Source: Pseudomonadota bacterium
Lineage (GTDB): Bacteria; Desulfobacterota; Desulfobulbia; Desulfobulbales; Desulfocapsaceae
Direction of reading: 5' to 3'
Assembly: GCA_018817385.1 (NCBI GenBank)
Contig: JAHIUA010000038.1
Location: 1 to 61,502 of the forward strand
Length of the DNA: 61,502 bases
Shown: positions 1 to 61,502 of the stretch, piece by piece
Position numbering within the stretch: position 1 is the stretch's first letter
Layout: each line of letters opens with the position of its first letter
The notes under the pieces: model-generated
Database searches by the model: none
What the model was told of the DNA's origin: nothing
The model's input: the letters and a program-made list of their open reading frames with translations, nothing else
Program-made: the position numbers and the translations under genes

Positions 1-101
1 CGATAAAAACGACGATATGAAACAAATTGATAGATGTAGTGCCATAACGACATGGGGTAAAGGTGTAACGTGCAGTTATTGTTGGTGATTTTGTTTTCTA
101 G

Positions 102-452
102 TCACAAAGTTGGGCTAACTCTATCTCCAAGATTCGGACCCTGCGAGTCTACTGTGAGGAACGAATAGCGACCCACTTTGCAGGCCGGTCTGACCTGCTT
201 CGCCAATGCGCACCCTTGTTGGATGCCACCCTTCAGGAAAATGGAGAGCAAAGCTGTACTGCTGCCTTTCTGGTACCGGTGCTGCCGCGCCTTCCCCTTT
301 TTGTCCTTTTCTGGGACGAGGAACAAGAGGAAGGTTTTCCAGCGAAGGTGAAAGTCCTCTTTGATCAGGGGGTGTTAGATTTTCTCGATATAGAATCGTT
401 GGTTTTTAGCGCTGAACGGATGGCGGAGAGCTGGGTAAAGTTGGGGTCCTGA
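102..452 (+). pseudogene. DUF3786 protein, C-terminal remnant
   Basis: The frame is open from just after a TAG at 99-101 to the TGA at 450-452, about 116 codons. The best usable start inside it is a TTG at 216. The encoded end (PRLPLFVLFWDEE, then KVLFDQGVLDFLDIESL) matches my memory of the C-terminal part of DUF3786 proteins, a family of unknown function common in anaerobes. The normal N-terminal half is missing, and the 100 bases upstream do not continue it in any frame I can read. I therefore call it a 5'-truncated relic. A frameshift, or a short expressed form from TTG 216, is possible. Confidence 0.5.
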
Positions 453-520
453 TGGACTGTTTCATTTTGAGGTTTGTTATTATTTATTTGCATGCATCGG
501 AATAATCACCAGTTGGGGAG

Positions 521-1546
521 ATGATGAGCGAGTTGGAAGGGTTGGTACGGCAGATTGCCGGGAAAAAGATCCTGGTAGTAGGCGATATTATTGTAGATCA
601 TTTTATATGGGGAACGGTGAGCAGAATTTCTCCGGAGGCTCCAGTTCCCGTGGTCAATGTAACCAAGGAAGAATTGCTGCTCGGTGGTGGTGCGAACGTC
701 TTGCACAACATTTATTCCCTGGGAGCAGAGGCGGTTCTCTGTGGGATTGTAGGAGATGATGAGATGGGTGGTCGTCTGCATGGATTATTGCAGGAACTGG
801 GCGCTTCCACTCATGGTCTTGTGCGAGGGAAACGTCCGACAACGGTAAAGACCCGGGTCGTGGCTCAGGGACAGCAAGTGGTTCGTTTTGATCGCGAACA
901 GACAGGCAGTCTCTCTGAGGCAACGATTGAGATTATAAACACTTTCCTTGAAGAAAATGTTGCTGATTTTGATGCAATCATTATCTCTGATTATTATAAG
1001 GGTGTTATTTCCAAGCCCCTGATGAATAAGCTTTTGGTCCAGGTTGCTCGGGTAGAGAAAGAGACTGGGAGAAAGATACCTGTGGTTGTAGATCCAAAAC
1101 CGGAACAACCGGATCGATTCTATGGGGCCACCCTCATTACTCCCAACCATATTGAAGCAGAAAAGATGTCGGGAACACATATTCACAACATCGAAGATCT
1201 TCGTGTAGCCGCCGAAATACTGCTCGAGAAGGTTGGTTGTCAGGCAGTACTGATAACCCGAGGGGAAGCTGGTATGGCGTTGCTGGAGAGGGGAAAAGAA
1301 ATGGTCTCCATCCCTACAACTGCCCGTGAAGTTTTTGACGTAACAGGTGCAGGCGATACCGTGATTGCTGTCCTGGCCCTGGGGCTTGCCGCTGGTGCTC
1401 CCTTAGGGGAAGCGGCTGCTCTTGCCAATATTGCTGCAGGGGTGGTGGTCGGCAAGGTGGGAACCGCCACTGTCAGTCAAGAAGAATTGCTCGCGGTGTT
1501 GCATGGCGAGGAAAAAATAGAAACAGTATTTACAAGCTGTGGGTGA
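521..1546 (+). CDS. rfaE1: D-glycero-beta-D-manno-heptose-7-phosphate kinase (stand-alone)
   Basis: PfkB-family sugar kinase that phosphorylates heptose 7-phosphate at C1 in the ADP-heptose pathway for lipopolysaccharide inner core, a cytoplasmic step. The 341-residue protein has the N-terminal substrate region (VGDIIVDHFIWG, then SPEAPVPV), the glycine-rich GGGANVLHNI motif and the PfkB signature DVTGAGDTV near residue 270 with its catalytic Asp. It ends after the kinase domain, so the adenylyltransferase half found in bifunctional HldE is absent and must be encoded elsewhere. Tandem ATG codons at 521 and 524 follow GGGGAG; the choice between them is open. It leads the yicC-gmk-rlmB block and nearly touches yicC. 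Confidence 0.9.
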   Translation: MMSELEGLVRQIAGKKILVVGDIIVDHFIWGTVSRISPEAPVPVVNVTKEELLLGGGANVLHNIYSLGAEAVLCGIVGDDEMGGRLHGLLQELGASTHGLVRGKRPTTVKTRVVAQGQQVVRFDREQTGSLSEATIEIINTFLEENVADFDAIIISDYYKGVISKPLMNKLLVQVARVEKETGRKIPVVVDPKPEQPDRFYGATLITPNHIEAEKMSGTHIHNIEDLRVAAEILLEKVGCQAVLITRGEAGMALLERGKEMVSIPTTAREVFDVTGAGDTVIAVLALGLAAGAPLGEAAALANIAAGVVVGKVGTATVSQEELLAVLHGEEKIETVFTSCG

Positions 1547-1551
1547 AAGGT

Positions 1552-2433
1552 ATGTCGAGTTACAGTATGACTGGATTTGGTAGGGGGGAGGCAGAGGTGG
1601 GAGGCAGGATGTGGACCGCTGAGATCCGTTGTGTCAATCACCGTTATCTTGATCTTAAAATCAAGCTGCCGAGAGGCTATGCAGGCCTTGAGGAGCGGGT
1701 CCGAAAAATGGTGGCTGCAACTCTTTCGCGGGGCAGAGTGGATGTCATGCTCTCGGTGAGTGGTGATTTCTCCGATCTTCTCGAAATGCGGGCGAATACC
1801 AGTCTGGCGCTCATTTACCGTGAGGCCCTGGCTCGCCTTGGCAAGGCGTTGGACCTCAATGACGATACCACACTTTCTCAGCTGGCCTCCTATCCGGATG
1901 TCCTGGTTCGAGAACAGAAGGAAGAGGATATGGATGCGGTCTGGTCATCTCTAGAACATGCCTTGGAGCAGGCACTCCTTACCTGTAACAGTATGCGCAG
2001 CCAGGAGGGGGAGGCCCTGGCCAGAGATCTCCAGGAACGGCTGGATAATTTTTCCCGGGTGGTGGAGGATATAGAGACTGTCATTCCTGAGCTCCTCCAG
2101 CGCAGGGAGCAGAACCTTAGAGAGCGGCTGGAGAAGCTTCTTGGTAATGTTCAGCTTGATCCTCAGCGCTTGGCCCAGGAAATCGCGATTCTGGCCGATA
2201 AAACTGATGTCACAGAAGAAATTGTCCGTTTGCAAAGTCATATCAGTCAGTTTCGTTCTTTTCTTGACTCGGAAGAGGCCACCGGTCGTAAGATTGATTT
2301 TCTTCTCCAGGAATTCCTGCGTGAGGTCAATACCATGGCCTCTAAGATTAATGATGCGACCATTGCCCACCTTACAGTAGAGCTCAAAAGTGAACTGGAG
2401 AAGATGCGGGAGCAGATACAAAATATTGAATAG
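1552..2433 (+). CDS. yicC: YicC family endoribonuclease-like protein
   Basis: About 293 residues. It begins with the family-typical MSSYSMTGFGRGE and a conserved early EIRCVNHRYLDLKIKLP segment, and ends with the DUF1732 region (LDSEEATGRKIDFLLQEFLREVNTMASK). Enterobacterial YicC is known as an RNase that acts on small RNAs; activity here is inferred from family only. I start at ATG 1552, which has AAAGG directly upstream and gives the usual N-terminus. A GTG at 1543 overlaps the rfaE1 stop and would add three residues. Placement before a RemA-like gene and gmk is the common bacterial order. Confidence 0.9.
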   Translation: MSSYSMTGFGRGEAEVGGRMWTAEIRCVNHRYLDLKIKLPRGYAGLEERVRKMVAATLSRGRVDVMLSVSGDFSDLLEMRANTSLALIYREALARLGKALDLNDDTTLSQLASYPDVLVREQKEEDMDAVWSSLEHALEQALLTCNSMRSQEGEALARDLQERLDNFSRVVEDIETVIPELLQRREQNLRERLEKLLGNVQLDPQRLAQEIAILADKTDVTEEIVRLQSHISQFRSFLDSEEATGRKIDFLLQEFLREVNTMASKINDATIAHLTVELKSELEKMREQIQNIE

Positions 2434-2535
2434 TATTTTTCGGGTTGGGGGGTGAAGGCTAAGGGCTCGTGCTGAGCAGTCTCTGTTAAGAGGTTCTTGA
2501 CACGCTTATCAACCTGATCGGGGGAACGAATTTCT

Positions 2536-2820
2536 ATGCAACTTATTAATGTTGGATTTGGAAACACAGTGATGGCTAATCGGATCATTGCCGTGATCAA
2601 CACCGGTTCTTCACCAGCGCGGAAACTGAAGGAACTGGCTAAGGAGTCAGGAAGATTGGTGGATGTGACGGAAGGGAGACGGACCAGATCGCTTTTGATC
2701 ATGGATTCCAATCATGTCGTTCTCTCCTCTATTCAACCGGACACCATCAGTCAACGGTTGGCAGCTTTGCGGCAAAGTGTCCAGTTGAACAGGGCTTTGA
2801 CGGGACAGGAGGCAGAATAG
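2536..2820 (+). CDS. RemA-like (DUF370) regulator
   Basis: A 94-residue protein with the DUF370/RemA core (INVGFGNTVMANRIIAVI, SSPARKLKELA, GRRTRSLLIMDSNHVVLSS). In Bacillus, RemA is a DNA-binding activator of biofilm matrix genes; in proteobacteria the family sits between yicC and gmk and its role is poorly known. GGGGGAA precedes the ATG. It is separated from yicC by about 100 bases and followed by gmk after a single base, so it is surely cotranscribed with gmk. The C-terminal 20 residues extend a little beyond the core. Confidence 0.85.
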   Translation: MQLINVGFGNTVMANRIIAVINTGSSPARKLKELAKESGRLVDVTEGRRTRSLLIMDSNHVVLSSIQPDTISQRLAALRQSVQLNRALTGQEAE

Positions 2821-2821
2821 G

Positions 2822-3439
2822 ATGGCAGGAAAAGGACAGCTTTTTATTCTCTCTGCCCCTTCGGGGGCGGGCAAGACGACCCTTTTGAAAAAGGTGATGG
2901 CTCAGCTCTCCGGTCTTGCTTTTTCTATTTCTCATACCACCAGGCCGCCGCGCAGTGGTGAGAAGAACGGCATCGATTATCACTTTGTTTCGGTGGCAGA
3001 GTTTCAGGTTATGCGTGATCAGGGGCTTTTTCTTGAATGGGCGGAAGTTCACGGAAACTTTTACGGGACCAGTCGGCCAGCCGTCATGAAACAGCTGGAA
3101 CAGGGTCAGGATATTATCCTCGATATCGATGTCCAGGGAGCAGCCATTATAGCCAAGGATACGACAGTTGCGGCCGTCTCTGTTTTTATTGCCCCGCCGA
3201 CACTTGCAGAACTGGAAAGGCGGCTACGGGGAAGAGGGACGGACAGTAATGAGACCATCGAGTTGCGTTTGCATAATGCTGCTCGGGAACTGGAGGCGGC
3301 TCCTGACTATGATTACCTGGTGATCAACGATTCATTGGAAGAGGCCGCTGCCACTCTGCGGGCAGTGATCATTGCCGAACGAAGCCGCAGTCATAGACTG
3401 CCTACAGGTGAACCCATAGTCTTGGTGAACAAAACGTGA
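2822..3439 (+). CDS. gmk: Guanylate kinase
   Basis: Converts GMP to GDP with ATP in the cytoplasm. The 205-residue length is normal. The P-loop LSAPSGAGKTT lies at residues 10-20, followed by SHTTRPPRSGEKNGIDYHFVS (GMP-binding region) and ILDIDVQGA. The start is an ATG one base after the RemA-like stop. The stop TGA overlaps the GTG start of rlmB (GTGA), which indicates translational coupling. Confidence 0.96.
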   Translation: MAGKGQLFILSAPSGAGKTTLLKKVMAQLSGLAFSISHTTRPPRSGEKNGIDYHFVSVAEFQVMRDQGLFLEWAEVHGNFYGTSRPAVMKQLEQGQDIILDIDVQGAAIIAKDTTVAAVSVFIAPPTLAELERRLRGRGTDSNETIELRLHNAARELEAAPDYDYLVINDSLEEAAATLRAVIIAERSRSHRLPTGEPIVLVNKT

Positions 3440-4239
3440 TAAAAAAAGACAACAGCCATAAGGGAAATGAGCGCAAGATTCGCCTTAGTGACGATCTGCT
3501 CTGGGGAATTCATCCTGTCTATGAGGCCCTGGAACAGGAAGCAGAGCGCATCAGTGAGATCATTGTGGTCAAAGACAGGAAGGGCGGTAAGCGTGAAGAG
3601 ATTATTGAACGAGCACGCATGGCAGGGATCAAGACCTCCTTTGTCTCTTCCCTCCGCCTGACCGGGGAAGATGCTTCGCAGGTTCGCCATCAGGGGGTGG
3701 TCGCTCGAATTTCACAAACGAAGTTGTTGCCTTTTGATGATTTGGTGAATAAATTCAAAGCATTGGTTGCCGATGGTTTGAAGCCGCGACTCATTGTTCT
3801 CGATTCGCTGCAGGATCCTCATAACCTGGGAGCTATTGTTCGCTCGGCTCATGCTGCTGGGATGGATGGGGTTCTGTTGACCAGGGAACGTTCCGCACCT
3901 CTTGGGGGGACTGCGGCAAAATCTGCGGCTGGAGCCATGTCCCATATCGATATCTGCCAGGTAACAAACCTGGCCAACTCTCTGCAAACCCTGAAAAAGG
4001 CAGGTGCCTGGGTTTTTGGCGCTGTGAAGGACGCTGATGCCCAGTCGCTCTATGAGGCGGACCTGGCCGTTCCAGCCTGTGTGGTTGTGGGCAGTGAGGG
4101 CCAGGGAATACGCCCTCTGGTGCGGAAGCAATGCGATGTTCTTATTTCTATTCCCATGGAAGGGCAGCTGGATTCCCTGAACAGCTCTGTGGCCGCAGGG
4201 GTGATTATGTTCGAGATGCTGAGACAGCGTAGCGGGTGA
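3436..4239 (+). CDS. rlmB: TrmH/SpoU family 2'-O-ribose methyltransferase, RlmB-type
   Basis: SPOUT-fold rRNA methyltransferase, probably modifying 23S rRNA G2251. The 267 residues comprise an N-terminal substrate-binding domain (GIHPVYEALEQ at about 25-35) and a C-terminal knot domain with motif 1 (LDSLQDPHNLGAIVRSA), motif 2 (VVVGSEGQGI) and motif 3 (ISIPMEGQLDSLNSSVA). The start is GTG at 3436 inside the gmk stop. The last 35 bases overlap the 3' end of the convergent sensor gene, leaving no room for a terminator between them. The exact target nucleotide cannot be told from sequence. Confidence 0.9.
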   Translation: MIKKDNSHKGNERKIRLSDDLLWGIHPVYEALEQEAERISEIIVVKDRKGGKREEIIERARMAGIKTSFVSSLRLTGEDASQVRHQGVVARISQTKLLPFDDLVNKFKALVADGLKPRLIVLDSLQDPHNLGAIVRSAHAAGMDGVLLTRERSAPLGGTAAKSAAGAMSHIDICQVTNLANSLQTLKKAGAWVFGAVKDADAQSLYEADLAVPACVVVGSEGQGIRPLVRKQCDVLISIPMEGQLDSLNSSVAAGVIMFEMLRQRSG

Positions 4240-6073
4240 ATGAGCCGGGTGAAATGAGTTCGCAAACGCTGTGAACCAGGATGTTGGCGTCGACCGGTTT
4301 ACTGAGGAAGGTATCCATTCCTGCCTCATAACACAGCTTCTTGCAGTCGGAAAGGGCATGGGCAGTCAGGGCTATGGCTGGGGTTCGCGGTCGTTGCTGC
4401 CTGGCTTCATGGAGACGGATGGCCTGCATGGCATCAAAACCGTTGCAGTTGGGCATCTGCACATCCATGAGGATACAGTCGAAATTTTTCTTTTCTAAAA
4501 CCCTCAGGGCCTCGTTTCCATCCTCTACGCAGTGGACCACTGCCCCCTGGTTTTCTAAGATGGAAGCAAACATCCGTCGGTTGATGAACTCATCGTCAGC
4601 CAGAAGCAGGGTGTAGCCTCTCAGTAGTCGCTCTGTACTTCTTTCTGCCGTTGTTTTTTCCTTTTCTTTATCTGTCAGGAGTTGGTGTTCGCTTACAGTG
4701 AAGGGGATATCAAAAGAGAATAGACTGCCTTTTTCGGCTAGCTTTTCAGCTACTGGCATCTGTTTGCAGAGATTGATAATTGATTGGCTTGGAGTCTGAA
4801 TTTCATTGGCGATACTGGTCATAAAGCTGGTCTTGGCAAGGTCTGTCTCTTCGCCTGATGCTGTGCCGGTCTCATATGCTGGAATCTTCTCCTCTAGTTT
4901 GCTGACGTTCTCTTCAAGGCTGGCGGCACGCTCTCTGCCCCTGGATTCGACGTCATTTTGTATTTCTTGGAACTGGTGGGTGTTTTTTTTCTGAACACTG
5001 ATGTCGCGTATGTTGGCTAAGATCCAGGTCGTATTGCCTCGATCTATTCTGGTGAGCAGGACAGCTCCTTCGATTTCCAGCCGATCCTCTCGATGGAGTT
5101 TTAATTCGCTGAAGGAAAATCCATTCTGGAGTGTCTCTGCCAGGAGTTTTGCCAGGGGCATCGTTGAGAGATGGTTATCTGTCTGTCTGGTCGGAAAGAA
5201 GTCCATGAGGGATTTTCCGAGAAGATGTTTTTCATTCTGACAGCCGAAAATGTGAAATGTGGCAGGGTTGGCCTTGGTTATTCGGCCTTGCTTATCCAGG
5301 TTGAGGATGGCCTCGCTGGAGGTGTCAAACAGGGTTTGCAGTTGTTTTTTACTCTCTGCAAGATGCTCCTGGATTAAGGCGTTACTGGAGATGTCACGAA
5401 AGATGATTGCTGCCCCATAGGTCCCGTTGACCTCGTTTGTGGGGGTGACAATATAGTCCACAGGGAAGCTGGAACCGTCTTTCCGCCAGAAGACTTCTCC
5501 TTCTACTCTGCGTATTTTGCCATCCTGACAGGTCTTATGGATGGGGCAGGATTCGAGGGGATATGGGCTGCCGTCCCTTTGGGAGTGGTGAAGGAGGAGG
5601 TGATGATCTTCGCGCAGCAGTTGCTCTTCATTAAAGCCGGTACTGCTCAAGACCGCTTGATTGATGAACGTGGTGTTTCCATCATGGGCGACACGATAAA
5701 CGCCATCGTCGATGGAGTCGAGGATCAACTCATGACTGCGACGCATATCTGTCAGGTTTTTGAGCAGACCTTCGTTTATCTTCAATTCGGAGTCTAACAG
5801 GTCCTGGATACGCTGAATTTCTACTTCTTTTCGGGAAAAGGCCAGGCGGAGGGCTGCAATCCCTACCCCAAGAGCACCACCCAAAAGAGCTGGCAGGAAA
5901 TAACAGTAGAGTTCTTCTTCATTGCCCGAACCGGCAAGGTGAAGTCTGGTTAAAAGGGTGAGACCAACACAGCCTGTCAGGCAATGGATCAGTCGAATCC
6001 TTAAGGCAGACACAGGTTTGCTATTTTGATTTTTCGCTAAGTTTTGCCTGGAGGAGGTCGCCGAGGGTGCCAA
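4205..6073 (-). CDS. PAS-PAS-receiver sensor with a collapsed histidine-kinase core
   Basis: Up to 622 residues. One or two membrane segments lie at about 28-80, two PAS domains at about 115-235 and 245-360, a coiled coil follows, and a receiver domain sits at about 487-605 (LLADDE, phospho-acceptor Asp537 in LMDVQMP, Lys in FLSKPV). Between them the transmitter has decayed. The H-box reads SIANEIQTP with Asn423 where His should be. Only about ten residues of the ATPase end (GSLFSFDIPF) remain, so the N, G1 and F boxes are missing. It cannot autophosphorylate by the normal route. The start is uncertain: TTG 6073 overlaps the S1 gene by 53 bases, while GTG 6013 lies just after its stop. Confidence 0.8.
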   Translation of the reverse strand: MAPSATSSRQNLAKNQNSKPVSALRIRLIHCLTGCVGLTLLTRLHLAGSGNEEELYCYFLPALLGGALGVGIAALRLAFSRKEVEIQRIQDLLDSELKINEGLLKNLTDMRRSHELILDSIDDGVYRVAHDGNTTFINQAVLSSTGFNEEQLLREDHHLLLHHSQRDGSPYPLESCPIHKTCQDGKIRRVEGEVFWRKDGSSFPVDYIVTPTNEVNGTYGAAIIFRDISSNALIQEHLAESKKQLQTLFDTSSEAILNLDKQGRITKANPATFHIFGCQNEKHLLGKSLMDFFPTRQTDNHLSTMPLAKLLAETLQNGFSFSELKLHREDRLEIEGAVLLTRIDRGNTTWILANIRDISVQKKNTHQFQEIQNDVESRGRERAASLEENVSKLEEKIPAYETGTASGEETDLAKTSFMTSIANEIQTPSQSIINLCKQMPVAEKLAEKGSLFSFDIPFTVSEHQLLTDKEKEKTTAERSTERLLRGYTLLLADDEFINRRMFASILENQGAVVHCVEDGNEALRVLEKKNFDCILMDVQMPNCNGFDAMQAIRLHEARQQRPRTPAIALTAHALSDCKKLCYEAGMDTFLSKPVDANILVHSVCELISPGSFTRYAVSASRT

Positions 6074-7214
6074 AAGATGTGGGTTGCTCCTTAGTATCCT
6101 TTTTGAAAGTTTTCAAGAGTTCCTGCTCCTTGTTCTGGTCTTCTTCAGGACTCACATAGTCGGAGGGCGCAAGGCTGATTCGTTTTTCCGCCAAGTCAAC
6201 ATTTTCCACCTGTACTTCAAGCTCTTGTCCCTCTTCGAGGACCTCTCGAGGGTGGTTTATTCGTCGTCCTTTTCCCAGTTTAGAGATATGCACCAGTCCA
6301 TCTACCCCTGGTTCGAGGGTGACAAAGGCACCAAAGGGAGTGAGACGGACTACGGTACCAGAGAGTATGCTCCCCACAGTCAACTTCGCGGCAGCCTTTT
6401 CCCAAGGATCTGCCAGTGTTTCTTTGATACTCAGAGAAATACGGTCCGCATCCCAGTCCAGTTTTTTAATGACAACGCTTACTTCCTGTCCCACTGCATA
6501 GTAATCATTGATATTTTCTACCCGGCTCCAGCCAATTTCAGAGATGGGAACCAAGCCATCGACTCCGCCGATATCGACAAAGGCACCGAAGTCGCGGATA
6601 GAGGTGATTGTGCCGCTCACCGTCTGCCCTTCCTGCAAGGTTTCCTGGAGTGCGGCGCGTCGTTCTTCACGTTCTGCTTCCAGCAGGGCCCTGGCGGAAA
6701 CCACAATGTTGCGGCCATTTTCTTCGAATTTGGTGACCAGAAAGGTCATATGTCGATTGAGGTATTCGGCGCCTGCATCTTCGAGGCGACGCAGCCCCAT
6801 TTGAGAGTAGGGGCAAAAGGCTCGCACAGATCCGCCAAGGGTAATTTCGAATCCTCCCTTGATCTCTTCTTTGACCAGACCTTCCACCGGGATGGCACCG
6901 CGAAAAGCCTCTTCCAGATGGGCCGCGTTTTTTCCGGAACCGAGAGTCGTCGTAAAGAGTTGTTCGCCCCTGCTTGCTTTGAGGAAATAGACGTCAATTT
7001 TGTCTCCCTCAGCAGCTTTGAGTTCGTTGTTTTCGTCCAGTAGCTCGGAACTATAGAGAATACCCTCGCTTTTTCCTCCCGTGTCAAGGAATATAGATTC
7101 ACCGCTTATACCGACGATGGTGGCGGTAATCTTTTGTCCCGGGGTCAGACGACGTATGGGCTTGGATTCAATTTCCTGAAAGAGGGCTGCAAAACTATCT
7201 GTATCCTGGGACAT
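6021..7214 (-). CDS. Four-S1-domain RNA-binding protein (ribosomal S1-like)
   Basis: A 397-residue cytoplasmic protein with S1 repeats at about 23-90, 105-170, 195-265 and 280-350. Repeats 3 and 4 show the classic patterns GTITSIRDFGAFVDIGGVDGLVPISEI and GTVVRLTPFGAFVTLEPGVDGLVHISKL. It is shorter than six-domain RpsA and is best called an S1-domain protein, possibly an extra S1 paralogue acting in translation or RNA stability. ATG at 7214. The sensor gene follows on the same strand with overlap or a few bases of spacing. Confidence 0.87.
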   Translation of the reverse strand: MSQDTDSFAALFQEIESKPIRRLTPGQKITATIVGISGESIFLDTGGKSEGILYSSELLDENNELKAAEGDKIDVYFLKASRGEQLFTTTLGSGKNAAHLEEAFRGAIPVEGLVKEEIKGGFEITLGGSVRAFCPYSQMGLRRLEDAGAEYLNRHMTFLVTKFEENGRNIVVSARALLEAEREERRAALQETLQEGQTVSGTITSIRDFGAFVDIGGVDGLVPISEIGWSRVENINDYYAVGQEVSVVIKKLDWDADRISLSIKETLADPWEKAAAKLTVGSILSGTVVRLTPFGAFVTLEPGVDGLVHISKLGKGRRINHPREVLEEGQELEVQVENVDLAEKRISLAPSDYVSPEEDQNKEQELLKTFKKDTKEQPTSFGTLGDLLQAKLSEKSK

Positions 7215-7478
7215 AGCTAATACCTGCTGGAGATGAGAAAGAAGAAGAAAAAAATCGGTTCGTAAAAGATCTATTTTACCATGTATCAGAAGGAAGGGAA
7301 GAGGGAAAATGCTCTGTTGTCATTTGCTTGCATTTTTATGGGATCTGAAAAGCCATTTCCGGCTCTTGGTTGTCTGCTTGTGTCTCCTCGGGCGGTATGT
7401 TGAAAAAAAAACAGCTGGGTAGAGAATTGATGACCCTTGTCGGGGAGTGGGGAAAGAGCTTTTTGAAAGGAGCAAAGT

Positions 7479-7507
7479 TTGTTGTGATGTTACAGAACTG
7501 TTATAAT
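7479..7507 (+). promoter_or_regulatory. Sigma-70 promoter of the ABC exporter genes
   Basis: TTGTTG at 7479-7484, a 17-base spacer and a perfect TATAAT at 7502-7507 lie about 100 bases before the ATPase start at 7609. This is the only strong signal I see in the 394-base space between the divergent S1 gene and the ABC genes. Confidence 0.6.
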
Positions 7508-7608
7508 AGACGAAGACAGATCTGTCGGCTCGGCTTTGCCCAGTCTGCACTTTGCTGGCCATGTTTGAAGGGGAATGAAAATTTCAGGCAAGAAGAAAGG
7601 GGAGTCTT

Positions 7609-8322
7609 GTGACCAATCGTCCTGTTCTCATGAAACTTGAAAATGTCCATCGCACATTCCAGGTAGGTGAGATTGCTGTCCATGTCCTGCGAGGAGTTGA
7701 TCTCGATATTTATGCCGGAGAGTTGTTGATAATCCAGGGTGAATCCGGTTCCGGTAAGAGCACCTTGATGAACATGATCGGTGGGATCGATCAGCCATCT
7801 CAGGGAAAGATTAGCTTTGAGGGGCAAGATATCAGTCAATTGGGAGATCGACGGTTGACCAGATTTCGCCGGGACCAGGTAGGTTTTGTTTTCCAGTTTT
7901 ACAATCTGGTCCCCACTCTTTCAGCACTTGAAAATGTGGCTACGGCCACAGAGATTGCCGAAAATCCCATGAACCCGGCTGAAGCCCTGGATCTGGTAGG
8001 GCTCTCTGAACGAATGCATCACTTTCCCGCCCAACTGTCAGGTGGAGAACAACAGCGAGTGGCCATGGCTCGAGCCATAGCCAAACATCCGAAACTTATG
8101 CTCTGCGATGAACCCACCGGAGCCCTTGATCATGAAAATACCATCATGATTTTAGAGCTGTTGCAAAGGCTTAATCGGGAGACCGGCACCACGATGGTGA
8201 TGATCACCCACGCCCAGGCAATGACTCGGATGGCCAACCGAATAGCCTTTATCGCCGATGGCAAAATTGCCAAGGTGAGCCATAATGCTACCCCGTTACT
8301 GGCCAAGGAGCTCATCTGGTAA
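7609..8322 (+). CDS. ABC transporter ATP-binding protein, MacB/LolD type
   Basis: A 237-residue ATPase with Walker A (GESGSGKST), Q-loop (QFYNLVPT), signature ([14 protein letters not shown]), Walker B ([12 protein letters not shown]) and the H-loop in MVMITHAQ. It would energise the FtsX-type permease encoded next, with which it overlaps (TAATG at 8321-8324). The GTG start at 7609 is preceded by AAGGGGAG. With the permease and the membrane-fusion protein downstream it forms a MacAB-like machine for extracytoplasmic export or lipoprotein/lipid handling. The substrate is not apparent. Confidence 0.92.
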
Positions 8323-10700
8323 TGACGATCCTGGATCGTAAACTCCTGCGAGACCTTCGACAGAGCTGGCATATGTTGCTGGCGGTGAGTGCAATTATTG
8401 CCGTCGGCATTGGCTGTTTTGTCGGTATGCTGTCGGCTGCTAAAAATCTCGAGTTTGCCAGAAGCAGTTATTACTCTTCCTGTCGGCTTGCCGATATCTG
8501 GATTGATCTGAAAAAGGCCCCGGCAGAGGAGGTCAAGCGGTTGGCAATGATCCCCGGCATATCAGAGATCCGGGAGCGTATTCAGTTTCAGGTACTCCTT
8601 GATCTGGCCGGGACCGAGAAACCGATCGGGACCATGGTCATCTCCCTGCCCGATAAGGAAGAGCCTGTAATCAACAACATTATTATCCGCACGGGGGCCT
8701 ATTTTACCCATGGCCGCGCCAATGAAGTCATCATCTCAGAAAAATTTGCCAAGGCGCGCAGTATTGTCCCGGGAGACAGAATTTTCGCACTGTTGAATAA
8801 TCAGCGTGAGGAGTTGATCGTCGTGGGCACTGCCATCAGTGCCGAGTTTGTCTACATGGTTTCTCCAGGCAGTATGATTGACGATCCCGGCAGTTATGGG
8901 CTGATGTATATCAAACAAAGTTTTGCCGAGGACATATTCGGTTTCAACGGTGCGTGCAACAGCGTTGTCGGTCTTCTGGCGCCGGAGGCACGACAGGAAG
9001 CAGAGCGGATTGTCAAGACCTTGTCTGACAGACTGGAACCTTATGGCGTATTTGCTGCCCTGTCCCGCGCAGAACAGTTTTCTCCGATGATACTGGATGG
9101 TGAGTTGAAGGAGCTGAACAATATGGCCTTCATTTTTCCTTCTTTTTTTCTCGTTGTGGCAACTCTGCTCTTAAACGTCCTGATGATTCGTCTGGCTGAA
9201 CAGCAGCGGACGGTTATCGGCACCCTCAAGGCCATTGGTTATGAAAACCGGGCCCTGATGTTTCACTTTCTCAAATTTGCTGTCACAGCAGGCCTGGCAG
9301 GCGGGAGTCTCGGCTGTCTTTTCGGCTATTGGCTGGCAGGTGTAAACACAAGGATGTATGTGCAGTATTTCAGTTTTCCGCAGCTGACCAATATGTTGTA
9401 TCCCAGCTTGTTGCTGGCAGGATTGTCTGTATCAATCCTTTTCTCAATACTCGGTACATTGAAGGGGATTGGCCATATTATGCGACTGGATCCTGCAGAG
9501 GCCATGCGTCCGGCTGCTCCGCCGCTTGGTGGGGCTGTTTTTTTGGAAAGAATCCATTTGTTCTGGCACTATCTGGATGTTCAGTGGCAGATGATCCTGC
9601 GGGGACTTTTGCGTAATAAGGGCCGTACTGCCGTGGCCGTTATCTCCGCCGCAATGGGCAGCAGTATTGTCGTACTGACCTTCGGCTTTGTCGATTCATT
9701 GGATGAGATGGTTCGGCAGCAATTTGATACAGTACTGCGCAGCGACTATCACCTGACCTTTCAAAATGAAATGGATTTCTCCACCTTGGATGAGATTCGC
9801 CGTTTCCCCGGAGTAATACATGCAGAACCGGTGTTCATTGTCCCCTGTACTTTTCGGGTACAAAACCACTTCAAGCGCAGTGCCATTATGGGTATTCCCC
9901 CCAATGGTGAATTGACTGCCCCGACCAATGGACAAGGAGAGCGTATCCCTATGCCCGGCACCGGTCTGCTCATGACTGACCGCTTGATGGAGCGATTGGG
10001 GATATCAGCTGGAGATTCCGTTGCTGTCCTCCCTGTCAAGGGTGAGCGTCGAACCCTTACCCTCCCTGTTGTGGAGGGGATCAGCAGTATGGTGGGGATG
10101 ATGGTCTATGCAGATTATAACTGGTTGAACCATGTCCTGAGACAAGAACCGGTGATCAGTGAAGTCCGTGTCCTGACGGCCCATGGTCCCACGGAAAAGA
10201 GGGCGTTCATGAATACGGTGCGGACCATGCCCGGCCTTGAAATCCTCACTGACCTGGGTGAACAGAAGGATGCCCTGAACCGCCAGCTCAATGGGATGAT
10301 GCGTTATTCGGCAATTATCATGATCCTTTTTGCCGCGGTCATCTTTTTTGGGGCCATTCTTAATGGGACGTTGATTGCTATCTCGGAGCGTCGTGTAGAA
10401 ATGGCAACCTTCCGAGCCATTGGATATTATGAAAGTGAGGTGGCCAGACTTTTTCTTCGTGAGAACCTGCTGATTAATGTGATCGGTACCCTGATCGGGT
10501 TGCCGCTGGGCTATTGGCTACTCACTGGTATAATGCAACTTTTTATCACCGATGCCTACAGTTTTCCGGCAAAACTCAATGGACTCAGTTATATCTATAC
10601 AGTCGCTCTTGCCGTCCTCTTTGTGTTGTCGTCTCAGGGAATAGTAAGAAGGACCCTTCGGAAACAGAACTGGGTGGAGGCCTTGAGTCTAAAGGAATAA
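8322..10700 (+). CDS. FtsX-like ABC transporter permease, double domain
   Basis: A 792-residue inner-membrane protein. TM1 lies at about 16-38, a large periplasmic domain follows, and the first FtsX module is at about 255-385 (three TMs, including FFLVVATLLLNVLMI). A second TM plus periplasmic domain runs from about 425 to 640, and a second FtsX module ends the protein (IIMILFAAVIFFGAILNGTLIAISERRVEMATFRAIGY). This duplicated layout is typical of large DUF214/FtsX permeases of 780-850 residues. The ATG overlaps the ATPase stop. A hairpin plus T-run lies just after its stop, before the membrane-fusion gene. Confidence 0.9.
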   Translation: MTILDRKLLRDLRQSWHMLLAVSAIIAVGIGCFVGMLSAAKNLEFARSSYYSSCRLADIWIDLKKAPAEEVKRLAMIPGISEIRERIQFQVLLDLAGTEKPIGTMVISLPDKEEPVINNIIIRTGAYFTHGRANEVIISEKFAKARSIVPGDRIFALLNNQREELIVVGTAISAEFVYMVSPGSMIDDPGSYGLMYIKQSFAEDIFGFNGACNSVVGLLAPEARQEAERIVKTLSDRLEPYGVFAALSRAEQFSPMILDGELKELNNMAFIFPSFFLVVATLLLNVLMIRLAEQQRTVIGTLKAIGYENRALMFHFLKFAVTAGLAGGSLGCLFGYWLAGVNTRMYVQYFSFPQLTNMLYPSLLLAGLSVSILFSILGTLKGIGHIMRLDPAEAMRPAAPPLGGAVFLERIHLFWHYLDVQWQMILRGLLRNKGRTAVAVISAAMGSSIVVLTFGFVDSLDEMVRQQFDTVLRSDYHLTFQNEMDFSTLDEIRRFPGVIHAEPVFIVPCTFRVQNHFKRSAIMGIPPNGELTAPTNGQGERIPMPGTGLLMTDRLMERLGISAGDSVAVLPVKGERRTLTLPVVEGISSMVGMMVYADYNWLNHVLRQEPVISEVRVLTAHGPTEKRAFMNTVRTMPGLEILTDLGEQKDALNRQLNGMMRYSAIIMILFAAVIFFGAILNGTLIAISERRVEMATFRAIGYYESEVARLFLRENLLINVIGTLIGLPLGYWLLTGIMQLFITDAYSFPAKLNGLSYIYTVALAVLFVLSSQGIVRRTLRKQNWVEALSLKE

Positions 10701-10717
10701 GCTGGTGTTGCGCTGAT

Positions 10718-10778
10718 GCGGCAAAAGACTGAAGGGTGAAAATTGACGATGTCGTCTTTTGCCGCCGGTCTTTTTTTT
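10718..10778 (+). terminator. Intrinsic terminator or attenuator inside the exporter operon
   Basis: The arms GCGGCAAAAGAC (10718-10729) and GTCTTTTGCCGC (10754-10765) match perfectly over 12 bp, with a 24-base loop, and are followed by TCTTTTTTTT at 10769-10778. It lies between the permease stop and the membrane-fusion start, so it would lower or condition expression of the third gene. Confidence 0.75.
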
Positions 10779-10814
10779 GATAGAGTTCTTTTTCTTTTAA
10801 CGAGAGAGAAGAAA

Positions 10815-12020
10815 ATGGCACAAAAGAGTGGAAGACGATGGGTTTGGGCAAGTGTACTTGTCCTCTTACTCCTGGCAGGAATGCTTGCAGTGGTCAGTAA
10901 AATGAACAAAAAAATGCCTGTCCGTGTTGCTGTTGCCAGTGAGGGCAATATCAAGGCCTACGTTGAAGAGCGAGCCCGAACAAGTTTACCTCATATCTAC
11001 CATGTAACCATGCCCCTGCAGGGACGAGTACTGCCCATTACGGTGGAAGAAGGAGATAAGGTGACGACCGGAGAGATTGTGGTACGGCTTGAGGATGTCG
11101 ACTGGCAGGACAGCACAAGGCAGATGCAGGATATACTTGTTGCTGTGGATAATTGGATTCAGGCCTCCGAAGCACAGGTGAAGGCCAACAGGATTAGACA
11201 GGATTTTACCAAATGGGAGTGGGAAAAAAATGAAATTCTCTTGAAAGCTTCCTCTATCAGTGAACGGCAGGGCCGTGATTCAAAAAGGGAATACCTGGAT
11301 TCCACGGTCAAGATTGAAGAGAGTCAGGCCATGTATCATATGAGCAAGGCCTTTCAATCCATGATAGAACTCATGCCTGCCTATGTAAAAAGAAATCTCG
11401 ATCGGACCCTGGTCAAAAGTCCGGTTAGCGGGACGGTCCTCAAACGCCATGTCTGGAATGAAAAAGTCATGACCCCGGGGGAACCTCTGCTTGATATCGG
11501 CAACCTGGCAGAGATGGAAGTGACAGCAGATATATTATCTGAAGAGGCGGTACATATTCAACCTGGCGATAAGGTGGAAATCTTCGGTGAATCTGTCGGC
11601 GGCTCTCCCATACAGGGAAGTGTCCGCCTGGTTGAGCCGGAGGCCTTCACTAAAATGTCATCTCTGGGTGTCGAAGAACAGAGGGTGGCTGTCAAAATTG
11701 CAATTGCTGAGCAGGCTCTGGATGCCTTGAATCAATCCGATAAAACCATGGGCCTGCATTATCGTGTCCGGGTGCGGATTATTACTGACGAGAAATCAGG
11801 TGTTGTTGTCGTTCCCAGGACGGCGCTGTTCCGTGGGATGGAGGGGAACTGGCAGATCTATCGGGTTGTGACCGACAAGGTACAGTTGACACATGTAGAT
11901 ATCGGCCTGCTGAATGATTATCAGGCAGAGATTCTGTCCGGGGTAAAAGTGGGAGAGACGGTGATTGTCGCCCCCGAGTCGTCTGTCAGCGATGGGACCA
12001 GGGTCGAGGCAATAGAGTAG
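10815..12020 (+). CDS. Periplasmic adaptor (membrane-fusion protein, HlyD/MacA family)
   Basis: A 401-residue protein from ATG 10815, chosen because GAGAGAAGA precedes it and an N-terminal membrane anchor follows directly (WVWASVLVLLLLAGMLAVV). The lipoyl-like half motifs are MPLQGRVLPITVEEGDKVTTGEIVVRLEDVD and TLVKSPVSGTVLKRHV, flanking a roughly 100-residue alpha-helical hairpin. A beta-barrel domain and a membrane-proximal domain follow. Known adaptors link inner-membrane pumps to the outer membrane, and here the partner is the preceding ABC pair. An upstream in-frame extension to 10743 would run through the terminator and is unlikely. Confidence 0.85.
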   Translation: MAQKSGRRWVWASVLVLLLLAGMLAVVSKMNKKMPVRVAVASEGNIKAYVEERARTSLPHIYHVTMPLQGRVLPITVEEGDKVTTGEIVVRLEDVDWQDSTRQMQDILVAVDNWIQASEAQVKANRIRQDFTKWEWEKNEILLKASSISERQGRDSKREYLDSTVKIEESQAMYHMSKAFQSMIELMPAYVKRNLDRTLVKSPVSGTVLKRHVWNEKVMTPGEPLLDIGNLAEMEVTADILSEEAVHIQPGDKVEIFGESVGGSPIQGSVRLVEPEAFTKMSSLGVEEQRVAVKIAIAEQALDALNQSDKTMGLHYRVRVRIITDEKSGVVVVPRTALFRGMEGNWQIYRVVTDKVQLTHVDIGLLNDYQAEILSGVKVGETVIVAPESSVSDGTRVEAIE

Positions 12021-12120
12021 GGAAGGGAGCCAAAGAATTATATTCCCGGCTGCAGCAGCGAACGGCCAGGCACCGCCCACCCAGAGACGGAAGAGCAGTC
12101 CAGGCGTGGATAAATTTTTC

Positions 12121-12170
12121 CCCACAGGAAAAAGAGATGCCATCTCCCTGTGGGATAGGGGTAGGTTTTT
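12121..12170 (+). terminator. Probable terminator after the exporter operon
   Basis: CCCACAGG (12121-12128) pairs with CCTGTGGG (12147-12154), and a second small stem GAGAT/ATCTC lies inside. A TTTTT run follows ten bases later at 12166-12170. The gap before the T-run makes it imperfect. Confidence 0.45.
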
Positions 12171-12273
12171 AAAGAAACGGTGGCGAAGCATTCCCGCTAT
12201 TTCGTTGTCAACGATATCGAGGCAGAGTAGATAACAGTGGGACTCTCAATCAACTTGTTGGACTATAAAAAAA

Positions 12274-12984
12274 ATGAACGATATCTTCTCATACGCCTGG
12301 AAAGTTTTTAGCCATAATTTTAGATACCTTACGCATTTGATTGTACCTTTTTTGCTGTTGGGGTTTCTCTCCTATTTTACCTCTCAACCTGTGGACGAGA
12401 ACAATATACGTGTTCCCCTCATAGGCTTAGTTTTGTATTTACTCGGTTTTTCCATGTATATGGGGGCCTTGATTTTCTTTGTTTCCCAAGAATATCAAAA
12501 GAAATTAGACCCTGTTACAACAAACCTGTTCAATTCTATGGTGTACGCGCCGCTTTTAATGCTGACCTTGCTGATCACCAATTTACCTCTTATTATTGTT
12601 GTTATATTGATAACAACCCCAAATGCATATCAATTTATTGCATTGCCTTTGTTGCTGTTTGGAATATATGTTTCTCTAAAGGCAACTTTTGCACCTTTCC
12701 ATTTGATGTTAGAAGGATGTAACCCCGTTGTGGCTATAAAAAAAAGCTTCCGTCATACGGATGGCCGGGTAGGAAAAATAATTATCATATTATTGGCCTT
12801 CTATTTATTCACCGCTCTCGTTGATGGCCTCACTCATTTTAAAACACCTTTTGAAGTTTTTAATAGTATCCTTTTTTTGGTAGGAGTAGCGTTGACCTTG
12901 TTAATGGTTGCCTTACAGCAAATTGCAGTCTTTAAATTGTACGTCAATAGTTGTGTCGAGATGAACAAAGAACAAAAATCCTAA
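12274..12984 (+). CDS. Multi-pass membrane protein of unknown function
   Basis: A 236-residue protein with about six hydrophobic segments (about 20-38, 46-70, 90-115, 117-140, 160-185, 195-220). An SFRHTDGRVGK loop lies before the fifth segment, resembling the YciC/UPF0259-like and glycerophosphodiesterase-type membrane-domain layout. I do not recognise a specific function. The gene is AT-richer than its neighbours, with ATG at 12274 and no clear Shine-Dalgarno. It stands alone, about 250 bases after the exporter genes; the 274 bases that follow are GC-rich and hold no gene I can support. Confidence 0.65.
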   Translation: MNDIFSYAWKVFSHNFRYLTHLIVPFLLLGFLSYFTSQPVDENNIRVPLIGLVLYLLGFSMYMGALIFFVSQEYQKKLDPVTTNLFNSMVYAPLLMLTLLITNLPLIIVVILITTPNAYQFIALPLLLFGIYVSLKATFAPFHLMLEGCNPVVAIKKSFRHTDGRVGKIIIILLAFYLFTALVDGLTHFKTPFEVFNSILFLVGVALTLLMVALQQIAVFKLYVNSCVEMNKEQKS

Positions 12985-13258
12985 AAAATTGTTTTGTGAA
13001 TCTGGGACAGTTTTGTTTGAATGATGCCTGGTTGTGCAGCACTTTCCAGATTCTCGTAACGACTTTGAGGGGAAATGTGGGCTAGCCTTCGGACGTGATC
13101 TTTGGGGAGGTGGGTGCAAGTGGTGGTGAACGACTGGGCCGCAGAGCAGAGGCGGGCCGTGCAGTGCAGATTCGGCCAAGGGCTGGATTCTTCATGGGCT
13201 TGTCGCCTTGCCCTGGGTTGTCTGCCTCTTTCTCTTTAAAAATAAATAACGTGCTCAA

Positions 13259-13894
13259 ATGAAACAACAAAATCTTCCTGGTTTTTCTTCGTCAGCAGAT
13301 CAGGACGACTCCTTCTTTATTGACAGTGATAAATCGTATGAAGAGAATGAATTCGTAGATATTCATCTAGATGAAGGTCATAAGATAACTCATACTGAGT
13401 TTTATGATTGTCTATTCAAAAACTGTAAATTTTCTCACAGCTCATTTCTATATTGTATCTTTGAAAGTTGCAGGTTTGAAAATTGTGACTTGTCATTATC
13501 CGCCTTGAAATCGACATCTTTTAGAGATGTGAAGTTTTTTGATACAAAGCTTACAGGTGTTCAATGGGCGGACGCAACTATTCCTTTGGATGTTGGTTTT
13601 TACAGGTGTTTGTTGAATTATTCAGGGTTTATTGGCGTGGACCTTAGCAATACAGAAATAATTGAGTGCCAGTTAAAAGATGCCGACTTCTCAGAGGCTA
13701 ACTTGTCAAAGGCAAGGTGCAGCTTTTCCGATTTTTCAGGTGCCAGATTTATGAATACAAACCTTACACGAGCTGATTTCACAAATGCTACCCATTACGC
13801 CATCCATCCACACGGAAACAAATTATGTAAAACAAAATTTTCCTCACCCGATGTGTTATCATTATTGGATGTTTTTGACATTATTATCGAGTGA
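13259..13894 (+). CDS. Pentapeptide-repeat protein
   Basis: A 211-residue cytoplasmic protein with A(D/N)LXX-type repeats from about residue 45 to 185 (FYDCLFKNCKFSHSSF, FENCDLSLSAL, DFSEANLSKARCSFSDFSGARF, TNLTRADFTNA). The central Leu/Phe pattern builds a right-handed quadrilateral beta-helix. It resembles Qnr/MfpA-like proteins in size, some of which mimic DNA and bind gyrase, but gyrase protection cannot be inferred from sequence alone. Cysteine is often used at the repeat positions. ATG 13259 has no convincing ribosome site. It is a single gene flanked by long intergenic stretches. Confidence 0.8.
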   Translation: MKQQNLPGFSSSADQDDSFFIDSDKSYEENEFVDIHLDEGHKITHTEFYDCLFKNCKFSHSSFLYCIFESCRFENCDLSLSALKSTSFRDVKFFDTKLTGVQWADATIPLDVGFYRCLLNYSGFIGVDLSNTEIIECQLKDADFSEANLSKARCSFSDFSGARFMNTNLTRADFTNATHYAIHPHGNKLCKTKFSSPDVLSLLDVFDIIIE

Positions 13895-14119
13895 TAAGAA
13901 TAAGGGAGCACATCTCCATCAATGGATAAGTACTGAGGACTGCAATTACCTGTGCTGACTTTGCTGAACGTGTCCAGGGGGCGTGGCAAGGGGACCTGTC
14001 GGGGGCGATTGTGGTCTGGAACAGCGATTAAAATCTTTTGGTTCAATTTCCTCCTTCTTTGTCGGACGAAACGATTTCGTATCATCTCTTCTTCTGACAC
14101 CTTTATTCCGCTAACGAGT

Positions 14120-14218
14120 CTGTAGAAAAAGTTTTTTCGTTAATTGTATTGCTTGTAACTGTCTGATCTTGTGTTGTGAAGAATCCCCAGAATATGCAAA
14201 AGCAGGGTTTTTCTACAG
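14120..14218. repeat. 99-bp element bounded by 11-bp inverted repeats
   Basis: CTGTAGAAAAA (14120-14130) and TTTTTCTACAG (14208-14218) are perfect inverted repeats bounding a short AT-rich segment with no gene. It has the shape of a MITE or internally deleted insertion sequence. The rest of the 574-base gap from 13895 to 14468 shows nothing I can name. Confidence 0.35.
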
Positions 14219-14468
14219 GTTCAACGGACGATCTCTTGAATCTGCGTCTTCGGGATATGAACCTGATAGGTTTTAATTGCTTTCCTGTTTTTTTTCGCAT
14301 AGCATTTTATGTTACAGCTGTTTTGTAGTTTCCCATCAGTCCGACCATCAATTCTTTTTTTGCCAAAATATCCTCAGGTCGGCCACTCGTTACCACCGCC
14401 ATTGAGTCTTCGGGCGTTAAGCTATATCCCCTGTACAATCCGGCGGCAAGGGATCGGAAAAAAAGGTT

Positions 14469-16277
14469 ATGAGTAAAAAAATCGGGAAAAGAATTTTTCA
14501 GGGTTTTTTGATGATCTTGTTGTCGGTCGTTACCGGGCAGTACGCGGCTGGTGGAGAGCAGGAGAAGATTTTACTCATACTGCACTCTTATGCGCCCGAT
14601 TATGCCTGGACTCGTCAGCTGCACCAGGGCATTATATCGGTGCTGGCGAATGAAAAAATATCCATGCGCTATAGAGTTGAATACATGGATACTAAAAATT
14701 TCATCAATGATGAGTATCTTGATCGGCTGCTCGAAATGTACAAAGTCAAGTATGCCGATACCCACTTTGATGCAATTGTAGTGACCGACAACAACGCACT
14801 GAATTTTATATCAAAACACAAAGAGGAACTTTTCCCCGGAATAAAAATTGTTGCCGCAGGGATTAATTCAATCAGTGTGCTGCCAGTGGATTTGGAAAAT
14901 ATCCACATCATCATTGAGAAAGTAGCCTATGGCAGAACCCTGGAACAGGCCCTCCGGATCAATCCGGATGTGGAAAATATTTATATCATCGTCGATGACA
15001 CAACCACGGGCCGAGCACTTAAAAACGAGATGGCCTATGAGCTTGTTCCCTATCGGCAACGGTATACTGTCCGATTTCTTCCCCAGGATTCCATTGAAAA
15101 TCTGGAGGAGTTTCTCTCCCATCGTACCGATAAAGACCTGGTCTATGTTCTGACGTATTTTCGAGATGCTACTGGCAGGGTATTTACAGACCTGGAAGCA
15201 ACTCTCAGGCTGGCCAGGGCGTCGACGGTCCCCATCTATGTCTCATGGGATTTTCAGATGGAATCTGGGGCGTTGGGGGGCTGTCTGGTCAGCGCTGCCA
15301 GCCATGGAGAAAAGGCGGCCAGCGTTTTGCTCGACCTGTGGCGGGGCAAGGCTGTATCAGGAATAATCGAGAATGGCGATGAGCTGAACCGCTGTATTTT
15401 TGATTACAATGTCCTGGTTCGTTTTGGTATTAGCGAAGATCGCCTTTTCCCTGAGACAATTCTGCTCCACAAACCCTTGAGTTTTTACGAAAAGCATCGG
15501 CAGGTGCTGAAGGTCTCTGCTCTGTTCATAGCGGTTCTGACCGTTATCATCTCGTTGCTGGTAATGAACCTCAAAAAACAACGCATCATCAACATGAAAA
15601 ATACGGCGATCATAAAACTGGATCGAGAGCTCATCGAAACTCAGCAGGAACTGGTTTTGACGCTGGGTGAGGTCATTGAGGTCAGATCCCGTGAAACTGC
15701 CAATCATGTGAAGCGGGTGGCGAAAACATCCCGTCTCCTCGCAAACCAGATCGGGCTTTCTACGCAAGAAGTTGAAATGCTGGAAAGCATCTCACCCATG
15801 CATGATGTTGGCAAGATCGGCATTGAAGAAACTATTCTCCACAAGGCTGGTAAGCTGAACAGCAAGGAATTTGATCGAATGAAGGAGCATACTTTGATCG
15901 GTTACGATATCCTTCACTGCTCAGATCGTCAGTTTTTTATTGCGGCATCGATCATTGCCCACCAGCATCATGAGCGTTGGGACGGGAAGGGCTACCCCCA
16001 GGGCCTTAAAGGAGAGGACATTCACATTTTTGCCCGGATAACCAAGCTTGTGGATGTATATGATGCCTTGATGAACGAACGCGTTTACAAAAAGCCATGG
16101 CCCAGTGACAAGACGCTCCATTTCATCCGGCAGGAGAAAGGTAAAATGTTCGATCCAGCCCTTGTGGACATTTTCTTTGAAAATATTGATGCTATTCAGG
16201 CAATCCAGGAAAATTATGGGAAAAAAGAGAAGGGTGTGATTTCGGTACAGGACCGATCGGAGCCTGATACGGTGTAA
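14469..16277 (+). CDS. Periplasmic-sensor HD-GYP phosphodiesterase
   Basis: A 602-residue membrane protein. A signal or anchor segment at about 7-27 precedes an ABC-substrate-binding-like sensor (ILLILHSYAPDYAWTRQLHQGI, then FDAIVVTDNNALNFI) to about residue 330. A TM segment (VSALFIAVLTVIISLLVM) and a short coiled coil lead to an HD-GYP domain at about 395-570. The metal and catalytic motifs are intact: HDVGKIG, HTLIGYDIL, and HHERWDGKGYPQGLKG. HD-GYP enzymes hydrolyse c-di-GMP (some cGAMP) to pGpG or GMP. It probably couples a periplasmic ligand to cyclic-dinucleotide breakdown. AAAAAAAGG precedes the ATG. Confidence 0.88.
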   Translation: MSKKIGKRIFQGFLMILLSVVTGQYAAGGEQEKILLILHSYAPDYAWTRQLHQGIISVLANEKISMRYRVEYMDTKNFINDEYLDRLLEMYKVKYADTHFDAIVVTDNNALNFISKHKEELFPGIKIVAAGINSISVLPVDLENIHIIIEKVAYGRTLEQALRINPDVENIYIIVDDTTTGRALKNEMAYELVPYRQRYTVRFLPQDSIENLEEFLSHRTDKDLVYVLTYFRDATGRVFTDLEATLRLARASTVPIYVSWDFQMESGALGGCLVSAASHGEKAASVLLDLWRGKAVSGIIENGDELNRCIFDYNVLVRFGISEDRLFPETILLHKPLSFYEKHRQVLKVSALFIAVLTVIISLLVMNLKKQRIINMKNTAIIKLDRELIETQQELVLTLGEVIEVRSRETANHVKRVAKTSRLLANQIGLSTQEVEMLESISPMHDVGKIGIEETILHKAGKLNSKEFDRMKEHTLIGYDILHCSDRQFFIAASIIAHQHHERWDGKGYPQGLKGEDIHIFARITKLVDVYDALMNERVYKKPWPSDKTLHFIRQEKGKMFDPALVDIFFENIDAIQAIQENYGKKEKGVISVQDRSEPDTV

Positions 16278-16650
16278 GTGTCAGCTCCAGTGCTACTGAA
16301 CAGTTACAGCGCAGCTGTTTGCCAATTATTGGGCATTACCTGTATAGATAGTTACTTAAATTGTAGTTAATCACCTGCCGTTGTCTCAGATGTCGCCAGA
16401 AGAGAATGAACTAACTTTAACAAGCCAATATCATTTTGAGTTAAAACCTCCGTTGCTTTCTTGATGTACTCTCAAAAAGAGTAATGCCAAGAAAAGAAGA
16501 GGTCAGGTGAATAATTATATCCTTATGGCCATGTCCAGAAAATGGTATCCTCTCTCAAGCATTGCCCCGCCCAGAATCATAATCTCTCGATTGAATGAAT
16601 TCATTTTTCCTGGTTTCATCTGCGCGGCTTTGCAGATAATCTTCAGGGCA
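16278..16650. other. Intergenic space between convergent genes
   Basis: These 373 bases separate the HD-GYP gene from the convergent response-regulator gene. I see only a weak ACTC-AAAAA-GAGT hairpin near 16468 and no gene or clear terminator. Confidence 0.4.
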
Positions 16651-18051
16651 TCATTTTTTAAATTCTTCCTTTTTTAAGCCATATTTCTGCATCAGCTTAT
16701 GGAACTGCCTGGTGGTAATGCCAGCAGCCTCAGCGCTTTTATTGATTTTTCCGCAGTACTCATCCAGCACCTCTTTGAGATAACAACGCTCTATTTCTTC
16801 AACCCCTCTTCTCCGCACCTCGGAGAGGGGGAGCATGGTATCCATCTGGACTCTGGTCAATGAGTCTTCCGTGGTAAAGAGTTCGGCTGGGAAGCTTTCC
16901 GGGACAAGGATTGAGGCCCTTTCCAGGATATAGGCCCGTTCCATGATATTTTCCAGTTCTCGGATGTTACCTGGCCAGGAATAATTTAAGAAGGCCTCGA
17001 TGACCTGGGGATGGATATCAAAGATGTTCTTATTATGAAAACGGTTGAGCTGGGTGATAAATACCTCGACAAGCTCGGAAATGTCTTCCTTCCGATTTCT
17101 GAGTGGTGGCAGCTCAATGGGAAAGACATTGAGACGGTAATAGAGATCGTTTCGGAACTTGCGCTCTTTACAGAGCTGCTTCAGATCTTCATTGGTTGCG
17201 GCGATAATGCGTACATTGGCTTTAACATCTTCTTCACCGCCGATACGTTGAAAAATGCCGTCCTGCAGGACCTGTAACAGCTTGATTTGGGCAGCAGGTG
17301 TTATCGTTCCGATCTCATCCAGGAATATGGTGCCGCCATGGGCAATCTCAAATTTACCAAGTTTTCTTTTTACGGCCCCGGTAAAGGCCCCTTTCTCGTG
17401 ACCGAAAAGTTCGCTTTCCAGTAAGGTATCGGGGATTGCCCCGCAGTGGACACTGATAAACTGTTCGTTTTTCCGATTGCTGTGTTTATGAATAATCTTG
17501 GCCAAAACCCCCTTTCCTGTGCCTGTTTCACCGGTGAGCAGAACGGTACTTCTGGTTGGAGCCACTGAACGGACATTTTCAAATACCGTCTTCATGGCTG
17601 GAGATTTAGTCTGGACAAAGGGCACCGAATCTTTGTCCCAAAATTGATCGCGTAAATAATCCAGTTCAGATTGCACCTTTTGTGATTCGGTAAGGCTGCT
17701 GGTAATGAGTCGAATTTCGTCTGGAATAATGGGGTACATGATATAGTCACTGGCCCCTTGTTTGACAGCTGCCACGGCGTCTCGAAGTGTTTCCTGGGCT
17801 GTCATGACCACAATTTTCAGACTTGGATAGCGCAGCCAGAAAGGTTGTAAAACGGCTTTGTAGCTATTCCCGGCTGCTGCTGCCTGGAGAATCTCCATGT
17901 CGATGAATAAAAGATCACTTTGAAAGTCTTTCAAAATCTCGGCGGCTTCCATCGGTGAAGGAGCCGCCGAGATGGAATCGTCAGCAGAACAACTTTCCTG
18001 AAAAGTTACCAATACATCACTGTCTTGACTGATAAGCAGGATGTTTTTCAT
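16651..18051 (-). CDS. Sigma-54-dependent response regulator (NtrC family), atypical receiver
   Basis: A 466-residue activator: receiver about 1-118, AAA+ domain about 145-375, Fis-type helix-turn-helix at the C-terminus ([28 protein letters not shown]). The AAA+ part is intact, with GETGTGKG, the sigma-54 contact loop GAFTGA, Walker B FLDEIG and an arginine-finger region. The receiver keeps the acceptor Asp in LLFIDMEI, but the acidic pair is reduced (ILLISQDSD). The conserved Lys-Pro is replaced by Tyr-Pro (DYIMYPI), so control by phosphorylation may be altered. It lies divergent from a gene with an excellent sigma-54 promoter, its likely target. No kinase gene is adjacent. Confidence 0.9.
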
Positions 18052-18072
18052 CTTTACTCCTCTATAGGCAAG

Positions 18073-18117
18073 AGAACTATTTGTTCCGAATCTACGCTTT
18101 TAGGAACCAATAGTTCT
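18073..18117. promoter_or_regulatory. Inverted repeat in the leader of the sigma-54 activator gene
   Basis: AGAACTATTTGTTCC (18073-18087) and GGAACCAATAGTTCT (18103-18117) pair over 14 of 15 positions with a 15-base loop. It sits 22 bases before the activator start on the minus strand. It could be an autoregulatory operator or an RNA hairpin in the leader. Confidence 0.5.
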
Positions 18118-18136
18118 GGGTGTATATTTTCTCTGA

Positions 18137-18154
18137 CTGTAACAGGTGTTACAG
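18137..18154. promoter_or_regulatory. Perfect palindrome CTGTAACAGGTGTTACAG, candidate activator site
   Basis: Two 8-bp arms (CTGTAACA/TGTTACAG) flank GG. Fis-type NtrC-family activators bind dyads of this kind 80-200 bases upstream of sigma-54 promoters. This one is 121 bases before the -24 element at 18275. Its use by the divergent regulator is an inference. Confidence 0.5.
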
Positions 18155-18274
18155 GAAAAAATATATTCCCTATACACTCTGTTATGCTGTTCAACAACAA
18201 AAAAGAGAACTTCAAGTTCTTGTTGTTGGCAGGCAGTGGTGAGCCAACCCTCCTAAAATAAGACATTATGTATA

Positions 18275-18290
18275 TGGCACAGTGATTGCT
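18275..18290 (+). promoter_or_regulatory. Sigma-54 (-24/-12) promoter
   Basis: TGGCACAGTGATTGCT has the invariant GG and GC with exactly ten bases between them and matches the TGGCAC-N5-TTGCT consensus throughout. It lies 49 bases before the start of the LysW-like gene and beside a divergent sigma-54 activator. Confidence 0.8.
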
Positions 18291-18338
18291 AGGGAGGGAA
18301 CCAGGCTGTATCTATCATTTTTTTATAGAGGAATTAAA

Positions 18339-18521
18339 ATGAAAACACAACGATGCTCTGTATGCGGTGGAACAATCAGAATTTATCATGATCATGAAGT
18401 CGGAGATGACGTTTTCTGCGATGAGTGTGAAAGGGAGTTCAGATTGCTATCAGTAAAACCTATTAGACTGGAACCTCTGGAGATGTGCGATGACTATTAT
18501 TTTGAAGAAGACGAATATTAG
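18339..18521 (+). CDS. LysW-like small zinc-ribbon protein
   Basis: A 60-residue acidic protein with two Cys pairs (CSVCGG and CDECER, spacing about 19) that would form one zinc ribbon. Its order (CxxCGGTIR, then EVGDDVFCDEC, then VKPIRLEPLE) follows LysW, the amino-group carrier protein of the AAA-lysine and related arginine pathways; I recall LDPLRLEPAPEEAEDWGE at the end of the Thermus protein. The C-terminus differs: it ends FEEDEY, so the terminal Glu that carries the substrate in LysW is not last. GAGG lies eight bases before ATG 18339. It is a single gene under the sigma-54 promoter at 18275. No LysX or LysZ partner is nearby, so carrier function is open. Confidence 0.65.
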   Translation: MKTQRCSVCGGTIRIYHDHEVGDDVFCDECEREFRLLSVKPIRLEPLEMCDDYYFEEDEY

Positions 18522-18560
18522 GCACAGTTGATTTCAAATAAGGTCCTCAGTATGACGTGA

Positions 18561-18598
18561 GACTCTCATGCGGGTTGCATGCGACCTGCATGAGAGTC
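18561..18598. repeat. 38-bp near-perfect palindrome
   Basis: The 11-bp arms GACTCTCATGC and GCATGAGAGTC are perfect. The inner part continues almost symmetrically around a central GCATGC, with only two mismatched pairs. It lies between the LysW-like stop and the next gene. There is no T-run directly after it, so it is either a strong RNA hairpin protecting the upstream transcript or a protein-binding or replication-related palindrome. Confidence 0.6.
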
Positions 18599-18712
18599 GG
18601 ACACGCTTCTTGAGCATTTTTTATAAAAGTGCTTAAGGTTCCGATTATCCTCATGAGCTTATTCTTTCTGTTCTCTTCATTTTTCCAGTAGACTAAAAAG
18701 GTAAAAACAGGA

Positions 18713-18982
18713 ATGGATCAAAGAAAAATTACTCTCGCAGGGGTTCTTGTCCCGGACCAATGGAAAGGGAATGGAGATATATCAGGTTTTGCTCTGTTCA
18801 CTAATGATGAAAAAAAATACATTCTCAGTTATAGTGACAGAGAAAAAGATCTTATGCCACTGCTTCGCCAAGAAATTGAGATAAGCGGTTTTTTGGAGAG
18901 CAAGGCCCAGGAAAAAATAATTTTTGTAACCTGTTTTCGCCCTTGTGCTTCCAGGAAACAATTTGATTTGCAAGCGATATAA
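18713..18982 (+). CDS. Small protein of unknown function upstream of speB
   Basis: An 89-residue soluble protein (ITLAGVLVPDQWKGNGDISGFALFTNDEKKYILS, then EIEISGFLESKAQEKIIFVTCF). The alternating beta pattern with a glycine in the middle suggests a small OB-like barrel. I do not recognise a named family. An AGGA is almost contiguous with the ATG, an unusually short spacing. It ends five bases before speB and is probably cotranscribed with the spermidine genes, which hints at a role in that operon but does not prove one. Confidence 0.6.
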   Translation: MDQRKITLAGVLVPDQWKGNGDISGFALFTNDEKKYILSYSDREKDLMPLLRQEIEISGFLESKAQEKIIFVTCFRPCASRKQFDLQAI

Positions 18983-18987
18983 AAAAG

Positions 18988-19926
18988 ATGAACAATGTGT
19001 TAGCACAAGAGGAAACTCCTCTTTATTATGGTGCCAAACCAGCCGATCGGCTGGTGGCGGGCTGCCTGAATATCGTGGGGGTTTGCTATGACGGAACGGC
19101 TTGTTTCCGCAAGGGGGCAGCCCAGGGGCCGGATGCAATTCGCCGGGTTTCCTCCGATTTGGAAACCTATTCACCCCACCTTGATCTGGATCTCACGGAA
19201 ATTCCATCTTATTACGATCTTGGTAATCTGGGAGTAAGTCAGAGTGATAACACAGATGAAGACTGCCGGAAGATCCATGCCACCTTTGCAGATTTGACCC
19301 GTGACGTGGATTTCAAGAATGATAACACCCGGTTTCTGGCTCTGGGAGGTGAACATTCTATTTCATATCCCTTTGTTTCCAAGTACCTCCAGGCCTATCC
19401 CTACCTGGTCTTGATTCATCTCGATGCCCATGCTGACCTGCGAGACGGGTATGAGGGAAATATTTTTTCCCATGCCTCTATAATCAGGCGATGCCTGGAT
19501 CATTTTGGTCCCTTTCATCGCTTAGTGCAATTTGGTATCCGTTCCGGGACCAGAGAGGAGTTCGCCTGGATGCGACAGGAAAAGACCCTTTTTGACAGCT
19601 TTTCCCAGTTCAGTGTCTGGTTGCAGGAGTTGTCCAGAGAGCAACCCATTTATCTTACTTTGGATCTTGATTATTTTGATCCGGCCTTTTTACCGGGTAC
19701 CGGTACTCCGGAGGCCGATGGTGAGGATTTCCGTTCCTTTCTGGATATTCTTGCTATCCTGCGCAGCAAAAATCTGGTGGGGGCAGATGTGGTTGAATTG
19801 GCCCCGGCTATTGATTCGACTGGTAACAGCGCCGTTTTCGCCGCCAAAATAGTCAGAGAGCTTATTCTTACTTTTCACGGTAATTCAGAGGATGACTGCT
19901 TTTATGAAGGGGCTTTGCATGACTGA
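18988..19926 (+). CDS. speB: Agmatinase (ureohydrolase family)
   Basis: Hydrolyses agmatine to putrescine and urea. The 312-residue protein has the binuclear-manganese ligands in GGEHSIS, HLDAHADLRDGYEGNIFSHAS and LTLDLDYFDPAFLPGTGTPEADG, all intact. The start ATG 18988 lies five bases after the small upstream gene. Its end overlaps the next gene by eight bases. Beside arginine decarboxylase it supplies putrescine for spermidine synthesis. Confidence 0.93.
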   Translation: MNNVLAQEETPLYYGAKPADRLVAGCLNIVGVCYDGTACFRKGAAQGPDAIRRVSSDLETYSPHLDLDLTEIPSYYDLGNLGVSQSDNTDEDCRKIHATFADLTRDVDFKNDNTRFLALGGEHSISYPFVSKYLQAYPYLVLIHLDAHADLRDGYEGNIFSHASIIRRCLDHFGPFHRLVQFGIRSGTREEFAWMRQEKTLFDSFSQFSVWLQELSREQPIYLTLDLDYFDPAFLPGTGTPEADGEDFRSFLDILAILRSKNLVGADVVELAPAIDSTGNSAVFAAKIVRELILTFHGNSEDDCFYEGALHD

Positions 19927-21838
19927 TAAGGAAACCTCGTTAAGCCCCCAGGAAGGTTGTGAACTCTACAATGTTAAACAGTGGGGGAATGATTATTTTT
20001 CCGTGAACGATAAGGGGCATCTCTGTGTTCTGCCGGAGAAAAGAGAAAACGGCCCGGAAATTGATTTTATGCAGGTAATTAAGGAGATAAATGACCAGGG
20101 AATCTCCTTTCCGACGGTTATTCGTTTCCATGATATCCTGCGTTCCCAGGTTCGCCTCCTGAACACCACCTTTGCTGAGGCCATAGCCGACTGCGGCTAT
20201 CAGGGCCGTTTTTTCGGGGTGTATCCAATCAAGGTCAATCAGATGCGGGAGGTGGTTGAAGAAATCATTGACGCCGGTTTTCCCTTTGACTATGGGCTGG
20301 AGGCCGGGTCAAAATCTGAATTGCTGGCCTGCCTGGCCTATAACGAAAACTGTGAATCTCTGACTATCTTAAACGGCTACAAAGATGAGGACTATATACG
20401 CCTGGCCCTCCTGGGTCGGAAACTGGGCCGTAAAGTCATCATTGTTGTCGAGAATTTCTCGGAATTTGAGCTTATTATTCGTCTCAGTGAAGAGATGCAG
20501 GCAGATCCCCTCATCGGTATTCGTACCAAGCTGGCGGTGAAGAGCAGTGGGCGCTGGGCAGCTTCCAGTGGTGATCGAGCCAAATTTGGCCTTACCTGCA
20601 GTGAGATTCTGGCGGGAATTGATTTGCTCCGCCAGAATGGGATGGTGAATTGTCTCAAACTGCTTCACTTTCATGTCGGCAGCCAGATCCCGGATATTCG
20701 AATCATCAAACAGGCAGTAACAGAGGCCGGACGAATCTATGGCAGTTTGCGCCAGCTCGGTATTCCTATCGAATATTTTGACGTGGGGGGCGGATTGGGT
20801 ATCGATTACGACGGTAGCCGTTCTGCCACCGATTCTTCACGTAACTACAGTCTGCAGGCGTATGCAGCAGATATTGTCAGTGGTTTGCAGCAGGTATGCG
20901 ATGAAGCAGAGGTGCCTCACCCCAATATTGTCAGTGAAAGCGGGCGGTATGTGACCGCCCATCACTCCTGCGTTATTACCAATGTGGTTGATATTATCCA
21001 TCAGACCACGAACTCCTGTGTCACCTCGGTTACAAGCGACGAGCATATCCTGGTCACCAATATGCGGGAAGCGGCAGAGAGTCTCTGTATGGAAAATTAC
21101 CAGGAAATCTTTAATGACGTCCAGCAATACAAAGATGAAACCATCAATGCCTTTCGCCTCGGGGTTGTCACTCTAGAAGAGCGGGCCAAGGTGGAAACCC
21201 TTTACTGGCAGGTTATCCGTAGTGTTTACGGTATGTTGGGTAAAGTCGACTTCATTCCCGAAGAACTTCAGCAAATCGAGGAACTCAAGGCCAGTCAGTA
21301 CCTCTGTAATTTTTCGGTCTTTCAGTCGGCGGCCGACACCTGGGCCATCAAGCAGATTCTACCTATTATGCCGGTGATGCGCCTTGATGAACAGCCCACT
21401 GAACGATGCTCCCTGGTAGATATCACTTGTGATTCTGATGGGAAGATCACCCATTTTATTACCCAAAAAGGTTACGAGAAGACCCTGCTCCTTCACCCCT
21501 TACGGAAAGAAGAAGATTATTATATAGGTTTGTTTCTTACTGGCGCCTACCAGGACGTTATGGGAGACATGCATAATCTTTTTGGCCGTCTCAACGAGGT
21601 TCATATCTATTGCGATGATGATGACCCCGATGATTTTTATATTGAAGAGGTAATCAAAGGGACCTCCGCCCAACAGGTACTCGCCACTATGCAGTACAGT
21701 CCGGATATTATGGCCAGATCTATCAAGAAAAAGATAGATCGTCAGATCCAGCGTGGCGTCATCTTGCCCAGGGAAGGGGTGCGCTTGATCGATTTTTACG
21801 AGAGCTGTCTGGAAGACTACACCTATTTGAAAATGTAG
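19919..21838 (+). CDS. speA: Biosynthetic arginine decarboxylase
   Basis: PLP-dependent decarboxylase converting arginine to agmatine. It has 639 residues from ATG 19919, picked because GAAGGGG lies eight bases upstream and the gene then overlaps the speB stop by eight bases. An ATG-less upstream extension is less likely. The PLP lysine is in FFGVYPIKVNQ near residue 100. The TIM-barrel and PLP-phosphate motifs include KLLHFHVGSQI and FDVGGGLGIDY, and the C-terminal SpeA-specific domain runs to the end. Length fits biosynthetic SpeA (about 630-660). Confidence 0.95.
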   Translation: MTDKETSLSPQEGCELYNVKQWGNDYFSVNDKGHLCVLPEKRENGPEIDFMQVIKEINDQGISFPTVIRFHDILRSQVRLLNTTFAEAIADCGYQGRFFGVYPIKVNQMREVVEEIIDAGFPFDYGLEAGSKSELLACLAYNENCESLTILNGYKDEDYIRLALLGRKLGRKVIIVVENFSEFELIIRLSEEMQADPLIGIRTKLAVKSSGRWAASSGDRAKFGLTCSEILAGIDLLRQNGMVNCLKLLHFHVGSQIPDIRIIKQAVTEAGRIYGSLRQLGIPIEYFDVGGGLGIDYDGSRSATDSSRNYSLQAYAADIVSGLQQVCDEAEVPHPNIVSESGRYVTAHHSCVITNVVDIIHQTTNSCVTSVTSDEHILVTNMREAAESLCMENYQEIFNDVQQYKDETINAFRLGVVTLEERAKVETLYWQVIRSVYGMLGKVDFIPEELQQIEELKASQYLCNFSVFQSAADTWAIKQILPIMPVMRLDEQPTERCSLVDITCDSDGKITHFITQKGYEKTLLLHPLRKEEDYYIGLFLTGAYQDVMGDMHNLFGRLNEVHIYCDDDDPDDFYIEEVIKGTSAQQVLATMQYSPDIMARSIKKKIDRQIQRGVILPREGVRLIDFYESCLEDYTYLKM

Positions 21839-21903
21839 TACCTCAGGCATAAATTTTTGAGTTTTTCTACGCAAAGGACTTGATGCAGTCCGCTTGTCTG
21901 TTT

Positions 21904-22012
21904 AGTATCTTAGAAATTCTTTTCGTGTTTTTTTTGAAAAAGAATTTCTAAGATACTTATGACCCCATAAGGGGTACTGTACTGAGTGCCGCCTTACTAT
22001 TCATCACCGGTG
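21904..22012 (-). repeat. Structured intergenic repeat, copy A
   Basis: The reverse strand reads ACCGGTGATGAA, a CGGCACTCAGTACAGTACCCC segment and then a 19-bp perfect hairpin (GTATCTTAGAAATTCTTTT and its complement). It matches copies at 26144-26248 and 60994-61103. This copy is inverted relative to the flanking genes and starts 65 bases after speA. Confidence 0.8.
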
Positions 22013-22027
22013 TTACGTTATGTACCG

Positions 22028-22047
22028 GGCGTGGCTGAAGCCGCGCC
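22028..22047. repeat. REP-like palindrome
   Basis: GGCGTGGCTGAAGCCGCGCC folds as a hairpin with a GA loop and shares the GGCTGAAGCC core with the REP-like cluster near 32.6 kb. Confidence 0.5.
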
Positions 22048-22076
22048 TATAAATGAGCGAATCGTTTATGGTAGAG

Positions 22077-22092
22077 TTGGCCCCTGTATTGC
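22077..22092 (+). promoter_or_regulatory. Candidate sigma-54 promoter for the carboxyspermidine genes
   Basis: TTGGCCCCTGTATTGC keeps GG and GC with exactly ten bases between them and a TTGC at -12. It deviates from consensus at CAC (CCC here). It lies 80 bases upstream of the dehydrogenase start. Confidence 0.45.
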
Positions 22093-22171
22093 GTTTTTCG
22101 TATGGGCCGGAAAGCTAGTTATCCAGGCCTTCAAAACTCCAGGTTACCTGGGTTAAAAAGAGGAAGTTTTA

Positions 22172-23350
22172 ATGTCAAGAGTACTCATTATCGGGGCTGG
22201 CGGGGTTGGCTCGGTGGTTGTCCACAAATGTTGTCAGGTGCCAGAGGTGTTTTCAGAGATTATGCTGGCCTCCCGGACCAGGGAAAAATGCGATGCCATT
22301 GCAGCTCAATTGCCCATGCCTATCAAAACGGCTCAAGTGGATGCCGACCAGGTGGATGAACTGGTCGCTTTGATGAACGACTTTAAACCAGAGCTCTGTA
22401 TCAATGTCGCTCTGCCCTATCAGGACCTGACCATCATGGATGCCTGCCTGGAGTGTGGTGTCCATTATCTTGACACCGCAAACTATGAGCCTCGTGATGA
22501 GGCCAAGTTTGAATATCACTGGCAATGGGCCTATCAGGAGCGCTTTAAAAAGGCAGGTCTGATGGCTTTGCTCGGCTCTGGATTTGATCCCGGGGTGACC
22601 AATGTCTTTACCGCCTGGGCCCTGAAGGCCGAGTTTGATGAGATTCGGGAACTGGATATCATCGACTGCAATGCCGGTGACCACGGCCAGCCCTTTGCTA
22701 CCAATTTCAATCCCGAGATCAATATTCGCGAGGTGACTGCTCCTGCACGTCATTGGGATAATGGCCAGTGGGTGGAGAGCCAGGCCCTTCAGACCGCACA
22801 GGAGTTTGATTTTCCCGAGGGGATCGGTCCAAAGAAAATATATTTGATGTATCATGAGGAACTGGAGTCGCTGACCAGGCATATCCCAGGCATCAAAAAA
22901 GCACGATTTTGGATGACCTTCTCTGACAATTATCTCAAACATCTTGAGGTCCTGCAGAATATCGGCATGACCAGTATTGAGCCAATTGAATATAATGGCC
23001 AGGAGATTATTCCCCTCCAGTTTCTCAAGGCTGTTCTTCCCGATCCCGGTTCCCTGGGGCCACTGACCAAGGGGCGTACCTGTATAGGCTGTCTGATCAA
23101 AGGGCTCAAAGATGGTCAGGAAAAGCAATATTACATTTATAATATCTGTGACCATGAGCAGTGTTACAAAGAAGTGGGGGCCCAGGCTGTCTCGTACACC
23201 ACCGGAGTCCCGGCCATGATCGGTGCTTTGCTCATGCTTACCGGATCCTGGAAGGGTGCAGGGGTCTTTAATATGGAAGAACTTGATCCAACCCCCTTTA
23301 TGGAGAAGCTGAATCTTCACGGACTGCCATGGAAAGATCGTATCTTATAG
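22172..23350 (+). CDS. Carboxyspermidine/carboxynorspermidine dehydrogenase (synthase)
   Basis: Saccharopine-dehydrogenase-like NAD(P)H enzyme that reductively condenses putrescine (or diaminopropane) with aspartate beta-semialdehyde to form carboxyspermidine or carboxynorspermidine. It has 392 residues: Rossmann GAGGVGSVVVHKC at 8-20, INVALPYQDLTIMDACLECGVHYLDTANYEP, GFDPGVTNVFTAWAL and DCNAGDHGQPFATNFNPEINIREV, all characteristic of this branch. AGAGGAAG precedes the ATG. The next gene, nspC, overlaps its end by 22 bases and performs the following step, which strengthens the call. Confidence 0.92.
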   Translation: MSRVLIIGAGGVGSVVVHKCCQVPEVFSEIMLASRTREKCDAIAAQLPMPIKTAQVDADQVDELVALMNDFKPELCINVALPYQDLTIMDACLECGVHYLDTANYEPRDEAKFEYHWQWAYQERFKKAGLMALLGSGFDPGVTNVFTAWALKAEFDEIRELDIIDCNAGDHGQPFATNFNPEINIREVTAPARHWDNGQWVESQALQTAQEFDFPEGIGPKKIYLMYHEELESLTRHIPGIKKARFWMTFSDNYLKHLEVLQNIGMTSIEPIEYNGQEIIPLQFLKAVLPDPGSLGPLTKGRTCIGCLIKGLKDGQEKQYYIYNICDHEQCYKEVGAQAVSYTTGVPAMIGALLMLTGSWKGAGVFNMEELDPTPFMEKLNLHGLPWKDRIL

Positions 23351-24486
23351 ATTTTGATAAGCGGCTGGTGCCAAGCCCTTGCTTTGTGGTCGACGAAGGG
23401 GCTATTGAGCGGAATCTGCAGATCCTGGCTACGGTCCAGGATCGTACCGGCTGCCGGATCTTGTTGGCCCTGAAAGGCTTTGCCATGCCCCGGGTCTTCC
23501 CCTTGATTCGCCAGTATCTGGCAGGGGTCTGTGCCAGTTCTCCAGATGAGGCCAGGTTGGGACGGGAGGAGTTTCAGGGGGAGGTGCACAGCCATGCCCC
23601 GGCATTCAGTAAGGCTGACCTGGAGGTCCATTTACGCTGTTGCGACCATCTGGTCTTTAACAGTTTTCAGCAGTGGCAGCGTTTTCAGCCTCAGCTTAAG
23701 GCCTGTACCAAGCCGCCCTCGTGCGGACTGCGGGTCAATCCCTGTCATTCGGAAACCAAGGTCGCCCTCTATGATCCCTGCAGCCCCGGTTCCCGGCTCG
23801 GTATTCCCAAGGATAAGTTTGCAGGTCAGTCCCTGCAGGGCATCAGCGGTCTCCATCTCCATACTCTCTGTGAAAAAGGGGCCGACGCTCTGGTACGAAC
23901 AGCAAAGGTCTTTGAGGAGCAATTTCAAGAAATCCTGCCCCAGATGCGTTGGCTCAACTTTGGTGGCGGTCATCTGATCACAGCCCCCGGATATGATCTG
24001 GATCTCCTCTGTGAGCTGATCAACCATTTCCGCACTACCTACGATCTGACTATCTATCTGGAGCCAGGTGAGGCCATTGCCATCAATACCGGGGCCCTGG
24101 TGACCACCGTACTTGATGTAACCGAGAATGGAGGTCTTATTGCCATCCTCGACACCTCAGTGGCTTGTCACATGCCCGATGTCCTGGAGATGCCCTACCG
24201 ACCAGAGATCCGTAATGCTGCCATACCGGGCAAGCTCCCTTATACTTACCGCCTTGGCGGCGTTTCCTGCCTGGCAGGAGATGTGTTAGGGACTTACTCT
24301 TTTGCGCAGCCCCTGCAGCCCGGAGATCGGCTTCTTATCGAAGATATGAGTCATTACACCATGGTCAAAACCAACACCTTTAACGGTGTCCGGCTGCCGT
24401 CCATCGCCCTCTCCAGAGAAGAGGATAATGGCGTTGAAATTGTACGTCAATTCGGCTATGAGGATTATCGTTGCCGTCTCGGTTGA
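23329..24486 (+). CDS. nspC: Carboxynorspermidine/carboxyspermidine decarboxylase
   Basis: PLP enzyme of the alanine-racemase fold that decarboxylates carboxyspermidine (or the nor form) to the final polyamine. It has 385 residues, with the PLP lysine in LALKGFA near residue 48, a LHTLCEKGADAL region, NFGGGH (phosphate-binding) and LEPGEAIAINTGAL. ATG 23329 lies inside the dehydrogenase 3' end. With speA, speB and the dehydrogenase it completes the S-adenosylmethionine-independent route to spermidine. Substrate preference (nor or not) cannot be read from sequence. Confidence 0.92.
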   Translation: MERSYLIDFDKRLVPSPCFVVDEGAIERNLQILATVQDRTGCRILLALKGFAMPRVFPLIRQYLAGVCASSPDEARLGREEFQGEVHSHAPAFSKADLEVHLRCCDHLVFNSFQQWQRFQPQLKACTKPPSCGLRVNPCHSETKVALYDPCSPGSRLGIPKDKFAGQSLQGISGLHLHTLCEKGADALVRTAKVFEEQFQEILPQMRWLNFGGGHLITAPGYDLDLLCELINHFRTTYDLTIYLEPGEAIAINTGALVTTVLDVTENGGLIAILDTSVACHMPDVLEMPYRPEIRNAAIPGKLPYTYRLGGVSCLAGDVLGTYSFAQPLQPGDRLLIEDMSHYTMVKTNTFNGVRLPSIALSREEDNGVEIVRQFGYEDYRCRLG

Positions 24487-24688
24487 TTTCAATTGCTGTT
24501 TCTGAAGAGGTTTAATTCCCCTGAAGCACCTAGTGTCGAGTTGTTGCCCATAGATTGGTCTCGTAGCGTTCAGAAACCGGCTTGCAACAGTATTGGAGGA
24601 TGCACAGTCCGTGCTGCGTTTTAAGGTACAGGATTGGCAGTGGTCGTTTGCTAACTTCTAAACTGGTTTCTGTTGCGGTGAAGAAGAA

Positions 24689-24730
24689 AATATTTTCAAA
24701 AATTCCGTAAAAATGGGTAATTATACCTAT
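24689..24730. promoter_or_regulatory. Conserved palindromic site, copy 1, upstream of the riboswitch
   Basis: AATATTTTCA, 17 bases, then TGGGTAATTATACCTA with the dyad GGTAATTATACC. The same two blocks recur with identical spacing at 34172-34218. It lies about 80 bases before the GEMM aptamer and so may be the promoter or operator region of the omptin transcript. Confidence 0.5.
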
Positions 24731-24789
24731 AGAAAAAAGAGTCAACTTGTGTTTATGTGAATTTTATATTTGTCTGTAAGGACGTGATC

Positions 24790-24884
24790 TGTAAGTGTTG
24801 AAATAAGAGATAAAGCCAAACCTGCTGGAAGGCAGAGACGGAAAGCCACGGGGCTATATAACATAGTTAGCCGGGTTACCTTGT
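24790..24884 (+). promoter_or_regulatory. GEMM-I cyclic-dinucleotide riboswitch aptamer
   Basis: The core follows the c-di-GMP-I (GEMM-I) consensus: AAAGCCAAACC, a stem capped by a GGAA tetraloop (CTGCTGGAAGGCAG), GAGACGGAAAGCCACGGG (tetraloop receptor plus P2 strand), a variable P3 stem, and AGCCGGGTTACC closing the junction. By eye, the base equivalent to ligand-contacting G20 of the Vibrio Vc2 aptamer is A. In Geobacter this change is associated with recognition of 3',3'-cGAMP. The 3' strand is shared with a terminator, and the regulated gene is the omptin at 25138. Confidence 0.85.
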
Positions 24885-24907
24885 AAATGAGGTGGCCCGG
24901 CTTTTTG
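24869..24907 (+). terminator. Riboswitch-controlled intrinsic terminator
   Basis: AGCCGGG (24869-24875) pairs with CCCGGCT (24896-24902), an inner ACCTT/GAGGT stem extends it, and TTTTT follows. The 5' arm is also the last strand of the aptamer. Ligand binding should therefore prevent the terminator from forming, giving an ON switch. Confidence 0.8.
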
Positions 24908-25137
24908 CATTTTAGAGGGTAAAGAAATTGGGACTTTCTACTTGCTAAGACGGTCGTTGAAGGTGACCTTGGCTGCGAATTTATCAGGAATAAGCTGAGT
25001 TGTCCCCTTTTACCATTGTCGGCACCTAACGTGATTACTTGTCATTTTTTTCAGCCTGTTAGAAGAGTTAGAGGAAACGATGTGTTACTTATGAAGGCGG
25101 AACAGACTCATTTTATTCAACGTAAGGAGCATGTAAA

Positions 25138-26142
25138 ATGAAACAAGCAGAAAAAAGTAAAGTGTTGCTCGTTGGATTAGCGCTTGGATTTCTCAGTTCA
25201 GGTGCAGTGCTTGCTGCCGATGAAGTGGCGAATGAACCGACTGCAGAGAATGAAGTCTCTGAGAGTTCTGACAAACCGGTTCAGTTTGATATTGCCATTG
25301 GCACTGAATTAATGACAGGTGACACAACGTACTCAATAGGTGGTGCAATAACTTTTGCTGATGGTAGTTCCGAGAATATGTACTTCCCTCTCAGTGAACT
25401 TGAATGGCCGTTGGATATCTCGTTGGCCAGAGTTGATGCCGGATTACGTATCGGTTCTGCATGGCGTATTAACGGTATCTTGAAAAAGAATATCTCTGAC
25501 CCAAGTGACCAGATGATTGATAAGGATTGGTTAACTTCCTCTAATCCAGGTCAGCTTGATGTGTACTCTGAGTCAAATATTTCCGATTTTGATGCCTTGA
25601 TCTGGGATATTGATGTTGAATGGGCATTTTTACAGCGTCAATCCTGGAGTCTCTATGCAGGGCTTGGCTATCAGTATCAGAAGTTTGAATATGATGCTCA
25701 GCTTATCCATCAATATTCTCCTTCTGGATATCCTGGCTTTGAAACCTATGGAGATGGTAGTGTTGGTATCACTTATGAAATGACCTACAAAATGCCTTAT
25801 TTTCTCATCGGAACAGATCTTCAGATTACGCCTGATTTTACTCTTTCAGGAAGTTTTGCCTACTCCCCCTGGGTAGATGCTGAAGATGAAGATCATCATC
25901 TGGCACGAGTACCAGTCAAGGTCTCCCAAGGGGATATGGATGGTGATGCCTATATGATAGCTGTTTCGGGAACCTACAATTTTGTCTCATCCTGGTTTCT
26001 GGAAGGCGGTTTGCATTATACCAGGATTGATGTTGATGGAAAACAGACACAATCTGCCTATGGTGTTCCCTATGCAACAATTGATGTGGAATCCGAAAGT
26101 ACCCAGACTTCAGGCTATCTGAAAGTGGGGTATAGGTTCTAA
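25138..26142 (+). CDS. Omptin-family outer-membrane protease
   Basis: A 334-residue protein with a signal peptide cut after about residue 26 (SSGAVLA-A), an acidic linker and a ten-strand-type beta-barrel ending in GYRF. It aligns by eye with OmpT/Pla at both active-site halves. DQMIDKDWLTSSNPG carries Asp128 and Asp130, equivalent to OmpT Asp83 and Asp85. SPWVDAEDEDHH carries Asp252 and His254, equivalent to Asp210 and His212. All four catalytic residues are kept. Known omptins cleave surface and host proteins, often at basic sites, and need lipopolysaccharide. AAGGAG lies nine bases before the ATG. Expression should depend on the upstream riboswitch. Omptins are best known from Gammaproteobacteria. 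Confidence 0.85.
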   Translation: MKQAEKSKVLLVGLALGFLSSGAVLAADEVANEPTAENEVSESSDKPVQFDIAIGTELMTGDTTYSIGGAITFADGSSENMYFPLSELEWPLDISLARVDAGLRIGSAWRINGILKKNISDPSDQMIDKDWLTSSNPGQLDVYSESNISDFDALIWDIDVEWAFLQRQSWSLYAGLGYQYQKFEYDAQLIHQYSPSGYPGFETYGDGSVGITYEMTYKMPYFLIGTDLQITPDFTLSGSFAYSPWVDAEDEDHHLARVPVKVSQGDMDGDAYMIAVSGTYNFVSSWFLEGGLHYTRIDVDGKQTQSAYGVPYATIDVESESTQTSGYLKVGYRF

Positions 26143-26143
26143 T

Positions 26144-26248
26144 ACCGGTGATGAACGGTAAGCCGGCACTCAGTACAGTACCCCCTTGAGGGGTGAAAGT
26201 ACCTTAGAAATTTTTTTCAAAAAAACATAAAAGAATTTCTAAGGTACT
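26144..26248 (+). repeat. Structured intergenic repeat, copy B
   Basis: It starts directly after the omptin stop with ACCGGTGATGAA and a CCCC-TTGA-GGGG mini-hairpin. It ends with a perfect 14-bp stem (GTACCTTAGAAATT and complement). Relative to copy A, one stem pair has changed from T-A to C-G on both sides, a compensatory change. Confidence 0.8.
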
Positions 26249-26355
26249 CAAGAGAATAATGGTAGCGCTTGCCCATACCTTTTTGCTCAAGCACTGCCAT
26301 ATTCATACGATTAGTTGTTGTAGCTCCTTCTTCTATTGATGGATAACTTTTTCTT

Positions 26356-27111
26356 ATGAAGTACTACTCGATAGTAGTATTTATGGCTTTGGTGGGTTGT
26401 TTGAGTGCGTATAGTCAAGCTCAGTCACAGGGATTCACTTGGGATTTTGTCACAGTAACTCGTGATACCCATGGCAAAGAAACGAGCGAGACTATAAGCT
26501 ACTCTGTCAATTCTGAAATCACCAAAATAGAAGATGGACAGGAGATCATCTCTATAGATTACAGCCAATATGTCCTTTACAGATACAACAAATCGGAACG
26601 ATCATGCCTGAAATTCCCTCTTTATTCCAGTTATGCAACTGAACCCGCTGATCCAAAAGAAAACTCAAGGGAAAAAAGTATTGCCTTGGTCGGCAGCCTG
26701 AAACGAATCACCACAACTGAACGGAAAGAGATTGGCCCGTATAAGTGCTCGCTACAGCACATACTGTTTGGTGCTCAGTTCGCAGTGTCGCAAATGGTCG
26801 CTTCTCCTGTGATCCAGAAGTTTAATCAGCAATTCACAGAATCAATGGTGAGTTACTGGGTATCAAATGAGGTGCTTGCCTTGAGTCCTCTCTTGACTAT
26901 CTCTCAAAAACGTCGTCCTGTTTATCAAAATAACCCCCTGTTACGGCAAGTCGATATTGTCGGTCTCCTCGAAATATTGGAAGGCTTTCCTGTGCAAAGC
27001 AGGTACAGATTCCGTGAAGTTGAGTCGGTGATGACGTTGCTCAATAAGCCCTCAGCGACTGATGACAACAATCGCTTTGTATTGGCGGATGAGTGTATTG
27101 CCAAACCCTGA
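26356..27111 (+). CDS. Secreted protein of unknown function
   Basis: 251 residues with a clear signal peptide (MKYYSIVVFMALVGCLSAYSQAQ, cut near residue 23) and a mostly beta N-terminal half (FTWDFVTVTRDTHGKETSETISYSVNSEITKIEDGQEIISIDYSQYVLYRYN). This pattern resembles periplasmic DUF4412-like or LolA-like folds, but I cannot place it. Two cysteines (SERSCLKF and YKCSLQH) could form a disulfide. The ATG has no strong ribosome site. It is AT-richer than the polyamine genes and stands between a repeat copy and an RCC1 relic. Confidence 0.65.
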   Translation: MKYYSIVVFMALVGCLSAYSQAQSQGFTWDFVTVTRDTHGKETSETISYSVNSEITKIEDGQEIISIDYSQYVLYRYNKSERSCLKFPLYSSYATEPADPKENSREKSIALVGSLKRITTTERKEIGPYKCSLQHILFGAQFAVSQMVASPVIQKFNQQFTESMVSYWVSNEVLALSPLLTISQKRRPVYQNNPLLRQVDIVGLLEILEGFPVQSRYRFREVESVMTLLNKPSATDDNNRFVLADECIAKP

Positions 27112-27193
27112 AAGCCAGGACGACAATCGTATAATTTTTTTCAAGCAAGGTGACGACTACGATAAAGCATGTCAAAAAAATTCTTTTTGTGTG

Positions 27194-27397
27194 ATGGCAA
27201 GAGCTTTCCTGCTGGCATGTTACCCCCTAGTCCAGTGTGGGCTGGTAATACATAAATGGGCTACAGGAGAAGGGCACATCGTCGCTCTTCAAAGCGATGG
27301 TAGCTTGTGGACCTGGGGCGTAATATCGGATCAGGCAGCTGTTGCATGTCTTTTAGTCTGTCAAACCTGTTTGAAGATTAGAACGGAAAGCTCTTGA
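27194..27397 (+). pseudogene. RCC1-repeat protein fragment
   Basis: ATG 27194 begins a hydrophobic leader (MARAFLLACYPLVQCGL) followed by ATGEGHIVALQSDGSLWTWG, the hallmark of an RCC1 propeller repeat (G.H..AL..DG.VW.WG). Directly after this the frame departs from the family. Inserting one base would give WGRNIGSG, the expected N..G motif, so a one-base deletion is likely. A full protein would hold several repeats; only one is left. It is most likely a decayed secreted beta-propeller gene. Confidence 0.5.
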
Positions 27398-27544
27398 GTG
27401 ACTGCATGTGATTACTGGGGGACGAATTGTACAATTCGGGCAATTAATTATCCTTATGCTGAATATACACTGGAGCAATGTCTTGCTGCTTATGCCAGTT
27501 GTTATACGACGGTAGTGGAGTCTTGTGAGGGGAAATGGAAATAG
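27398..27544 (+). pseudogene. Cys-rich C-terminal remnant after the RCC1 fragment
   Basis: From a GTG at 27398 the frame encodes 48 residues ending in KWK, with five cysteines spaced as in a small disulfide domain (CDYWGTNC, then EQCLAAYASCYTTVVESC). Composition looks coding, but there is no ribosome site. It may be the broken 3' part of the RCC1 gene or a separate peptide. I recognise no family. Confidence 0.3.
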
Positions 27545-27602
27545 TTTTTCTGGTATGACAAGTGTGGACAACAATAAAAAGGAGCCTGTTTGCAAGGCGA
27601 AG

Positions 27603-27618
27603 GGTCTCACCTGAGACC
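27603..27618. repeat. Short palindrome GGTCTCACCTGAGACC
   Basis: Seven-base perfect arms flank CC, followed by an A-run. It lies in the 340-base gap before the LysM/FecR gene, which otherwise shows nothing I can name. Confidence 0.35.
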
Positions 27619-27884
27619 AAAAAAAATCAGCTGATGGGTCTCCTGTAAGGTCACTCTTGCCTGTTCAGATTGATCCTTTGTCCTCTAAAAGGGGATGGCC
27701 TCAACCGACCTTTGTTGTAATGAGATTCTTTCTGGAAGAAGCAGAATGCACCATTTTTTGTCCCTTTTTCATAATGATCGGCGGGACAGCTAGTTATATC
27801 TATATGAAAAAACGTGTAGCTGTGATTAAATAAATGGCGACTCCTTATCTCCCCTTTCCTTGAATTCTCAACAGGGAAAAGAAA

Positions 27885-29588
27885 ATGAACGTATATGAAG
27901 GGACAATCCTGATGGTGAAGAGCAAGAAATCTCCCCGTGAAAATTACAATTGTTCCCTTAACCGGGTAGCCGCGGCCCTGGTATTGCTCATTCTGTGGAG
28001 CGGAGGAGTCAAGGCAGGTGAAGAGGATGAGTGGACTTACTCTATGGTTCGTGGAGATAATCTGTGGAATATCACCGCACGATATCTTGATGGAGGATTC
28101 CGCTACTGGAATGCATTGATACGTCTTAACAAGGTCAGCGATGCTGAACATATGCCGCCTGGGTCCAAGGTTCGTATTCCCCTGCGCTGGTTGAAAATCG
28201 AACCTGCCACGGTTCGGGTCCGTGATATTCATGGAAAAGTGGAGTATGTCGAAGCGCGACAGACGGAGGCCAGGGCGCTTACCGGCAGTACGCACCTCAA
28301 AGACGGTGATCAGGTCGTGGTTGGTGAGGGTGCTAACGTGGTTCTGGAGTTTGTCGATCAATCCAGGCTTTTTCTGGGAAGCGGCAGCCGGATGGGGCTG
28401 GGTTGGGTCAGGAAGTTTTCGCGCAGCGGCCTGGCCGATAATATGGTGGATCTTCAGGAGGGTCGGAGTGAAAGTAAGGTCAAGACCGAAAATACTCGGT
28501 TCCAAATCAAGACTCCCTCTGCAAACACCACGGTTCGCGGCACTGATTTTCGTGTGACCGTTGCTCAGGAAAATTCGGAGGTGTCACGGGTAGAGGTGTT
28601 GGGCGGTATTGTCCATACCAGCAGCAGCGGTGGAGCACGTGATGTCAGGGCCGGATTTGGCACCACCGTCGCCAAAGGTGAAGCACCTCGTTCTTTGGTG
28701 AAATTATTAGCAGCGCCTGAGATTGTTTCACCAGCCGATTATAGTCGAGATCTGCCGGTGGATATCAAATGGCAGAAAATTGCCGGTGCCGAACTGTATC
28801 GTATACAGATTCATAGAGCAGAAGGGGAGCAGACATTGTTGATAGATGCCGTCATTTCCGCTGCCCGTTTCAACACCAGTGCCTTGGAGGATGACGAATA
28901 TATTATCCGGGTGCGGGGAATTGATGCCAATGGACTGGAAGGAAAGGATGCTGAGCAGATGTTGGAGCTGGATGCCAGACCCCGGCCTCCATTGGCTATC
29001 ACTCCCAAGGATGATAGCACCGTACGCACGCTGCTGCCGGATTTTGAATGGTCAACACCAACCGGAGGCACGGGCTATCATTTCCAGTTGTCTGAATATC
29101 CTGATCTCAGCTCACCTGTAATCGATAGTACGGAATTCACCGCAACTCGATTTACCCCGGATCATCTCACGCCTGGACTCTATTATTGGCGTCTGGCCAC
29201 TTTTGCCGATAGCAAGAAAGGGCCTTTCAGTCCGATTTGGAGTTTTACCCTCCGGCCTGCTCCCAAGGCCCCCGACTTGTCGCAAATGTCCATTGAGGAA
29301 GACGAGATCAATATGACGTTGCACTGGCAGGCTGGTAGTCCGGGGCAGCAGTATAAGATCCAGCTGGCGGAGGATCCGGACTTTCAAAAAATAGTCGCAG
29401 AACAACAACTTCCACAAGCGGAACTGGTCATGGAGCGTCCTCTGAAACGGATCTATTTCCGGGTAAAAGTTATTGAAGGGGACGGTTTTGAGGGTGATTG
29501 GAGCCCAGCCCAGCAAATTGAGGTGCCGCCGAACCCCTGGTATTATGTTTTTATACCGATGATTCCTTTTCTTTTGCTTGCATTATAA
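27885..29588 (+). CDS. LysM-FecR domain protein, partner of a CHASE2 sensor
   Basis: 567 residues: an N-terminal membrane or signal segment (AAALVLLILWSGGVKA, about 29-44) and a LysM-like peptidoglycan-binding domain (YSMVRGDNLWNITARYLDGGFRYWNALIRLN, about 51-98). A FecR domain at about 110-235 (FQIKTPSANTTVRGTDFRV), three fibronectin-like beta modules and a hydrophobic tail follow. FecR/LysM proteins of this kind are usually encoded directly before CHASE2 sensors, as here, where the genes overlap by one base (TAATG). It probably presents a cell-wall or envelope signal to the CHASE2 domain. ATG 27885 and ATG 27912 both have acceptable ribosome sites. Confidence 0.85.
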   Translation: MNVYEGTILMVKSKKSPRENYNCSLNRVAAALVLLILWSGGVKAGEEDEWTYSMVRGDNLWNITARYLDGGFRYWNALIRLNKVSDAEHMPPGSKVRIPLRWLKIEPATVRVRDIHGKVEYVEARQTEARALTGSTHLKDGDQVVVGEGANVVLEFVDQSRLFLGSGSRMGLGWVRKFSRSGLADNMVDLQEGRSESKVKTENTRFQIKTPSANTTVRGTDFRVTVAQENSEVSRVEVLGGIVHTSSSGGARDVRAGFGTTVAKGEAPRSLVKLLAAPEIVSPADYSRDLPVDIKWQKIAGAELYRIQIHRAEGEQTLLIDAVISAARFNTSALEDDEYIIRVRGIDANGLEGKDAEQMLELDARPRPPLAITPKDDSTVRTLLPDFEWSTPTGGTGYHFQLSEYPDLSSPVIDSTEFTATRFTPDHLTPGLYYWRLATFADSKKGPFSPIWSFTLRPAPKAPDLSQMSIEEDEINMTLHWQAGSPGQQYKIQLAEDPDFQKIVAEQQLPQAELVMERPLKRIYFRVKVIEGDGFEGDWSPAQQIEVPPNPWYYVFIPMIPFLLLAL

Positions 29589-32410
29589 TGTCATCTTTTC
29601 GGAATCAGGCAGTTATGAGATACGGTTTGGCGGCCTTCTTGGTGTTGGTTGCCCTTATCTGTACCCATACAGGGTTATTCACCGGTTTCAGCCGGATATT
29701 CTATGACCAGTTTATTCGCTTTTACACGCAGCCGCCGGCGGAAGACATTGTCATTGTGGCCATTGACCAGCATAGCCTGGATCAACTCGGGCGCTGGCCC
29801 TGGCCACGCCGCCTGCATGCGGAATTGTTGCACAACATCGCAGCATGCAAACCAAAGGTGATTACCTATGATATCATCTTTGCCGAGCCGGACGCTGAGG
29901 GGGCCAGTGATGATGTTCTGGCTGCGAGTATTGCTGAAAACAGTCCAGTCGTTTTGCCGGTTCTGGTTGAAAAACCAAAGTTGGCTCCGTTGCGGGAAAC
30001 ATTACCCTTGGCGAAATTCTGTGCTGTGGCAGCAGGACTTGGCCATGTAGACACCGAATTAGACAGTGACGGTATTGCCAGATCGGCTTTTCTAAAAGCT
30101 GGTCTCGGTAAAGCAAGCTGGCCTACCCTTGCTCTGGCCACGTTGCTGGTATCCGGTAATGGGATAGCGGATGCGGCATTACCCGGTGAAAGAAATCCGC
30201 AACAAACTGGCATGGACAGCGGCTTCTGGGTCAGAGATTACCGTGTCCTTGTCCCTTTCTCCGGTCCTGCCGACCACTTCCAACAGGTCTCATTTACTGA
30301 TGTCCTTTCCGGCAATTTCCGCCCATCATCGTTTAAAGACAAATACGTATTGGTTGGGGCCACGGCAACCGGTCTCGGAGATACTGTTCCTACGCCTGTT
30401 TCCGCATTAGGTCGGCCTATACCGGGGGTTGAATTCAACGCCCATATCCTCGATGGTTTTTTAAGGGGACGATTGATAGAGCCTGCAGCCAACTCAACAG
30501 TATTCCTCATTAATATCTGTATAGCCCTTCTTTGCGCCTTGCCCTTCATCATCCCGGGAGTAAACGGATTGCTGTTGTGGGCTCTGGTTCTGGCAGCAGG
30601 AACTCTACTCACTTCCTGGTTCGGGCTCACCCTGCTCCACATCTGGTTTCCGCCGGGTACGGCTTTGTTCATCATCCTCCTTGGTTTTCTCGTGTATAAC
30701 GGGCAACATATTAAACGGTTGTTGAGCACTCTCTTTGAAGAGCGTTTTCAGACACAGGCAACACTCACTTCAATAAGTGATGCCGTGATCCGAATCGACG
30801 AAGCAGGTAAGGTGCGGCAGATAAATCATGCCGCTGAAACGCTTTGCGATGTTTCCAGTGAGAGGGCCATGGGCAAGCCGATTGAGGAAATATTGCACTT
30901 ACATACCCGTAAGGGAAAAGAACCCTATCCTTTACGACAGCTTGTGAAAGAGATGGTGTATCACCACCGGGAACCACTTATCCTGAGCAATAAAAAGAGT
31001 AAAGAAATGCTCGTTCAGGTCGCGACAACACCTATTCCTCCAGTCGAGGGTCAGCAGGGGGGGGCTATCATTGTCTTAACCGATATCAGTGAAGCGGAGC
31101 GATTGGCAGGTGTTGTTCAACACAGTGAAACCCACAATAGCTTGACCGGCCTTCCCAATCTGATTTTGATCAGCGAAAAGCTTCAGGAAGCGATTGATCG
31201 GGCCCAACTCTACCAACGACTGATTGTGGTGGTCGATATCGACATCGATCACTTTGCCAAGATTAATAAATCAATGGGTAATGTGACGGGAGATTTGTTG
31301 CTGAAGACTGTGGCAGAGCGCTTGCAGACTCTGCAGCTCCAGGGCACGATACGCGGACATGTGGGTGCAGATGAATTTGTCCTGATTATTGAGAATGTAC
31401 AAAGTGGCAAGGAAGTCATGGCGCTGGTGGATCATGTCCGGCAAGCGCTGGGCAGCACCGTATCCCTGTTTGAAAAAAAGGTGTGCCTTTCTTTCACCCT
31501 TGGGATCAGTGTGTATCCGGAAAATGGCCGGCAACCGAATATACTGTTACACCGTGCTAATGCTGCCATGCATCGCGGCAAGGAACAGGGGCAGGGCAAA
31601 ACGGTACAGTATACCGACAGCCTGCAAACTCGCGCCGAGCGACTGTTTCATGTTGAGCAGGTCATACAGGAGGCTGTTGAAACTGCTCATGTGGAGACCT
31701 TGTATCAACCCCTGGTGCAGGCAAGTAATCTCCAGATTATGGGTGTCGAAGCACTGATGCGGCTGCGAGATGATACAGGTGAGTATGTCAATCCTGTAGA
31801 GTTCATCGCATTGGCCGAAGAATCAGGAAAGATTGTCAACTTGGGCAATTACCAGTTGTATGATGCTTGCCGTGCCCTGGCTTCCTGGCAGGAAGAGGGG
31901 AGACAGGAATTACGGCTTTCTTATAATCTGTCACCGCGTCAACTCCAGGATCCTGACTTGGTGTACAACATACAACAGACGCTGGATGTATCCGGGTTTC
32001 CTCCTCATCTGCTCGAATTCGAGATTACCGAGAATCTGTTTCTGAAGAATAATGCAGAGATCAAAACAATAATCGATCAACTGCGCAAGCTGGGTCCAAA
32101 TTTCGCGATTGATGATTTCGGTACAGGCTATAGTTCAATGAGATACCTGACCCAGTTCCCTTTTCATCGTCTGAAAATCGATAGATCTCTGGTCTTGGAC
32201 CTGGCAAGCAAACCAGGGGCCCGTGCCATAACCTCTGCAATTATCAGTATGGCGCACAGTCTCGACATGCAGGTTGTTGCGGAAGGAGTGGAAATGCAAT
32301 CCCAGCTTGAGATCTTGTTATCCCAAGGCTGTGATGAAGTGCAGGGTTTTTTTATAGATCGTCCAATGAAAGCAGATCAATTAAAAAAACGATATCTTCA
32401 GCATCTCTGA
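29588..32410 (+). CDS. CHASE2-PAS-GGDEF-EAL cyclic-di-GMP signalling protein
   Basis: 940 residues: TM1, periplasmic CHASE2 (about 40-300), three TMs (about 300-370), PAS (about 385-490), GGDEF (about 515-670), EAL (about 690-935). The cyclase signature reads HVGADEF instead of GGDEF and lacks an upstream RxxD inhibitory site, so cyclase activity is doubtful. The EAL part looks complete: VEALMRL, NLSPRQL, FEITENLFL, IDDFGTGYSS, KIDRSLV and EGVEMQSQ are all present. It is most likely a c-di-GMP phosphodiesterase with a regulatory pseudo-cyclase domain, driven by an envelope signal through the LysM-FecR partner. Confidence 0.9.
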   Translation: MSSFRNQAVMRYGLAAFLVLVALICTHTGLFTGFSRIFYDQFIRFYTQPPAEDIVIVAIDQHSLDQLGRWPWPRRLHAELLHNIAACKPKVITYDIIFAEPDAEGASDDVLAASIAENSPVVLPVLVEKPKLAPLRETLPLAKFCAVAAGLGHVDTELDSDGIARSAFLKAGLGKASWPTLALATLLVSGNGIADAALPGERNPQQTGMDSGFWVRDYRVLVPFSGPADHFQQVSFTDVLSGNFRPSSFKDKYVLVGATATGLGDTVPTPVSALGRPIPGVEFNAHILDGFLRGRLIEPAANSTVFLINICIALLCALPFIIPGVNGLLLWALVLAAGTLLTSWFGLTLLHIWFPPGTALFIILLGFLVYNGQHIKRLLSTLFEERFQTQATLTSISDAVIRIDEAGKVRQINHAAETLCDVSSERAMGKPIEEILHLHTRKGKEPYPLRQLVKEMVYHHREPLILSNKKSKEMLVQVATTPIPPVEGQQGGAIIVLTDISEAERLAGVVQHSETHNSLTGLPNLILISEKLQEAIDRAQLYQRLIVVVDIDIDHFAKINKSMGNVTGDLLLKTVAERLQTLQLQGTIRGHVGADEFVLIIENVQSGKEVMALVDHVRQALGSTVSLFEKKVCLSFTLGISVYPENGRQPNILLHRANAAMHRGKEQGQGKTVQYTDSLQTRAERLFHVEQVIQEAVETAHVETLYQPLVQASNLQIMGVEALMRLRDDTGEYVNPVEFIALAEESGKIVNLGNYQLYDACRALASWQEEGRQELRLSYNLSPRQLQDPDLVYNIQQTLDVSGFPPHLLEFEITENLFLKNNAEIKTIIDQLRKLGPNFAIDDFGTGYSSMRYLTQFPFHRLKIDRSLVLDLASKPGARAITSAIISMAHSLDMQVVAEGVEMQSQLEILLSQGCDEVQGFFIDRPMKADQLKKRYLQHL

Positions 32411-32530
32411 TTGCTCATGGTTCGGAAGGTGGTGGCCGGCACAGGAGAGGAGAAGTCGAAGGCTGGGATTCCGCCGCCCCCCAATGTTGACAATGACCAA
32501 CTTCTCAATAACCGCTTTTCTCTCGATGTG

Positions 32531-32815
32531 GAGGCGGCTTCAGCGGCGAATACCCTCTCCTCTGCGAGAACAGTCACCCGGCCCGAATCACCTCCATTTG
32601 CGGCTGAAGCCAGCTTGTACACTAAAAAAAACTCTTTCACCCGCTTCTCGCCAACCACCGGGCATACCGACTTCCCAACCCTGGCAAAACCACACAACAT
32701 CTTCCCCAACCCTGTCTTATTGAGCGGCTTCAGCCGTGAATGGGGGGATATCGGTGTCGGAGCTTCCCTTTTAAGTCCCGGGGTGTGCAGTTCGCGGCTG
32801 AAGCCGCTCCTCCTG
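32531..32815. repeat. Cluster of four REP-like palindromes
   Basis: Four copies of a GAGCGGCTTCAGCCGCGAA-like unit lie at 32531-32550 (+), 32597-32614 (-), 32722-32741 (+) and 32790-32815 (-), giving two head-to-head pairs about 50 bases apart, as in bacterial BIMEs. The last copy continues into CTCCTCCTG, close to the Pseudomonas-type REP flank. The surrounding 556 bases between genes hold no supported gene. Confidence 0.65.
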
Positions 32816-32966
32816 TGGAGAGTTGTGGGGGGCTTACCTGTGGGAGCGCCTGTGATTGCAGGGGGGGGGGAGTCGACGATGATCGAAATTCGTTACCAAT
32901 GAGTCTGTTGCTGGTGTCTCTTTTACCGAAGAGTTATTTAGATTTCTGAAAAGGAGGAAAACGTAT

Positions 32967-33599
32967 ATGGGTGAAGCAAAATCGTTTTGGACAACGTTAC
33001 CTGGTATTTTAACCGGTATGGCTGGTCTCATAACGGCCATTGGAGGTTTGCTTGTCATTCTTGATCAGATAGAGGTATTCCATCCCAATAACGACAAAAG
33101 AATTACCGACCAAACAATGCCAGGACCAGACTGGAGAGGCAAGGTTGAACCCGAACCCCACCCAACTGGCAACCGGGTTAAAGAACTCGAGAAGCAGCTG
33201 GCTGATATTGAAATAAAAATAAAAAATTTGGAAGAGCAATTTAGCCACAGTCCGCAAACGCAAGGTGTTCTCTATGAGTTGCAAGAGACAAGTAAAGAGC
33301 GGGGAAAACGACTTGCGGAGATCGAAAAGTTACAGACAGCCTCAAAAATTGAAGTTGAACGATTACGTCTGCAGGCAACTGATGCAGATGCCAGGCGAAA
33401 AATCGAACAAATAGAAGGAGAAACCATACCGGATCTGGAGGCTGAAAGAATAGCCGTCCACAGGCATATTCGGGAATTGAAAGATATGATTCACAATGCA
33501 GAAAATAATGATCAATTAAAGAGAGAAATCGCAGATCTGAGAAAGCAGAAACAGTCTTGGCAAGAAGAGTTTGAATACCTGACGAAACGCATGCAGTAA
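32967..33599 (+). CDS. Membrane-anchored coiled-coil protein
   Basis: 210 residues. The N-terminal segment FWTTLPGILTGMAGLITAIGGLLVIL (about 7-32) is a TM anchor I have seen in various bacterial hypothetical proteins. A linker leads to a long charged coiled coil from about 75 to the end (KELEKQLADIEIKIKNLEEQF, then RKIEQIEGETIPDLEAERIAVHRHIRELKDMI). An AAAAGGAGGAAA ribosome site lies before the ATG. The function is unknown; the coiled coil suggests a scaffold or oligomerising role at the inner membrane. Confidence 0.7.
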   Translation: MGEAKSFWTTLPGILTGMAGLITAIGGLLVILDQIEVFHPNNDKRITDQTMPGPDWRGKVEPEPHPTGNRVKELEKQLADIEIKIKNLEEQFSHSPQTQGVLYELQETSKERGKRLAEIEKLQTASKIEVERLRLQATDADARRKIEQIEGETIPDLEAERIAVHRHIRELKDMIHNAENNDQLKREIADLRKQKQSWQEEFEYLTKRMQ

Positions 33600-34171
33600 A
33601 CCATGCACCTGTATGCAGGAATCTTGGGCCAGGGTCAGGCTTGCATTAGTGTATTGGTTTGGGGGGAAAGTAAGGTGGCTCCTCCCGCCTTGTAATAAAA
33701 GAACAGCAACTGGATGGTTCCTTTTTCCTTGGATACTCAAAGATGAAGAGGGGTACTCCCTGGAAAAAGAGAAAGAAGTTACGCTCTTCCTTGTTGTTTC
33801 CAGTGGACCGATTAGCTCCCGACAAGGTGCCTGAAAGGGTGTAGCTCGTTATGATATCGATCATATCAGTATCTTGGTCGTTGGATAAAGGAACTGCTGG
33901 GGTCTTTGTTTGCCGGGAATGTGGATTGGGCAGAAGCGTACACCGGTATGATCTGTTTTTCCGACTGTTTGAAGTTCCTGTGTTCGGCGTGATCCAGTTG
34001 ATTCTTGGCAAAAGAAAAGAAGGCCGAGTAACTATAAACATTCGCATTGGTGGGAAGCACACCGTTTTGGAGAAATGTTGGTCTTCCCTCTTTGAAGGGG
34101 AGGCGTTCAGGAAGAAGGGTAAGGCACAGTTTTTCTCAACTGGCTAATTCCTGCATGAGATATCTCTGGGG

Positions 34172-34218
34172 AATATTTTCAGAAAGAGTGTTAAAATAGG
34201 TAATTATACCTATTTTAA
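34172..34218. promoter_or_regulatory. Conserved palindromic site, copy 2
   Basis: AATATTTTCA at 34172-34181 is followed, at the same spacing as in copy 1 (24689-24730), by a perfect 28-bp dyad at 34191-34218 (TTAAAATAGGTA, ATTA, TACCTATTTTAA). No gene follows closely on either strand. Confidence 0.5.
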
Positions 34219-34471
34219 AAAGTATCTCTATACGATCAAATGATGATTATATGAGTGGCGATTTATTTTTATGGTTATGTTTGGGACACTATCAGTTTCT
34301 GTTTTCCAATCAAAAAGAAGCTCTTCCATTGCCATGAATAAGGTAATACTTCTCTCCCTCGTACCATGACTGAGATCCGATTAATCAAGACGCTTCCGGC
34401 ATATCTCCAATTTATACTGTCTGTTCAGGGGGGGATTCCCAGGGGCAATCCATGAAAAAACGCGTCGGTTC

Positions 34472-34499
34472 TTCTGTCCATACAGTTCTGTCCATACAG
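34472..34499. repeat. Tandem 14-mer TTCTGTCCATACAG x2
   Basis: Two exact contiguous copies lie at 34472-34485 and 34486-34499, directly before a ribosome-site-like AGAGGAG and an ATG at 34508. Confidence 0.6.
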
Positions 34500-34507
34500 A
34501 GGAGAAA

Positions 34508-34597
34508 ATGACGAGAAGGATATCGTCAGCATTCATTCTGGCAGAGGTGGCATCGTTTGTCGTGTTTGCAATGGCTCATAACAGGTGTGTAGGATAA
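34508..34597 (+). CDS. Possible 29-residue peptide
   Basis: ATG 34508 follows AGAGGAGAAA at good spacing and encodes a 29-residue peptide starting MTRR with a hydrophobic centre (AFILAEVASFVVFAMA), like a small membrane peptide. There is no homology support, and a longer frame lies antisense, so this is tentative. Confidence 0.25.
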   Translation: MTRRISSAFILAEVASFVVFAMAHNRCVG

Positions 34598-35708
34598 CGT
34601 AGGACTGGGTTCAATGGTGTTACGAAATGCTACTTGTCCGTCGTTATACCCCCCCAGATCCAGGCGATAGGGAGATGCAAAAACTTCGAACCGGCTATTC
34701 TTAAACAAAGTAGTGAGTACGGTAAAGCTACTTGTTCTTTAATGTCTCTTGCTGCCACCTCAAAACTTGCTCGCTGAATCGGTCATCTCCCGGAATACGG
34801 TCTTTCCTGAATATCGCGGTAAAACTCTCTCTCTTCTTCTTCAGCAGTTCCTCTTAGAACAAAGGCGCAATAATTTTTTGTTGCTCTTTTTTGTGTTTGG
34901 AAAACTGCATTACAATAAAACCATGGAAAGTCAAGCTCCTTGTAGATATCTAACGAAGTTTGATGGTTGTTTTAGAAATACAGGTAAACTCATTATATCT
35001 AACAAGACTAAAATCCTGTGAATGTAACGATTGCCTTCATAATACTTCATAAGTTGTCGTATGCATAATATGCAGTTCAATGTGATGTATTTTGAAATAT
35101 GATAATTATTATTTTGTTCTCAGAATTTATACATATTTAACTCAAGTTTCGGATTTGACCTATAGCGATGAATTTACACTACAAATTTTCATTGTATGGC
35201 GGTTTTATTAATGACTGCACTAAACAAAACAGTAGCCAATTGACAAAAAATCAGATGATTTCATAGAGAAAAATCTCTCCTCTCTTCCATGGGTTCAGTA
35301 TTTTTGATTTAATATCGTAATGTTAACCGACTCAGAAACTTGAGCATATTTAAGAATGACAGAACAAATTTTACATAAGTTTAATACGAATTAAATCGAT
35401 CTTGGTATTGATAATAGTAAGGTGTGAAAATTTTCCGTGATCTGAAAAAAAGCTTACAATTGTAACGCTAACCATGTGACAGGGCACTTCAGTAGGATTA
35501 AGAATTAATTTTTTTCAGGATAGAAATGTGATTAGATAAGTTGATGTTTCGAGTTGCGTTGAGGAAATTGAAGAGTTCTTTTTTCAGGTTGTCCGGTGAT
35601 AAAGTATTTTTCCTTATTCGTAGGATTGAATGGACCTGGCCAAGGATAGTGTTACAGGATTTGCCATATGAAGGCTTGGGCAGAAGAGAACTTTGCTAGC
35701 ATAAAAAA

Positions 35709-35724
35709 TGGCATGTTTTCTGCC
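35709..35724 (+). promoter_or_regulatory. Candidate sigma-54 promoter before the PstS-like gene
   Basis: TGGCATGTTTTCTGCC keeps GG and GC ten bases apart; the -12 half is CTGCC rather than TTGCW. It lies about 105 bases before the start at 35830. Confidence 0.35.
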
Positions 35725-35829
35725 TGAGTAAACCCTGAAAAACGAGGAGACAGAAAAAGACAGAAGAGAATATTTGCAATGTGGACAGATATAGTTGTCT
35801 TTGTTTTTCTATTGAATTAAGGAGGTGTT

Positions 35830-36624
35830 ATGAAATTGTTTAAACTGAAATCCTTGACGTTAGCTATGTGTTTGGTTGTCTTTCCCGCTCTTGCGAGCTC
35901 TGCGGCTGAGGTGAAGTTATGGGGGTCAACTACTTGTCAAAAACGTTTTCTGGAACCTGGTGCTAAGGCACTGGAAGAGGCCACCGGCGTGAAGATCAAA
36001 GTCTTAGGAGTTGGAACAGGCAAAGGCATGGTGGCTCTCTTTGAGGGTAAAACCAATGTGGCGATCTCTTCTAACACCCTGGAAGACAGTGTGAAAAGTG
36101 CACAGAAGGTCAGGGCAGAAGCTGGCTTAGAACCCATTGCCGTACCAGAAGGGCTCCAATTTCATACTATCACTGAAGATATTATTGTTCCCATCGTTCA
36201 TCAGGATAATCCAGTTGCTGCACTGAGTTGGGATCAATTGTCCGATTTGAATACAGGTAAGGTCACAAACTGGAAAGACGTGGGCGGCAACGACGCTGCC
36301 GTCAAAGTAATCACCAGCCATGCTGGTAGTTCGACTAAGGCTGTTTTTCAAAAAATGGTCATGAAAAAACAGGAATATTCTCCGAGTGCATTAGAAGTGA
36401 AAAGCACCCGTCTGGAAATTAATGAAGTCTCTGCTGATGTCGGTGGCATAGGAGCGGTTAGTAAGGGGTTTGTGAGTCTGAGCCCTGGCAATAGTAAAAT
36501 TATTAAAACTGATACCATTAGCAGGCCACTTGGTCTGATCACTATCGGCGATCCAAGTCCAGATGTGCAAAAAATTATCGACTACTTCCTTTCTTCAGAA
36601 GGACAGAAACAGATTCTTGATTAA
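35830..36624 (+). CDS. PstS-like phosphate-type periplasmic binding protein
   Basis: 264 residues with a signal peptide (LTLAMCLVVFPALASSA-A, about 1-26) and a PBP-like type 2 fold: VKLWGSTTCQKRFLEPGAKALEEATGVKIKVLGVGTGKGMVALFEGKTNVAISSN, DIIVPIVHQDNPVAALSWDQLSDLNTGKVTNWKDVGG, SHAGSSTKAVFQKMV. The SST loop resembles PstS, but the first loop reads GSTTCQ. A perfect AAGGAGG ribosome site precedes ATG 35830. No pstCAB genes follow; instead a chemoreceptor gene begins 93 bases later. It may therefore deliver a ligand to the receptor rather than to a transporter. Confidence 0.85.
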   Translation: MKLFKLKSLTLAMCLVVFPALASSAAEVKLWGSTTCQKRFLEPGAKALEEATGVKIKVLGVGTGKGMVALFEGKTNVAISSNTLEDSVKSAQKVRAEAGLEPIAVPEGLQFHTITEDIIVPIVHQDNPVAALSWDQLSDLNTGKVTNWKDVGGNDAAVKVITSHAGSSTKAVFQKMVMKKQEYSPSALEVKSTRLEINEVSADVGGIGAVSKGFVSLSPGNSKIIKTDTISRPLGLITIGDPSPDVQKIIDYFLSSEGQKQILD

Positions 36625-36717
36625 TCAGTTTTTCTTGCTAAGCAACCGGCCGGGAACGGTAAAAAAACACTGGTCGGTTGTCATCAGCGATCTGTATATT
36701 CAGGAGAACTATTGGTC

Positions 36718-38763
36718 ATGCAATTACGTTATAAGTTGTACGGTGGCTTTAGCACGGTAGTTTTGATTAGTGTAGCAGTTGGTCTGTTGGGTTGGTACGG
36801 TGCCAGTCAATTAAGAAAGAATATTTCACTGACCGGCACAATCAGTCTGCCATCCATCTTGGCTATTCAGAACCTGAAGGAGGCGCAGAGTTCCATCAAG
36901 ACCTCGGAACGTACCTTGTTGAACCCTGCTCTTGGCCAGGCAAGCCGGCAAGCTGAGTACGAAAACATAACTAACGCTTTTCATAATGCGGCTACTGCCA
37001 TGGAGGTATATCAGGCTCTGCCGCATACCGAGTCAGAACAGGAGAGCTGGGAGAAGTTTGTTGTCAATTGGCAAAGCTGGGAAAAGGATATTGATACATT
37101 TGTTAGTCTGAGTAAAATTATCGATGATATTCAAATCCAAAACCCACAAAAATTGGCTATGGAAATCGAACGTAATTTCAGACAGTATAATTCATGGGCT
37201 GCAAAGACAGTAATCGCAGTATTAGATCAGAGCGCTTTCCAAGAGAATACAGACTGGGAAAAATCTGCTTTTGCCCAGTTTCTGCTGCCACTTGATATTC
37301 AAAATACAATTGTGCAGGAGGCTGTCAAAAATCTCTTGCAGCAACTCCAAATGGTTTATTCATCAGTACAGAATATAACGGATTTCATAGAGGTCGAAGA
37401 ATATGATTTGGCAAAAGATGTGTACACGGCAGAGGTGTTACCCAGTATAGAAAATCTTCAGTTCTATGTGGAGAAGCTGATGGCTCCAATTAACAAAGCG
37501 CTTGCCCACTATGAAGATTTGACAACGCTGGAGCAGGACATAACTGCCGGTTCTTTGTCGCATACTGAGACCTTGTTGGCCGAACTCGTTGAATCCACTA
37601 CGACTAAGGTTTCTGATAGTGTCAAAAATGGGGAAACCCTTGCCGGTGATATTTCAACTTTGATTCTCTTGGCGATTCTTGCCGGTACATTTTTGGCCAT
37701 AGTACTTGTGTTTTTTATTGTGCGCTCGTTTTTCAAACCGATCAACAATACCGTCAGTATGATAAAGGATATTGCCGAAGGAGAGGGGGATCTTACCAAG
37801 CGTTTACAAGTAACTTCAAAAGACGAAATGGGGGAGTTGGCTTCCTGGTTTAACGTCTTTATCGCCAAGATTCAGGAAATCATTGAAAAAGTCGCTGGCA
37901 ACGCTGTCAACCTGAATACTTCTTCTGCCGATCTTTCCAGTATTGCCTCACAGTTGTCTAGCGGTGCTGCACAAACTTTAGGCAAAGCCAATACGGTGGC
38001 CACTGCCGGTGAAGAGATGAGCACCAACATGAATACAGTTGCCACTGCCATGGAAGAGGCTTCTACCAATGTTGGCCTGGTGGCCAGGGCTGCTGAAGAG
38101 ATGATGTCCACAATTAACGAAATTGCCGAGAATAGTAAAAAGGCCAGTAGCATCAGCAGCCAGGCGGTAACGCAGACGAAAAACGCTTCTGCTCAGGTAG
38201 GAGAGTTGGGGACGGCAGCCAAGGAGATTGGAAAGGTCGTAGAGGCAATTACAGAAATATCCCAGCAGGTCAACCTCCTGGCCCTTAATGCCACAATTGA
38301 ATCAGCTCGGGCTGGCGAGGCGGGTAAGGGGTTTGCGGTAGTGGCCAACGAAATTAAAGAGCTGGCCAGGCAGACCTCTGTTGCCGCTGACGAAATCAAA
38401 GTCAAGGTTTCCGGAATCCAAAATTCAACCGAGGAAACAGTGAATGAAATTTCCACTATTTCCAAAGTGGTTAATGAGGTCAATGAGATTGTATCCATCA
38501 TAGCTATTGCAGTAGAAGGTCAATCGGTGACCACCAGTGAAATCGCTGGTAATATTGGCCAAGCCTCTCAAGGGCTCACAGAGGTGAGTGAAAATGTTGC
38601 CCAGAGTTCAAAGGTTTCTTCTCAAATTGCCGTTGAGATTGCTGAAGTTACTGATGCTGCTGGAGAAATCTCCAGTTCCAGCTCTCAAGTCACCTTGAAT
38701 GCACAAGAGCTTTTTCGGTTAGCGGGAGAATTAAATAAGATGGTTGGGCGGTTCAAGGTGTAA
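36718..38763 (+). CDS. Methyl-accepting chemotaxis protein
   Basis: 681 residues from ATG 36718, ten bases after AGGAGA; a TTG at 36712 is too close to the ribosome site. TM1 is at about 10-28, a helical periplasmic sensor of about 280 residues follows, TM2 ([21 protein letters not shown]) is near 305-328, then HAMP and the signalling domain. The hairpin tip [41 protein letters not shown] is typical, and there is no C-terminal pentapeptide. It is probably paired with the binding protein upstream. The output could be flagellar or an alternative chemosensory array. Confidence 0.9.
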
Positions 38764-39099
38764 TGCGATTGAACTTCGTTGAAACAGTTATCTGTAAAAT
38801 AGTTTCGACTTGGATAATTCTAACGAATGCTTCGTGTTGTTATCGTTAATGAGAATATTGTTAAGGGCAGCGTATTGCTGTTTTGTTTTTGTATCCGACA
38901 GGTTCATAAAATGAAAATGAACTGATTTCCTGTCAATCAGTGGGGAACAACCCAGAAACTCGCGGGAAGTAACGATGCAAATTTTTTGATCGTACTATTT
39001 TTGTCTTGGTTCGTTGAGCAAGAGGGCATCGGTGTTTTCTTCGCCTGTTAGCGAATCTGGCAATCACAATTAAACTTGAGACCATTAGTTAGCATATTC

Positions 39100-39969
39100 A
39101 TGAAAGAGCAAAGACGAGTACAAAAAAGGATTAACTATTTAGCCCATGCGTTAGTGAGTTCAGGTACAGGAGAAACGATTAAAGGCTTAATCCGTGATAT
39201 CAGTCCCGAGTCCATTTATTTATATATTGATCCGATTTTTGAACTCGATAGCCCTGTGAATATTGAAATTATTCTCCTAGGTGCCAACAGCCAGCTGACC
39301 GTCAAGATGCCGGCTAGGGTGGCAAGAAAAGACCAGCATGGCGTAGCGATGATTTTTTTTACTCCCCTTGAATGGTGGCCAATCTTTACCTACTTTCCTT
39401 CGTACAATCTGGATGGTCTCGATAGCCAAGAAGGAGCGGGGACTGCATTGCCAGGTCATTGCCAAAAAATCCCTGCTGCCTTTCAGGGTGATCTTTCAAT
39501 TATAACCATTGAGAATCTTATGCAGCTTGTCAGCCATGCTGCTCTGTCAGGCGAGTTGAAACTTTCTACCCCCGGCAATTCTGCTGTTTTTTATGTTCAC
39601 AAAGGAACCCTGGTCTATGGGTATCTTGAAAAAAATGCAATGCGAACTGGGCAGAGATTGATACAAGCTAACTATATTACCAAAGAAAACCTGCAGGAAT
39701 GCCTCTTGCTGTGTCGGAAAAAATTGCCCCAACCCAAAATTGGAAAAATATTGGTTGAAAAAGGTTATCTTAAGCAGGAAGATCTGGAAAAAGTAATTAA
39801 GGAATTGATTAAGGCGGTTTTCTTTGAAGTTCTTTCTTGGAAAGAGGGTTTCTTTACCTTTTCGATAAAAGAAATTCCCAGTGGTGAATGTATCTTTCTT
39901 GAGGAAAGAATTGATCATTTGATTCTTGCAGGTATTATTAATCTTGAAAATTCTCATGATCGCCTCTGA
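39100..39969 (+). CDS. PilZ-like plus PATAN (DUF4388) domain protein
   Basis: 289 residues from ATG 39100; an upstream TTG at 39076 is possible but unlikely. The N-terminal part (QRRVQKRINYLAHALVSSGTGETIKGLIRDISPESIYLYID) has the PilZ-type RRxxxR start and a D.S..G-like motif altered to DISPES, so c-di-GMP binding may be weak. From about residue 130 a DUF4388/PATAN domain follows (FQGDLSIITIENLMQLVSHAALSGELKLS, then FYVHKGTLVYGYL), with a helical C-terminal extension (IGKILVEKGYLKQEDLEKVIKE). Such proteins are cytoplasmic adaptors in surface or motility signalling. Confidence 0.75.
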   Translation: MKEQRRVQKRINYLAHALVSSGTGETIKGLIRDISPESIYLYIDPIFELDSPVNIEIILLGANSQLTVKMPARVARKDQHGVAMIFFTPLEWWPIFTYFPSYNLDGLDSQEGAGTALPGHCQKIPAAFQGDLSIITIENLMQLVSHAALSGELKLSTPGNSAVFYVHKGTLVYGYLEKNAMRTGQRLIQANYITKENLQECLLLCRKKLPQPKIGKILVEKGYLKQEDLEKVIKELIKAVFFEVLSWKEGFFTFSIKEIPSGECIFLEERIDHLILAGIINLENSHDRL

Positions 39970-40440
39970 CAGTTCTGTTCAGACGGCATCCAGGTTGAAT
40001 ATAAAATAACTTGCTGAGGACTGTCTCGGTCAGTAGTACTCATAATAATTGCGCTGCCCCACCTGATGATGACCTTGCGATCCAGGGTGCTACTCTGCAC
40101 AGTTCGCCTGGGTGTGGCCGGTACTCCGATCCTATCAGCTACAGTATTCGTCGGGATGTGCTCCTGCCAGGTGACGTTTTGCACCCTCTGCCCTGCCATC
40201 TCTACAAATACCTCTAACCACTCCCCTGACCCATTGGGCCCAGGCGACGAAGAAGTCGTGACATTCACAACCGCTGAAGAAACTGTCACCAGGAGGTTGC
40301 CGTATTGGCTTATCCTGTATGGATTTCTCTGCATTCAAGGAGTTCCTCCGTTGAAGATATCCTGTGATAGGGGTAGAGTTGAGAGTACTGTTGAGAGGGA
40401 ATTCACTAACCATCTTTGCTTGAAATTCATTGTAAGAGCT
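39970..40440. other. Intergenic region before the small membrane protein
   Basis: Both strands carry frames without recognisable domains or ribosome sites, and composition shifts towards GC. I see no supported feature. Confidence 0.35.
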
Positions 40441-40605
40441 ATGAAAAAAATTATTCTTCTCCTTTGTATAACCATCTTTGGCTGGATCGGCTGGTGGCTT
40501 GGCGCCCATGTAGGTGTTATGACCGCCTACCTGGCGAGTGTTGTCGGCAGTTTGTGTGGTGTTTATGTGGGGGTTCGCATCAATCAAGATTACCTGGATT
40601 TATGA
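40441..40605 (+). CDS. Small glycine-rich membrane protein
   Basis: 54 residues from ATG 40441, which starts the classic MKKIILLLCITIFGWIGWWLGAHVG. A second hydrophobic stretch has glycine-zipper spacing (YLASVVGSLCGVYVGVRI). Its TGA overlaps the ATG of the U32 gene (ATGA at 40602-40605), so the two are translationally coupled. A longer in-frame version from 40066 exists but has no domain support. Function is unknown; such proteins often occur as single small inner-membrane genes in Desulfobacterota and relatives. Confidence 0.7.
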   Translation: MKKIILLLCITIFGWIGWWLGAHVGVMTAYLASVVGSLCGVYVGVRINQDYLDL

Positions 40606-42929
40606 AGAAGTCAGTGATGGATCAGGCCATGGGAAGGAAGATAGAATTACTGGCACCGGGTGGAGATATTGATTCTATAAAAGCTGCAATTATAGCTGGG
40701 GCGAATGCTATATACTGTGGTCTTGATCGATTTAATGCCAGAAATCGAGCAGAAAATATTACTCTTAAAGATTTAAGTGGGATTATAAGGCTTGCACATA
40801 AGCATGATTGTCAAGTTTTTCTAACCCTTAATATCATTATAGTGGAGAGCGAAATCCCCGCCCTCATTCGTTTACTGAACAGATTAATAAATACAAACAT
40901 TGATGCCGTAATTGTTCAGGATTTAGGAGTGTTTTATCTCCTTTCCCATTATTTTCCGGGTCTTGCAATTCATGCGTCTACTCAGCTTACAACGCATAAT
41001 GCAGGTCAGATAAAATTTTTAAGTAAATTAACTGCCACCCGAGTGAATCTTTCCAGAGAGTTAAGTCTTCATGAGATAAAAGAGTTGGCTATAACTGGGC
41101 ATGAACATAATGTTCTCATTGAAGTGTTTGTCCATGGGTCTTATTGCCTCTCTTTTTCCGGAATCTGTTATATGAGTTCTGTTAATGGAGGAAATTCTGG
41201 AAATCGCGGTAGATGTAGTCAGCTCTGTAGAGACCAATATGTAACTACTGCTCAAGGGAGGAACTTTCCTCTTAATATTAAAGATAATTCTGCATATTTT
41301 GATTTGAGAGAGCTTTTTGATGCAGGAGTTGACTCAATAAAGATTGAAGGAAGAATAAAAAAATTCCATTATGTCTATACGGTGGTAAATTCCTGGAAAA
41401 AACAGATTCAGAGTCTTTATGATCAAGGTAAAGTGAATTGTGATAACAGTGATCTTTATAAGGTTTTCAATCGTGATTTTTCAAATGCATTTTTGAAGGG
41501 TGATATTAATAAGAGTATGTTTATTGATAATCCAAGAGATAATGCAGCAATCCATCTTTCTGAAATAAAAGGCTTTCCAAGCGATGAAAATTTAGAAAAA
41601 TATAAAAAAGAAATTTATGATGTAAAAACAGGAATTATCAAGAGTGTTGAGGGGAGAATTAAAAAACTCAGTATCGAAAAAGCACCTTTGATAATAACTG
41701 TTACCGGAGAACCTGGTACGCCATTACAAGTATCTGTGAAAACTCCTGACGCTTCATTTGTTGTGCTTTCTGACATTAATCTTGTAACTAGAGATACCTG
41801 TTCAGGGGGAACGGGTAATTCCGGGAAAAACAGGAAAAACAGGAAAAACAGTGCTCAGTGTCTTGATTACGAGATGTTCTTAGAAAGAATGAAATCTCTG
41901 AACGATACCGAATATTTTATTACCCGTTTGGAATTAGAGGACATTCAAAGTAATCTTTTTATGCCTTTTAAAGAGATCACTGCAATAAAAAAGAGGATTT
42001 TGTTCATATTAAATGGTTCAAAAGGTGCTGTTGATCCAGTTGCTGTTCCCCTTTTAACAAAGCAGAGTGAGATAGAAAACAAACCCGCACTTTCTGTGTT
42101 GATCTCCTCTCAAAAGGATCTCCATCTTTGTCATACGACTTCTGCAGATATCTATTTTCAACTGCCTGATAGCTTTAAAAACGCCTGTTCTGAGTTCATA
42201 GATCTGTTCAGGGAAAACAAGAGGTTAATCCCTTGGTTTCCTTCTGTCTTGATAGGAGAAGACTACCATGCTGCGCTGGAATTTCTTCAACAGGGGCAGC
42301 CGAAACGTATTGTTACCAATAATAGCGGAATAGCTTACGAAGCCTATCGAAAAGGAATTCCTTGGATAGCAGGTCCCTATCTGAATAGTGTGAACTCCTT
42401 TAGTCTGCTAAGCTTAAAAGAGAATTTTAATTGTTATGGTGCATTTATATCAAATGAACTCAAAAAAATGCAGATAAAGAGTATTAAAAGACCTCGGGAT
42501 TTTGAACTGTATTATAGCATCTATCACCCTATTGTCCTGCTTACAAGTCGGCAATGTCTGTTCCATCAGGTGACTGGATGTGAAAAAAATAGTATTGATG
42601 ATACATGCATGCAACAGTGTGAAAAATATGCATCAATTACTAATTTAAAAGATGTCTCCTTCGGTATAGAAAAAACAAAGGGGAACTATCCTGGTCTTTA
42701 CAGTAAAACCAATTTTTTGAATACAGATATCGTTACAGATATCCCTGGATTGTTTTCCGGGTTTAGTATTGATTTAAGGGAGATAAAAACAGATACCAAA
42801 ATAGAGTTGGATAAATCAAGAATAGTCACGCTTTTTGAGAATCATCTTGATGGAATCTCCGATGCCACGGAAGAACTCAAAAAAAATATTCACCCCGTAA
42901 CCAACACTCAATACATAAAAGGAATCTAA
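40602..42929 (+). CDS. Peptidase U32 family protein, RlhA-like with DUF3656-type middle
   Basis: 775 residues from ATG 40602. It starts with the U32 opening IELLAPGGDIDSIKAAIIAGANAIYCGLDRFNAR. It carries the family signature near 170-200 (EVFVHGSYCLSFSGICYMSSVNGGNSGNRGRCSQLCR), whose cysteines likely bind an iron-sulfur cluster. Members such as RlhA, TrhP and UbiU hydroxylate rRNA or tRNA or quinone precursors from prephenate-linked chemistry rather than cutting peptides. Size and layout resemble RlhA (653 residues in E. coli), so 23S rRNA hydroxylation is plausible. A Lys/Asn-rich insert near 406-416 is encoded by a tandem GAAAAACAG repeat. The gene is AT-rich. Confidence 0.8.
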   Translation: MKKSVMDQAMGRKIELLAPGGDIDSIKAAIIAGANAIYCGLDRFNARNRAENITLKDLSGIIRLAHKHDCQVFLTLNIIIVESEIPALIRLLNRLINTNIDAVIVQDLGVFYLLSHYFPGLAIHASTQLTTHNAGQIKFLSKLTATRVNLSRELSLHEIKELAITGHEHNVLIEVFVHGSYCLSFSGICYMSSVNGGNSGNRGRCSQLCRDQYVTTAQGRNFPLNIKDNSAYFDLRELFDAGVDSIKIEGRIKKFHYVYTVVNSWKKQIQSLYDQGKVNCDNSDLYKVFNRDFSNAFLKGDINKSMFIDNPRDNAAIHLSEIKGFPSDENLEKYKKEIYDVKTGIIKSVEGRIKKLSIEKAPLIITVTGEPGTPLQVSVKTPDASFVVLSDINLVTRDTCSGGTGNSGKNRKNRKNSAQCLDYEMFLERMKSLNDTEYFITRLELEDIQSNLFMPFKEITAIKKRILFILNGSKGAVDPVAVPLLTKQSEIENKPALSVLISSQKDLHLCHTTSADIYFQLPDSFKNACSEFIDLFRENKRLIPWFPSVLIGEDYHAALEFLQQGQPKRIVTNNSGIAYEAYRKGIPWIAGPYLNSVNSFSLLSLKENFNCYGAFISNELKKMQIKSIKRPRDFELYYSIYHPIVLLTSRQCLFHQVTGCEKNSIDDTCMQQCEKYASITNLKDVSFGIEKTKGNYPGLYSKTNFLNTDIVTDIPGLFSGFSIDLREIKTDTKIELDKSRIVTLFENHLDGISDATEELKKNIHPVTNTQYIKGI

Positions 42930-43165
42930 CAAAAATTGCTTAGTATCGGCGACAACGGTAAGGGGCAATGCCCTATGAGCCCTGCAACGTATGCTTCGCT
43001 TCTCGGTGGCTCCGCCCATCTGATTGATGTTCAAGATCAATTTGACCACAACCTTTACTCAGAACGCTACTCTGGGTGGGAGACAACAAAACAGAGGCCG
43101 CGGTGATGAAAGCGCACCCCCTGAAAATAGCCGCAGGCACACTTGCACTCTTTGCTGGCAGAAGA

Positions 43166-44191
43166 TCAGTCGAATTTCATGCCGGAGCTTATTACCCGGT
43201 TCCGCCCTTTCTCTTTGGCTTTATACAGGGCCTGATCTGCCAGAGTAATAAGTTTGTCGCACTGAGAACAACGTTCAGGCACCCAGGTGGCCACTCCTAC
43301 ACTGATGGTTACATGATCGCTGACTTTGGAAGCTTTATGAGCTATATTCTGTCTTTCAATATTGGCCCGCATTGTCTCGGCCACCTGAAAAGCGCCTTCG
43401 GATCCGGTTTCAGGTAGGATCACTGCAAATTCCTCTCCCCCGTAACGAGCCACCACATCTGTTTCGCGTTGCACCGAATTATCCAGGCTCTTGGCAACCT
43501 GTTTTAAACAATCGTCTCCCCTCTGATGCCCGTAAGTGTCATTGTAGAACTTAAAAAAATCGATATCCAGCATTATAAGCGAAATAGAGTTGGAATGCCG
43601 TATTGACCGTTGCCATTCGGCCTTCAGCACTTCATCAAACCGCCTCCGGTTCGGAATACCAGTCAGGCCGTCCAGCGATGACAGTTTTTGTAAAATCGCA
43701 TTAGCTTCGGCAAGCTCGTGCTGGCTTTTGACCAGGGCCGCAAAGGCTTCGTCGCGTTGTTTTTGATTGATATAAGCTTGAGAATGATAGCGAATACGAG
43801 CCACTAACTCCATTTTATCCGGCAGCTTAACAATATAGTCGTTGGCTCCAAACTCAAAGGCCTTGCTCTTTATCTCAGGCTCTTCCTTGGTTGAAAGGAC
43901 GATAATAGGCACGTGAAGAAGGACAGGATTGGCTCGAAAGAATCTTACCATGGTAAGTCCGTCAATCTCCGGCATGACGAGATCCTGCAGAATAATAGTC
44001 GGCAGCAGTTCCGTGGCCATTCTCACAGCGTTGGTGGGATCCTGGCAATAATGAAAATCTATATCTTCCTCGACGAGAGATCTCCGTACCGCCTCGGCTA
44101 TTATGGGTTGATCATCAACTAAAAGGACCCTTATTCTGTACGACGTTATTTCATTGAGTCTCTTTCCGTTTTCATCATTACACTCAGCCAT
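43166..44191 (-). CDS. wspR: Response regulator diguanylate cyclase, WspR-type
   Basis: 341 residues: receiver about 20-140 (LLVDDQP, acceptor Asp in ILQDLVMP, Lys in YIVKLPD), a coiled-coil linker and GGDEF at about 175-335. The active-site signature is intact (RYGGEEF), and an RxxD inhibitory site (RETD) lies upstream at the right distance. It makes c-di-GMP from two GTP when phosphorylated by the CheA-like kinase of the operon. It is the last gene of the wsp-type operon, three bases after wspF. The 236-base gap downstream holds a small AGGGGCA/TGCCCT hairpin near 42962. Confidence 0.93.
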   Translation of the reverse strand: MAECNDENGKRLNEITSYRIRVLLVDDQPIIAEAVRRSLVEEDIDFHYCQDPTNAVRMATELLPTIILQDLVMPEIDGLTMVRFFRANPVLLHVPIIVLSTKEEPEIKSKAFEFGANDYIVKLPDKMELVARIRYHSQAYINQKQRDEAFAALVKSQHELAEANAILQKLSSLDGLTGIPNRRRFDEVLKAEWQRSIRHSNSISLIMLDIDFFKFYNDTYGHQRGDDCLKQVAKSLDNSVQRETDVVARYGGEEFAVILPETGSEGAFQVAETMRANIERQNIAHKASKVSDHVTISVGVATWVPERCSQCDKLITLADQALYKAKEKGRNRVISSGMKFD

Positions 44192-44194
44192 TGA

Positions 44195-45223
44195 TCACCT
44201 TTCCATTGCTAATAACTCATTAATTGTCAAACCAATAGCATCAAGCGCTAGGATTTTCTGGGCTGCGTCTATTTCTATTGCTGCCTTGGGCATACCAAAA
44301 ACAACTGAACTTTTTTGATCTTGGGCGATGGTAACGTAGCCCTGTTGACGAAGGGCAAGCAACCCTTCCGCTCCGTCTCTTCCCATACCGGTTAAGATTA
44401 TCCCTATACATCTTCCCCGCCAGTAACGGGCTACACTGTTAAAAAATATATCCACTGAAGGATGATAAAAACTCTCTTTTTGCTCAACTGAATAGCCAAT
44501 TGATTTATTGGGGTACATTATTACATGGTGGTTGGTGGACGGAATCAAAACAACTCCCGGCTGTGGGAGTTCTCCTTCTTTTAATACCCGGACCTTAAGG
44601 TTTACCTGACTATCAAGCCAGTCTGCCATACCTCGGGAAAACAGCTCATCCATGTGCTGAATCACGACAAAGGAAGCGGTTGACTTCGCGGGAATTGTCT
44701 GCAGGATATTGAGCAGAGCCTTTGGCCCTCCCGTTGAACTGCCGATTGCAACCAGACATGCCCCTCGGTCATGGAGGTTGGGTCTTTTTAGCTTTGCCTG
44801 ATTCAGGGTCTGAGAAACAGATGGCTCATTGATCCCGACAATCTTTCCAATCCTGTCTATTTTCTGGAGTAACTCCTGGCCTCCTTCTCCCTTGTCTTTA
44901 TCCAGAATCGGGGTAGCCACAACATCGAGAGCTCCTGCGCCCATAGCCTCAAATACTAAGCCGCTGTTACCGGCAACGTTCGCTGTCACCAACAGAATAG
45001 GGCAGGGGGTCAACTTCATGATCCAGCGGGTGGATTCGACCCCATTCATGACCGGCATGATCAAATCCATCAAAATCAGGTCAGGGACTTTATGAGCACA
45101 TTTCTCGACCGCAATCTGGCCGTTTTCGGCCACCCAGATAATTTCATGCTTCCCATCGGCTGTAACAAACCGGCGAAGTATTTCAACAGCGATGGGCATA
45201 TCATTGACTATGGCAAGTTTCAC
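44195..45223 (-). CDS. wspF: Chemoreceptor methylesterase, CheB/WspF-type
   Basis: 342 residues: receiver about 1-120 (IVNDMPIAVEILRR, acceptor Asp in LILMDLIMP) and a CheB catalytic domain about 150-340. The catalytic triad is visible as Ser in GSSTGG, His in VIQHM and Asp in TGMGRDGA. It removes methyl groups from the receptor and resets the pathway; in Pseudomonas, WspF loss causes constitutive WspR activity. Position between the kinase and the cyclase matches the wsp order exactly. Confidence 0.92.
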   Translation of the reverse strand: MKLAIVNDMPIAVEILRRFVTADGKHEIIWVAENGQIAVEKCAHKVPDLILMDLIMPVMNGVESTRWIMKLTPCPILLVTANVAGNSGLVFEAMGAGALDVVATPILDKDKGEGGQELLQKIDRIGKIVGINEPSVSQTLNQAKLKRPNLHDRGACLVAIGSSTGGPKALLNILQTIPAKSTASFVVIQHMDELFSRGMADWLDSQVNLKVRVLKEGELPQPGVVLIPSTNHHVIMYPNKSIGYSVEQKESFYHPSVDIFFNSVARYWRGRCIGIILTGMGRDGAEGLLALRQQGYVTIAQDQKSSVVFGMPKAAIEIDAAQKILALDAIGLTINELLAMER

Positions 45224-45256
45224 ACGTTCCCCATAACAGAAATTTCAAGGTCTCTT

Positions 45257-48010
45257 TTAGAGTTTTTTTGAGGGTACACCTATCAAATCCTCGACTGCCC
45301 TGACCAGGGTTTCATCTTGGAAGCTTCCCTTGGTCAAATAATAATCTGCTCCTGCTTCAAGGCCGCGGTCACGATCTTCTTTCCGGTCTTTATACGAAAC
45401 AATTATCACCGGCAGAGTTGCAAATTTTTCATTTTGGCGCATGAGTGTTACCAGCTCAATTCCATTCATGCGAGGCATGTCAACGTCCGTTATAACTAAA
45501 TCGAATTCCTGACTGCGCAAGGTATTCCAGCCATCCAGGCCATCAACCGCTGTCGTCACATCGTACCCTCTGACGAAGAGCATATTCCGCTCCACTTCAC
45601 GTACGGTGATTGAATCATCAACAACCAGAATCCGTTTCATGGCACGTTCAATGAAAAAATCTTCCCTGTTGATTCGCCTCAACCTGTTGCCGAGTATTAG
45701 TGAATCAATGGTCCGGATCATATCCTCTACATCAACGATCAATACCGGTGTACCATCCTCGAGAATAGCCACTGAACTGATATCCTGTACCTTTTTCAGA
45801 CGTGAATCCAGCGGTTGGACGACAAGATCGCGTATCTCAATGAATGCATCGACGATCAGGCCATATCTGTGATAATGGTCGCTGATTACCAGGATGAGCA
45901 AATCATCATTCTCATCCTGCAAATCTTTTTTTTCTTCCTTCTCAAGTACCTGGGTCGCAGACACCAGTCCGACCCGCTCCTGGTTAAAAGAAATATACTG
46001 CCGTCCCTCTATCTCCCTGACAGCATCCCTTTGCAGTCTGATGACGTGATCTATTGCTGCCAGGGGAAATGCATATATCTCATTACTGATTGTAACAAGA
46101 AGAGATCGCATTACGGAAAGGGTTAAAGGCAGCTGCATTTCAAAAGTTGTGCCGAATCCTAATTTGGTAGAGATACGGATGATCCCTCGAACTTCCTGCA
46201 CTGCACTGTGAACGACATCCAGGCCGACTCCTCGTCCTGACACCTTGTCCGCCACATTGCGGGTACTGAAATTCGGTAAAAAGATGAACTCCAGCAGCTC
46301 CATTTCTCTCAATTGATGTGCTGTTTCTTCGCCGAGCATCTTTTTACCAATAACTGTATCGCGCAGTTTTTCAATATCAATGCCGCAGCCGTCATCGCTG
46401 ACAGTGATACTGAGCATACCTGCACTATGTTTGGCTTCAAGACGAATGAGGGCGGTTTCAGGCTTGCGGGCCTCAATCCGCTTCTGGGGAGGTTCTATGC
46501 CATGGTCAATGGCGTTTCTTATCAGATGGTTAAGGGGGGCCTCTATTTTGTCGAGGATATCCCTGTCAACCAGGGTGTCTTCTCCGATTATCTTAAATTC
46601 AACATTTTTCCCCAGTTCACGGCCAACATCACGTACCATACGTGGAAAACCGGTGATTCCATCGGCAAAGGGGCGCATGCGGTTTGCCAGGACCTCTTCA
46701 TAGAGATGATGGGAAATTTCTGTTGAACGACGGGCATGATCTTCAATCTCTTCGAGAATTTCATTAAGATGACTGCGACAGGCATTCATTTTGGCAGTCA
46801 TTGTCCGAAAATCATTTATACTGAAATCCTCTAATAAACCGGAACCAAAAGCATCAACACTTTTCCCAAGGAGACGATAGACCTCATCCTGCTGGTGCTT
46901 AAAACGAAGAACTTTGCGGGACAAAGAAGGCAGCCAGCGAGACTCGACCTGTACTTCGCCGGCAAACCCCATAAGACGATTCATGCCATCGGCTGATACC
47001 CGCATTGAGCGGTCTGCAGGTTTTCCTGTTTCCGCCAGCTCTGCGCTCTTTTTTTTCTTTACCGAAATCTGTTGCGGTTTTGCCAGGGCCTGAGGGACTG
47101 CGCCAAGGGCTTTTCCTGCCGCCATTTCCTTAAATATATTTTCCAGGTCCTTGATCGGCTTTTCCTGCTCTTTAAACCAGGTATCGAGTTGTTCATCGGG
47201 CTGCTTGGCAATAGCAGCAAACAGATCCGTGCCGTTCAGCAACACATCAACATGATCACGGCCCAGGATAATCTTCCCCTCCTGGGCTGCGACAAATACA
47301 TCCTCCATGGTATGGGCCAGGCCAACAATACTCTGAAGATTTATAACCCGGGCCGCTCCCTTTATGGAATGGGCGGCTCGCATGAGTGCAGCCAATACCT
47401 CGGAATCTCCAGGGGTCTTTTCCAGGGCGAGGAGATTATCGGAAAGGATTAAACAATTATTGTCCGCTTCCTGGCGAAACAGATCCATCATGGACATGGA
47501 ACTCAGGTCCATTGCATTCTCTGTTTTGACCTTGGCAACAGGGACAGAGGCTTCTTGGGGAGGTGCTTTGTCGAGAGGCGATTTTTCTTCCTTGCCCCTG
47601 GTAACCAGCTGGGAAAAATCGCAGACAAGTCTTTTAATCGCTTCTTTTTCTCCGGCCAGCCAGTCCAGGACGTCATCGTTTTGGACGTGACCTAATTGCT
47701 CGATCTTGTCCACGCATTTAAAGAGCAGGTCGATATCCTTTGTACCAATTTCAACCCTGTCCTCCTGGGCGGCCACAAAGATGTCTTCCATGGCATGGGC
47801 CAAACCGACAATGGTGTCCAGATTCATTATCCGAGCTGCGCCTTTAATGGAATGTGCGGCTCTCATGAGTGACGTCAACGCCTCTGCGTCTGCTGAATTC
47901 TTCTCCAGAGCTAGAAGGTTATCAGAAAGAGCAGCGCAATGATTGTCCGCCTCCTGGCGGAACAGATCCATCATGGACATGGAGCTCAGGTCGTTATCAG
48001 TACCGGTCAT
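45257..48010 (-). CDS. wspE: Hybrid CheA-type histidine kinase with two HPt domains, WspE-type
   Basis: 917 residues. Two HPt domains lie in tandem, each opening with DLSSMSMMDLFRQEAD (residues 7-22 and 168-183) and each with the phosphorylatable His in MRAAHSIKGAAR (His53, His214). Then come dimerisation and ATPase regions (NHLIRNAIDHGIE, DDGCGID, GRGVGLDVV), a CheW-like regulatory domain and a C-terminal receiver (ILVVDDS, Asp in VITDVDMPRMNG). It should phosphorylate WspR and WspF. ATG 48010 overlaps the stop of wspD by one base. I recall Pseudomonas WspE having one HPt, so the duplication is notable. Confidence 0.92.
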   Translation of the reverse strand: MTGTDNDLSSMSMMDLFRQEADNHCAALSDNLLALEKNSADAEALTSLMRAAHSIKGAARIMNLDTIVGLAHAMEDIFVAAQEDRVEIGTKDIDLLFKCVDKIEQLGHVQNDDVLDWLAGEKEAIKRLVCDFSQLVTRGKEEKSPLDKAPPQEASVPVAKVKTENAMDLSSMSMMDLFRQEADNNCLILSDNLLALEKTPGDSEVLAALMRAAHSIKGAARVINLQSIVGLAHTMEDVFVAAQEGKIILGRDHVDVLLNGTDLFAAIAKQPDEQLDTWFKEQEKPIKDLENIFKEMAAGKALGAVPQALAKPQQISVKKKKSAELAETGKPADRSMRVSADGMNRLMGFAGEVQVESRWLPSLSRKVLRFKHQQDEVYRLLGKSVDAFGSGLLEDFSINDFRTMTAKMNACRSHLNEILEEIEDHARRSTEISHHLYEEVLANRMRPFADGITGFPRMVRDVGRELGKNVEFKIIGEDTLVDRDILDKIEAPLNHLIRNAIDHGIEPPQKRIEARKPETALIRLEAKHSAGMLSITVSDDGCGIDIEKLRDTVIGKKMLGEETAHQLREMELLEFIFLPNFSTRNVADKVSGRGVGLDVVHSAVQEVRGIIRISTKLGFGTTFEMQLPLTLSVMRSLLVTISNEIYAFPLAAIDHVIRLQRDAVREIEGRQYISFNQERVGLVSATQVLEKEEKKDLQDENDDLLILVISDHYHRYGLIVDAFIEIRDLVVQPLDSRLKKVQDISSVAILEDGTPVLIVDVEDMIRTIDSLILGNRLRRINREDFFIERAMKRILVVDDSITVREVERNMLFVRGYDVTTAVDGLDGWNTLRSQEFDLVITDVDMPRMNGIELVTLMRQNEKFATLPVIIVSYKDRKEDRDRGLEAGADYYLTKGSFQDETLVRAVEDLIGVPSKKL

Positions 48011-48705
48011 TACATGTTCCTCTTCAGGGCATCAAAAAGAAGCTGGTCATCAAGAAGGCCCACATCAAAATCTTCCACACATAGAATTCCTTTAGTATAG
48101 GCCGCTTTTGATCCGGAAATTGTAACCGGTAACTGCTGCAGCATACCCTCTGCATAACGAAAAGATCCATACACCGTGCTCACAGGAAAGACAATCCTCT
48201 CGCCTTCCCGTTCCGCCACAACCAAGCGAACTGGCGAGACATATTTTCCGCCTTTGTCGACAACTTTCTCAAAACGCTCAATGTCGAGCACTGCACCTAT
48301 GGAGAAACAAAGTTCCAGTTTACCGCGAACATTGACGACCCCTCGGAGGATATTACTGTTGCGATGGGGAAGACTATGAATCACCCCCATGTCAACAACC
48401 TCCTGAATAAGTTTAGCCGGCAGAGCGAGCCAATCTCCCCCGGATCGGAAGACAAATGCAGCGCGAATAGTTGTTTTTTCCTGTGTGCTGATCTTGGAAA
48501 AAACCGATGTCCACTCCTTGCCGTATTCTTCCGGTACGGGGCGGTCCAGCAACTTGCGGCCGACAGAAGCATAAACAGGACAATTTCGGCAGTGGATAAT
48601 CGTCTCAAGTTCAGGGCACAGCCTGGACGAATTACTCCAGACACCGATCTTGTTCCAGCAATCGTCAATAACCAGTGATGCCTCTCTTGTCTTTTTTTCC
48701 GTCAC
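48010..48705 (-). CDS. wspD: CheW-like coupling protein, WspD-type
   Basis: 231 residues. A Cys-containing N-terminal extension (DDCWNKIGVWSNSSRLCPELETIIHCRNCPVYA, about 14-46) is characteristic of WspD. It is followed by a CheW domain (AFVFRSGGDWLALPAKLIQEVVDMGVIHSLPHRNSNILRGVVNVRGKLELCFSIGAVL) to about 225. It couples the receptor array to the kinase. It overlaps wspC upstream by four bases and wspE downstream by one. Confidence 0.9.
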   Translation of the reverse strand: MTEKKTREASLVIDDCWNKIGVWSNSSRLCPELETIIHCRNCPVYASVGRKLLDRPVPEEYGKEWTSVFSKISTQEKTTIRAAFVFRSGGDWLALPAKLIQEVVDMGVIHSLPHRNSNILRGVVNVRGKLELCFSIGAVLDIERFEKVVDKGGKYVSPVRLVVAEREGERIVFPVSTVYGSFRYAEGMLQQLPVTISGSKAAYTKGILCVEDFDVGLLDDQLLFDALKRNM

Positions 48706-49955
48706 TGTAAATTTCCTTCTTCCTTGATTCTCTGGACCCGCTTTTTGTAAGTTGCAGCTCGCTCAGGATCTCCAGCGCGTTCGGTGAGTAATGACAACTG
48801 GATTAAACTTTCGACATTGCCGGGTGCAAGATAAACGGCATTTCGTAACAGCTTCATCGCCTCTTCCTGATTCCCCTGGTTGTCACGAATAATTCCGAGA
48901 AGGCAATACCACTTGGCTGAATGATCATTGAGCCGTAAATACGTTTCACAGCGGCTGGCCGCTTCTTCCAGCTGGCCTTTGTCAGCCAGTTGGCGAACAA
49001 CTTCGTATTCATCTGGTTCCGGTTGTTGGGGACGCACAGGAGATTGGCTGTCAGGAGTCGGCTTGGGTCGCCTGAAAGATAATGATGCAGGCACAGGTGG
49101 CCTGTCTGCAGGAGTACTGCTTTTGAAAGACCTCTGTCGCACCGTTTTGCCCTGCTCAACGTGTCTTTTATAAAAGGAAAAAGCCATCGAATGGGAGACG
49201 GGTTGAAACCTTGTTTCAATAAAAAGGCTCGCTTCTGAATGTCCGGTAAACAAAAGGCCTTGAGCCCTGAGGAGGTTAGAAATGGACTCGATCACCTGGT
49301 ACTGAGCTTCTTTGTTAAAATAGATAAGGACATTGCGGCAAAAAACGACGTCATACTGTCCCAGGCTCTCCATGAAGGCAGGCTGCAACATATTTCCCTG
49401 AAAAAAATGGACTTTTTCACGGATCATTTTTTGAATAACAAATTCATCACCTACTTTATGAAAATAGTTGTCTCTGAAGGTAAGATCGGTTGTCCGGAAT
49501 GAATTTTTTTTATAGACGCCTTCCCGGGCAACTGCCAGGGCCTGGCCACTGATATCAACAGCGTCAATATGATACTCTGACGGTTTCAGACCTGCCTGCA
49601 TTAACGTCATGGCTATGGAATAGGGTTCCTCGCCGGTTGAACAGGGAAGGCTTAAGATGCGAAAAGTAATGTTAGACAACTCTTTTTTTGACTTCGAAAT
49701 ATAATCGGTAAGGAAAACAAAAGGTTCCAGATCTCTGAAAAACCAGGTTTCCGGGACCACCACCTCTTCAACAAGCCGTCGCAACTCTGCCAGCGAAAGA
49801 GAAAGCTGGTTAAAATAGTCAGTGCAGTCATCTAGTCTTAACGCCTTCATACGGGTTCCCAGTGCCCGTTGAAAGTTGGCATCGCTAAATGATGTAACAT
49901 TTAAGCCGATTGTCTTTTTAAGCAGATCGGCAATTTTTTGTTTGGCTGCTTGCAT
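48702..49955 (-). CDS. wspC: Chemoreceptor methyltransferase with TPR tail, CheR/WspC-type
   Basis: 417 residues: CheR N-terminal helical domain, SAM-dependent methyltransferase domain (LPCSTGEEPYSIAMTL, then CRNVLIYFNKEAQ), a proline-rich linker near 280-310, and TPR-like repeats from about 315 (EVVRQLADKGQLEEAASRCETYLRLNDHSAKWYCLLGIIRDNQGNQEEAMKLLRNAVYLAP). It methylates glutamates on the cognate receptor. Its end overlaps wspD by four bases. The 98-base gap to wspB is the largest inside the operon. Confidence 0.92.
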   Translation of the reverse strand: MQAAKQKIADLLKKTIGLNVTSFSDANFQRALGTRMKALRLDDCTDYFNQLSLSLAELRRLVEEVVVPETWFFRDLEPFVFLTDYISKSKKELSNITFRILSLPCSTGEEPYSIAMTLMQAGLKPSEYHIDAVDISGQALAVAREGVYKKNSFRTTDLTFRDNYFHKVGDEFVIQKMIREKVHFFQGNMLQPAFMESLGQYDVVFCRNVLIYFNKEAQYQVIESISNLLRAQGLLFTGHSEASLFIETRFQPVSHSMAFSFYKRHVEQGKTVRQRSFKSSTPADRPPVPASLSFRRPKPTPDSQSPVRPQQPEPDEYEVVRQLADKGQLEEAASRCETYLRLNDHSAKWYCLLGIIRDNQGNQEEAMKLLRNAVYLAPGNVESLIQLSLLTERAGDPERAATYKKRVQRIKEEGNLQ

Positions 49956-50053
49956 TCAACTCTGTTCCTGACTGGCACGTATTCTTAGCAATCGATGGTT
50001 TAAAGTTTAACATCCAGATATAAGCGAGGTTGTCGTGGTGGCGTCCCCTCTGT

Positions 50054-50497
50054 TCAGAACAGGCCGCGGACAACATCTTTTGAGATCATACGTGTCACGT
50101 TGTATAACTGTACTAATTCATTCTTGTCTGACTTTATGGCATCCGGACTTGAACTCTTGCCCAGCAGAATTCCAGACGATCCTATATCTGTTGCCTTGCA
50201 TTTGAATACATCCGTAGCCCGTTCCGCTATCAGACCGATAAGCCGATCATTTTCCTGGTCCAGTGGATACTGCACCAGAATGATACGAGTACTATAAAAA
50301 TGTCTGCATGAAGCTCCCCCGGAAAGAATGCAGAGATCAAAGAGCGGTACTGGTTCACCACGATAGTTGATAATGCCGGTAACATAAGGAGGTGCGCCGG
50401 GGATTTTCTTGGATACGAGATAGGGGATGATCTCAACTATCTCGTTTGAATCCAGGGCATAGCGACCATCGCTTGTTTCAAAGAGCAGAAGCAGCAT
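50054..50497 (-). CDS. wspB: CheW-like coupling protein, WspB-type
   Basis: 147 residues covering a single CheW domain (LLLFETSDGRYALDSNEIVEIIPYLVSKKIPGAPPYVTGIINYRGEPVPLFDLCIL, then RLIGLIAERATDVF). It links the chemoreceptor to the kinase. It lies 18 bases after the receptor gene and is the first of two CheW genes in the operon, as in Pseudomonas wsp. Confidence 0.9.
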   Translation of the reverse strand: MLLLLFETSDGRYALDSNEIVEIIPYLVSKKIPGAPPYVTGIINYRGEPVPLFDLCILSGGASCRHFYSTRIILVQYPLDQENDRLIGLIAERATDVFKCKATDIGSSGILLGKSSSPDAIKSDKNELVQLYNVTRMISKDVVRGLF

Positions 50498-50515
50498 TGT
50501 CTCACTCCGTATCGG

Positions 50516-52156
50516 TTATTCCACTTTGAATTTGGAGACCGCTTTCTGCAGGCCTTGAGCGGCCTGTTGAAGCCGTTCTATAGTCAGACCCACCTGACGG
50601 ATCGATTCTGCACCCTGCTGGGCGGAAGCATTCATCTGACCGGTGGCTTCGCTTATCTGCTTTGCCCCCAGTGACTGGGCTTCAATGCCATCACTGATGC
50701 TATTGACGTGAGGTCTGAGGATCTGTACCCGTTCAATGACGACCTCCATTTTTTCACTGCCATTGCGGATGTTTTCGACACTCACCCGTACATCTTTTGC
50801 AAACTTGTCAATTCCCATGACCGCCGAGGATACCGCAGACTGGACCCCCTGCACCATCTGCTCGATATCATAAGTAGCCACGGCAGTCTGATCGGCCAGC
50901 CGGCGGATTTCAGTAGCTACTACGGAAAATCCCATGCCATATTCTCCGGCTTTTTCTGCTTCTATGGCGGCATTAAGGGACAGCAGGTTCGTCTGGTCGG
51001 CCAATTTGTTGATGGTTTTTACCACACCGGCTATGTCATCCGCTTTTTCACTTAAGACCGACAGCTTATTGACAATGGATCCGGTAGATTTTTCCATCTG
51101 CACCATTGTTTCATCAATATTGATCAAACCGGAGTGACCTTCTTCGGCTGCTGCTGCTGCATTTTGAGTCAAGTCGTTGACCTTTTTCATGGTGGTCATC
51201 AAATTTGCTGAGGTGGCGGCAATTTGATTGGTGGAGGCTGCTATTTCACTTACCGTGATTGCATGTTCATTCGCAGTGGCTTCCTGTTGAGATGTGCTGG
51301 CAGCTATTTCTGTGATGGAGCTGGTAACCTGAATTCCAGCATGCCGAATCTGCATGATCAGGTCCTCAAGGTAGTCCGTCATTTGATTGAATCCTTCGAT
51401 CAGAACCCCGAATTCATCATTTATATCGTAATGCAGTTTATGGGTCAGGTCCCCCTTCATCATTGTATTAATGGCCTTGGTGAGACGTGACAAGAGATCG
51501 TTAATGCTTTGCATCAGAAAAAAACCAACCGAAAGGGCAACACAGATTCCCACCACAATTGTTGCCCAAAAGGCCCCTTTAGACCAGGAGTATCTTTTCT
51601 CTGACCGCTCATACTCTTTTTTTACCGAAGTTATTCTGTCTGCTATCAGGTGGTTGATTTTCAAATCAAAATCTTCAAGGAAAGGCTCCAGGCGCTGATT
51701 AAAGAATCCGTGAAGTTGTTCTCTGTCGTTTTCCTGTAAAACAGCAAGCACTTCCATGACCATGGCTTTGCTGTTATCAAATACGGCAAGATCTTCGGCT
51801 AGCCAATTATCAGCACCAGTACCGCTTTTGTTGGCAGTGTTTATCAATTCGTTAATCTTTTTATCAATGGCAGGTGTGGCTGTTTTTACTCTTTTGGTGG
51901 CTTCACCCCAGGTTAACTGTTCATACAGTACTTTTTCCACTGAATTTGAAACTTCAGTGAGCAGCAATTTGTTGATTTGCCGCAATTCCTCCATGGGTTT
52001 TACATTGTTGTTATATACCATGGATAAAGAGAGTTTCGTATCACGCATACCGAGCAGTCCGCCTGTACCGGATAGGGCAATAAACAGCAGTAGACAAAAG
52101 ATAAAACCAAGCAATCGCCAGCGGACACTAACTTTTTTTGCAAATTGAAACGCCAT
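50516..52156 (-). CDS. wspA: Methyl-accepting chemoreceptor, WspA-type
   Basis: 546 residues: TM1 (LLGFIFCLLLFIALSGTGGLLGM, about 14-36), a periplasmic four-helix-bundle sensor to about 185, TM2 (WATIVVGICVALSVGFFL), HAMP and a signalling domain with the tip LADQTNLLSLNAAIEAEKAGEYGMGFSVVATEIRRLADQT. It ends KFKVE with no CheR-binding pentapeptide. By analogy with WspA it would sense a surface- or envelope-linked cue and drive WspE. It is the first gene of the operon, with ATG 52156. Confidence 0.92.
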   Translation of the reverse strand: MAFQFAKKVSVRWRLLGFIFCLLLFIALSGTGGLLGMRDTKLSLSMVYNNNVKPMEELRQINKLLLTEVSNSVEKVLYEQLTWGEATKRVKTATPAIDKKINELINTANKSGTGADNWLAEDLAVFDNSKAMVMEVLAVLQENDREQLHGFFNQRLEPFLEDFDLKINHLIADRITSVKKEYERSEKRYSWSKGAFWATIVVGICVALSVGFFLMQSINDLLSRLTKAINTMMKGDLTHKLHYDINDEFGVLIEGFNQMTDYLEDLIMQIRHAGIQVTSSITEIAASTSQQEATANEHAITVSEIAASTNQIAATSANLMTTMKKVNDLTQNAAAAAEEGHSGLINIDETMVQMEKSTGSIVNKLSVLSEKADDIAGVVKTINKLADQTNLLSLNAAIEAEKAGEYGMGFSVVATEIRRLADQTAVATYDIEQMVQGVQSAVSSAVMGIDKFAKDVRVSVENIRNGSEKMEVVIERVQILRPHVNSISDGIEAQSLGAKQISEATGQMNASAQQGAESIRQVGLTIERLQQAAQGLQKAVSKFKVE

Positions 52157-52703
52157 AACAGCCTCTTTCCGCTAAAATTAAATAAATATGGGGTGCACTC
52201 ATCTCAGGGAAATGGCGCTCGCTTGACGACTTGGACAGCGTTAATCTGCCCGGTTGTCTTCTGCTGCCCCGAAAGTCCCTCGCCAATCCATGGAGTAAAT
52301 GCCAACCCTTTGTATTCTTTCCTGATACTCTCAACTGTTCCTTACCTTTTTTTGTTATATCAAACGCCATCGTTTCAGACAAATTTAATACACTGCATAA
52401 CCAAAAAATCGGCGAGACAAGATAAAGCTGGTAGAGCCAAGTCTGATTTTACCAAGCATGGCTAACGGTTCTCACAATGTCATGGTATCTGAATAACAAT
52501 CATCATCAGGAAGCTAAGGTGGACCCTTGGAGGGGGCCTTCACGTCCCTCCACGCCAATCCCTTTCCGTTTCAGCAGGTCCGTGCGGGCATCAGTGGTGA
52601 ACTGTGAACCTTGGTCCCTGAATATTGTCCCTTTACCCTGTGTGGACAGGACTTCCTTCAGGAGGAACACTTTTCTTTTCAAAGTCGTTCAGGAAAAAGC
52701 GAT
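52157..52703. other. Intergenic region between the wsp operon and the dehydrogenase
   Basis: About 550 bases that must hold the wsp promoter on the minus strand. I find no clean -24/-12 or sigma-70 match and no recognisable gene on either strand. Confidence 0.35.
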
Positions 52704-52796
52704 TTGTTTCTGGCAATAGCAATCATTGTGGGTATAGTTAGTATAGGGGTAGGATTCCTAACCTTGATAAGCGTGACATTTTATCAGTATCCATGA
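52704..52796 (+). CDS. Possible 30-residue single-span membrane peptide
   Basis: A TTG at 52704, nine bases after AGGAAAA, opens a frame encoding (M)FLAIAIIVGIVSIGVGFLTL and a short ISVTFYQYP tail. The glycine-spaced hydrophobic stretch and short polar end look like a real small membrane protein. The stop is 29 bases before the dehydrogenase start. No homologue is known to me. Confidence 0.3.
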   Translation: MFLAIAIIVGIVSIGVGFLTLISVTFYQYP

Positions 52797-52825
52797 GGGG
52801 GCAATGTGCTAGAGAGAGGTGTCTG

Positions 52826-55663
52826 ATGCTGCCAGGAAAATACGAGCAATTTTATAAGAAGATAGCCCGAACCATTCCGACAAAAAATATCATTATCGAT
52901 GAACTCAGAACCATAACCTTTGGTACTGATGCCAGCTTTTACCGCTTGATTCCCAAAATCGTTATCAATGTGGAAAATGAGCGAGAAGTGCAGCTGGTCC
53001 TCAGGGAGGCTAACAGGATGCGGCTTCCGCTAACTTTCAGGGCTGCAGGTACCTCCCTGTCCGGCCAGGCTATAACCGACTCTATCCTGGTGAGACTTGG
53101 TGAAGGGTGGAGGAAGTACAGAGTGTTCGATAATGCCCGGAAGATCCAGTTGGAACCGGGTATAATCGGCAGCCATGCCAATGCAATCCTCGCCGAATTC
53201 GACAAAAAAATAGGACCTGACCCGGCCTCGATTGACAGTGCCAAGATCGGCGGAATCCTAGCAAATAATGCCAGTGGGATGTGTTGCGGTGTTGAGCAGA
53301 ACAGCTACCAGACTCTTGACAGTATGCGGCTGGTACTCGTTGACGGCACTGCAGTAGATACCGCCGAAGACAAAAGCCGGGCCGAATTTGAACGGAGTCA
53401 CGGCGATATCTTAGAAAAGCTGCAGGTCCTGCGCAAGCGAGTGCTGGCAGATAAAGAACTGAGCGATCGCATCCGTTATAAATTCAAGATAAAAAATACC
53501 ACCGGCTACAGTCTCAATGCCCTGGTCGATTTTGAAGATCCCTACGACATTATGATCCATCTGATGATCGGTAGCGAGGGGACATTGGGATTTATCTCTG
53601 ATGTCGTCTACCGGACTGTCGTTGAGCATCGTCATAAGGCCAGTGCCCTCCTTTTTTATAATGATGTGCAAACGGCATGTCAGGTCATTCCGATCTTAAA
53701 GAAACAACCGGTGGCCTCTGCGGAACTGATGGATCGGGCTGGCCTACGTTCCGTGGAGGATAAAGAAGGGATGCCAGACTCTTTGAAAGAGCTGGGGGAG
53801 ACGGTTACTGCTCTGTTGGTGGAGACAAGGGCGGAGTCGGCGGCAGAACTTCAGGCCCAGATCGCTGAGATCCAGGAGGCAATTAAGGAGCTGCCGACGG
53901 TGCAGCCTGTCACCTTTACCGACGTCCCGGCTGAATATACTGCCCTGTGGAAGATCAGAAAAGGTCTCTTTCCGGCGGTGGGGGCGATTCGCAAAACCGG
54001 GACTACGGTCATTATTGAAGACGTCGCCTTCCCCGGTGAACACTTGGCCGCTGCGGCCCTTGATCTCCAGGAACTATTTAAGAAATACGAGTACAATGAG
54101 GCGATCATATTCGGGCATGCCCTGGATGGCAATCTCCACTTTGTCTTCACACAGGATTTTTCCATCGAGTCGGAGGTGGTCAGATACCGGGATTTTATGG
54201 ACGAAGTTGTCCGGCTGGTGGTTGAAAAGTATGACGGCTCCCTCAAGGCCGAGCATGGCACCGGTCGTAATATGGCACCCTTTGTCCAGAAGGAGTGGGG
54301 GGAGGCCGCCTTTAAGCTGATGCGTGATATTAAAGCCATTTTCGACCCGCATTCTCTCCTGAATCCAGGAGTTATTCTTAATGCGGATGCTGAAGCGCAT
54401 ATAAAGGATCTCAAACCATTGCCGGCAACCCATGTGCTGGTCGACAAATGCATAGAGTGCGGTTTTTGTGAGGCGATTTGTCCTTCCAAGGACTTGACTT
54501 TCACCCCGAGGCAGCGCATAGTCGGGCGCCGCGAGATCAGCAGACTGATGGCGGCTGGAGGAGATTCAAAAAAGGTTAAAGAGATGGTCAAAGCCTATCA
54601 ATATCCGGGAAAGGATACATGCGCCGCCGACAGTCTCTGTGCCACCCGTTGTCCTGTCGGTATCGATACCGGGAAGATGGTCAAGGCCCTGCGGGAAGAG
54701 GCCAACGGCCCGCTTGGTAATACGGTAGCCGACAGGGTTGCCGGTGGTTTCGGAGGGGTGGCCAAGACGGTAAGCGCCACTCTCAACGGTGTCGACTTTG
54801 TCCATAAGATGACAGGGACCTCGTTTATGGAGGCGGCCTCTACCCTGGCAAGAAAGGTGACATTGAACAAGCTGCCCCTGTGGAATCGGGAGATGCCCTC
54901 CGGGGTGCCAAAAATTACTGTGGAAGCGATCAATCCAGAGAATGTGTGCAAGGTCGTCTACTTCCCGAGTTGTGCCAGTCGCGCCATGAGCGGTCCAGCC
55001 AGGGAGGATAGGGAACGGGAGTCTCTGCCGCAGAAGACCAGATCACTTTTGAAAAAGGCGGGGTACGAGGTCATCTATCCGGAAAAACTGGATAGTCTCT
55101 GTTGCGGGCAGGCCTTTGAGAGTAAGGGCTTTATGGCCCAGGCCGAGCGGAAATTGGCAGAGTTGTCCGATGCCCTTCTGGCCGTTTCTGATAACGGCGA
55201 GATTCCGATACTCTGCGACACCAGCCCCTGTCACTACAGGATGCTGGCAATGCTGGATAAGCGTTTGCAGCTATTTGAACCGATCGAGTTTGTCCTCATC
55301 TATTTGATGGATCGGTTGAAGTTCACCCAGTTGGATGTAACGGTGGCGGTACATCCAACCTGTTCGGCGCGAAAGATGGGGCTGGAGGCCAAACTTGAGC
55401 AACTGGCCAGGGCCTGCGCCAGGAAAGTGGTTATGCCCACGGATATCTATTGTTGTGGTTTTTCCGGGGATCGTGGGTTCAACTTTCCAGAACTCAATGC
55501 AGCGGCCCTGAAAGATTTGCAGGACCATGTCTGTAACTGCGATGCAGGTTACTCGACAAGTAAGACCTGTGAAATTGGCCTCTCCCTCCACGGTGGAATT
55601 CCGTACCACTCAATACTCTATTTGGTGGATGAGGCGAGTGAGCCTCTGACGACAGGATCTTGA
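52826..55663 (+). CDS. FAD-linked D-2-hydroxyacid dehydrogenase with iron-sulfur and CCG domains
   Basis: 945 residues from ATG 52826, which has GAGAGGTG upstream; ATG 52793 is less well placed. The N-terminal half is a GlcD/VAO-type FAD flavoprotein (RAAGTSLSGQAITDSILV, then DSAKIGGILANNASGMCCG). At about 545-620 two 4Fe-4S motifs follow (CIECGFCEAICP and CAADSLCATRCP), then two CCG heterodisulfide-reductase-type motifs (CCGQAFESKG, CCGFSGDRGFNFPE). This resembles YdiJ-like D-lactate or D-2-hydroxyglutarate dehydrogenases that feed quinone or another membrane acceptor. D-lactate oxidation would fit a sulfate reducer. Substrate is inferred. Confidence 0.88.
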   Translation: MLPGKYEQFYKKIARTIPTKNIIIDELRTITFGTDASFYRLIPKIVINVENEREVQLVLREANRMRLPLTFRAAGTSLSGQAITDSILVRLGEGWRKYRVFDNARKIQLEPGIIGSHANAILAEFDKKIGPDPASIDSAKIGGILANNASGMCCGVEQNSYQTLDSMRLVLVDGTAVDTAEDKSRAEFERSHGDILEKLQVLRKRVLADKELSDRIRYKFKIKNTTGYSLNALVDFEDPYDIMIHLMIGSEGTLGFISDVVYRTVVEHRHKASALLFYNDVQTACQVIPILKKQPVASAELMDRAGLRSVEDKEGMPDSLKELGETVTALLVETRAESAAELQAQIAEIQEAIKELPTVQPVTFTDVPAEYTALWKIRKGLFPAVGAIRKTGTTVIIEDVAFPGEHLAAAALDLQELFKKYEYNEAIIFGHALDGNLHFVFTQDFSIESEVVRYRDFMDEVVRLVVEKYDGSLKAEHGTGRNMAPFVQKEWGEAAFKLMRDIKAIFDPHSLLNPGVILNADAEAHIKDLKPLPATHVLVDKCIECGFCEAICPSKDLTFTPRQRIVGRREISRLMAAGGDSKKVKEMVKAYQYPGKDTCAADSLCATRCPVGIDTGKMVKALREEANGPLGNTVADRVAGGFGGVAKTVSATLNGVDFVHKMTGTSFMEAASTLARKVTLNKLPLWNREMPSGVPKITVEAINPENVCKVVYFPSCASRAMSGPAREDRERESLPQKTRSLLKKAGYEVIYPEKLDSLCCGQAFESKGFMAQAERKLAELSDALLAVSDNGEIPILCDTSPCHYRMLAMLDKRLQLFEPIEFVLIYLMDRLKFTQLDVTVAVHPTCSARKMGLEAKLEQLARACARKVVMPTDIYCCGFSGDRGFNFPELNAAALKDLQDHVCNCDAGYSTSKTCEIGLSLHGGIPYHSILYLVDEASEPLTTGS

Positions 55664-55673
55664 AGCTGATAAA

Positions 55674-55720
55674 ACCAGCAGGGGAAAGTTGGCAATAGAC
55701 TTTTCTCTGCTGGTCTTTTT
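55674..55720 (+). terminator. Intrinsic terminator of the dehydrogenase gene
   Basis: ACCAGCAG-GGAAAG (55674-55688) pairs with CTTTTCTCTGCTGGT (55700-55714) with minor mismatches, followed by CTTTTT. It is ten bases after the stop codon and could serve both this gene and the convergent CMD gene. Confidence 0.8.
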
Positions 55721-55801
55721 GCTCTGATAGAAGAGCCAGGGAATGATTTGCCCTTAATTGTGCACATTAACGCTATCCCTTTTCCGTATGGATGTGCGGC
55801 C

Positions 55802-56125
55802 TTATTTTTGGCAATCACATTTTTTGTTACCTGCAACAATTTCTTGCCATTCCCCAATCACATCGTGGGTCCAACAATCATCAGCCCCTGCCGCTTCACG
55901 CATTACCAAGGCAAGGATATATGCCAATTCTTTAACTTCTGCTCCGGCTTCTAAGGCACCTTGGAAGTGTTTGAGGACACATGGCTTCGATCTGGCTTTT
56001 ATTGAAAGAGCAAAACAGATAAATTGATATGTTTTTTCATCAATCGTTCGTTTGTCGGCATACAGCTCGTCCATTTTGTCGAGAGCTTCTGTAAATTCCG
56101 GGAAAAATTCTGCTAATAACCTCAT
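55802..56125 (-). CDS. Carboxymuconolactone decarboxylase (CMD) family protein
   Basis: 107 residues, all helical. The CMD/AhpD-like core is IKARSKPCVLKHFQGALEAGAEVKELAYILALVMREAAG, with the reactive CxxxH at Cys49 and His53. Family members are decarboxylases or peroxidase-linked disulfide reductants; with a single core Cys this is more likely a CMD-type protein of unknown substrate. An AAAGGAG ribosome site precedes ATG 56125. It converges on the dehydrogenase gene. Confidence 0.82.
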   Translation of the reverse strand: MRLLAEFFPEFTEALDKMDELYADKRTIDEKTYQFICFALSIKARSKPCVLKHFQGALEAGAEVKELAYILALVMREAAGADDCWTHDVIGEWQEIVAGNKKCDCQK

Positions 56126-56834
56126 ACTATGAACTCCTTTCTGTCGTTTTGAAAAAATTGAACCTTTTGCCAGAATTTAACGCTTCGAAATTTTAGATAT
56201 AATTTTTTCCCATACGTTAAAACACAGTTACCCAGTCCTTTTTACGGTCAACTGCAGCGCTCGATCTACGCCCGGCATGAGGTGGGCTTATGGGACGATT
56301 CCTTCATAAGTGTTCCTCTGTTAAGTGAATACGCTAGCATAAATTGCCAGCCGAAGGCAAGACTGTACCTGCATCTCAAGGAAGCCTAGCAGGGTAAGTG
56401 AGGAACGGGACTGCGAAGATGCGGGGCGTCCTATAGAACTGTAGGTGGGGGGTAACATAGAGGCTGTGAATTTGGTTTAAGGATACAAAAAGGCATATTT
56501 CCTTTAAAGAGGTTTGATAATTTTTATAAACAGTGGTCTATCTTGTTGTTGAGTGTTTGTGGAACTCTTTGAAATATGAACATCTCTCTGTATGCCTTTG
56601 AATTGATGGCGAAAGCAAGGAAAGCCATTATCCAATAGGATGGTTGGTATATGAAGATCATGCACCAATCTCCCTTGGAAAGGAGGCTCGGAGAAGGGGA
56701 CAATTGTAACATGCTGCCAATGGTTGAACTGGCAGCATGAAAAAGCAGCAGAGAGTTCCCTTGGGAAAAAAATCCACCATATATGGTAACAATGTAACTA
56801 TTCCGGTGATGCCCAAAAGTTGGCAAACTACGGC
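56126..56834. other. Intergenic region of about 710 bases
   Basis: I see no gene with a ribosome site and recognisable sequence here. It contains short hairpins only and ends at the inverted repeat before the next gene. Confidence 0.35.
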
Positions 56835-56860
56835 TCAGGTACCGCTGAAGAGGTACCTGA
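56835..56860 (+). promoter_or_regulatory. Hairpin in the leader of the small membrane-protein gene
   Basis: TCAGGTACC (56835-56843) and GGTACCTGA (56852-56860) are a perfect 9-bp inverted repeat with an 8-base loop, 39 bases before the preferred GTG start. There is no T-run, so a regulatory or stabilising role is more likely than termination. Confidence 0.4.
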
Positions 56861-56899
56861 CATGAGATGAAACGATTTCTTAACGAGGAGAATTTAACA

Positions 56900-57265
56900 G
56901 TGATTACGTATTTGTATTGGATTGCAATAGGTGTTCTTGTTGGTGGGGTGGTTTACGGTATTGGTATAAAAGCACAGAATTGGAAGGTTGCTGTTGCTGT
57001 CGCATTGGTCATTCTCCTTGCTGGATGGGCGACCTATTTTTTTCGTCTCCAACAGGTTTTTGTCAAACGCTATGGTGGTGTGATGAGGATCTCTGTTCCG
57101 GAGGGCCAGCATCATTTGGCAGCGACTTGGAAGGATGACAATCTGTGGATTGAGAATTACGACCCCAAGAGTAATACGTGTATTTTCAGTGAATACTCCA
57201 AGGGAAACATGCTCCAGGGAAAAGTGACCATAACGAATTGCAATCCGCTTGTCCCTCAACAGTGA
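56900..57265 (+). CDS. Small membrane protein of unknown function
   Basis: 121 residues from GTG 56900, chosen because GAGGAG lies nine bases upstream; ATG 56867 would add 11 residues but has no ribosome site. Two hydrophobic segments (YWIAIGVLVGGVVYGIGI and VAVAVALVILLAGWATYFF) are followed by a beta-rich soluble tail (RISVPEGQHHLAATWKDDNLWIENYDPKSNTCIFSEYSKG). I recognise no family. It stands alone between long intergenic regions, with a hairpin upstream and a large nested inverted repeat downstream. Confidence 0.6.
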   Translation: MITYLYWIAIGVLVGGVVYGIGIKAQNWKVAVAVALVILLAGWATYFFRLQQVFVKRYGGVMRISVPEGQHHLAATWKDDNLWIENYDPKSNTCIFSEYSKGNMLQGKVTITNCNPLVPQQ

Positions 57266-57272
57266 CAGGGTG

Positions 57273-57358
57273 AATTGGCGAAAGAGTTTCTTGTCAGGAG
57301 TGGTTCAGTTCTGATCTGTACCACTCCTGACTATGGGGCAACTCTTCGTTTGCCAATT
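57273..57358 (+). repeat. Nested inverted repeat (86 bases)
   Basis: The outer arms AATTGGCGAAAGAGTT (57273-57288) and AACTCTTCGTTTGCCAATT (57340-57358) enclose perfect 12-bp inner arms, GTCAGGAGTGGT (57293-57304) and ACCACTCCTGAC (57320-57331). It starts eight bases after the stop of the preceding gene. It could act as a terminator-like or RNA-protecting structure, although no T-run follows. Confidence 0.6.
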
Positions 57359-57479
57359 GTTGACCCTCACCTGAGTAGGTACAATAAAAAAGCAAGATGT
57401 TACCTGGTTCAGGCCCGTGTCAGGTGGCAGCAGTAACGTCTTTTGCCTGCAAAGAAACACAGAAAGAGGCGGGCGGGGG

Positions 57480-57717
57480 TGGCAGTTTTTTTGGGCCGAC
57501 CTTGGCCGCGATTTGAGACCCTTATTCAGTACTTCTTCGCTATTTCTCCTCTGAAACGATCACTGTCGGTTAATTGATTCCTTTGTAATGCTCCGCGGAT
57601 CAGCTTGAATTCTTCTTCTGATATCGTTTCGGTGACATATTGTCGATAGGTAGCTTGTCTTTCTTTGTGCTTTTCCCTGATGCTCTGACTTAAGGATCAT
57701 AGTCAATAACCTTGTCG
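57480..57717 (-). pseudogene. REP-associated transposase (RAYT/Y1) C-terminal relic
   Basis: On the minus strand the frame reads KKRQATYRQYVTETIS, then FKLIRGALQRNQLTDSDRF, then a stop codon, then IRVSNRGQGRPKK. This is the end of a Y1-type TnpA_REP protein: the YR motif, the IR.A...N.LG-type helix and the terminal GRPKK. A TAA also interrupts it upstream near 57688, and the catalytic HUH/Tyr region is absent. It is a dead remnant of the enzyme class that mobilises REP sequences, which are present in this window. Confidence 0.7.
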
Positions 57718-57933
57718 TTCACTCCATTTTCTTTGCTGCTTGTTTTTGATTGACACTCATTTTTCTCTGGGTGTATACTTTTTTATATGGAATGATTGTT
57801 GAACGATGATGGTGCCTGAAGTTAATAGGCTTTGTTTTTTGCATTGGAATAGAATATTTTATAAAATCGGCTTGATTTGGTGGTCTTGAATTAGAAGATA
57901 ATATCTGTCAATAAAAAACAACAAAGGAATAAT

Positions 57934-59145
57934 TTGGCTAATAAAAGAGATTTATTTACAGTTGGAGTACTGATAGTAATTTTAACTATTGTAGGATGTA
58001 AAACAAATATTGGTCCAAACAATCCATCTTTTGTGACTTCACAACTGACACCTCTTGTAACATCTATACTAGCAGAACCGAGACCTGCTATGTTAAGTAA
58101 CGGAACAATACAGACTAATTATGAAATAATTTGCATAAATGCCTTGTCACATCAAGTTACACTGGAAAACCTTAAAGTCATTGATCCTGCTACCCCTGCA
58201 GGCCCAATCATATCCTTGTCTCAAAAAGAACTGTTAACTCTGATACGTATTCCAGGTTCAGCCCAAGCCACAACAACTTTTGGACCAGGTCAAATGGGAT
58301 ATATAAGAATTAACCTATTGTTTGAAGATGTTTCAGAAATTCCCAGTGAATTTAATCATATAATCACATTGTCAAATGCAAGCCCATCGCCATCGATGGA
58401 TAAAACGATAACCCAGCATATATCTCAAGCTGCTGTGAACTTTGAACCTGTACCGGTGATTTCTCCACCATTAAAGGGTAACAACTGGGTGGCGGATGCG
58501 GTAGGGCTTTATTCACCCCACAGACTAACGACTATGCCGATAGATGGGGCCTTGAAAACACCTGAACGTTGGGCCGTGGATTGGATCAAACTTACCAGTG
58601 ACAACAAACTCTCCACAGGGGATCCAAAAGAGAATAAAAGCTATCCACAATATGGAGAAGAAATCATAGCAGTGGCAGATGGAGTAATTTTAAATACTGT
58701 TAACAACCTGCCCGATGGACAACCAGGAAAAATGCCAGCGAACATCACCATTGATACAGCTGGCGGAAATTATGTTTACCAAGACATAGGAAATGGGTAT
58801 TCAGCATTTTATGCCCATCTTATTCCTGGAACTCTCAAATTTAAAAAAGGTGATTTTGTTAAAAAAGGAGAGGTCTTAGGACTACTTGGAAATTCAGGGA
58901 ATTCTGATGCCCCGCATCTCCATTTTCAGGTCAACAAAGGGCAATCCCCTCTGGGATCAGATGGTGTGCCATATCTTATTGATTCATTCATCCAGATTGG
59001 TTACCTGGATTCAAAAGATTATCTGGAGACAGAATTAAAAGCAATTCCCCATCAATCCTTAGAAATCAAGCCATTATTGGAAAAAATGTCAAGGTGCTCC
59101 AATAAGATGCCATTTAATATAGCTGTCGTAAATTTCAGCGATTGA
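57934..59145 (+). CDS. Lipoprotein with M23 (LytM) peptidase domain
   Basis: 403 residues from TTG 57934, about five bases after AAAGGA. A lipoprotein signal (LIVILTIVGC, Cys at about residue 22) is followed by a roughly 150-residue beta domain and an M23 domain at about 185-380. Visible motifs are ERWAVDW (a variant of the first metal motif seen in this subfamily, lacking the usual HxG), GNGYSAFYAHL, KKGEVLGLLGNSGNSDAPHLHFQV. The first zinc ligand His is not obvious, so activity is uncertain. A role in cell-wall remodelling or binding at the outer membrane is inferred. It is AT-rich compared with neighbours. Confidence 0.8.
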   Translation: MANKRDLFTVGVLIVILTIVGCKTNIGPNNPSFVTSQLTPLVTSILAEPRPAMLSNGTIQTNYEIICINALSHQVTLENLKVIDPATPAGPIISLSQKELLTLIRIPGSAQATTTFGPGQMGYIRINLLFEDVSEIPSEFNHIITLSNASPSPSMDKTITQHISQAAVNFEPVPVISPPLKGNNWVADAVGLYSPHRLTTMPIDGALKTPERWAVDWIKLTSDNKLSTGDPKENKSYPQYGEEIIAVADGVILNTVNNLPDGQPGKMPANITIDTAGGNYVYQDIGNGYSAFYAHLIPGTLKFKKGDFVKKGEVLGLLGNSGNSDAPHLHFQVNKGQSPLGSDGVPYLIDSFIQIGYLDSKDYLETELKAIPHQSLEIKPLLEKMSRCSNKMPFNIAVVNFSD

Positions 59146-59223
59146 ATGTGGCAAAATAGATTTTCCTCTCTTCGTCTTTTTTTGTCTTTCACTCTCTAAG
59201 CAGAGGACAGTATCTGTTCATCT

Positions 59224-59254
59224 TCTCTCCTTTTCTGGAAAGAGAGATTTTTTT
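59224..59254 (+). terminator. Weak intrinsic terminator
   Basis: TCTCTC (59224-59229) pairs with GAGAGA (59242-59247) across a 12-base loop and is followed by seven T. It lies between the M23 lipoprotein and the next gene. Confidence 0.4.
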
Positions 59255-59332
59255 GTCTCCGCAGAGGGGTCCACTCTACTCTAACGCGTAATGGAGGCAG
59301 CTTGTTTAATAGAGTTTTTTGAAAGGATAAGA

Positions 59333-60919
59333 ATGAAAAAAAAATTGCTTAACACGTCTACTTGTCTGTTTTTACTGTTTTTTTCCTTTCAAGCCCTTGC
59401 CGAATCCCCACAGGTTGTAAGTTGGAACAACGAATTAAATTCCCTTGATATCCAGTATCAGAGGCTGAAGAGTCAACCTGGAGGAATAACTCCCGCCCAA
59501 GAAAGGCATATTCTGAACAGGAAAGGCGATATTGTCGGTCAGGCAGGATTCACCAGTTTCAAGGATTTCTCCACATTCCAAGGGACACGAGTTCAGTTCG
59601 TCCAATCTGAAACCCCAACTTTTCTTGTGAGGAGGGGCTATGGAGAAGAAAATCTCAGTAAATATGGAATGGGTCGCTGGTTTGGTGATACATACAATTC
59701 TGTTAACGGTACAAGAAATAATCTTGCGGTATTGGATACATGGGGAAATCCCCTTGAAAGTATCTACGTAATCAAAGTTCCAGCAAACCAAGTGTTACTT
59801 GGAGGAATTGCTGCTGCCCAGATCTCAAGCGACGGCAAAGAATATAGACCAGGAGGGGGGTTGCAATACTGGTTTCAGAATAATGGACTGCAAACGAATG
59901 AATGGTTGCTTTATGCTGTTTATGGCCCCGATCATCTGAAAAGCTATGCAACAAATGTTACAACTGCGCAACAGCTTGGAAGGAGTGTGATGTATGATAC
60001 CCAGCTCCGTCTTGAAGATATACGGTCTGCACACCTATTCACCTCGGGAGTGCAAGAAGAGAACGACAGCACCGAACACGTCGACACCTATACTGTCTGG
60101 TCAAGAGCCTATGGGTTGAATGTTTCTGGATTTGACGCTAACGACGAAACCTATTATCAGACTCATGGTACCGGGGTAGGACTTGATAAGGAATTCAAGA
60201 TCAAAAACGGAGTTCTTTCTGTTGGTGGAGTTACAGGGTATGCAGAGATAAACAAAACTGTAGATACTTCTGAGAGAAATTTCACCGGTTATTCAGATAT
60301 TAATAATATAGTACGTAATATTCAAGGCGCTGCCTATCTTTTATATCAACAGAATTATAAGGGATACGGCAAACCTCATTTTTATGCCGATGCAACCGTA
60401 ATGGGAGGTTTGCTGAAATTTATCAATGAAGTCCCTGGATATTCAGGATTGGGATACCGGCAAGACTACGACGGAGGGAACTTTTTAACATCTTTGGAAG
60501 TGGGATTTACTCTCCCATTGAACCAGGGAGTTGTGATCGAGCCGGAAATAACTTTCGATTATAACAAGATAATGCATGAAGATTTTCAAGATAAAATTTT
60601 GGCGCCTGTTACCCTGGAATCAGGGATATCGTTAAGGACAGGAGCAGGAGTAAAAATCAAGAAGAATTTTCTGGAGGTTAAGCAGGTTGAGCTTTCCACT
60701 GTTTTAATCGCACGATATGAAAGAGAATTTTCTGGTGACAATGAAATCTGGGTGATGGATGAGTCGGCAAGCGACAATCAGAAAGGTGACTTTTTCACTC
60801 TGGGTGGAGGGGCAAAAATCAACATTGTCAAAAGGCTCTTCCTTCGCGCTGAAATTTTAAGACTATTGGGAAATGAAGAGGGCTACCGAGGGTATTGCAC
60901 TTTGAATTTCTTGTTTTAA
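59333..60919 (+). CDS. Outer-membrane barrel protein with a TNT-like N-terminal domain
   Basis: 528 residues from ATG 59333, with GAAAGGATAA upstream; signal peptide to about residue 23 (LFFSFQALA-E). Residues about 90-200 carry TFLVRRGYG, YGMGRWFGDTY, VIKVPANQVLLGGIAAAQ and PGGGLQYWF. This order recalls the ADP-ribosyltransferase-like TNT domain of NAD glycohydrolase toxins, in which a late GG.xQ glutamine is catalytic. From about 250 the sequence turns into repeated amphipathic beta strands ending in TLNFLF, an autotransporter-type or porin-like barrel. The toxin-like reading is an inference. The neighbour upstream is an M23 lipoprotein. Confidence 0.6.
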   Translation: MKKKLLNTSTCLFLLFFSFQALAESPQVVSWNNELNSLDIQYQRLKSQPGGITPAQERHILNRKGDIVGQAGFTSFKDFSTFQGTRVQFVQSETPTFLVRRGYGEENLSKYGMGRWFGDTYNSVNGTRNNLAVLDTWGNPLESIYVIKVPANQVLLGGIAAAQISSDGKEYRPGGGLQYWFQNNGLQTNEWLLYAVYGPDHLKSYATNVTTAQQLGRSVMYDTQLRLEDIRSAHLFTSGVQEENDSTEHVDTYTVWSRAYGLNVSGFDANDETYYQTHGTGVGLDKEFKIKNGVLSVGGVTGYAEINKTVDTSERNFTGYSDINNIVRNIQGAAYLLYQQNYKGYGKPHFYADATVMGGLLKFINEVPGYSGLGYRQDYDGGNFLTSLEVGFTLPLNQGVVIEPEITFDYNKIMHEDFQDKILAPVTLESGISLRTGAGVKIKKNFLEVKQVELSTVLIARYEREFSGDNEIWVMDESASDNQKGDFFTLGGGAKINIVKRLFLRAEILRLLGNEEGYRGYCTLNFLF

Positions 60920-60993
60920 AAGGAAGGGCAAGAAGTAAAGGATCATGAGGGGAAAGGTCGTTTTTCTTTCTCCTCTTTTTGCTTAGTTTCATA

Positions 60994-61103
60994 ACACCGG
61001 TGATGAACGGGAAGCCGGTACTCAGTACAGTACCCCCTTGAGAGGTGAAAGTACTTTCACGAAATTCTTTTTAACAAAACGCGAAAAGAATTTCTAAGGG
61101 ACT
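60994..61103 (+). repeat. Structured intergenic repeat, copy C
   Basis: It shares ACCGGTGATGAACGG, the CTCAGTACAGTACCCC block and the terminal AAAAGAATTTCTAAG arm with copies A and B. The 5' arm of its main stem has decayed (GTACTTTCACGAAATTC). It begins 75 bases after the barrel gene, in the same orientation as that gene. Confidence 0.75.
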
Positions 61104-61502
61104 AACTATTCAGATTGGGTCTTCTCCATTTTCTTTGAACTGCCCTGCCTACTCCACTGCTGGTTGTATGAGTAGGGGAACTGGTCCAAGAGTAGAAATA
61201 CCTTTACCTGGCTGTTCATTCGCAGTGGCCAGCCACTGGCCTAGCGGAGTTTCATGCAGGTTCGAGCCGCACCATTGCCAGCAAAAAGGCTCTCCTGGTT
61301 AATGCGGACACTTGGACAGACCTGTATCGGGAATAATTTTCTTGGTATATATGTTGCAAGTAACTAGGAGTCTGTCGGATTTAGAGAATCGTAGCGAAAA
61401 TTAGAGAAATCGAGACCAGATTTTCATGGATTTGAGGCGAATAGCAGGCCTATTTAACGAAAATCTATGGAAATATGGGCCGATTTGTCAAATTTGCAGC
61501 AG
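61104..61502. other. Window end, possible insertion-sequence terminus
   Basis: No complete gene. From about 61369, GAGTCTGTCGGATTT and the following AT-rich stretch look like the terminal inverted repeat and leader of an insertion sequence continuing outside the window. A short plus-strand frame near 61230-61320 (KKALLVNADTWTDLYRE) looks coding-like but is incomplete. Confidence 0.25.

Follow-up and report, generated by a model that had tools for sequence, protein, structure and literature searches.

The 5' leader of an omptin gene in a sediment bacterium of the Desulfocapsaceae is probably a transcriptional ON riboswitch for c-di-GMP that controls an outer-membrane omptin protease. Its parts (Table 1) lie in a 61,502-nucleotide stretch of contig JAHIUA010000038.1, here called the window, from a genome of 5.38 Mb in 105 contigs. 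Sequence analysis supplied the aptamer, the terminator predicted to overlap it, the omptin fold with its putative catalytic residues and a regulon-like context, and we infer the ligand, the ON polarity, the protease activity and its substrates. At low c-di-GMP, the last aptamer strand would pair downstream and form an intrinsic terminator, stopping transcription ahead of the omptin gene; at high c-di-GMP, bound ligand would keep that strand in the aptamer and RNA polymerase would read through. An omptin-type protease would then be made and placed in the outer membrane with its active site outward. The likely biology is that this surface protease would be co-induced with surface proteins of an attached lifestyle, which it would mature, shed or turn over.

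Table 1 Features of the omptin locus, in window coordinates.
Feature	Position	Strand	Basis
Promoter-proximal palindrome GGGTAATTATACCTAT, candidate operator for a regulator	24715..24730	+	Pattern matches
c-di-GMP-I (GEMM-I) riboswitch aptamer	24805..24883	+	RF01051 match; match to own model R1; covariation over 21 own-genome copies
Intrinsic terminator, 5' arm formed by the last aptamer strand	24869..24907	+	15-pair stem and T run; fold energy
Remaining 5' leader, with AAGGAG ahead of the ATG	24908..25137	+	Direct reading
Omptin-family outer-membrane protease (putative activity)	25138..26142	+	PF01278; OmpT alignment; fold match
P2, probably exported protein, function not assigned	26356..27111	+	Sequence comparison; AF2

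Several comparisons support reading this leader, placed ahead of the omptin gene, as a GEMM-I riboswitch whose terminator overlaps the aptamer. In a covariance-model search the aptamer matched RF01051 over the full model (positions 1-87) with 60.3 bits (E 2.5e-9), well above the family's gathering threshold of 35 bits. The original prediction of a GEMM-I aptamer with all consensus blocks therefore stands as to class and model coverage, although the copy is an incomplete one: it measures 79 nt against 87 model positions, and the Rfam alignment places all missing positions in a shortened third stem. Our own model R1, whose training set includes the window, scored the same aptamer at 78.7 bits. 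Across an alignment of 21 aptamers from the genome, 95.2% of cells were paired, changes on both sides of a pair occurred in 47 cells (16.3 in shuffles) and compensatory changes were found at 10 of 18 pairs, a result equalled in 1 of 500 shuffles. The covariation score was 0.449, compared with 0.200 after shuffling and at most 0.137 with partners slid, in a test that favours the structure because the structure was drawn from the alignment being tested. As a free strand, the aptamer folds at -18.6 kcal/mol (z -0.77) and 43 of 200 shuffles fold equally well; its stability is thus unremarkable, and it is the covariance model and the covariation that carry the case.

The terminator was found as originally described, with the last aptamer strand as its 5' arm: a stem of 15 pairs (24869-24902), followed by TTTTGCATTT, takes in the aptamer-closing strand AGCCGGGTTACC. 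It folds at -25.6 kcal/mol (z -5.5), lower than any of 200 shuffles. A scan returned 4 terminator-like sites against 2.0 (sd 1.7) in shuffles, so that the count alone proves little and the fold energy carries the case. The expression platform thus overlaps the aptamer, and the two are mutually exclusive in the predicted folds; judged by the two fold energies, the terminator should win without ligand. The last aptamer base lies 255 nt from the omptin ATG, and the end of the terminator 230 nt from it, with no plus-strand ORF of at least 90 aa between aptamer and omptin. We considered a leader peptide encoded in the stretch from terminator to ATG and rejected it: by eye, a short frame extends across the start codon, and no like frame was seen in the congener.

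The aptamer is one of at least 21 RF01051 matches over the cut-off in this genome, a count based on scoring 150 of 368 first-look candidates, so that further GEMM copies may have been missed. All 21 are short (74-79 nt) and share the shortened third stem that sets them apart from the 87-position family model; the aptamer sequence and structure, the specificity G and the transcription-terminator platform are otherwise those of RF01051. A terminator hairpin taking in the last aptamer strand was found at 20 of the 21, the window included; the remaining locus (L113) showed no such hairpin in the folding used, and two others (L115, L116) gave the weakest cases. Downstream ORFs were chosen for 18 of the other 20 GEMMs (20 proteins), L110 having no ORF in its stretch and L111 its nearest assignable ORF 1.3 kb away, and both were left out of the protein scan. 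The distance from GEMM start to chosen ORF ranged from less than 100 to about 800 nt, which makes some target assignments loose. Pfam matches above cut-off were obtained at 11 of these 18 loci and comprised FG-GAP, SBBP, Flg_new_2, Big/cadherin/PKD/NHL and DUF11, along with CarboxypepD_reg/fn3, DUF3108-like, GH16, MBOAT and Fer4 families. By eye, 17 of the 18 loci encode a signal-peptide-like start, the exception being the MBOAT protein. The GEMMs of this genome therefore appear to precede mostly genes for exported or surface proteins, a regulon-like context. Within the genus, GEMM matches at E 0.001 occur in 13 of 20 genomes, with 1 to 21 per genome. The second stem (TTTGAG..GATCAAA) is nearly the same in six copies (L102, L104, L105, L106, L108 and L111), whose promoter stretches are also similar, a pattern suggesting that promoter-riboswitch cassettes have spread.

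Upstream of part of these GEMMs, at a similar distance, stands a palindrome. Its exact pattern, GGGTAANTATACCTAT, has 3 copies in the genome, each 5' of a GEMM, though with up to 3 mismatches allowed there is no genome-wide excess (153 versus 202 for the reversed control). At 7 of 21 GEMMs the best match within 130 nt 5' of the aptamer had at most 4 mismatches, as did 2.1% of background windows; at 3 further GEMMs it had 5 mismatches (9% of background windows). Sigma-70-like promoters were found at 7 other GEMMs of the genome and at the congener's copy. Since the palindrome precedes part of the GEMMs and sigma-70-like promoters precede others, omptin expression may need a second regulator besides the riboswitch. 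The palindrome comes with a common promoter stretch, and close copies with one mismatch also occur at places that have no GEMM, including window positions 34198-34213.

A GEMM-led omptin was found once more, in a congener. In genome G412, the omptin orthologue (74% identical to that of the window) has a GEMM-I aptamer 5' and P2 following, and a blastn comparison of window positions 22001-30000 with 12 kb around the G412 omptin aligned only aptamer, omptin and P2; the window aptamer also aligned to a second GEMM at that locus. The G412 aptamer scores 38.7 bits and has an inserted base in its last strand, no T run follows its competing hairpin, and its promoter is of another type. The low score, the insertion and the missing T run suggest that this copy may be decaying or may work differently. 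The second GEMM (L087, 3894-3964, minus strand) is degenerate, with an R1 score of 36.5 bits, no Rfam match at the gathering threshold and a terminator visible by eye. The gene it precedes, immediately 5' of the omptin, has a PilZ domain, so that this would be a c-di-GMP riboswitch ahead of a likely c-di-GMP receptor gene.

Aptamer and terminator could be real and yet matter little, if the omptin gene were transcribed mainly from a downstream promoter or by read-through. The stretch between terminator and ATG leaves room for such a promoter, the G412 copy is without a T-tailed terminator, and only 11 of 16 c-di-GMP riboswitches of C. difficile were functional according to the cited part of PMC6366702. 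Against this stands the overlapping terminator at 19 of the 20 other GEMMs of the genome; the absence of a plus-strand sigma-70-like site between 24480 and the ATG in a simple scan weighs less, since that scan found none 5' of the aptamer either. We consider a switch of little effect unlikely. Sensing of 3',3'-cGAMP, as by the GEMM-Ib riboswitches of Geobacter, is a rival of another kind. Those riboswitches resemble the present set in their number (G. sulfurreducens has 17 GEMM-I), their layout and their surface-related targets, as far as the cited parts of PMC6456294 and PMC9262584 describe them. Every one of the 21 copies, on the other hand, has a G at Rfam position 11, presumably literature position 20 (Vc2 numbering), and the Rfam assignment is c-di-GMP-I. 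In the cited part of PMC6456294, the cGAMP class has an A at that position, and the substitution A20G turns a Geobacter cGAMP riboswitch c-di-GMP-selective. From the G in all copies and this published conversion, the ligand should be c-di-GMP, not cGAMP. We accordingly rejected the cGAMP class, which requires the A, and hold it to be very improbable; of the cyclic-dinucleotide riboswitch originally proposed the GEMM-I class stands, narrowed to predicted c-di-GMP sensing. The Geobacter pilM riboswitch, which senses cGAMP, nevertheless offers a model for polarity: aptamer and terminator are mutually exclusive there too, and ligand prevents termination, an ON switch (PMC9262584, cited part). By analogy with this layout the window switch is predicted to be of the ON type, with the warning in the cited part of PMC6366702 that regulatory attributes are not necessarily transferable between species.

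The gene behind the predicted c-di-GMP switch is assigned to the omptins by PF01278 (71.2 bits, cut-off 22.6 bits). The original prediction had named four omptin catalytic residues, and D128, D130, D252 and H254 indeed align to OmpT D83, D85, D210 and H212, which we take to be the catalytic residues. The DDDH set is present in every alignment row that extends so far; the 71 rows include the window twice and 3 fragments. By eye, the protein has an N-terminal signal peptide (about residues 1-26), and it ends in a C-terminal Phe. Its structure model (pLDDT 88) is an OmpT-type outer-membrane barrel, matched to OmpT/Pla by both Foldseek and VIA. The putative four-residue active site is thus based on alignment and fold match, and the fold and catalytic residues are common to the OmpT/Pla omptins (PF01278; 1i78, 2x4m, 4dcb). 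Identity to these is about 20%, the window protein belongs to a divergent branch in this lineage, and none of the named omptin subfamilies or equivalogs of NCBIfam was reached (best 54.5 bits, cut-off 537). The barrel could instead be an omptin relative devoid of protease activity that acts as an adhesin or porin, but we think this unlikely. OmpT/Pla omptins are under two-component control.

Omptins had been put forward as known mainly from Gammaproteobacteria, yet they are not exotic in this lineage: PF01278 matched 79 of 257 genomes of the order (77 over cut-off), 11 of 20 of the genus and 36 of 395 drawn from the phylum, and relatives of the window protein occur in 42 of 93 genomes of the family. 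Searching wider genome contigs with the window protein gave 7 loci, labelled Desulfobulbaceae (2), Desulfocapsa (1), Desulfobacterales (1), Pseudomonadota (1), Proteobacteria (1) and Gammaproteobacteria (1). With fragments counted, two rounds of profile searching found 112 distinct omptin ORFs in 120 stretches of the phylum, 102 of them with at least 300 nt before the first in-frame Met. Only 2 of the 112 are GEMM-led, those of the window and of G412, a rarity that counts against the proposed explanation. The leaders were scanned with Rfam and R1 (75 sources, then 46 sources with the window); one Rfam scan omitted L130, L135, L139, L143 and L144, which repeat scanned places and were included in the later R1 scan. 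Not scanned singly were 7 omptin places of the phylum survey, whose genomes are among the 32 surveyed for GEMMs, and 5 of the order survey (G415:C1:366122, G504:C133, G443:C212, G429 and G534). In those 32 omptin-bearing genomes of the phylum, 12 have GEMMs and none of the 33 listed places is near a surveyed omptin; G015 alone carries the two on a single contig, at a distance of 2.3 Mb. Neither of two near relatives (L091, 73% identical, and L042, 67%) has a GEMM leader, and no GEMM occurs within the scanned stretches around the second omptin of the window's own genome. In the omptin tree the window protein groups with those of G412 (L041), L091, L042 and the L043/L045/L046 branch in an order that is not resolved, so that one gain of the riboswitch and two are indistinguishable. 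The original observation is real and was read correctly, but it is less exceptional than first thought: the switch belongs to a large riboswitch set and is specific to its lineage, and omptins are common in its genus. A further candidate for a riboswitch-led omptin (L167, in G496) was not counted, as its RF03167 match stands downstream of the omptin and ahead of the following gene. This c-di-GMP-I-GGC variant (1014-1091, minus strand; 68.7 bits) leads a gene with a signal-peptide-like start.

P2, the protein encoded after the omptin, belongs to a family of about 250 aa with no Pfam match at E 0.01 for P2 itself, DUF4412 appearing at E 0.0083 in 1 of 9 family members; its AF2 model has a pLDDT of 86. 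In the congener, where it again stands beside an omptin, 157 of 251 residues are identical. Homologues occur at the window and 9 fetched loci (L041, L014, L048, L049, L068, L070, L080, L083 and L085), a locus set chosen for its omptins. An independent look found P2 in 6 of 297 genomes of the phylum, beside an omptin only in that of the window and in G088 (the genome of L014); in G295 the two genes are on different contigs. Between omptin and P2, positions 26198-26248 form an inverted repeat of 20 pairs (one G-U) that folds at -21.9 kcal/mol (z -8.4) and has no T tail; a terminator variant, an RNA-stability element and a small mobile-element remnant are candidates for its nature. As a tentative extension that we rate as doubtful, c-di-GMP may turn on, through parallel riboswitches, both surface proteins and the omptin by which they are processed or released, and P2 would be a partner or substrate of the protease.

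Control of surface proteolysis by c-di-GMP, even by a class I riboswitch, is not new. In C. difficile, the mRNA of zmpI (PPEP-1), a secreted protease that cuts surface proteins, likewise has a class I c-di-GMP riboswitch (PMC6366702, cited part). There c-di-GMP represses (OFF) a zinc metalloprotease of a Gram-positive organism, whereas the window would have an ON switch for an outer-membrane omptin in a Gram-negative one. The LapD/LapG system, as described in the cited part of PMC3032545, resembles the proposed circuit in that c-di-GMP governs the cleavage of a surface adhesin; it differs in that a membrane receptor inhibits a periplasmic protease, without an RNA switch. As far as our searches show, what is new is that the target is an omptin and that the sign is predicted to be ON: in the open-access literature searched, we found no paper that describes a riboswitch ahead of an omptin, and none on omptins of this lineage. 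If correct, this would be the first riboswitch-controlled omptin that we could find, and a second, independent c-di-GMP riboswitch setting surface proteolysis, with a polarity opposite to that in C. difficile. In sediment bacteria, surface protein turnover would then be coupled to attached growth, and the other riboswitch-led genes would form a ready list of candidate substrates for a poorly studied omptin branch. Under the tentative extension above, the circuit would be a counterpart to that of PPEP-1, with protease and surface proteins regulated in the same sense here and in opposite senses there. The value of the finding is that it makes a specific circuit testable.

Elsewhere in the window, 3.4 kb downstream, positions 29588-32410 encode a CHASE2-PAS-GGDEF-EAL protein whose GGDEF signature reads GADEF by eye. 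Its domain composition points to a probable c-di-GMP phosphodiesterase near the riboswitch.
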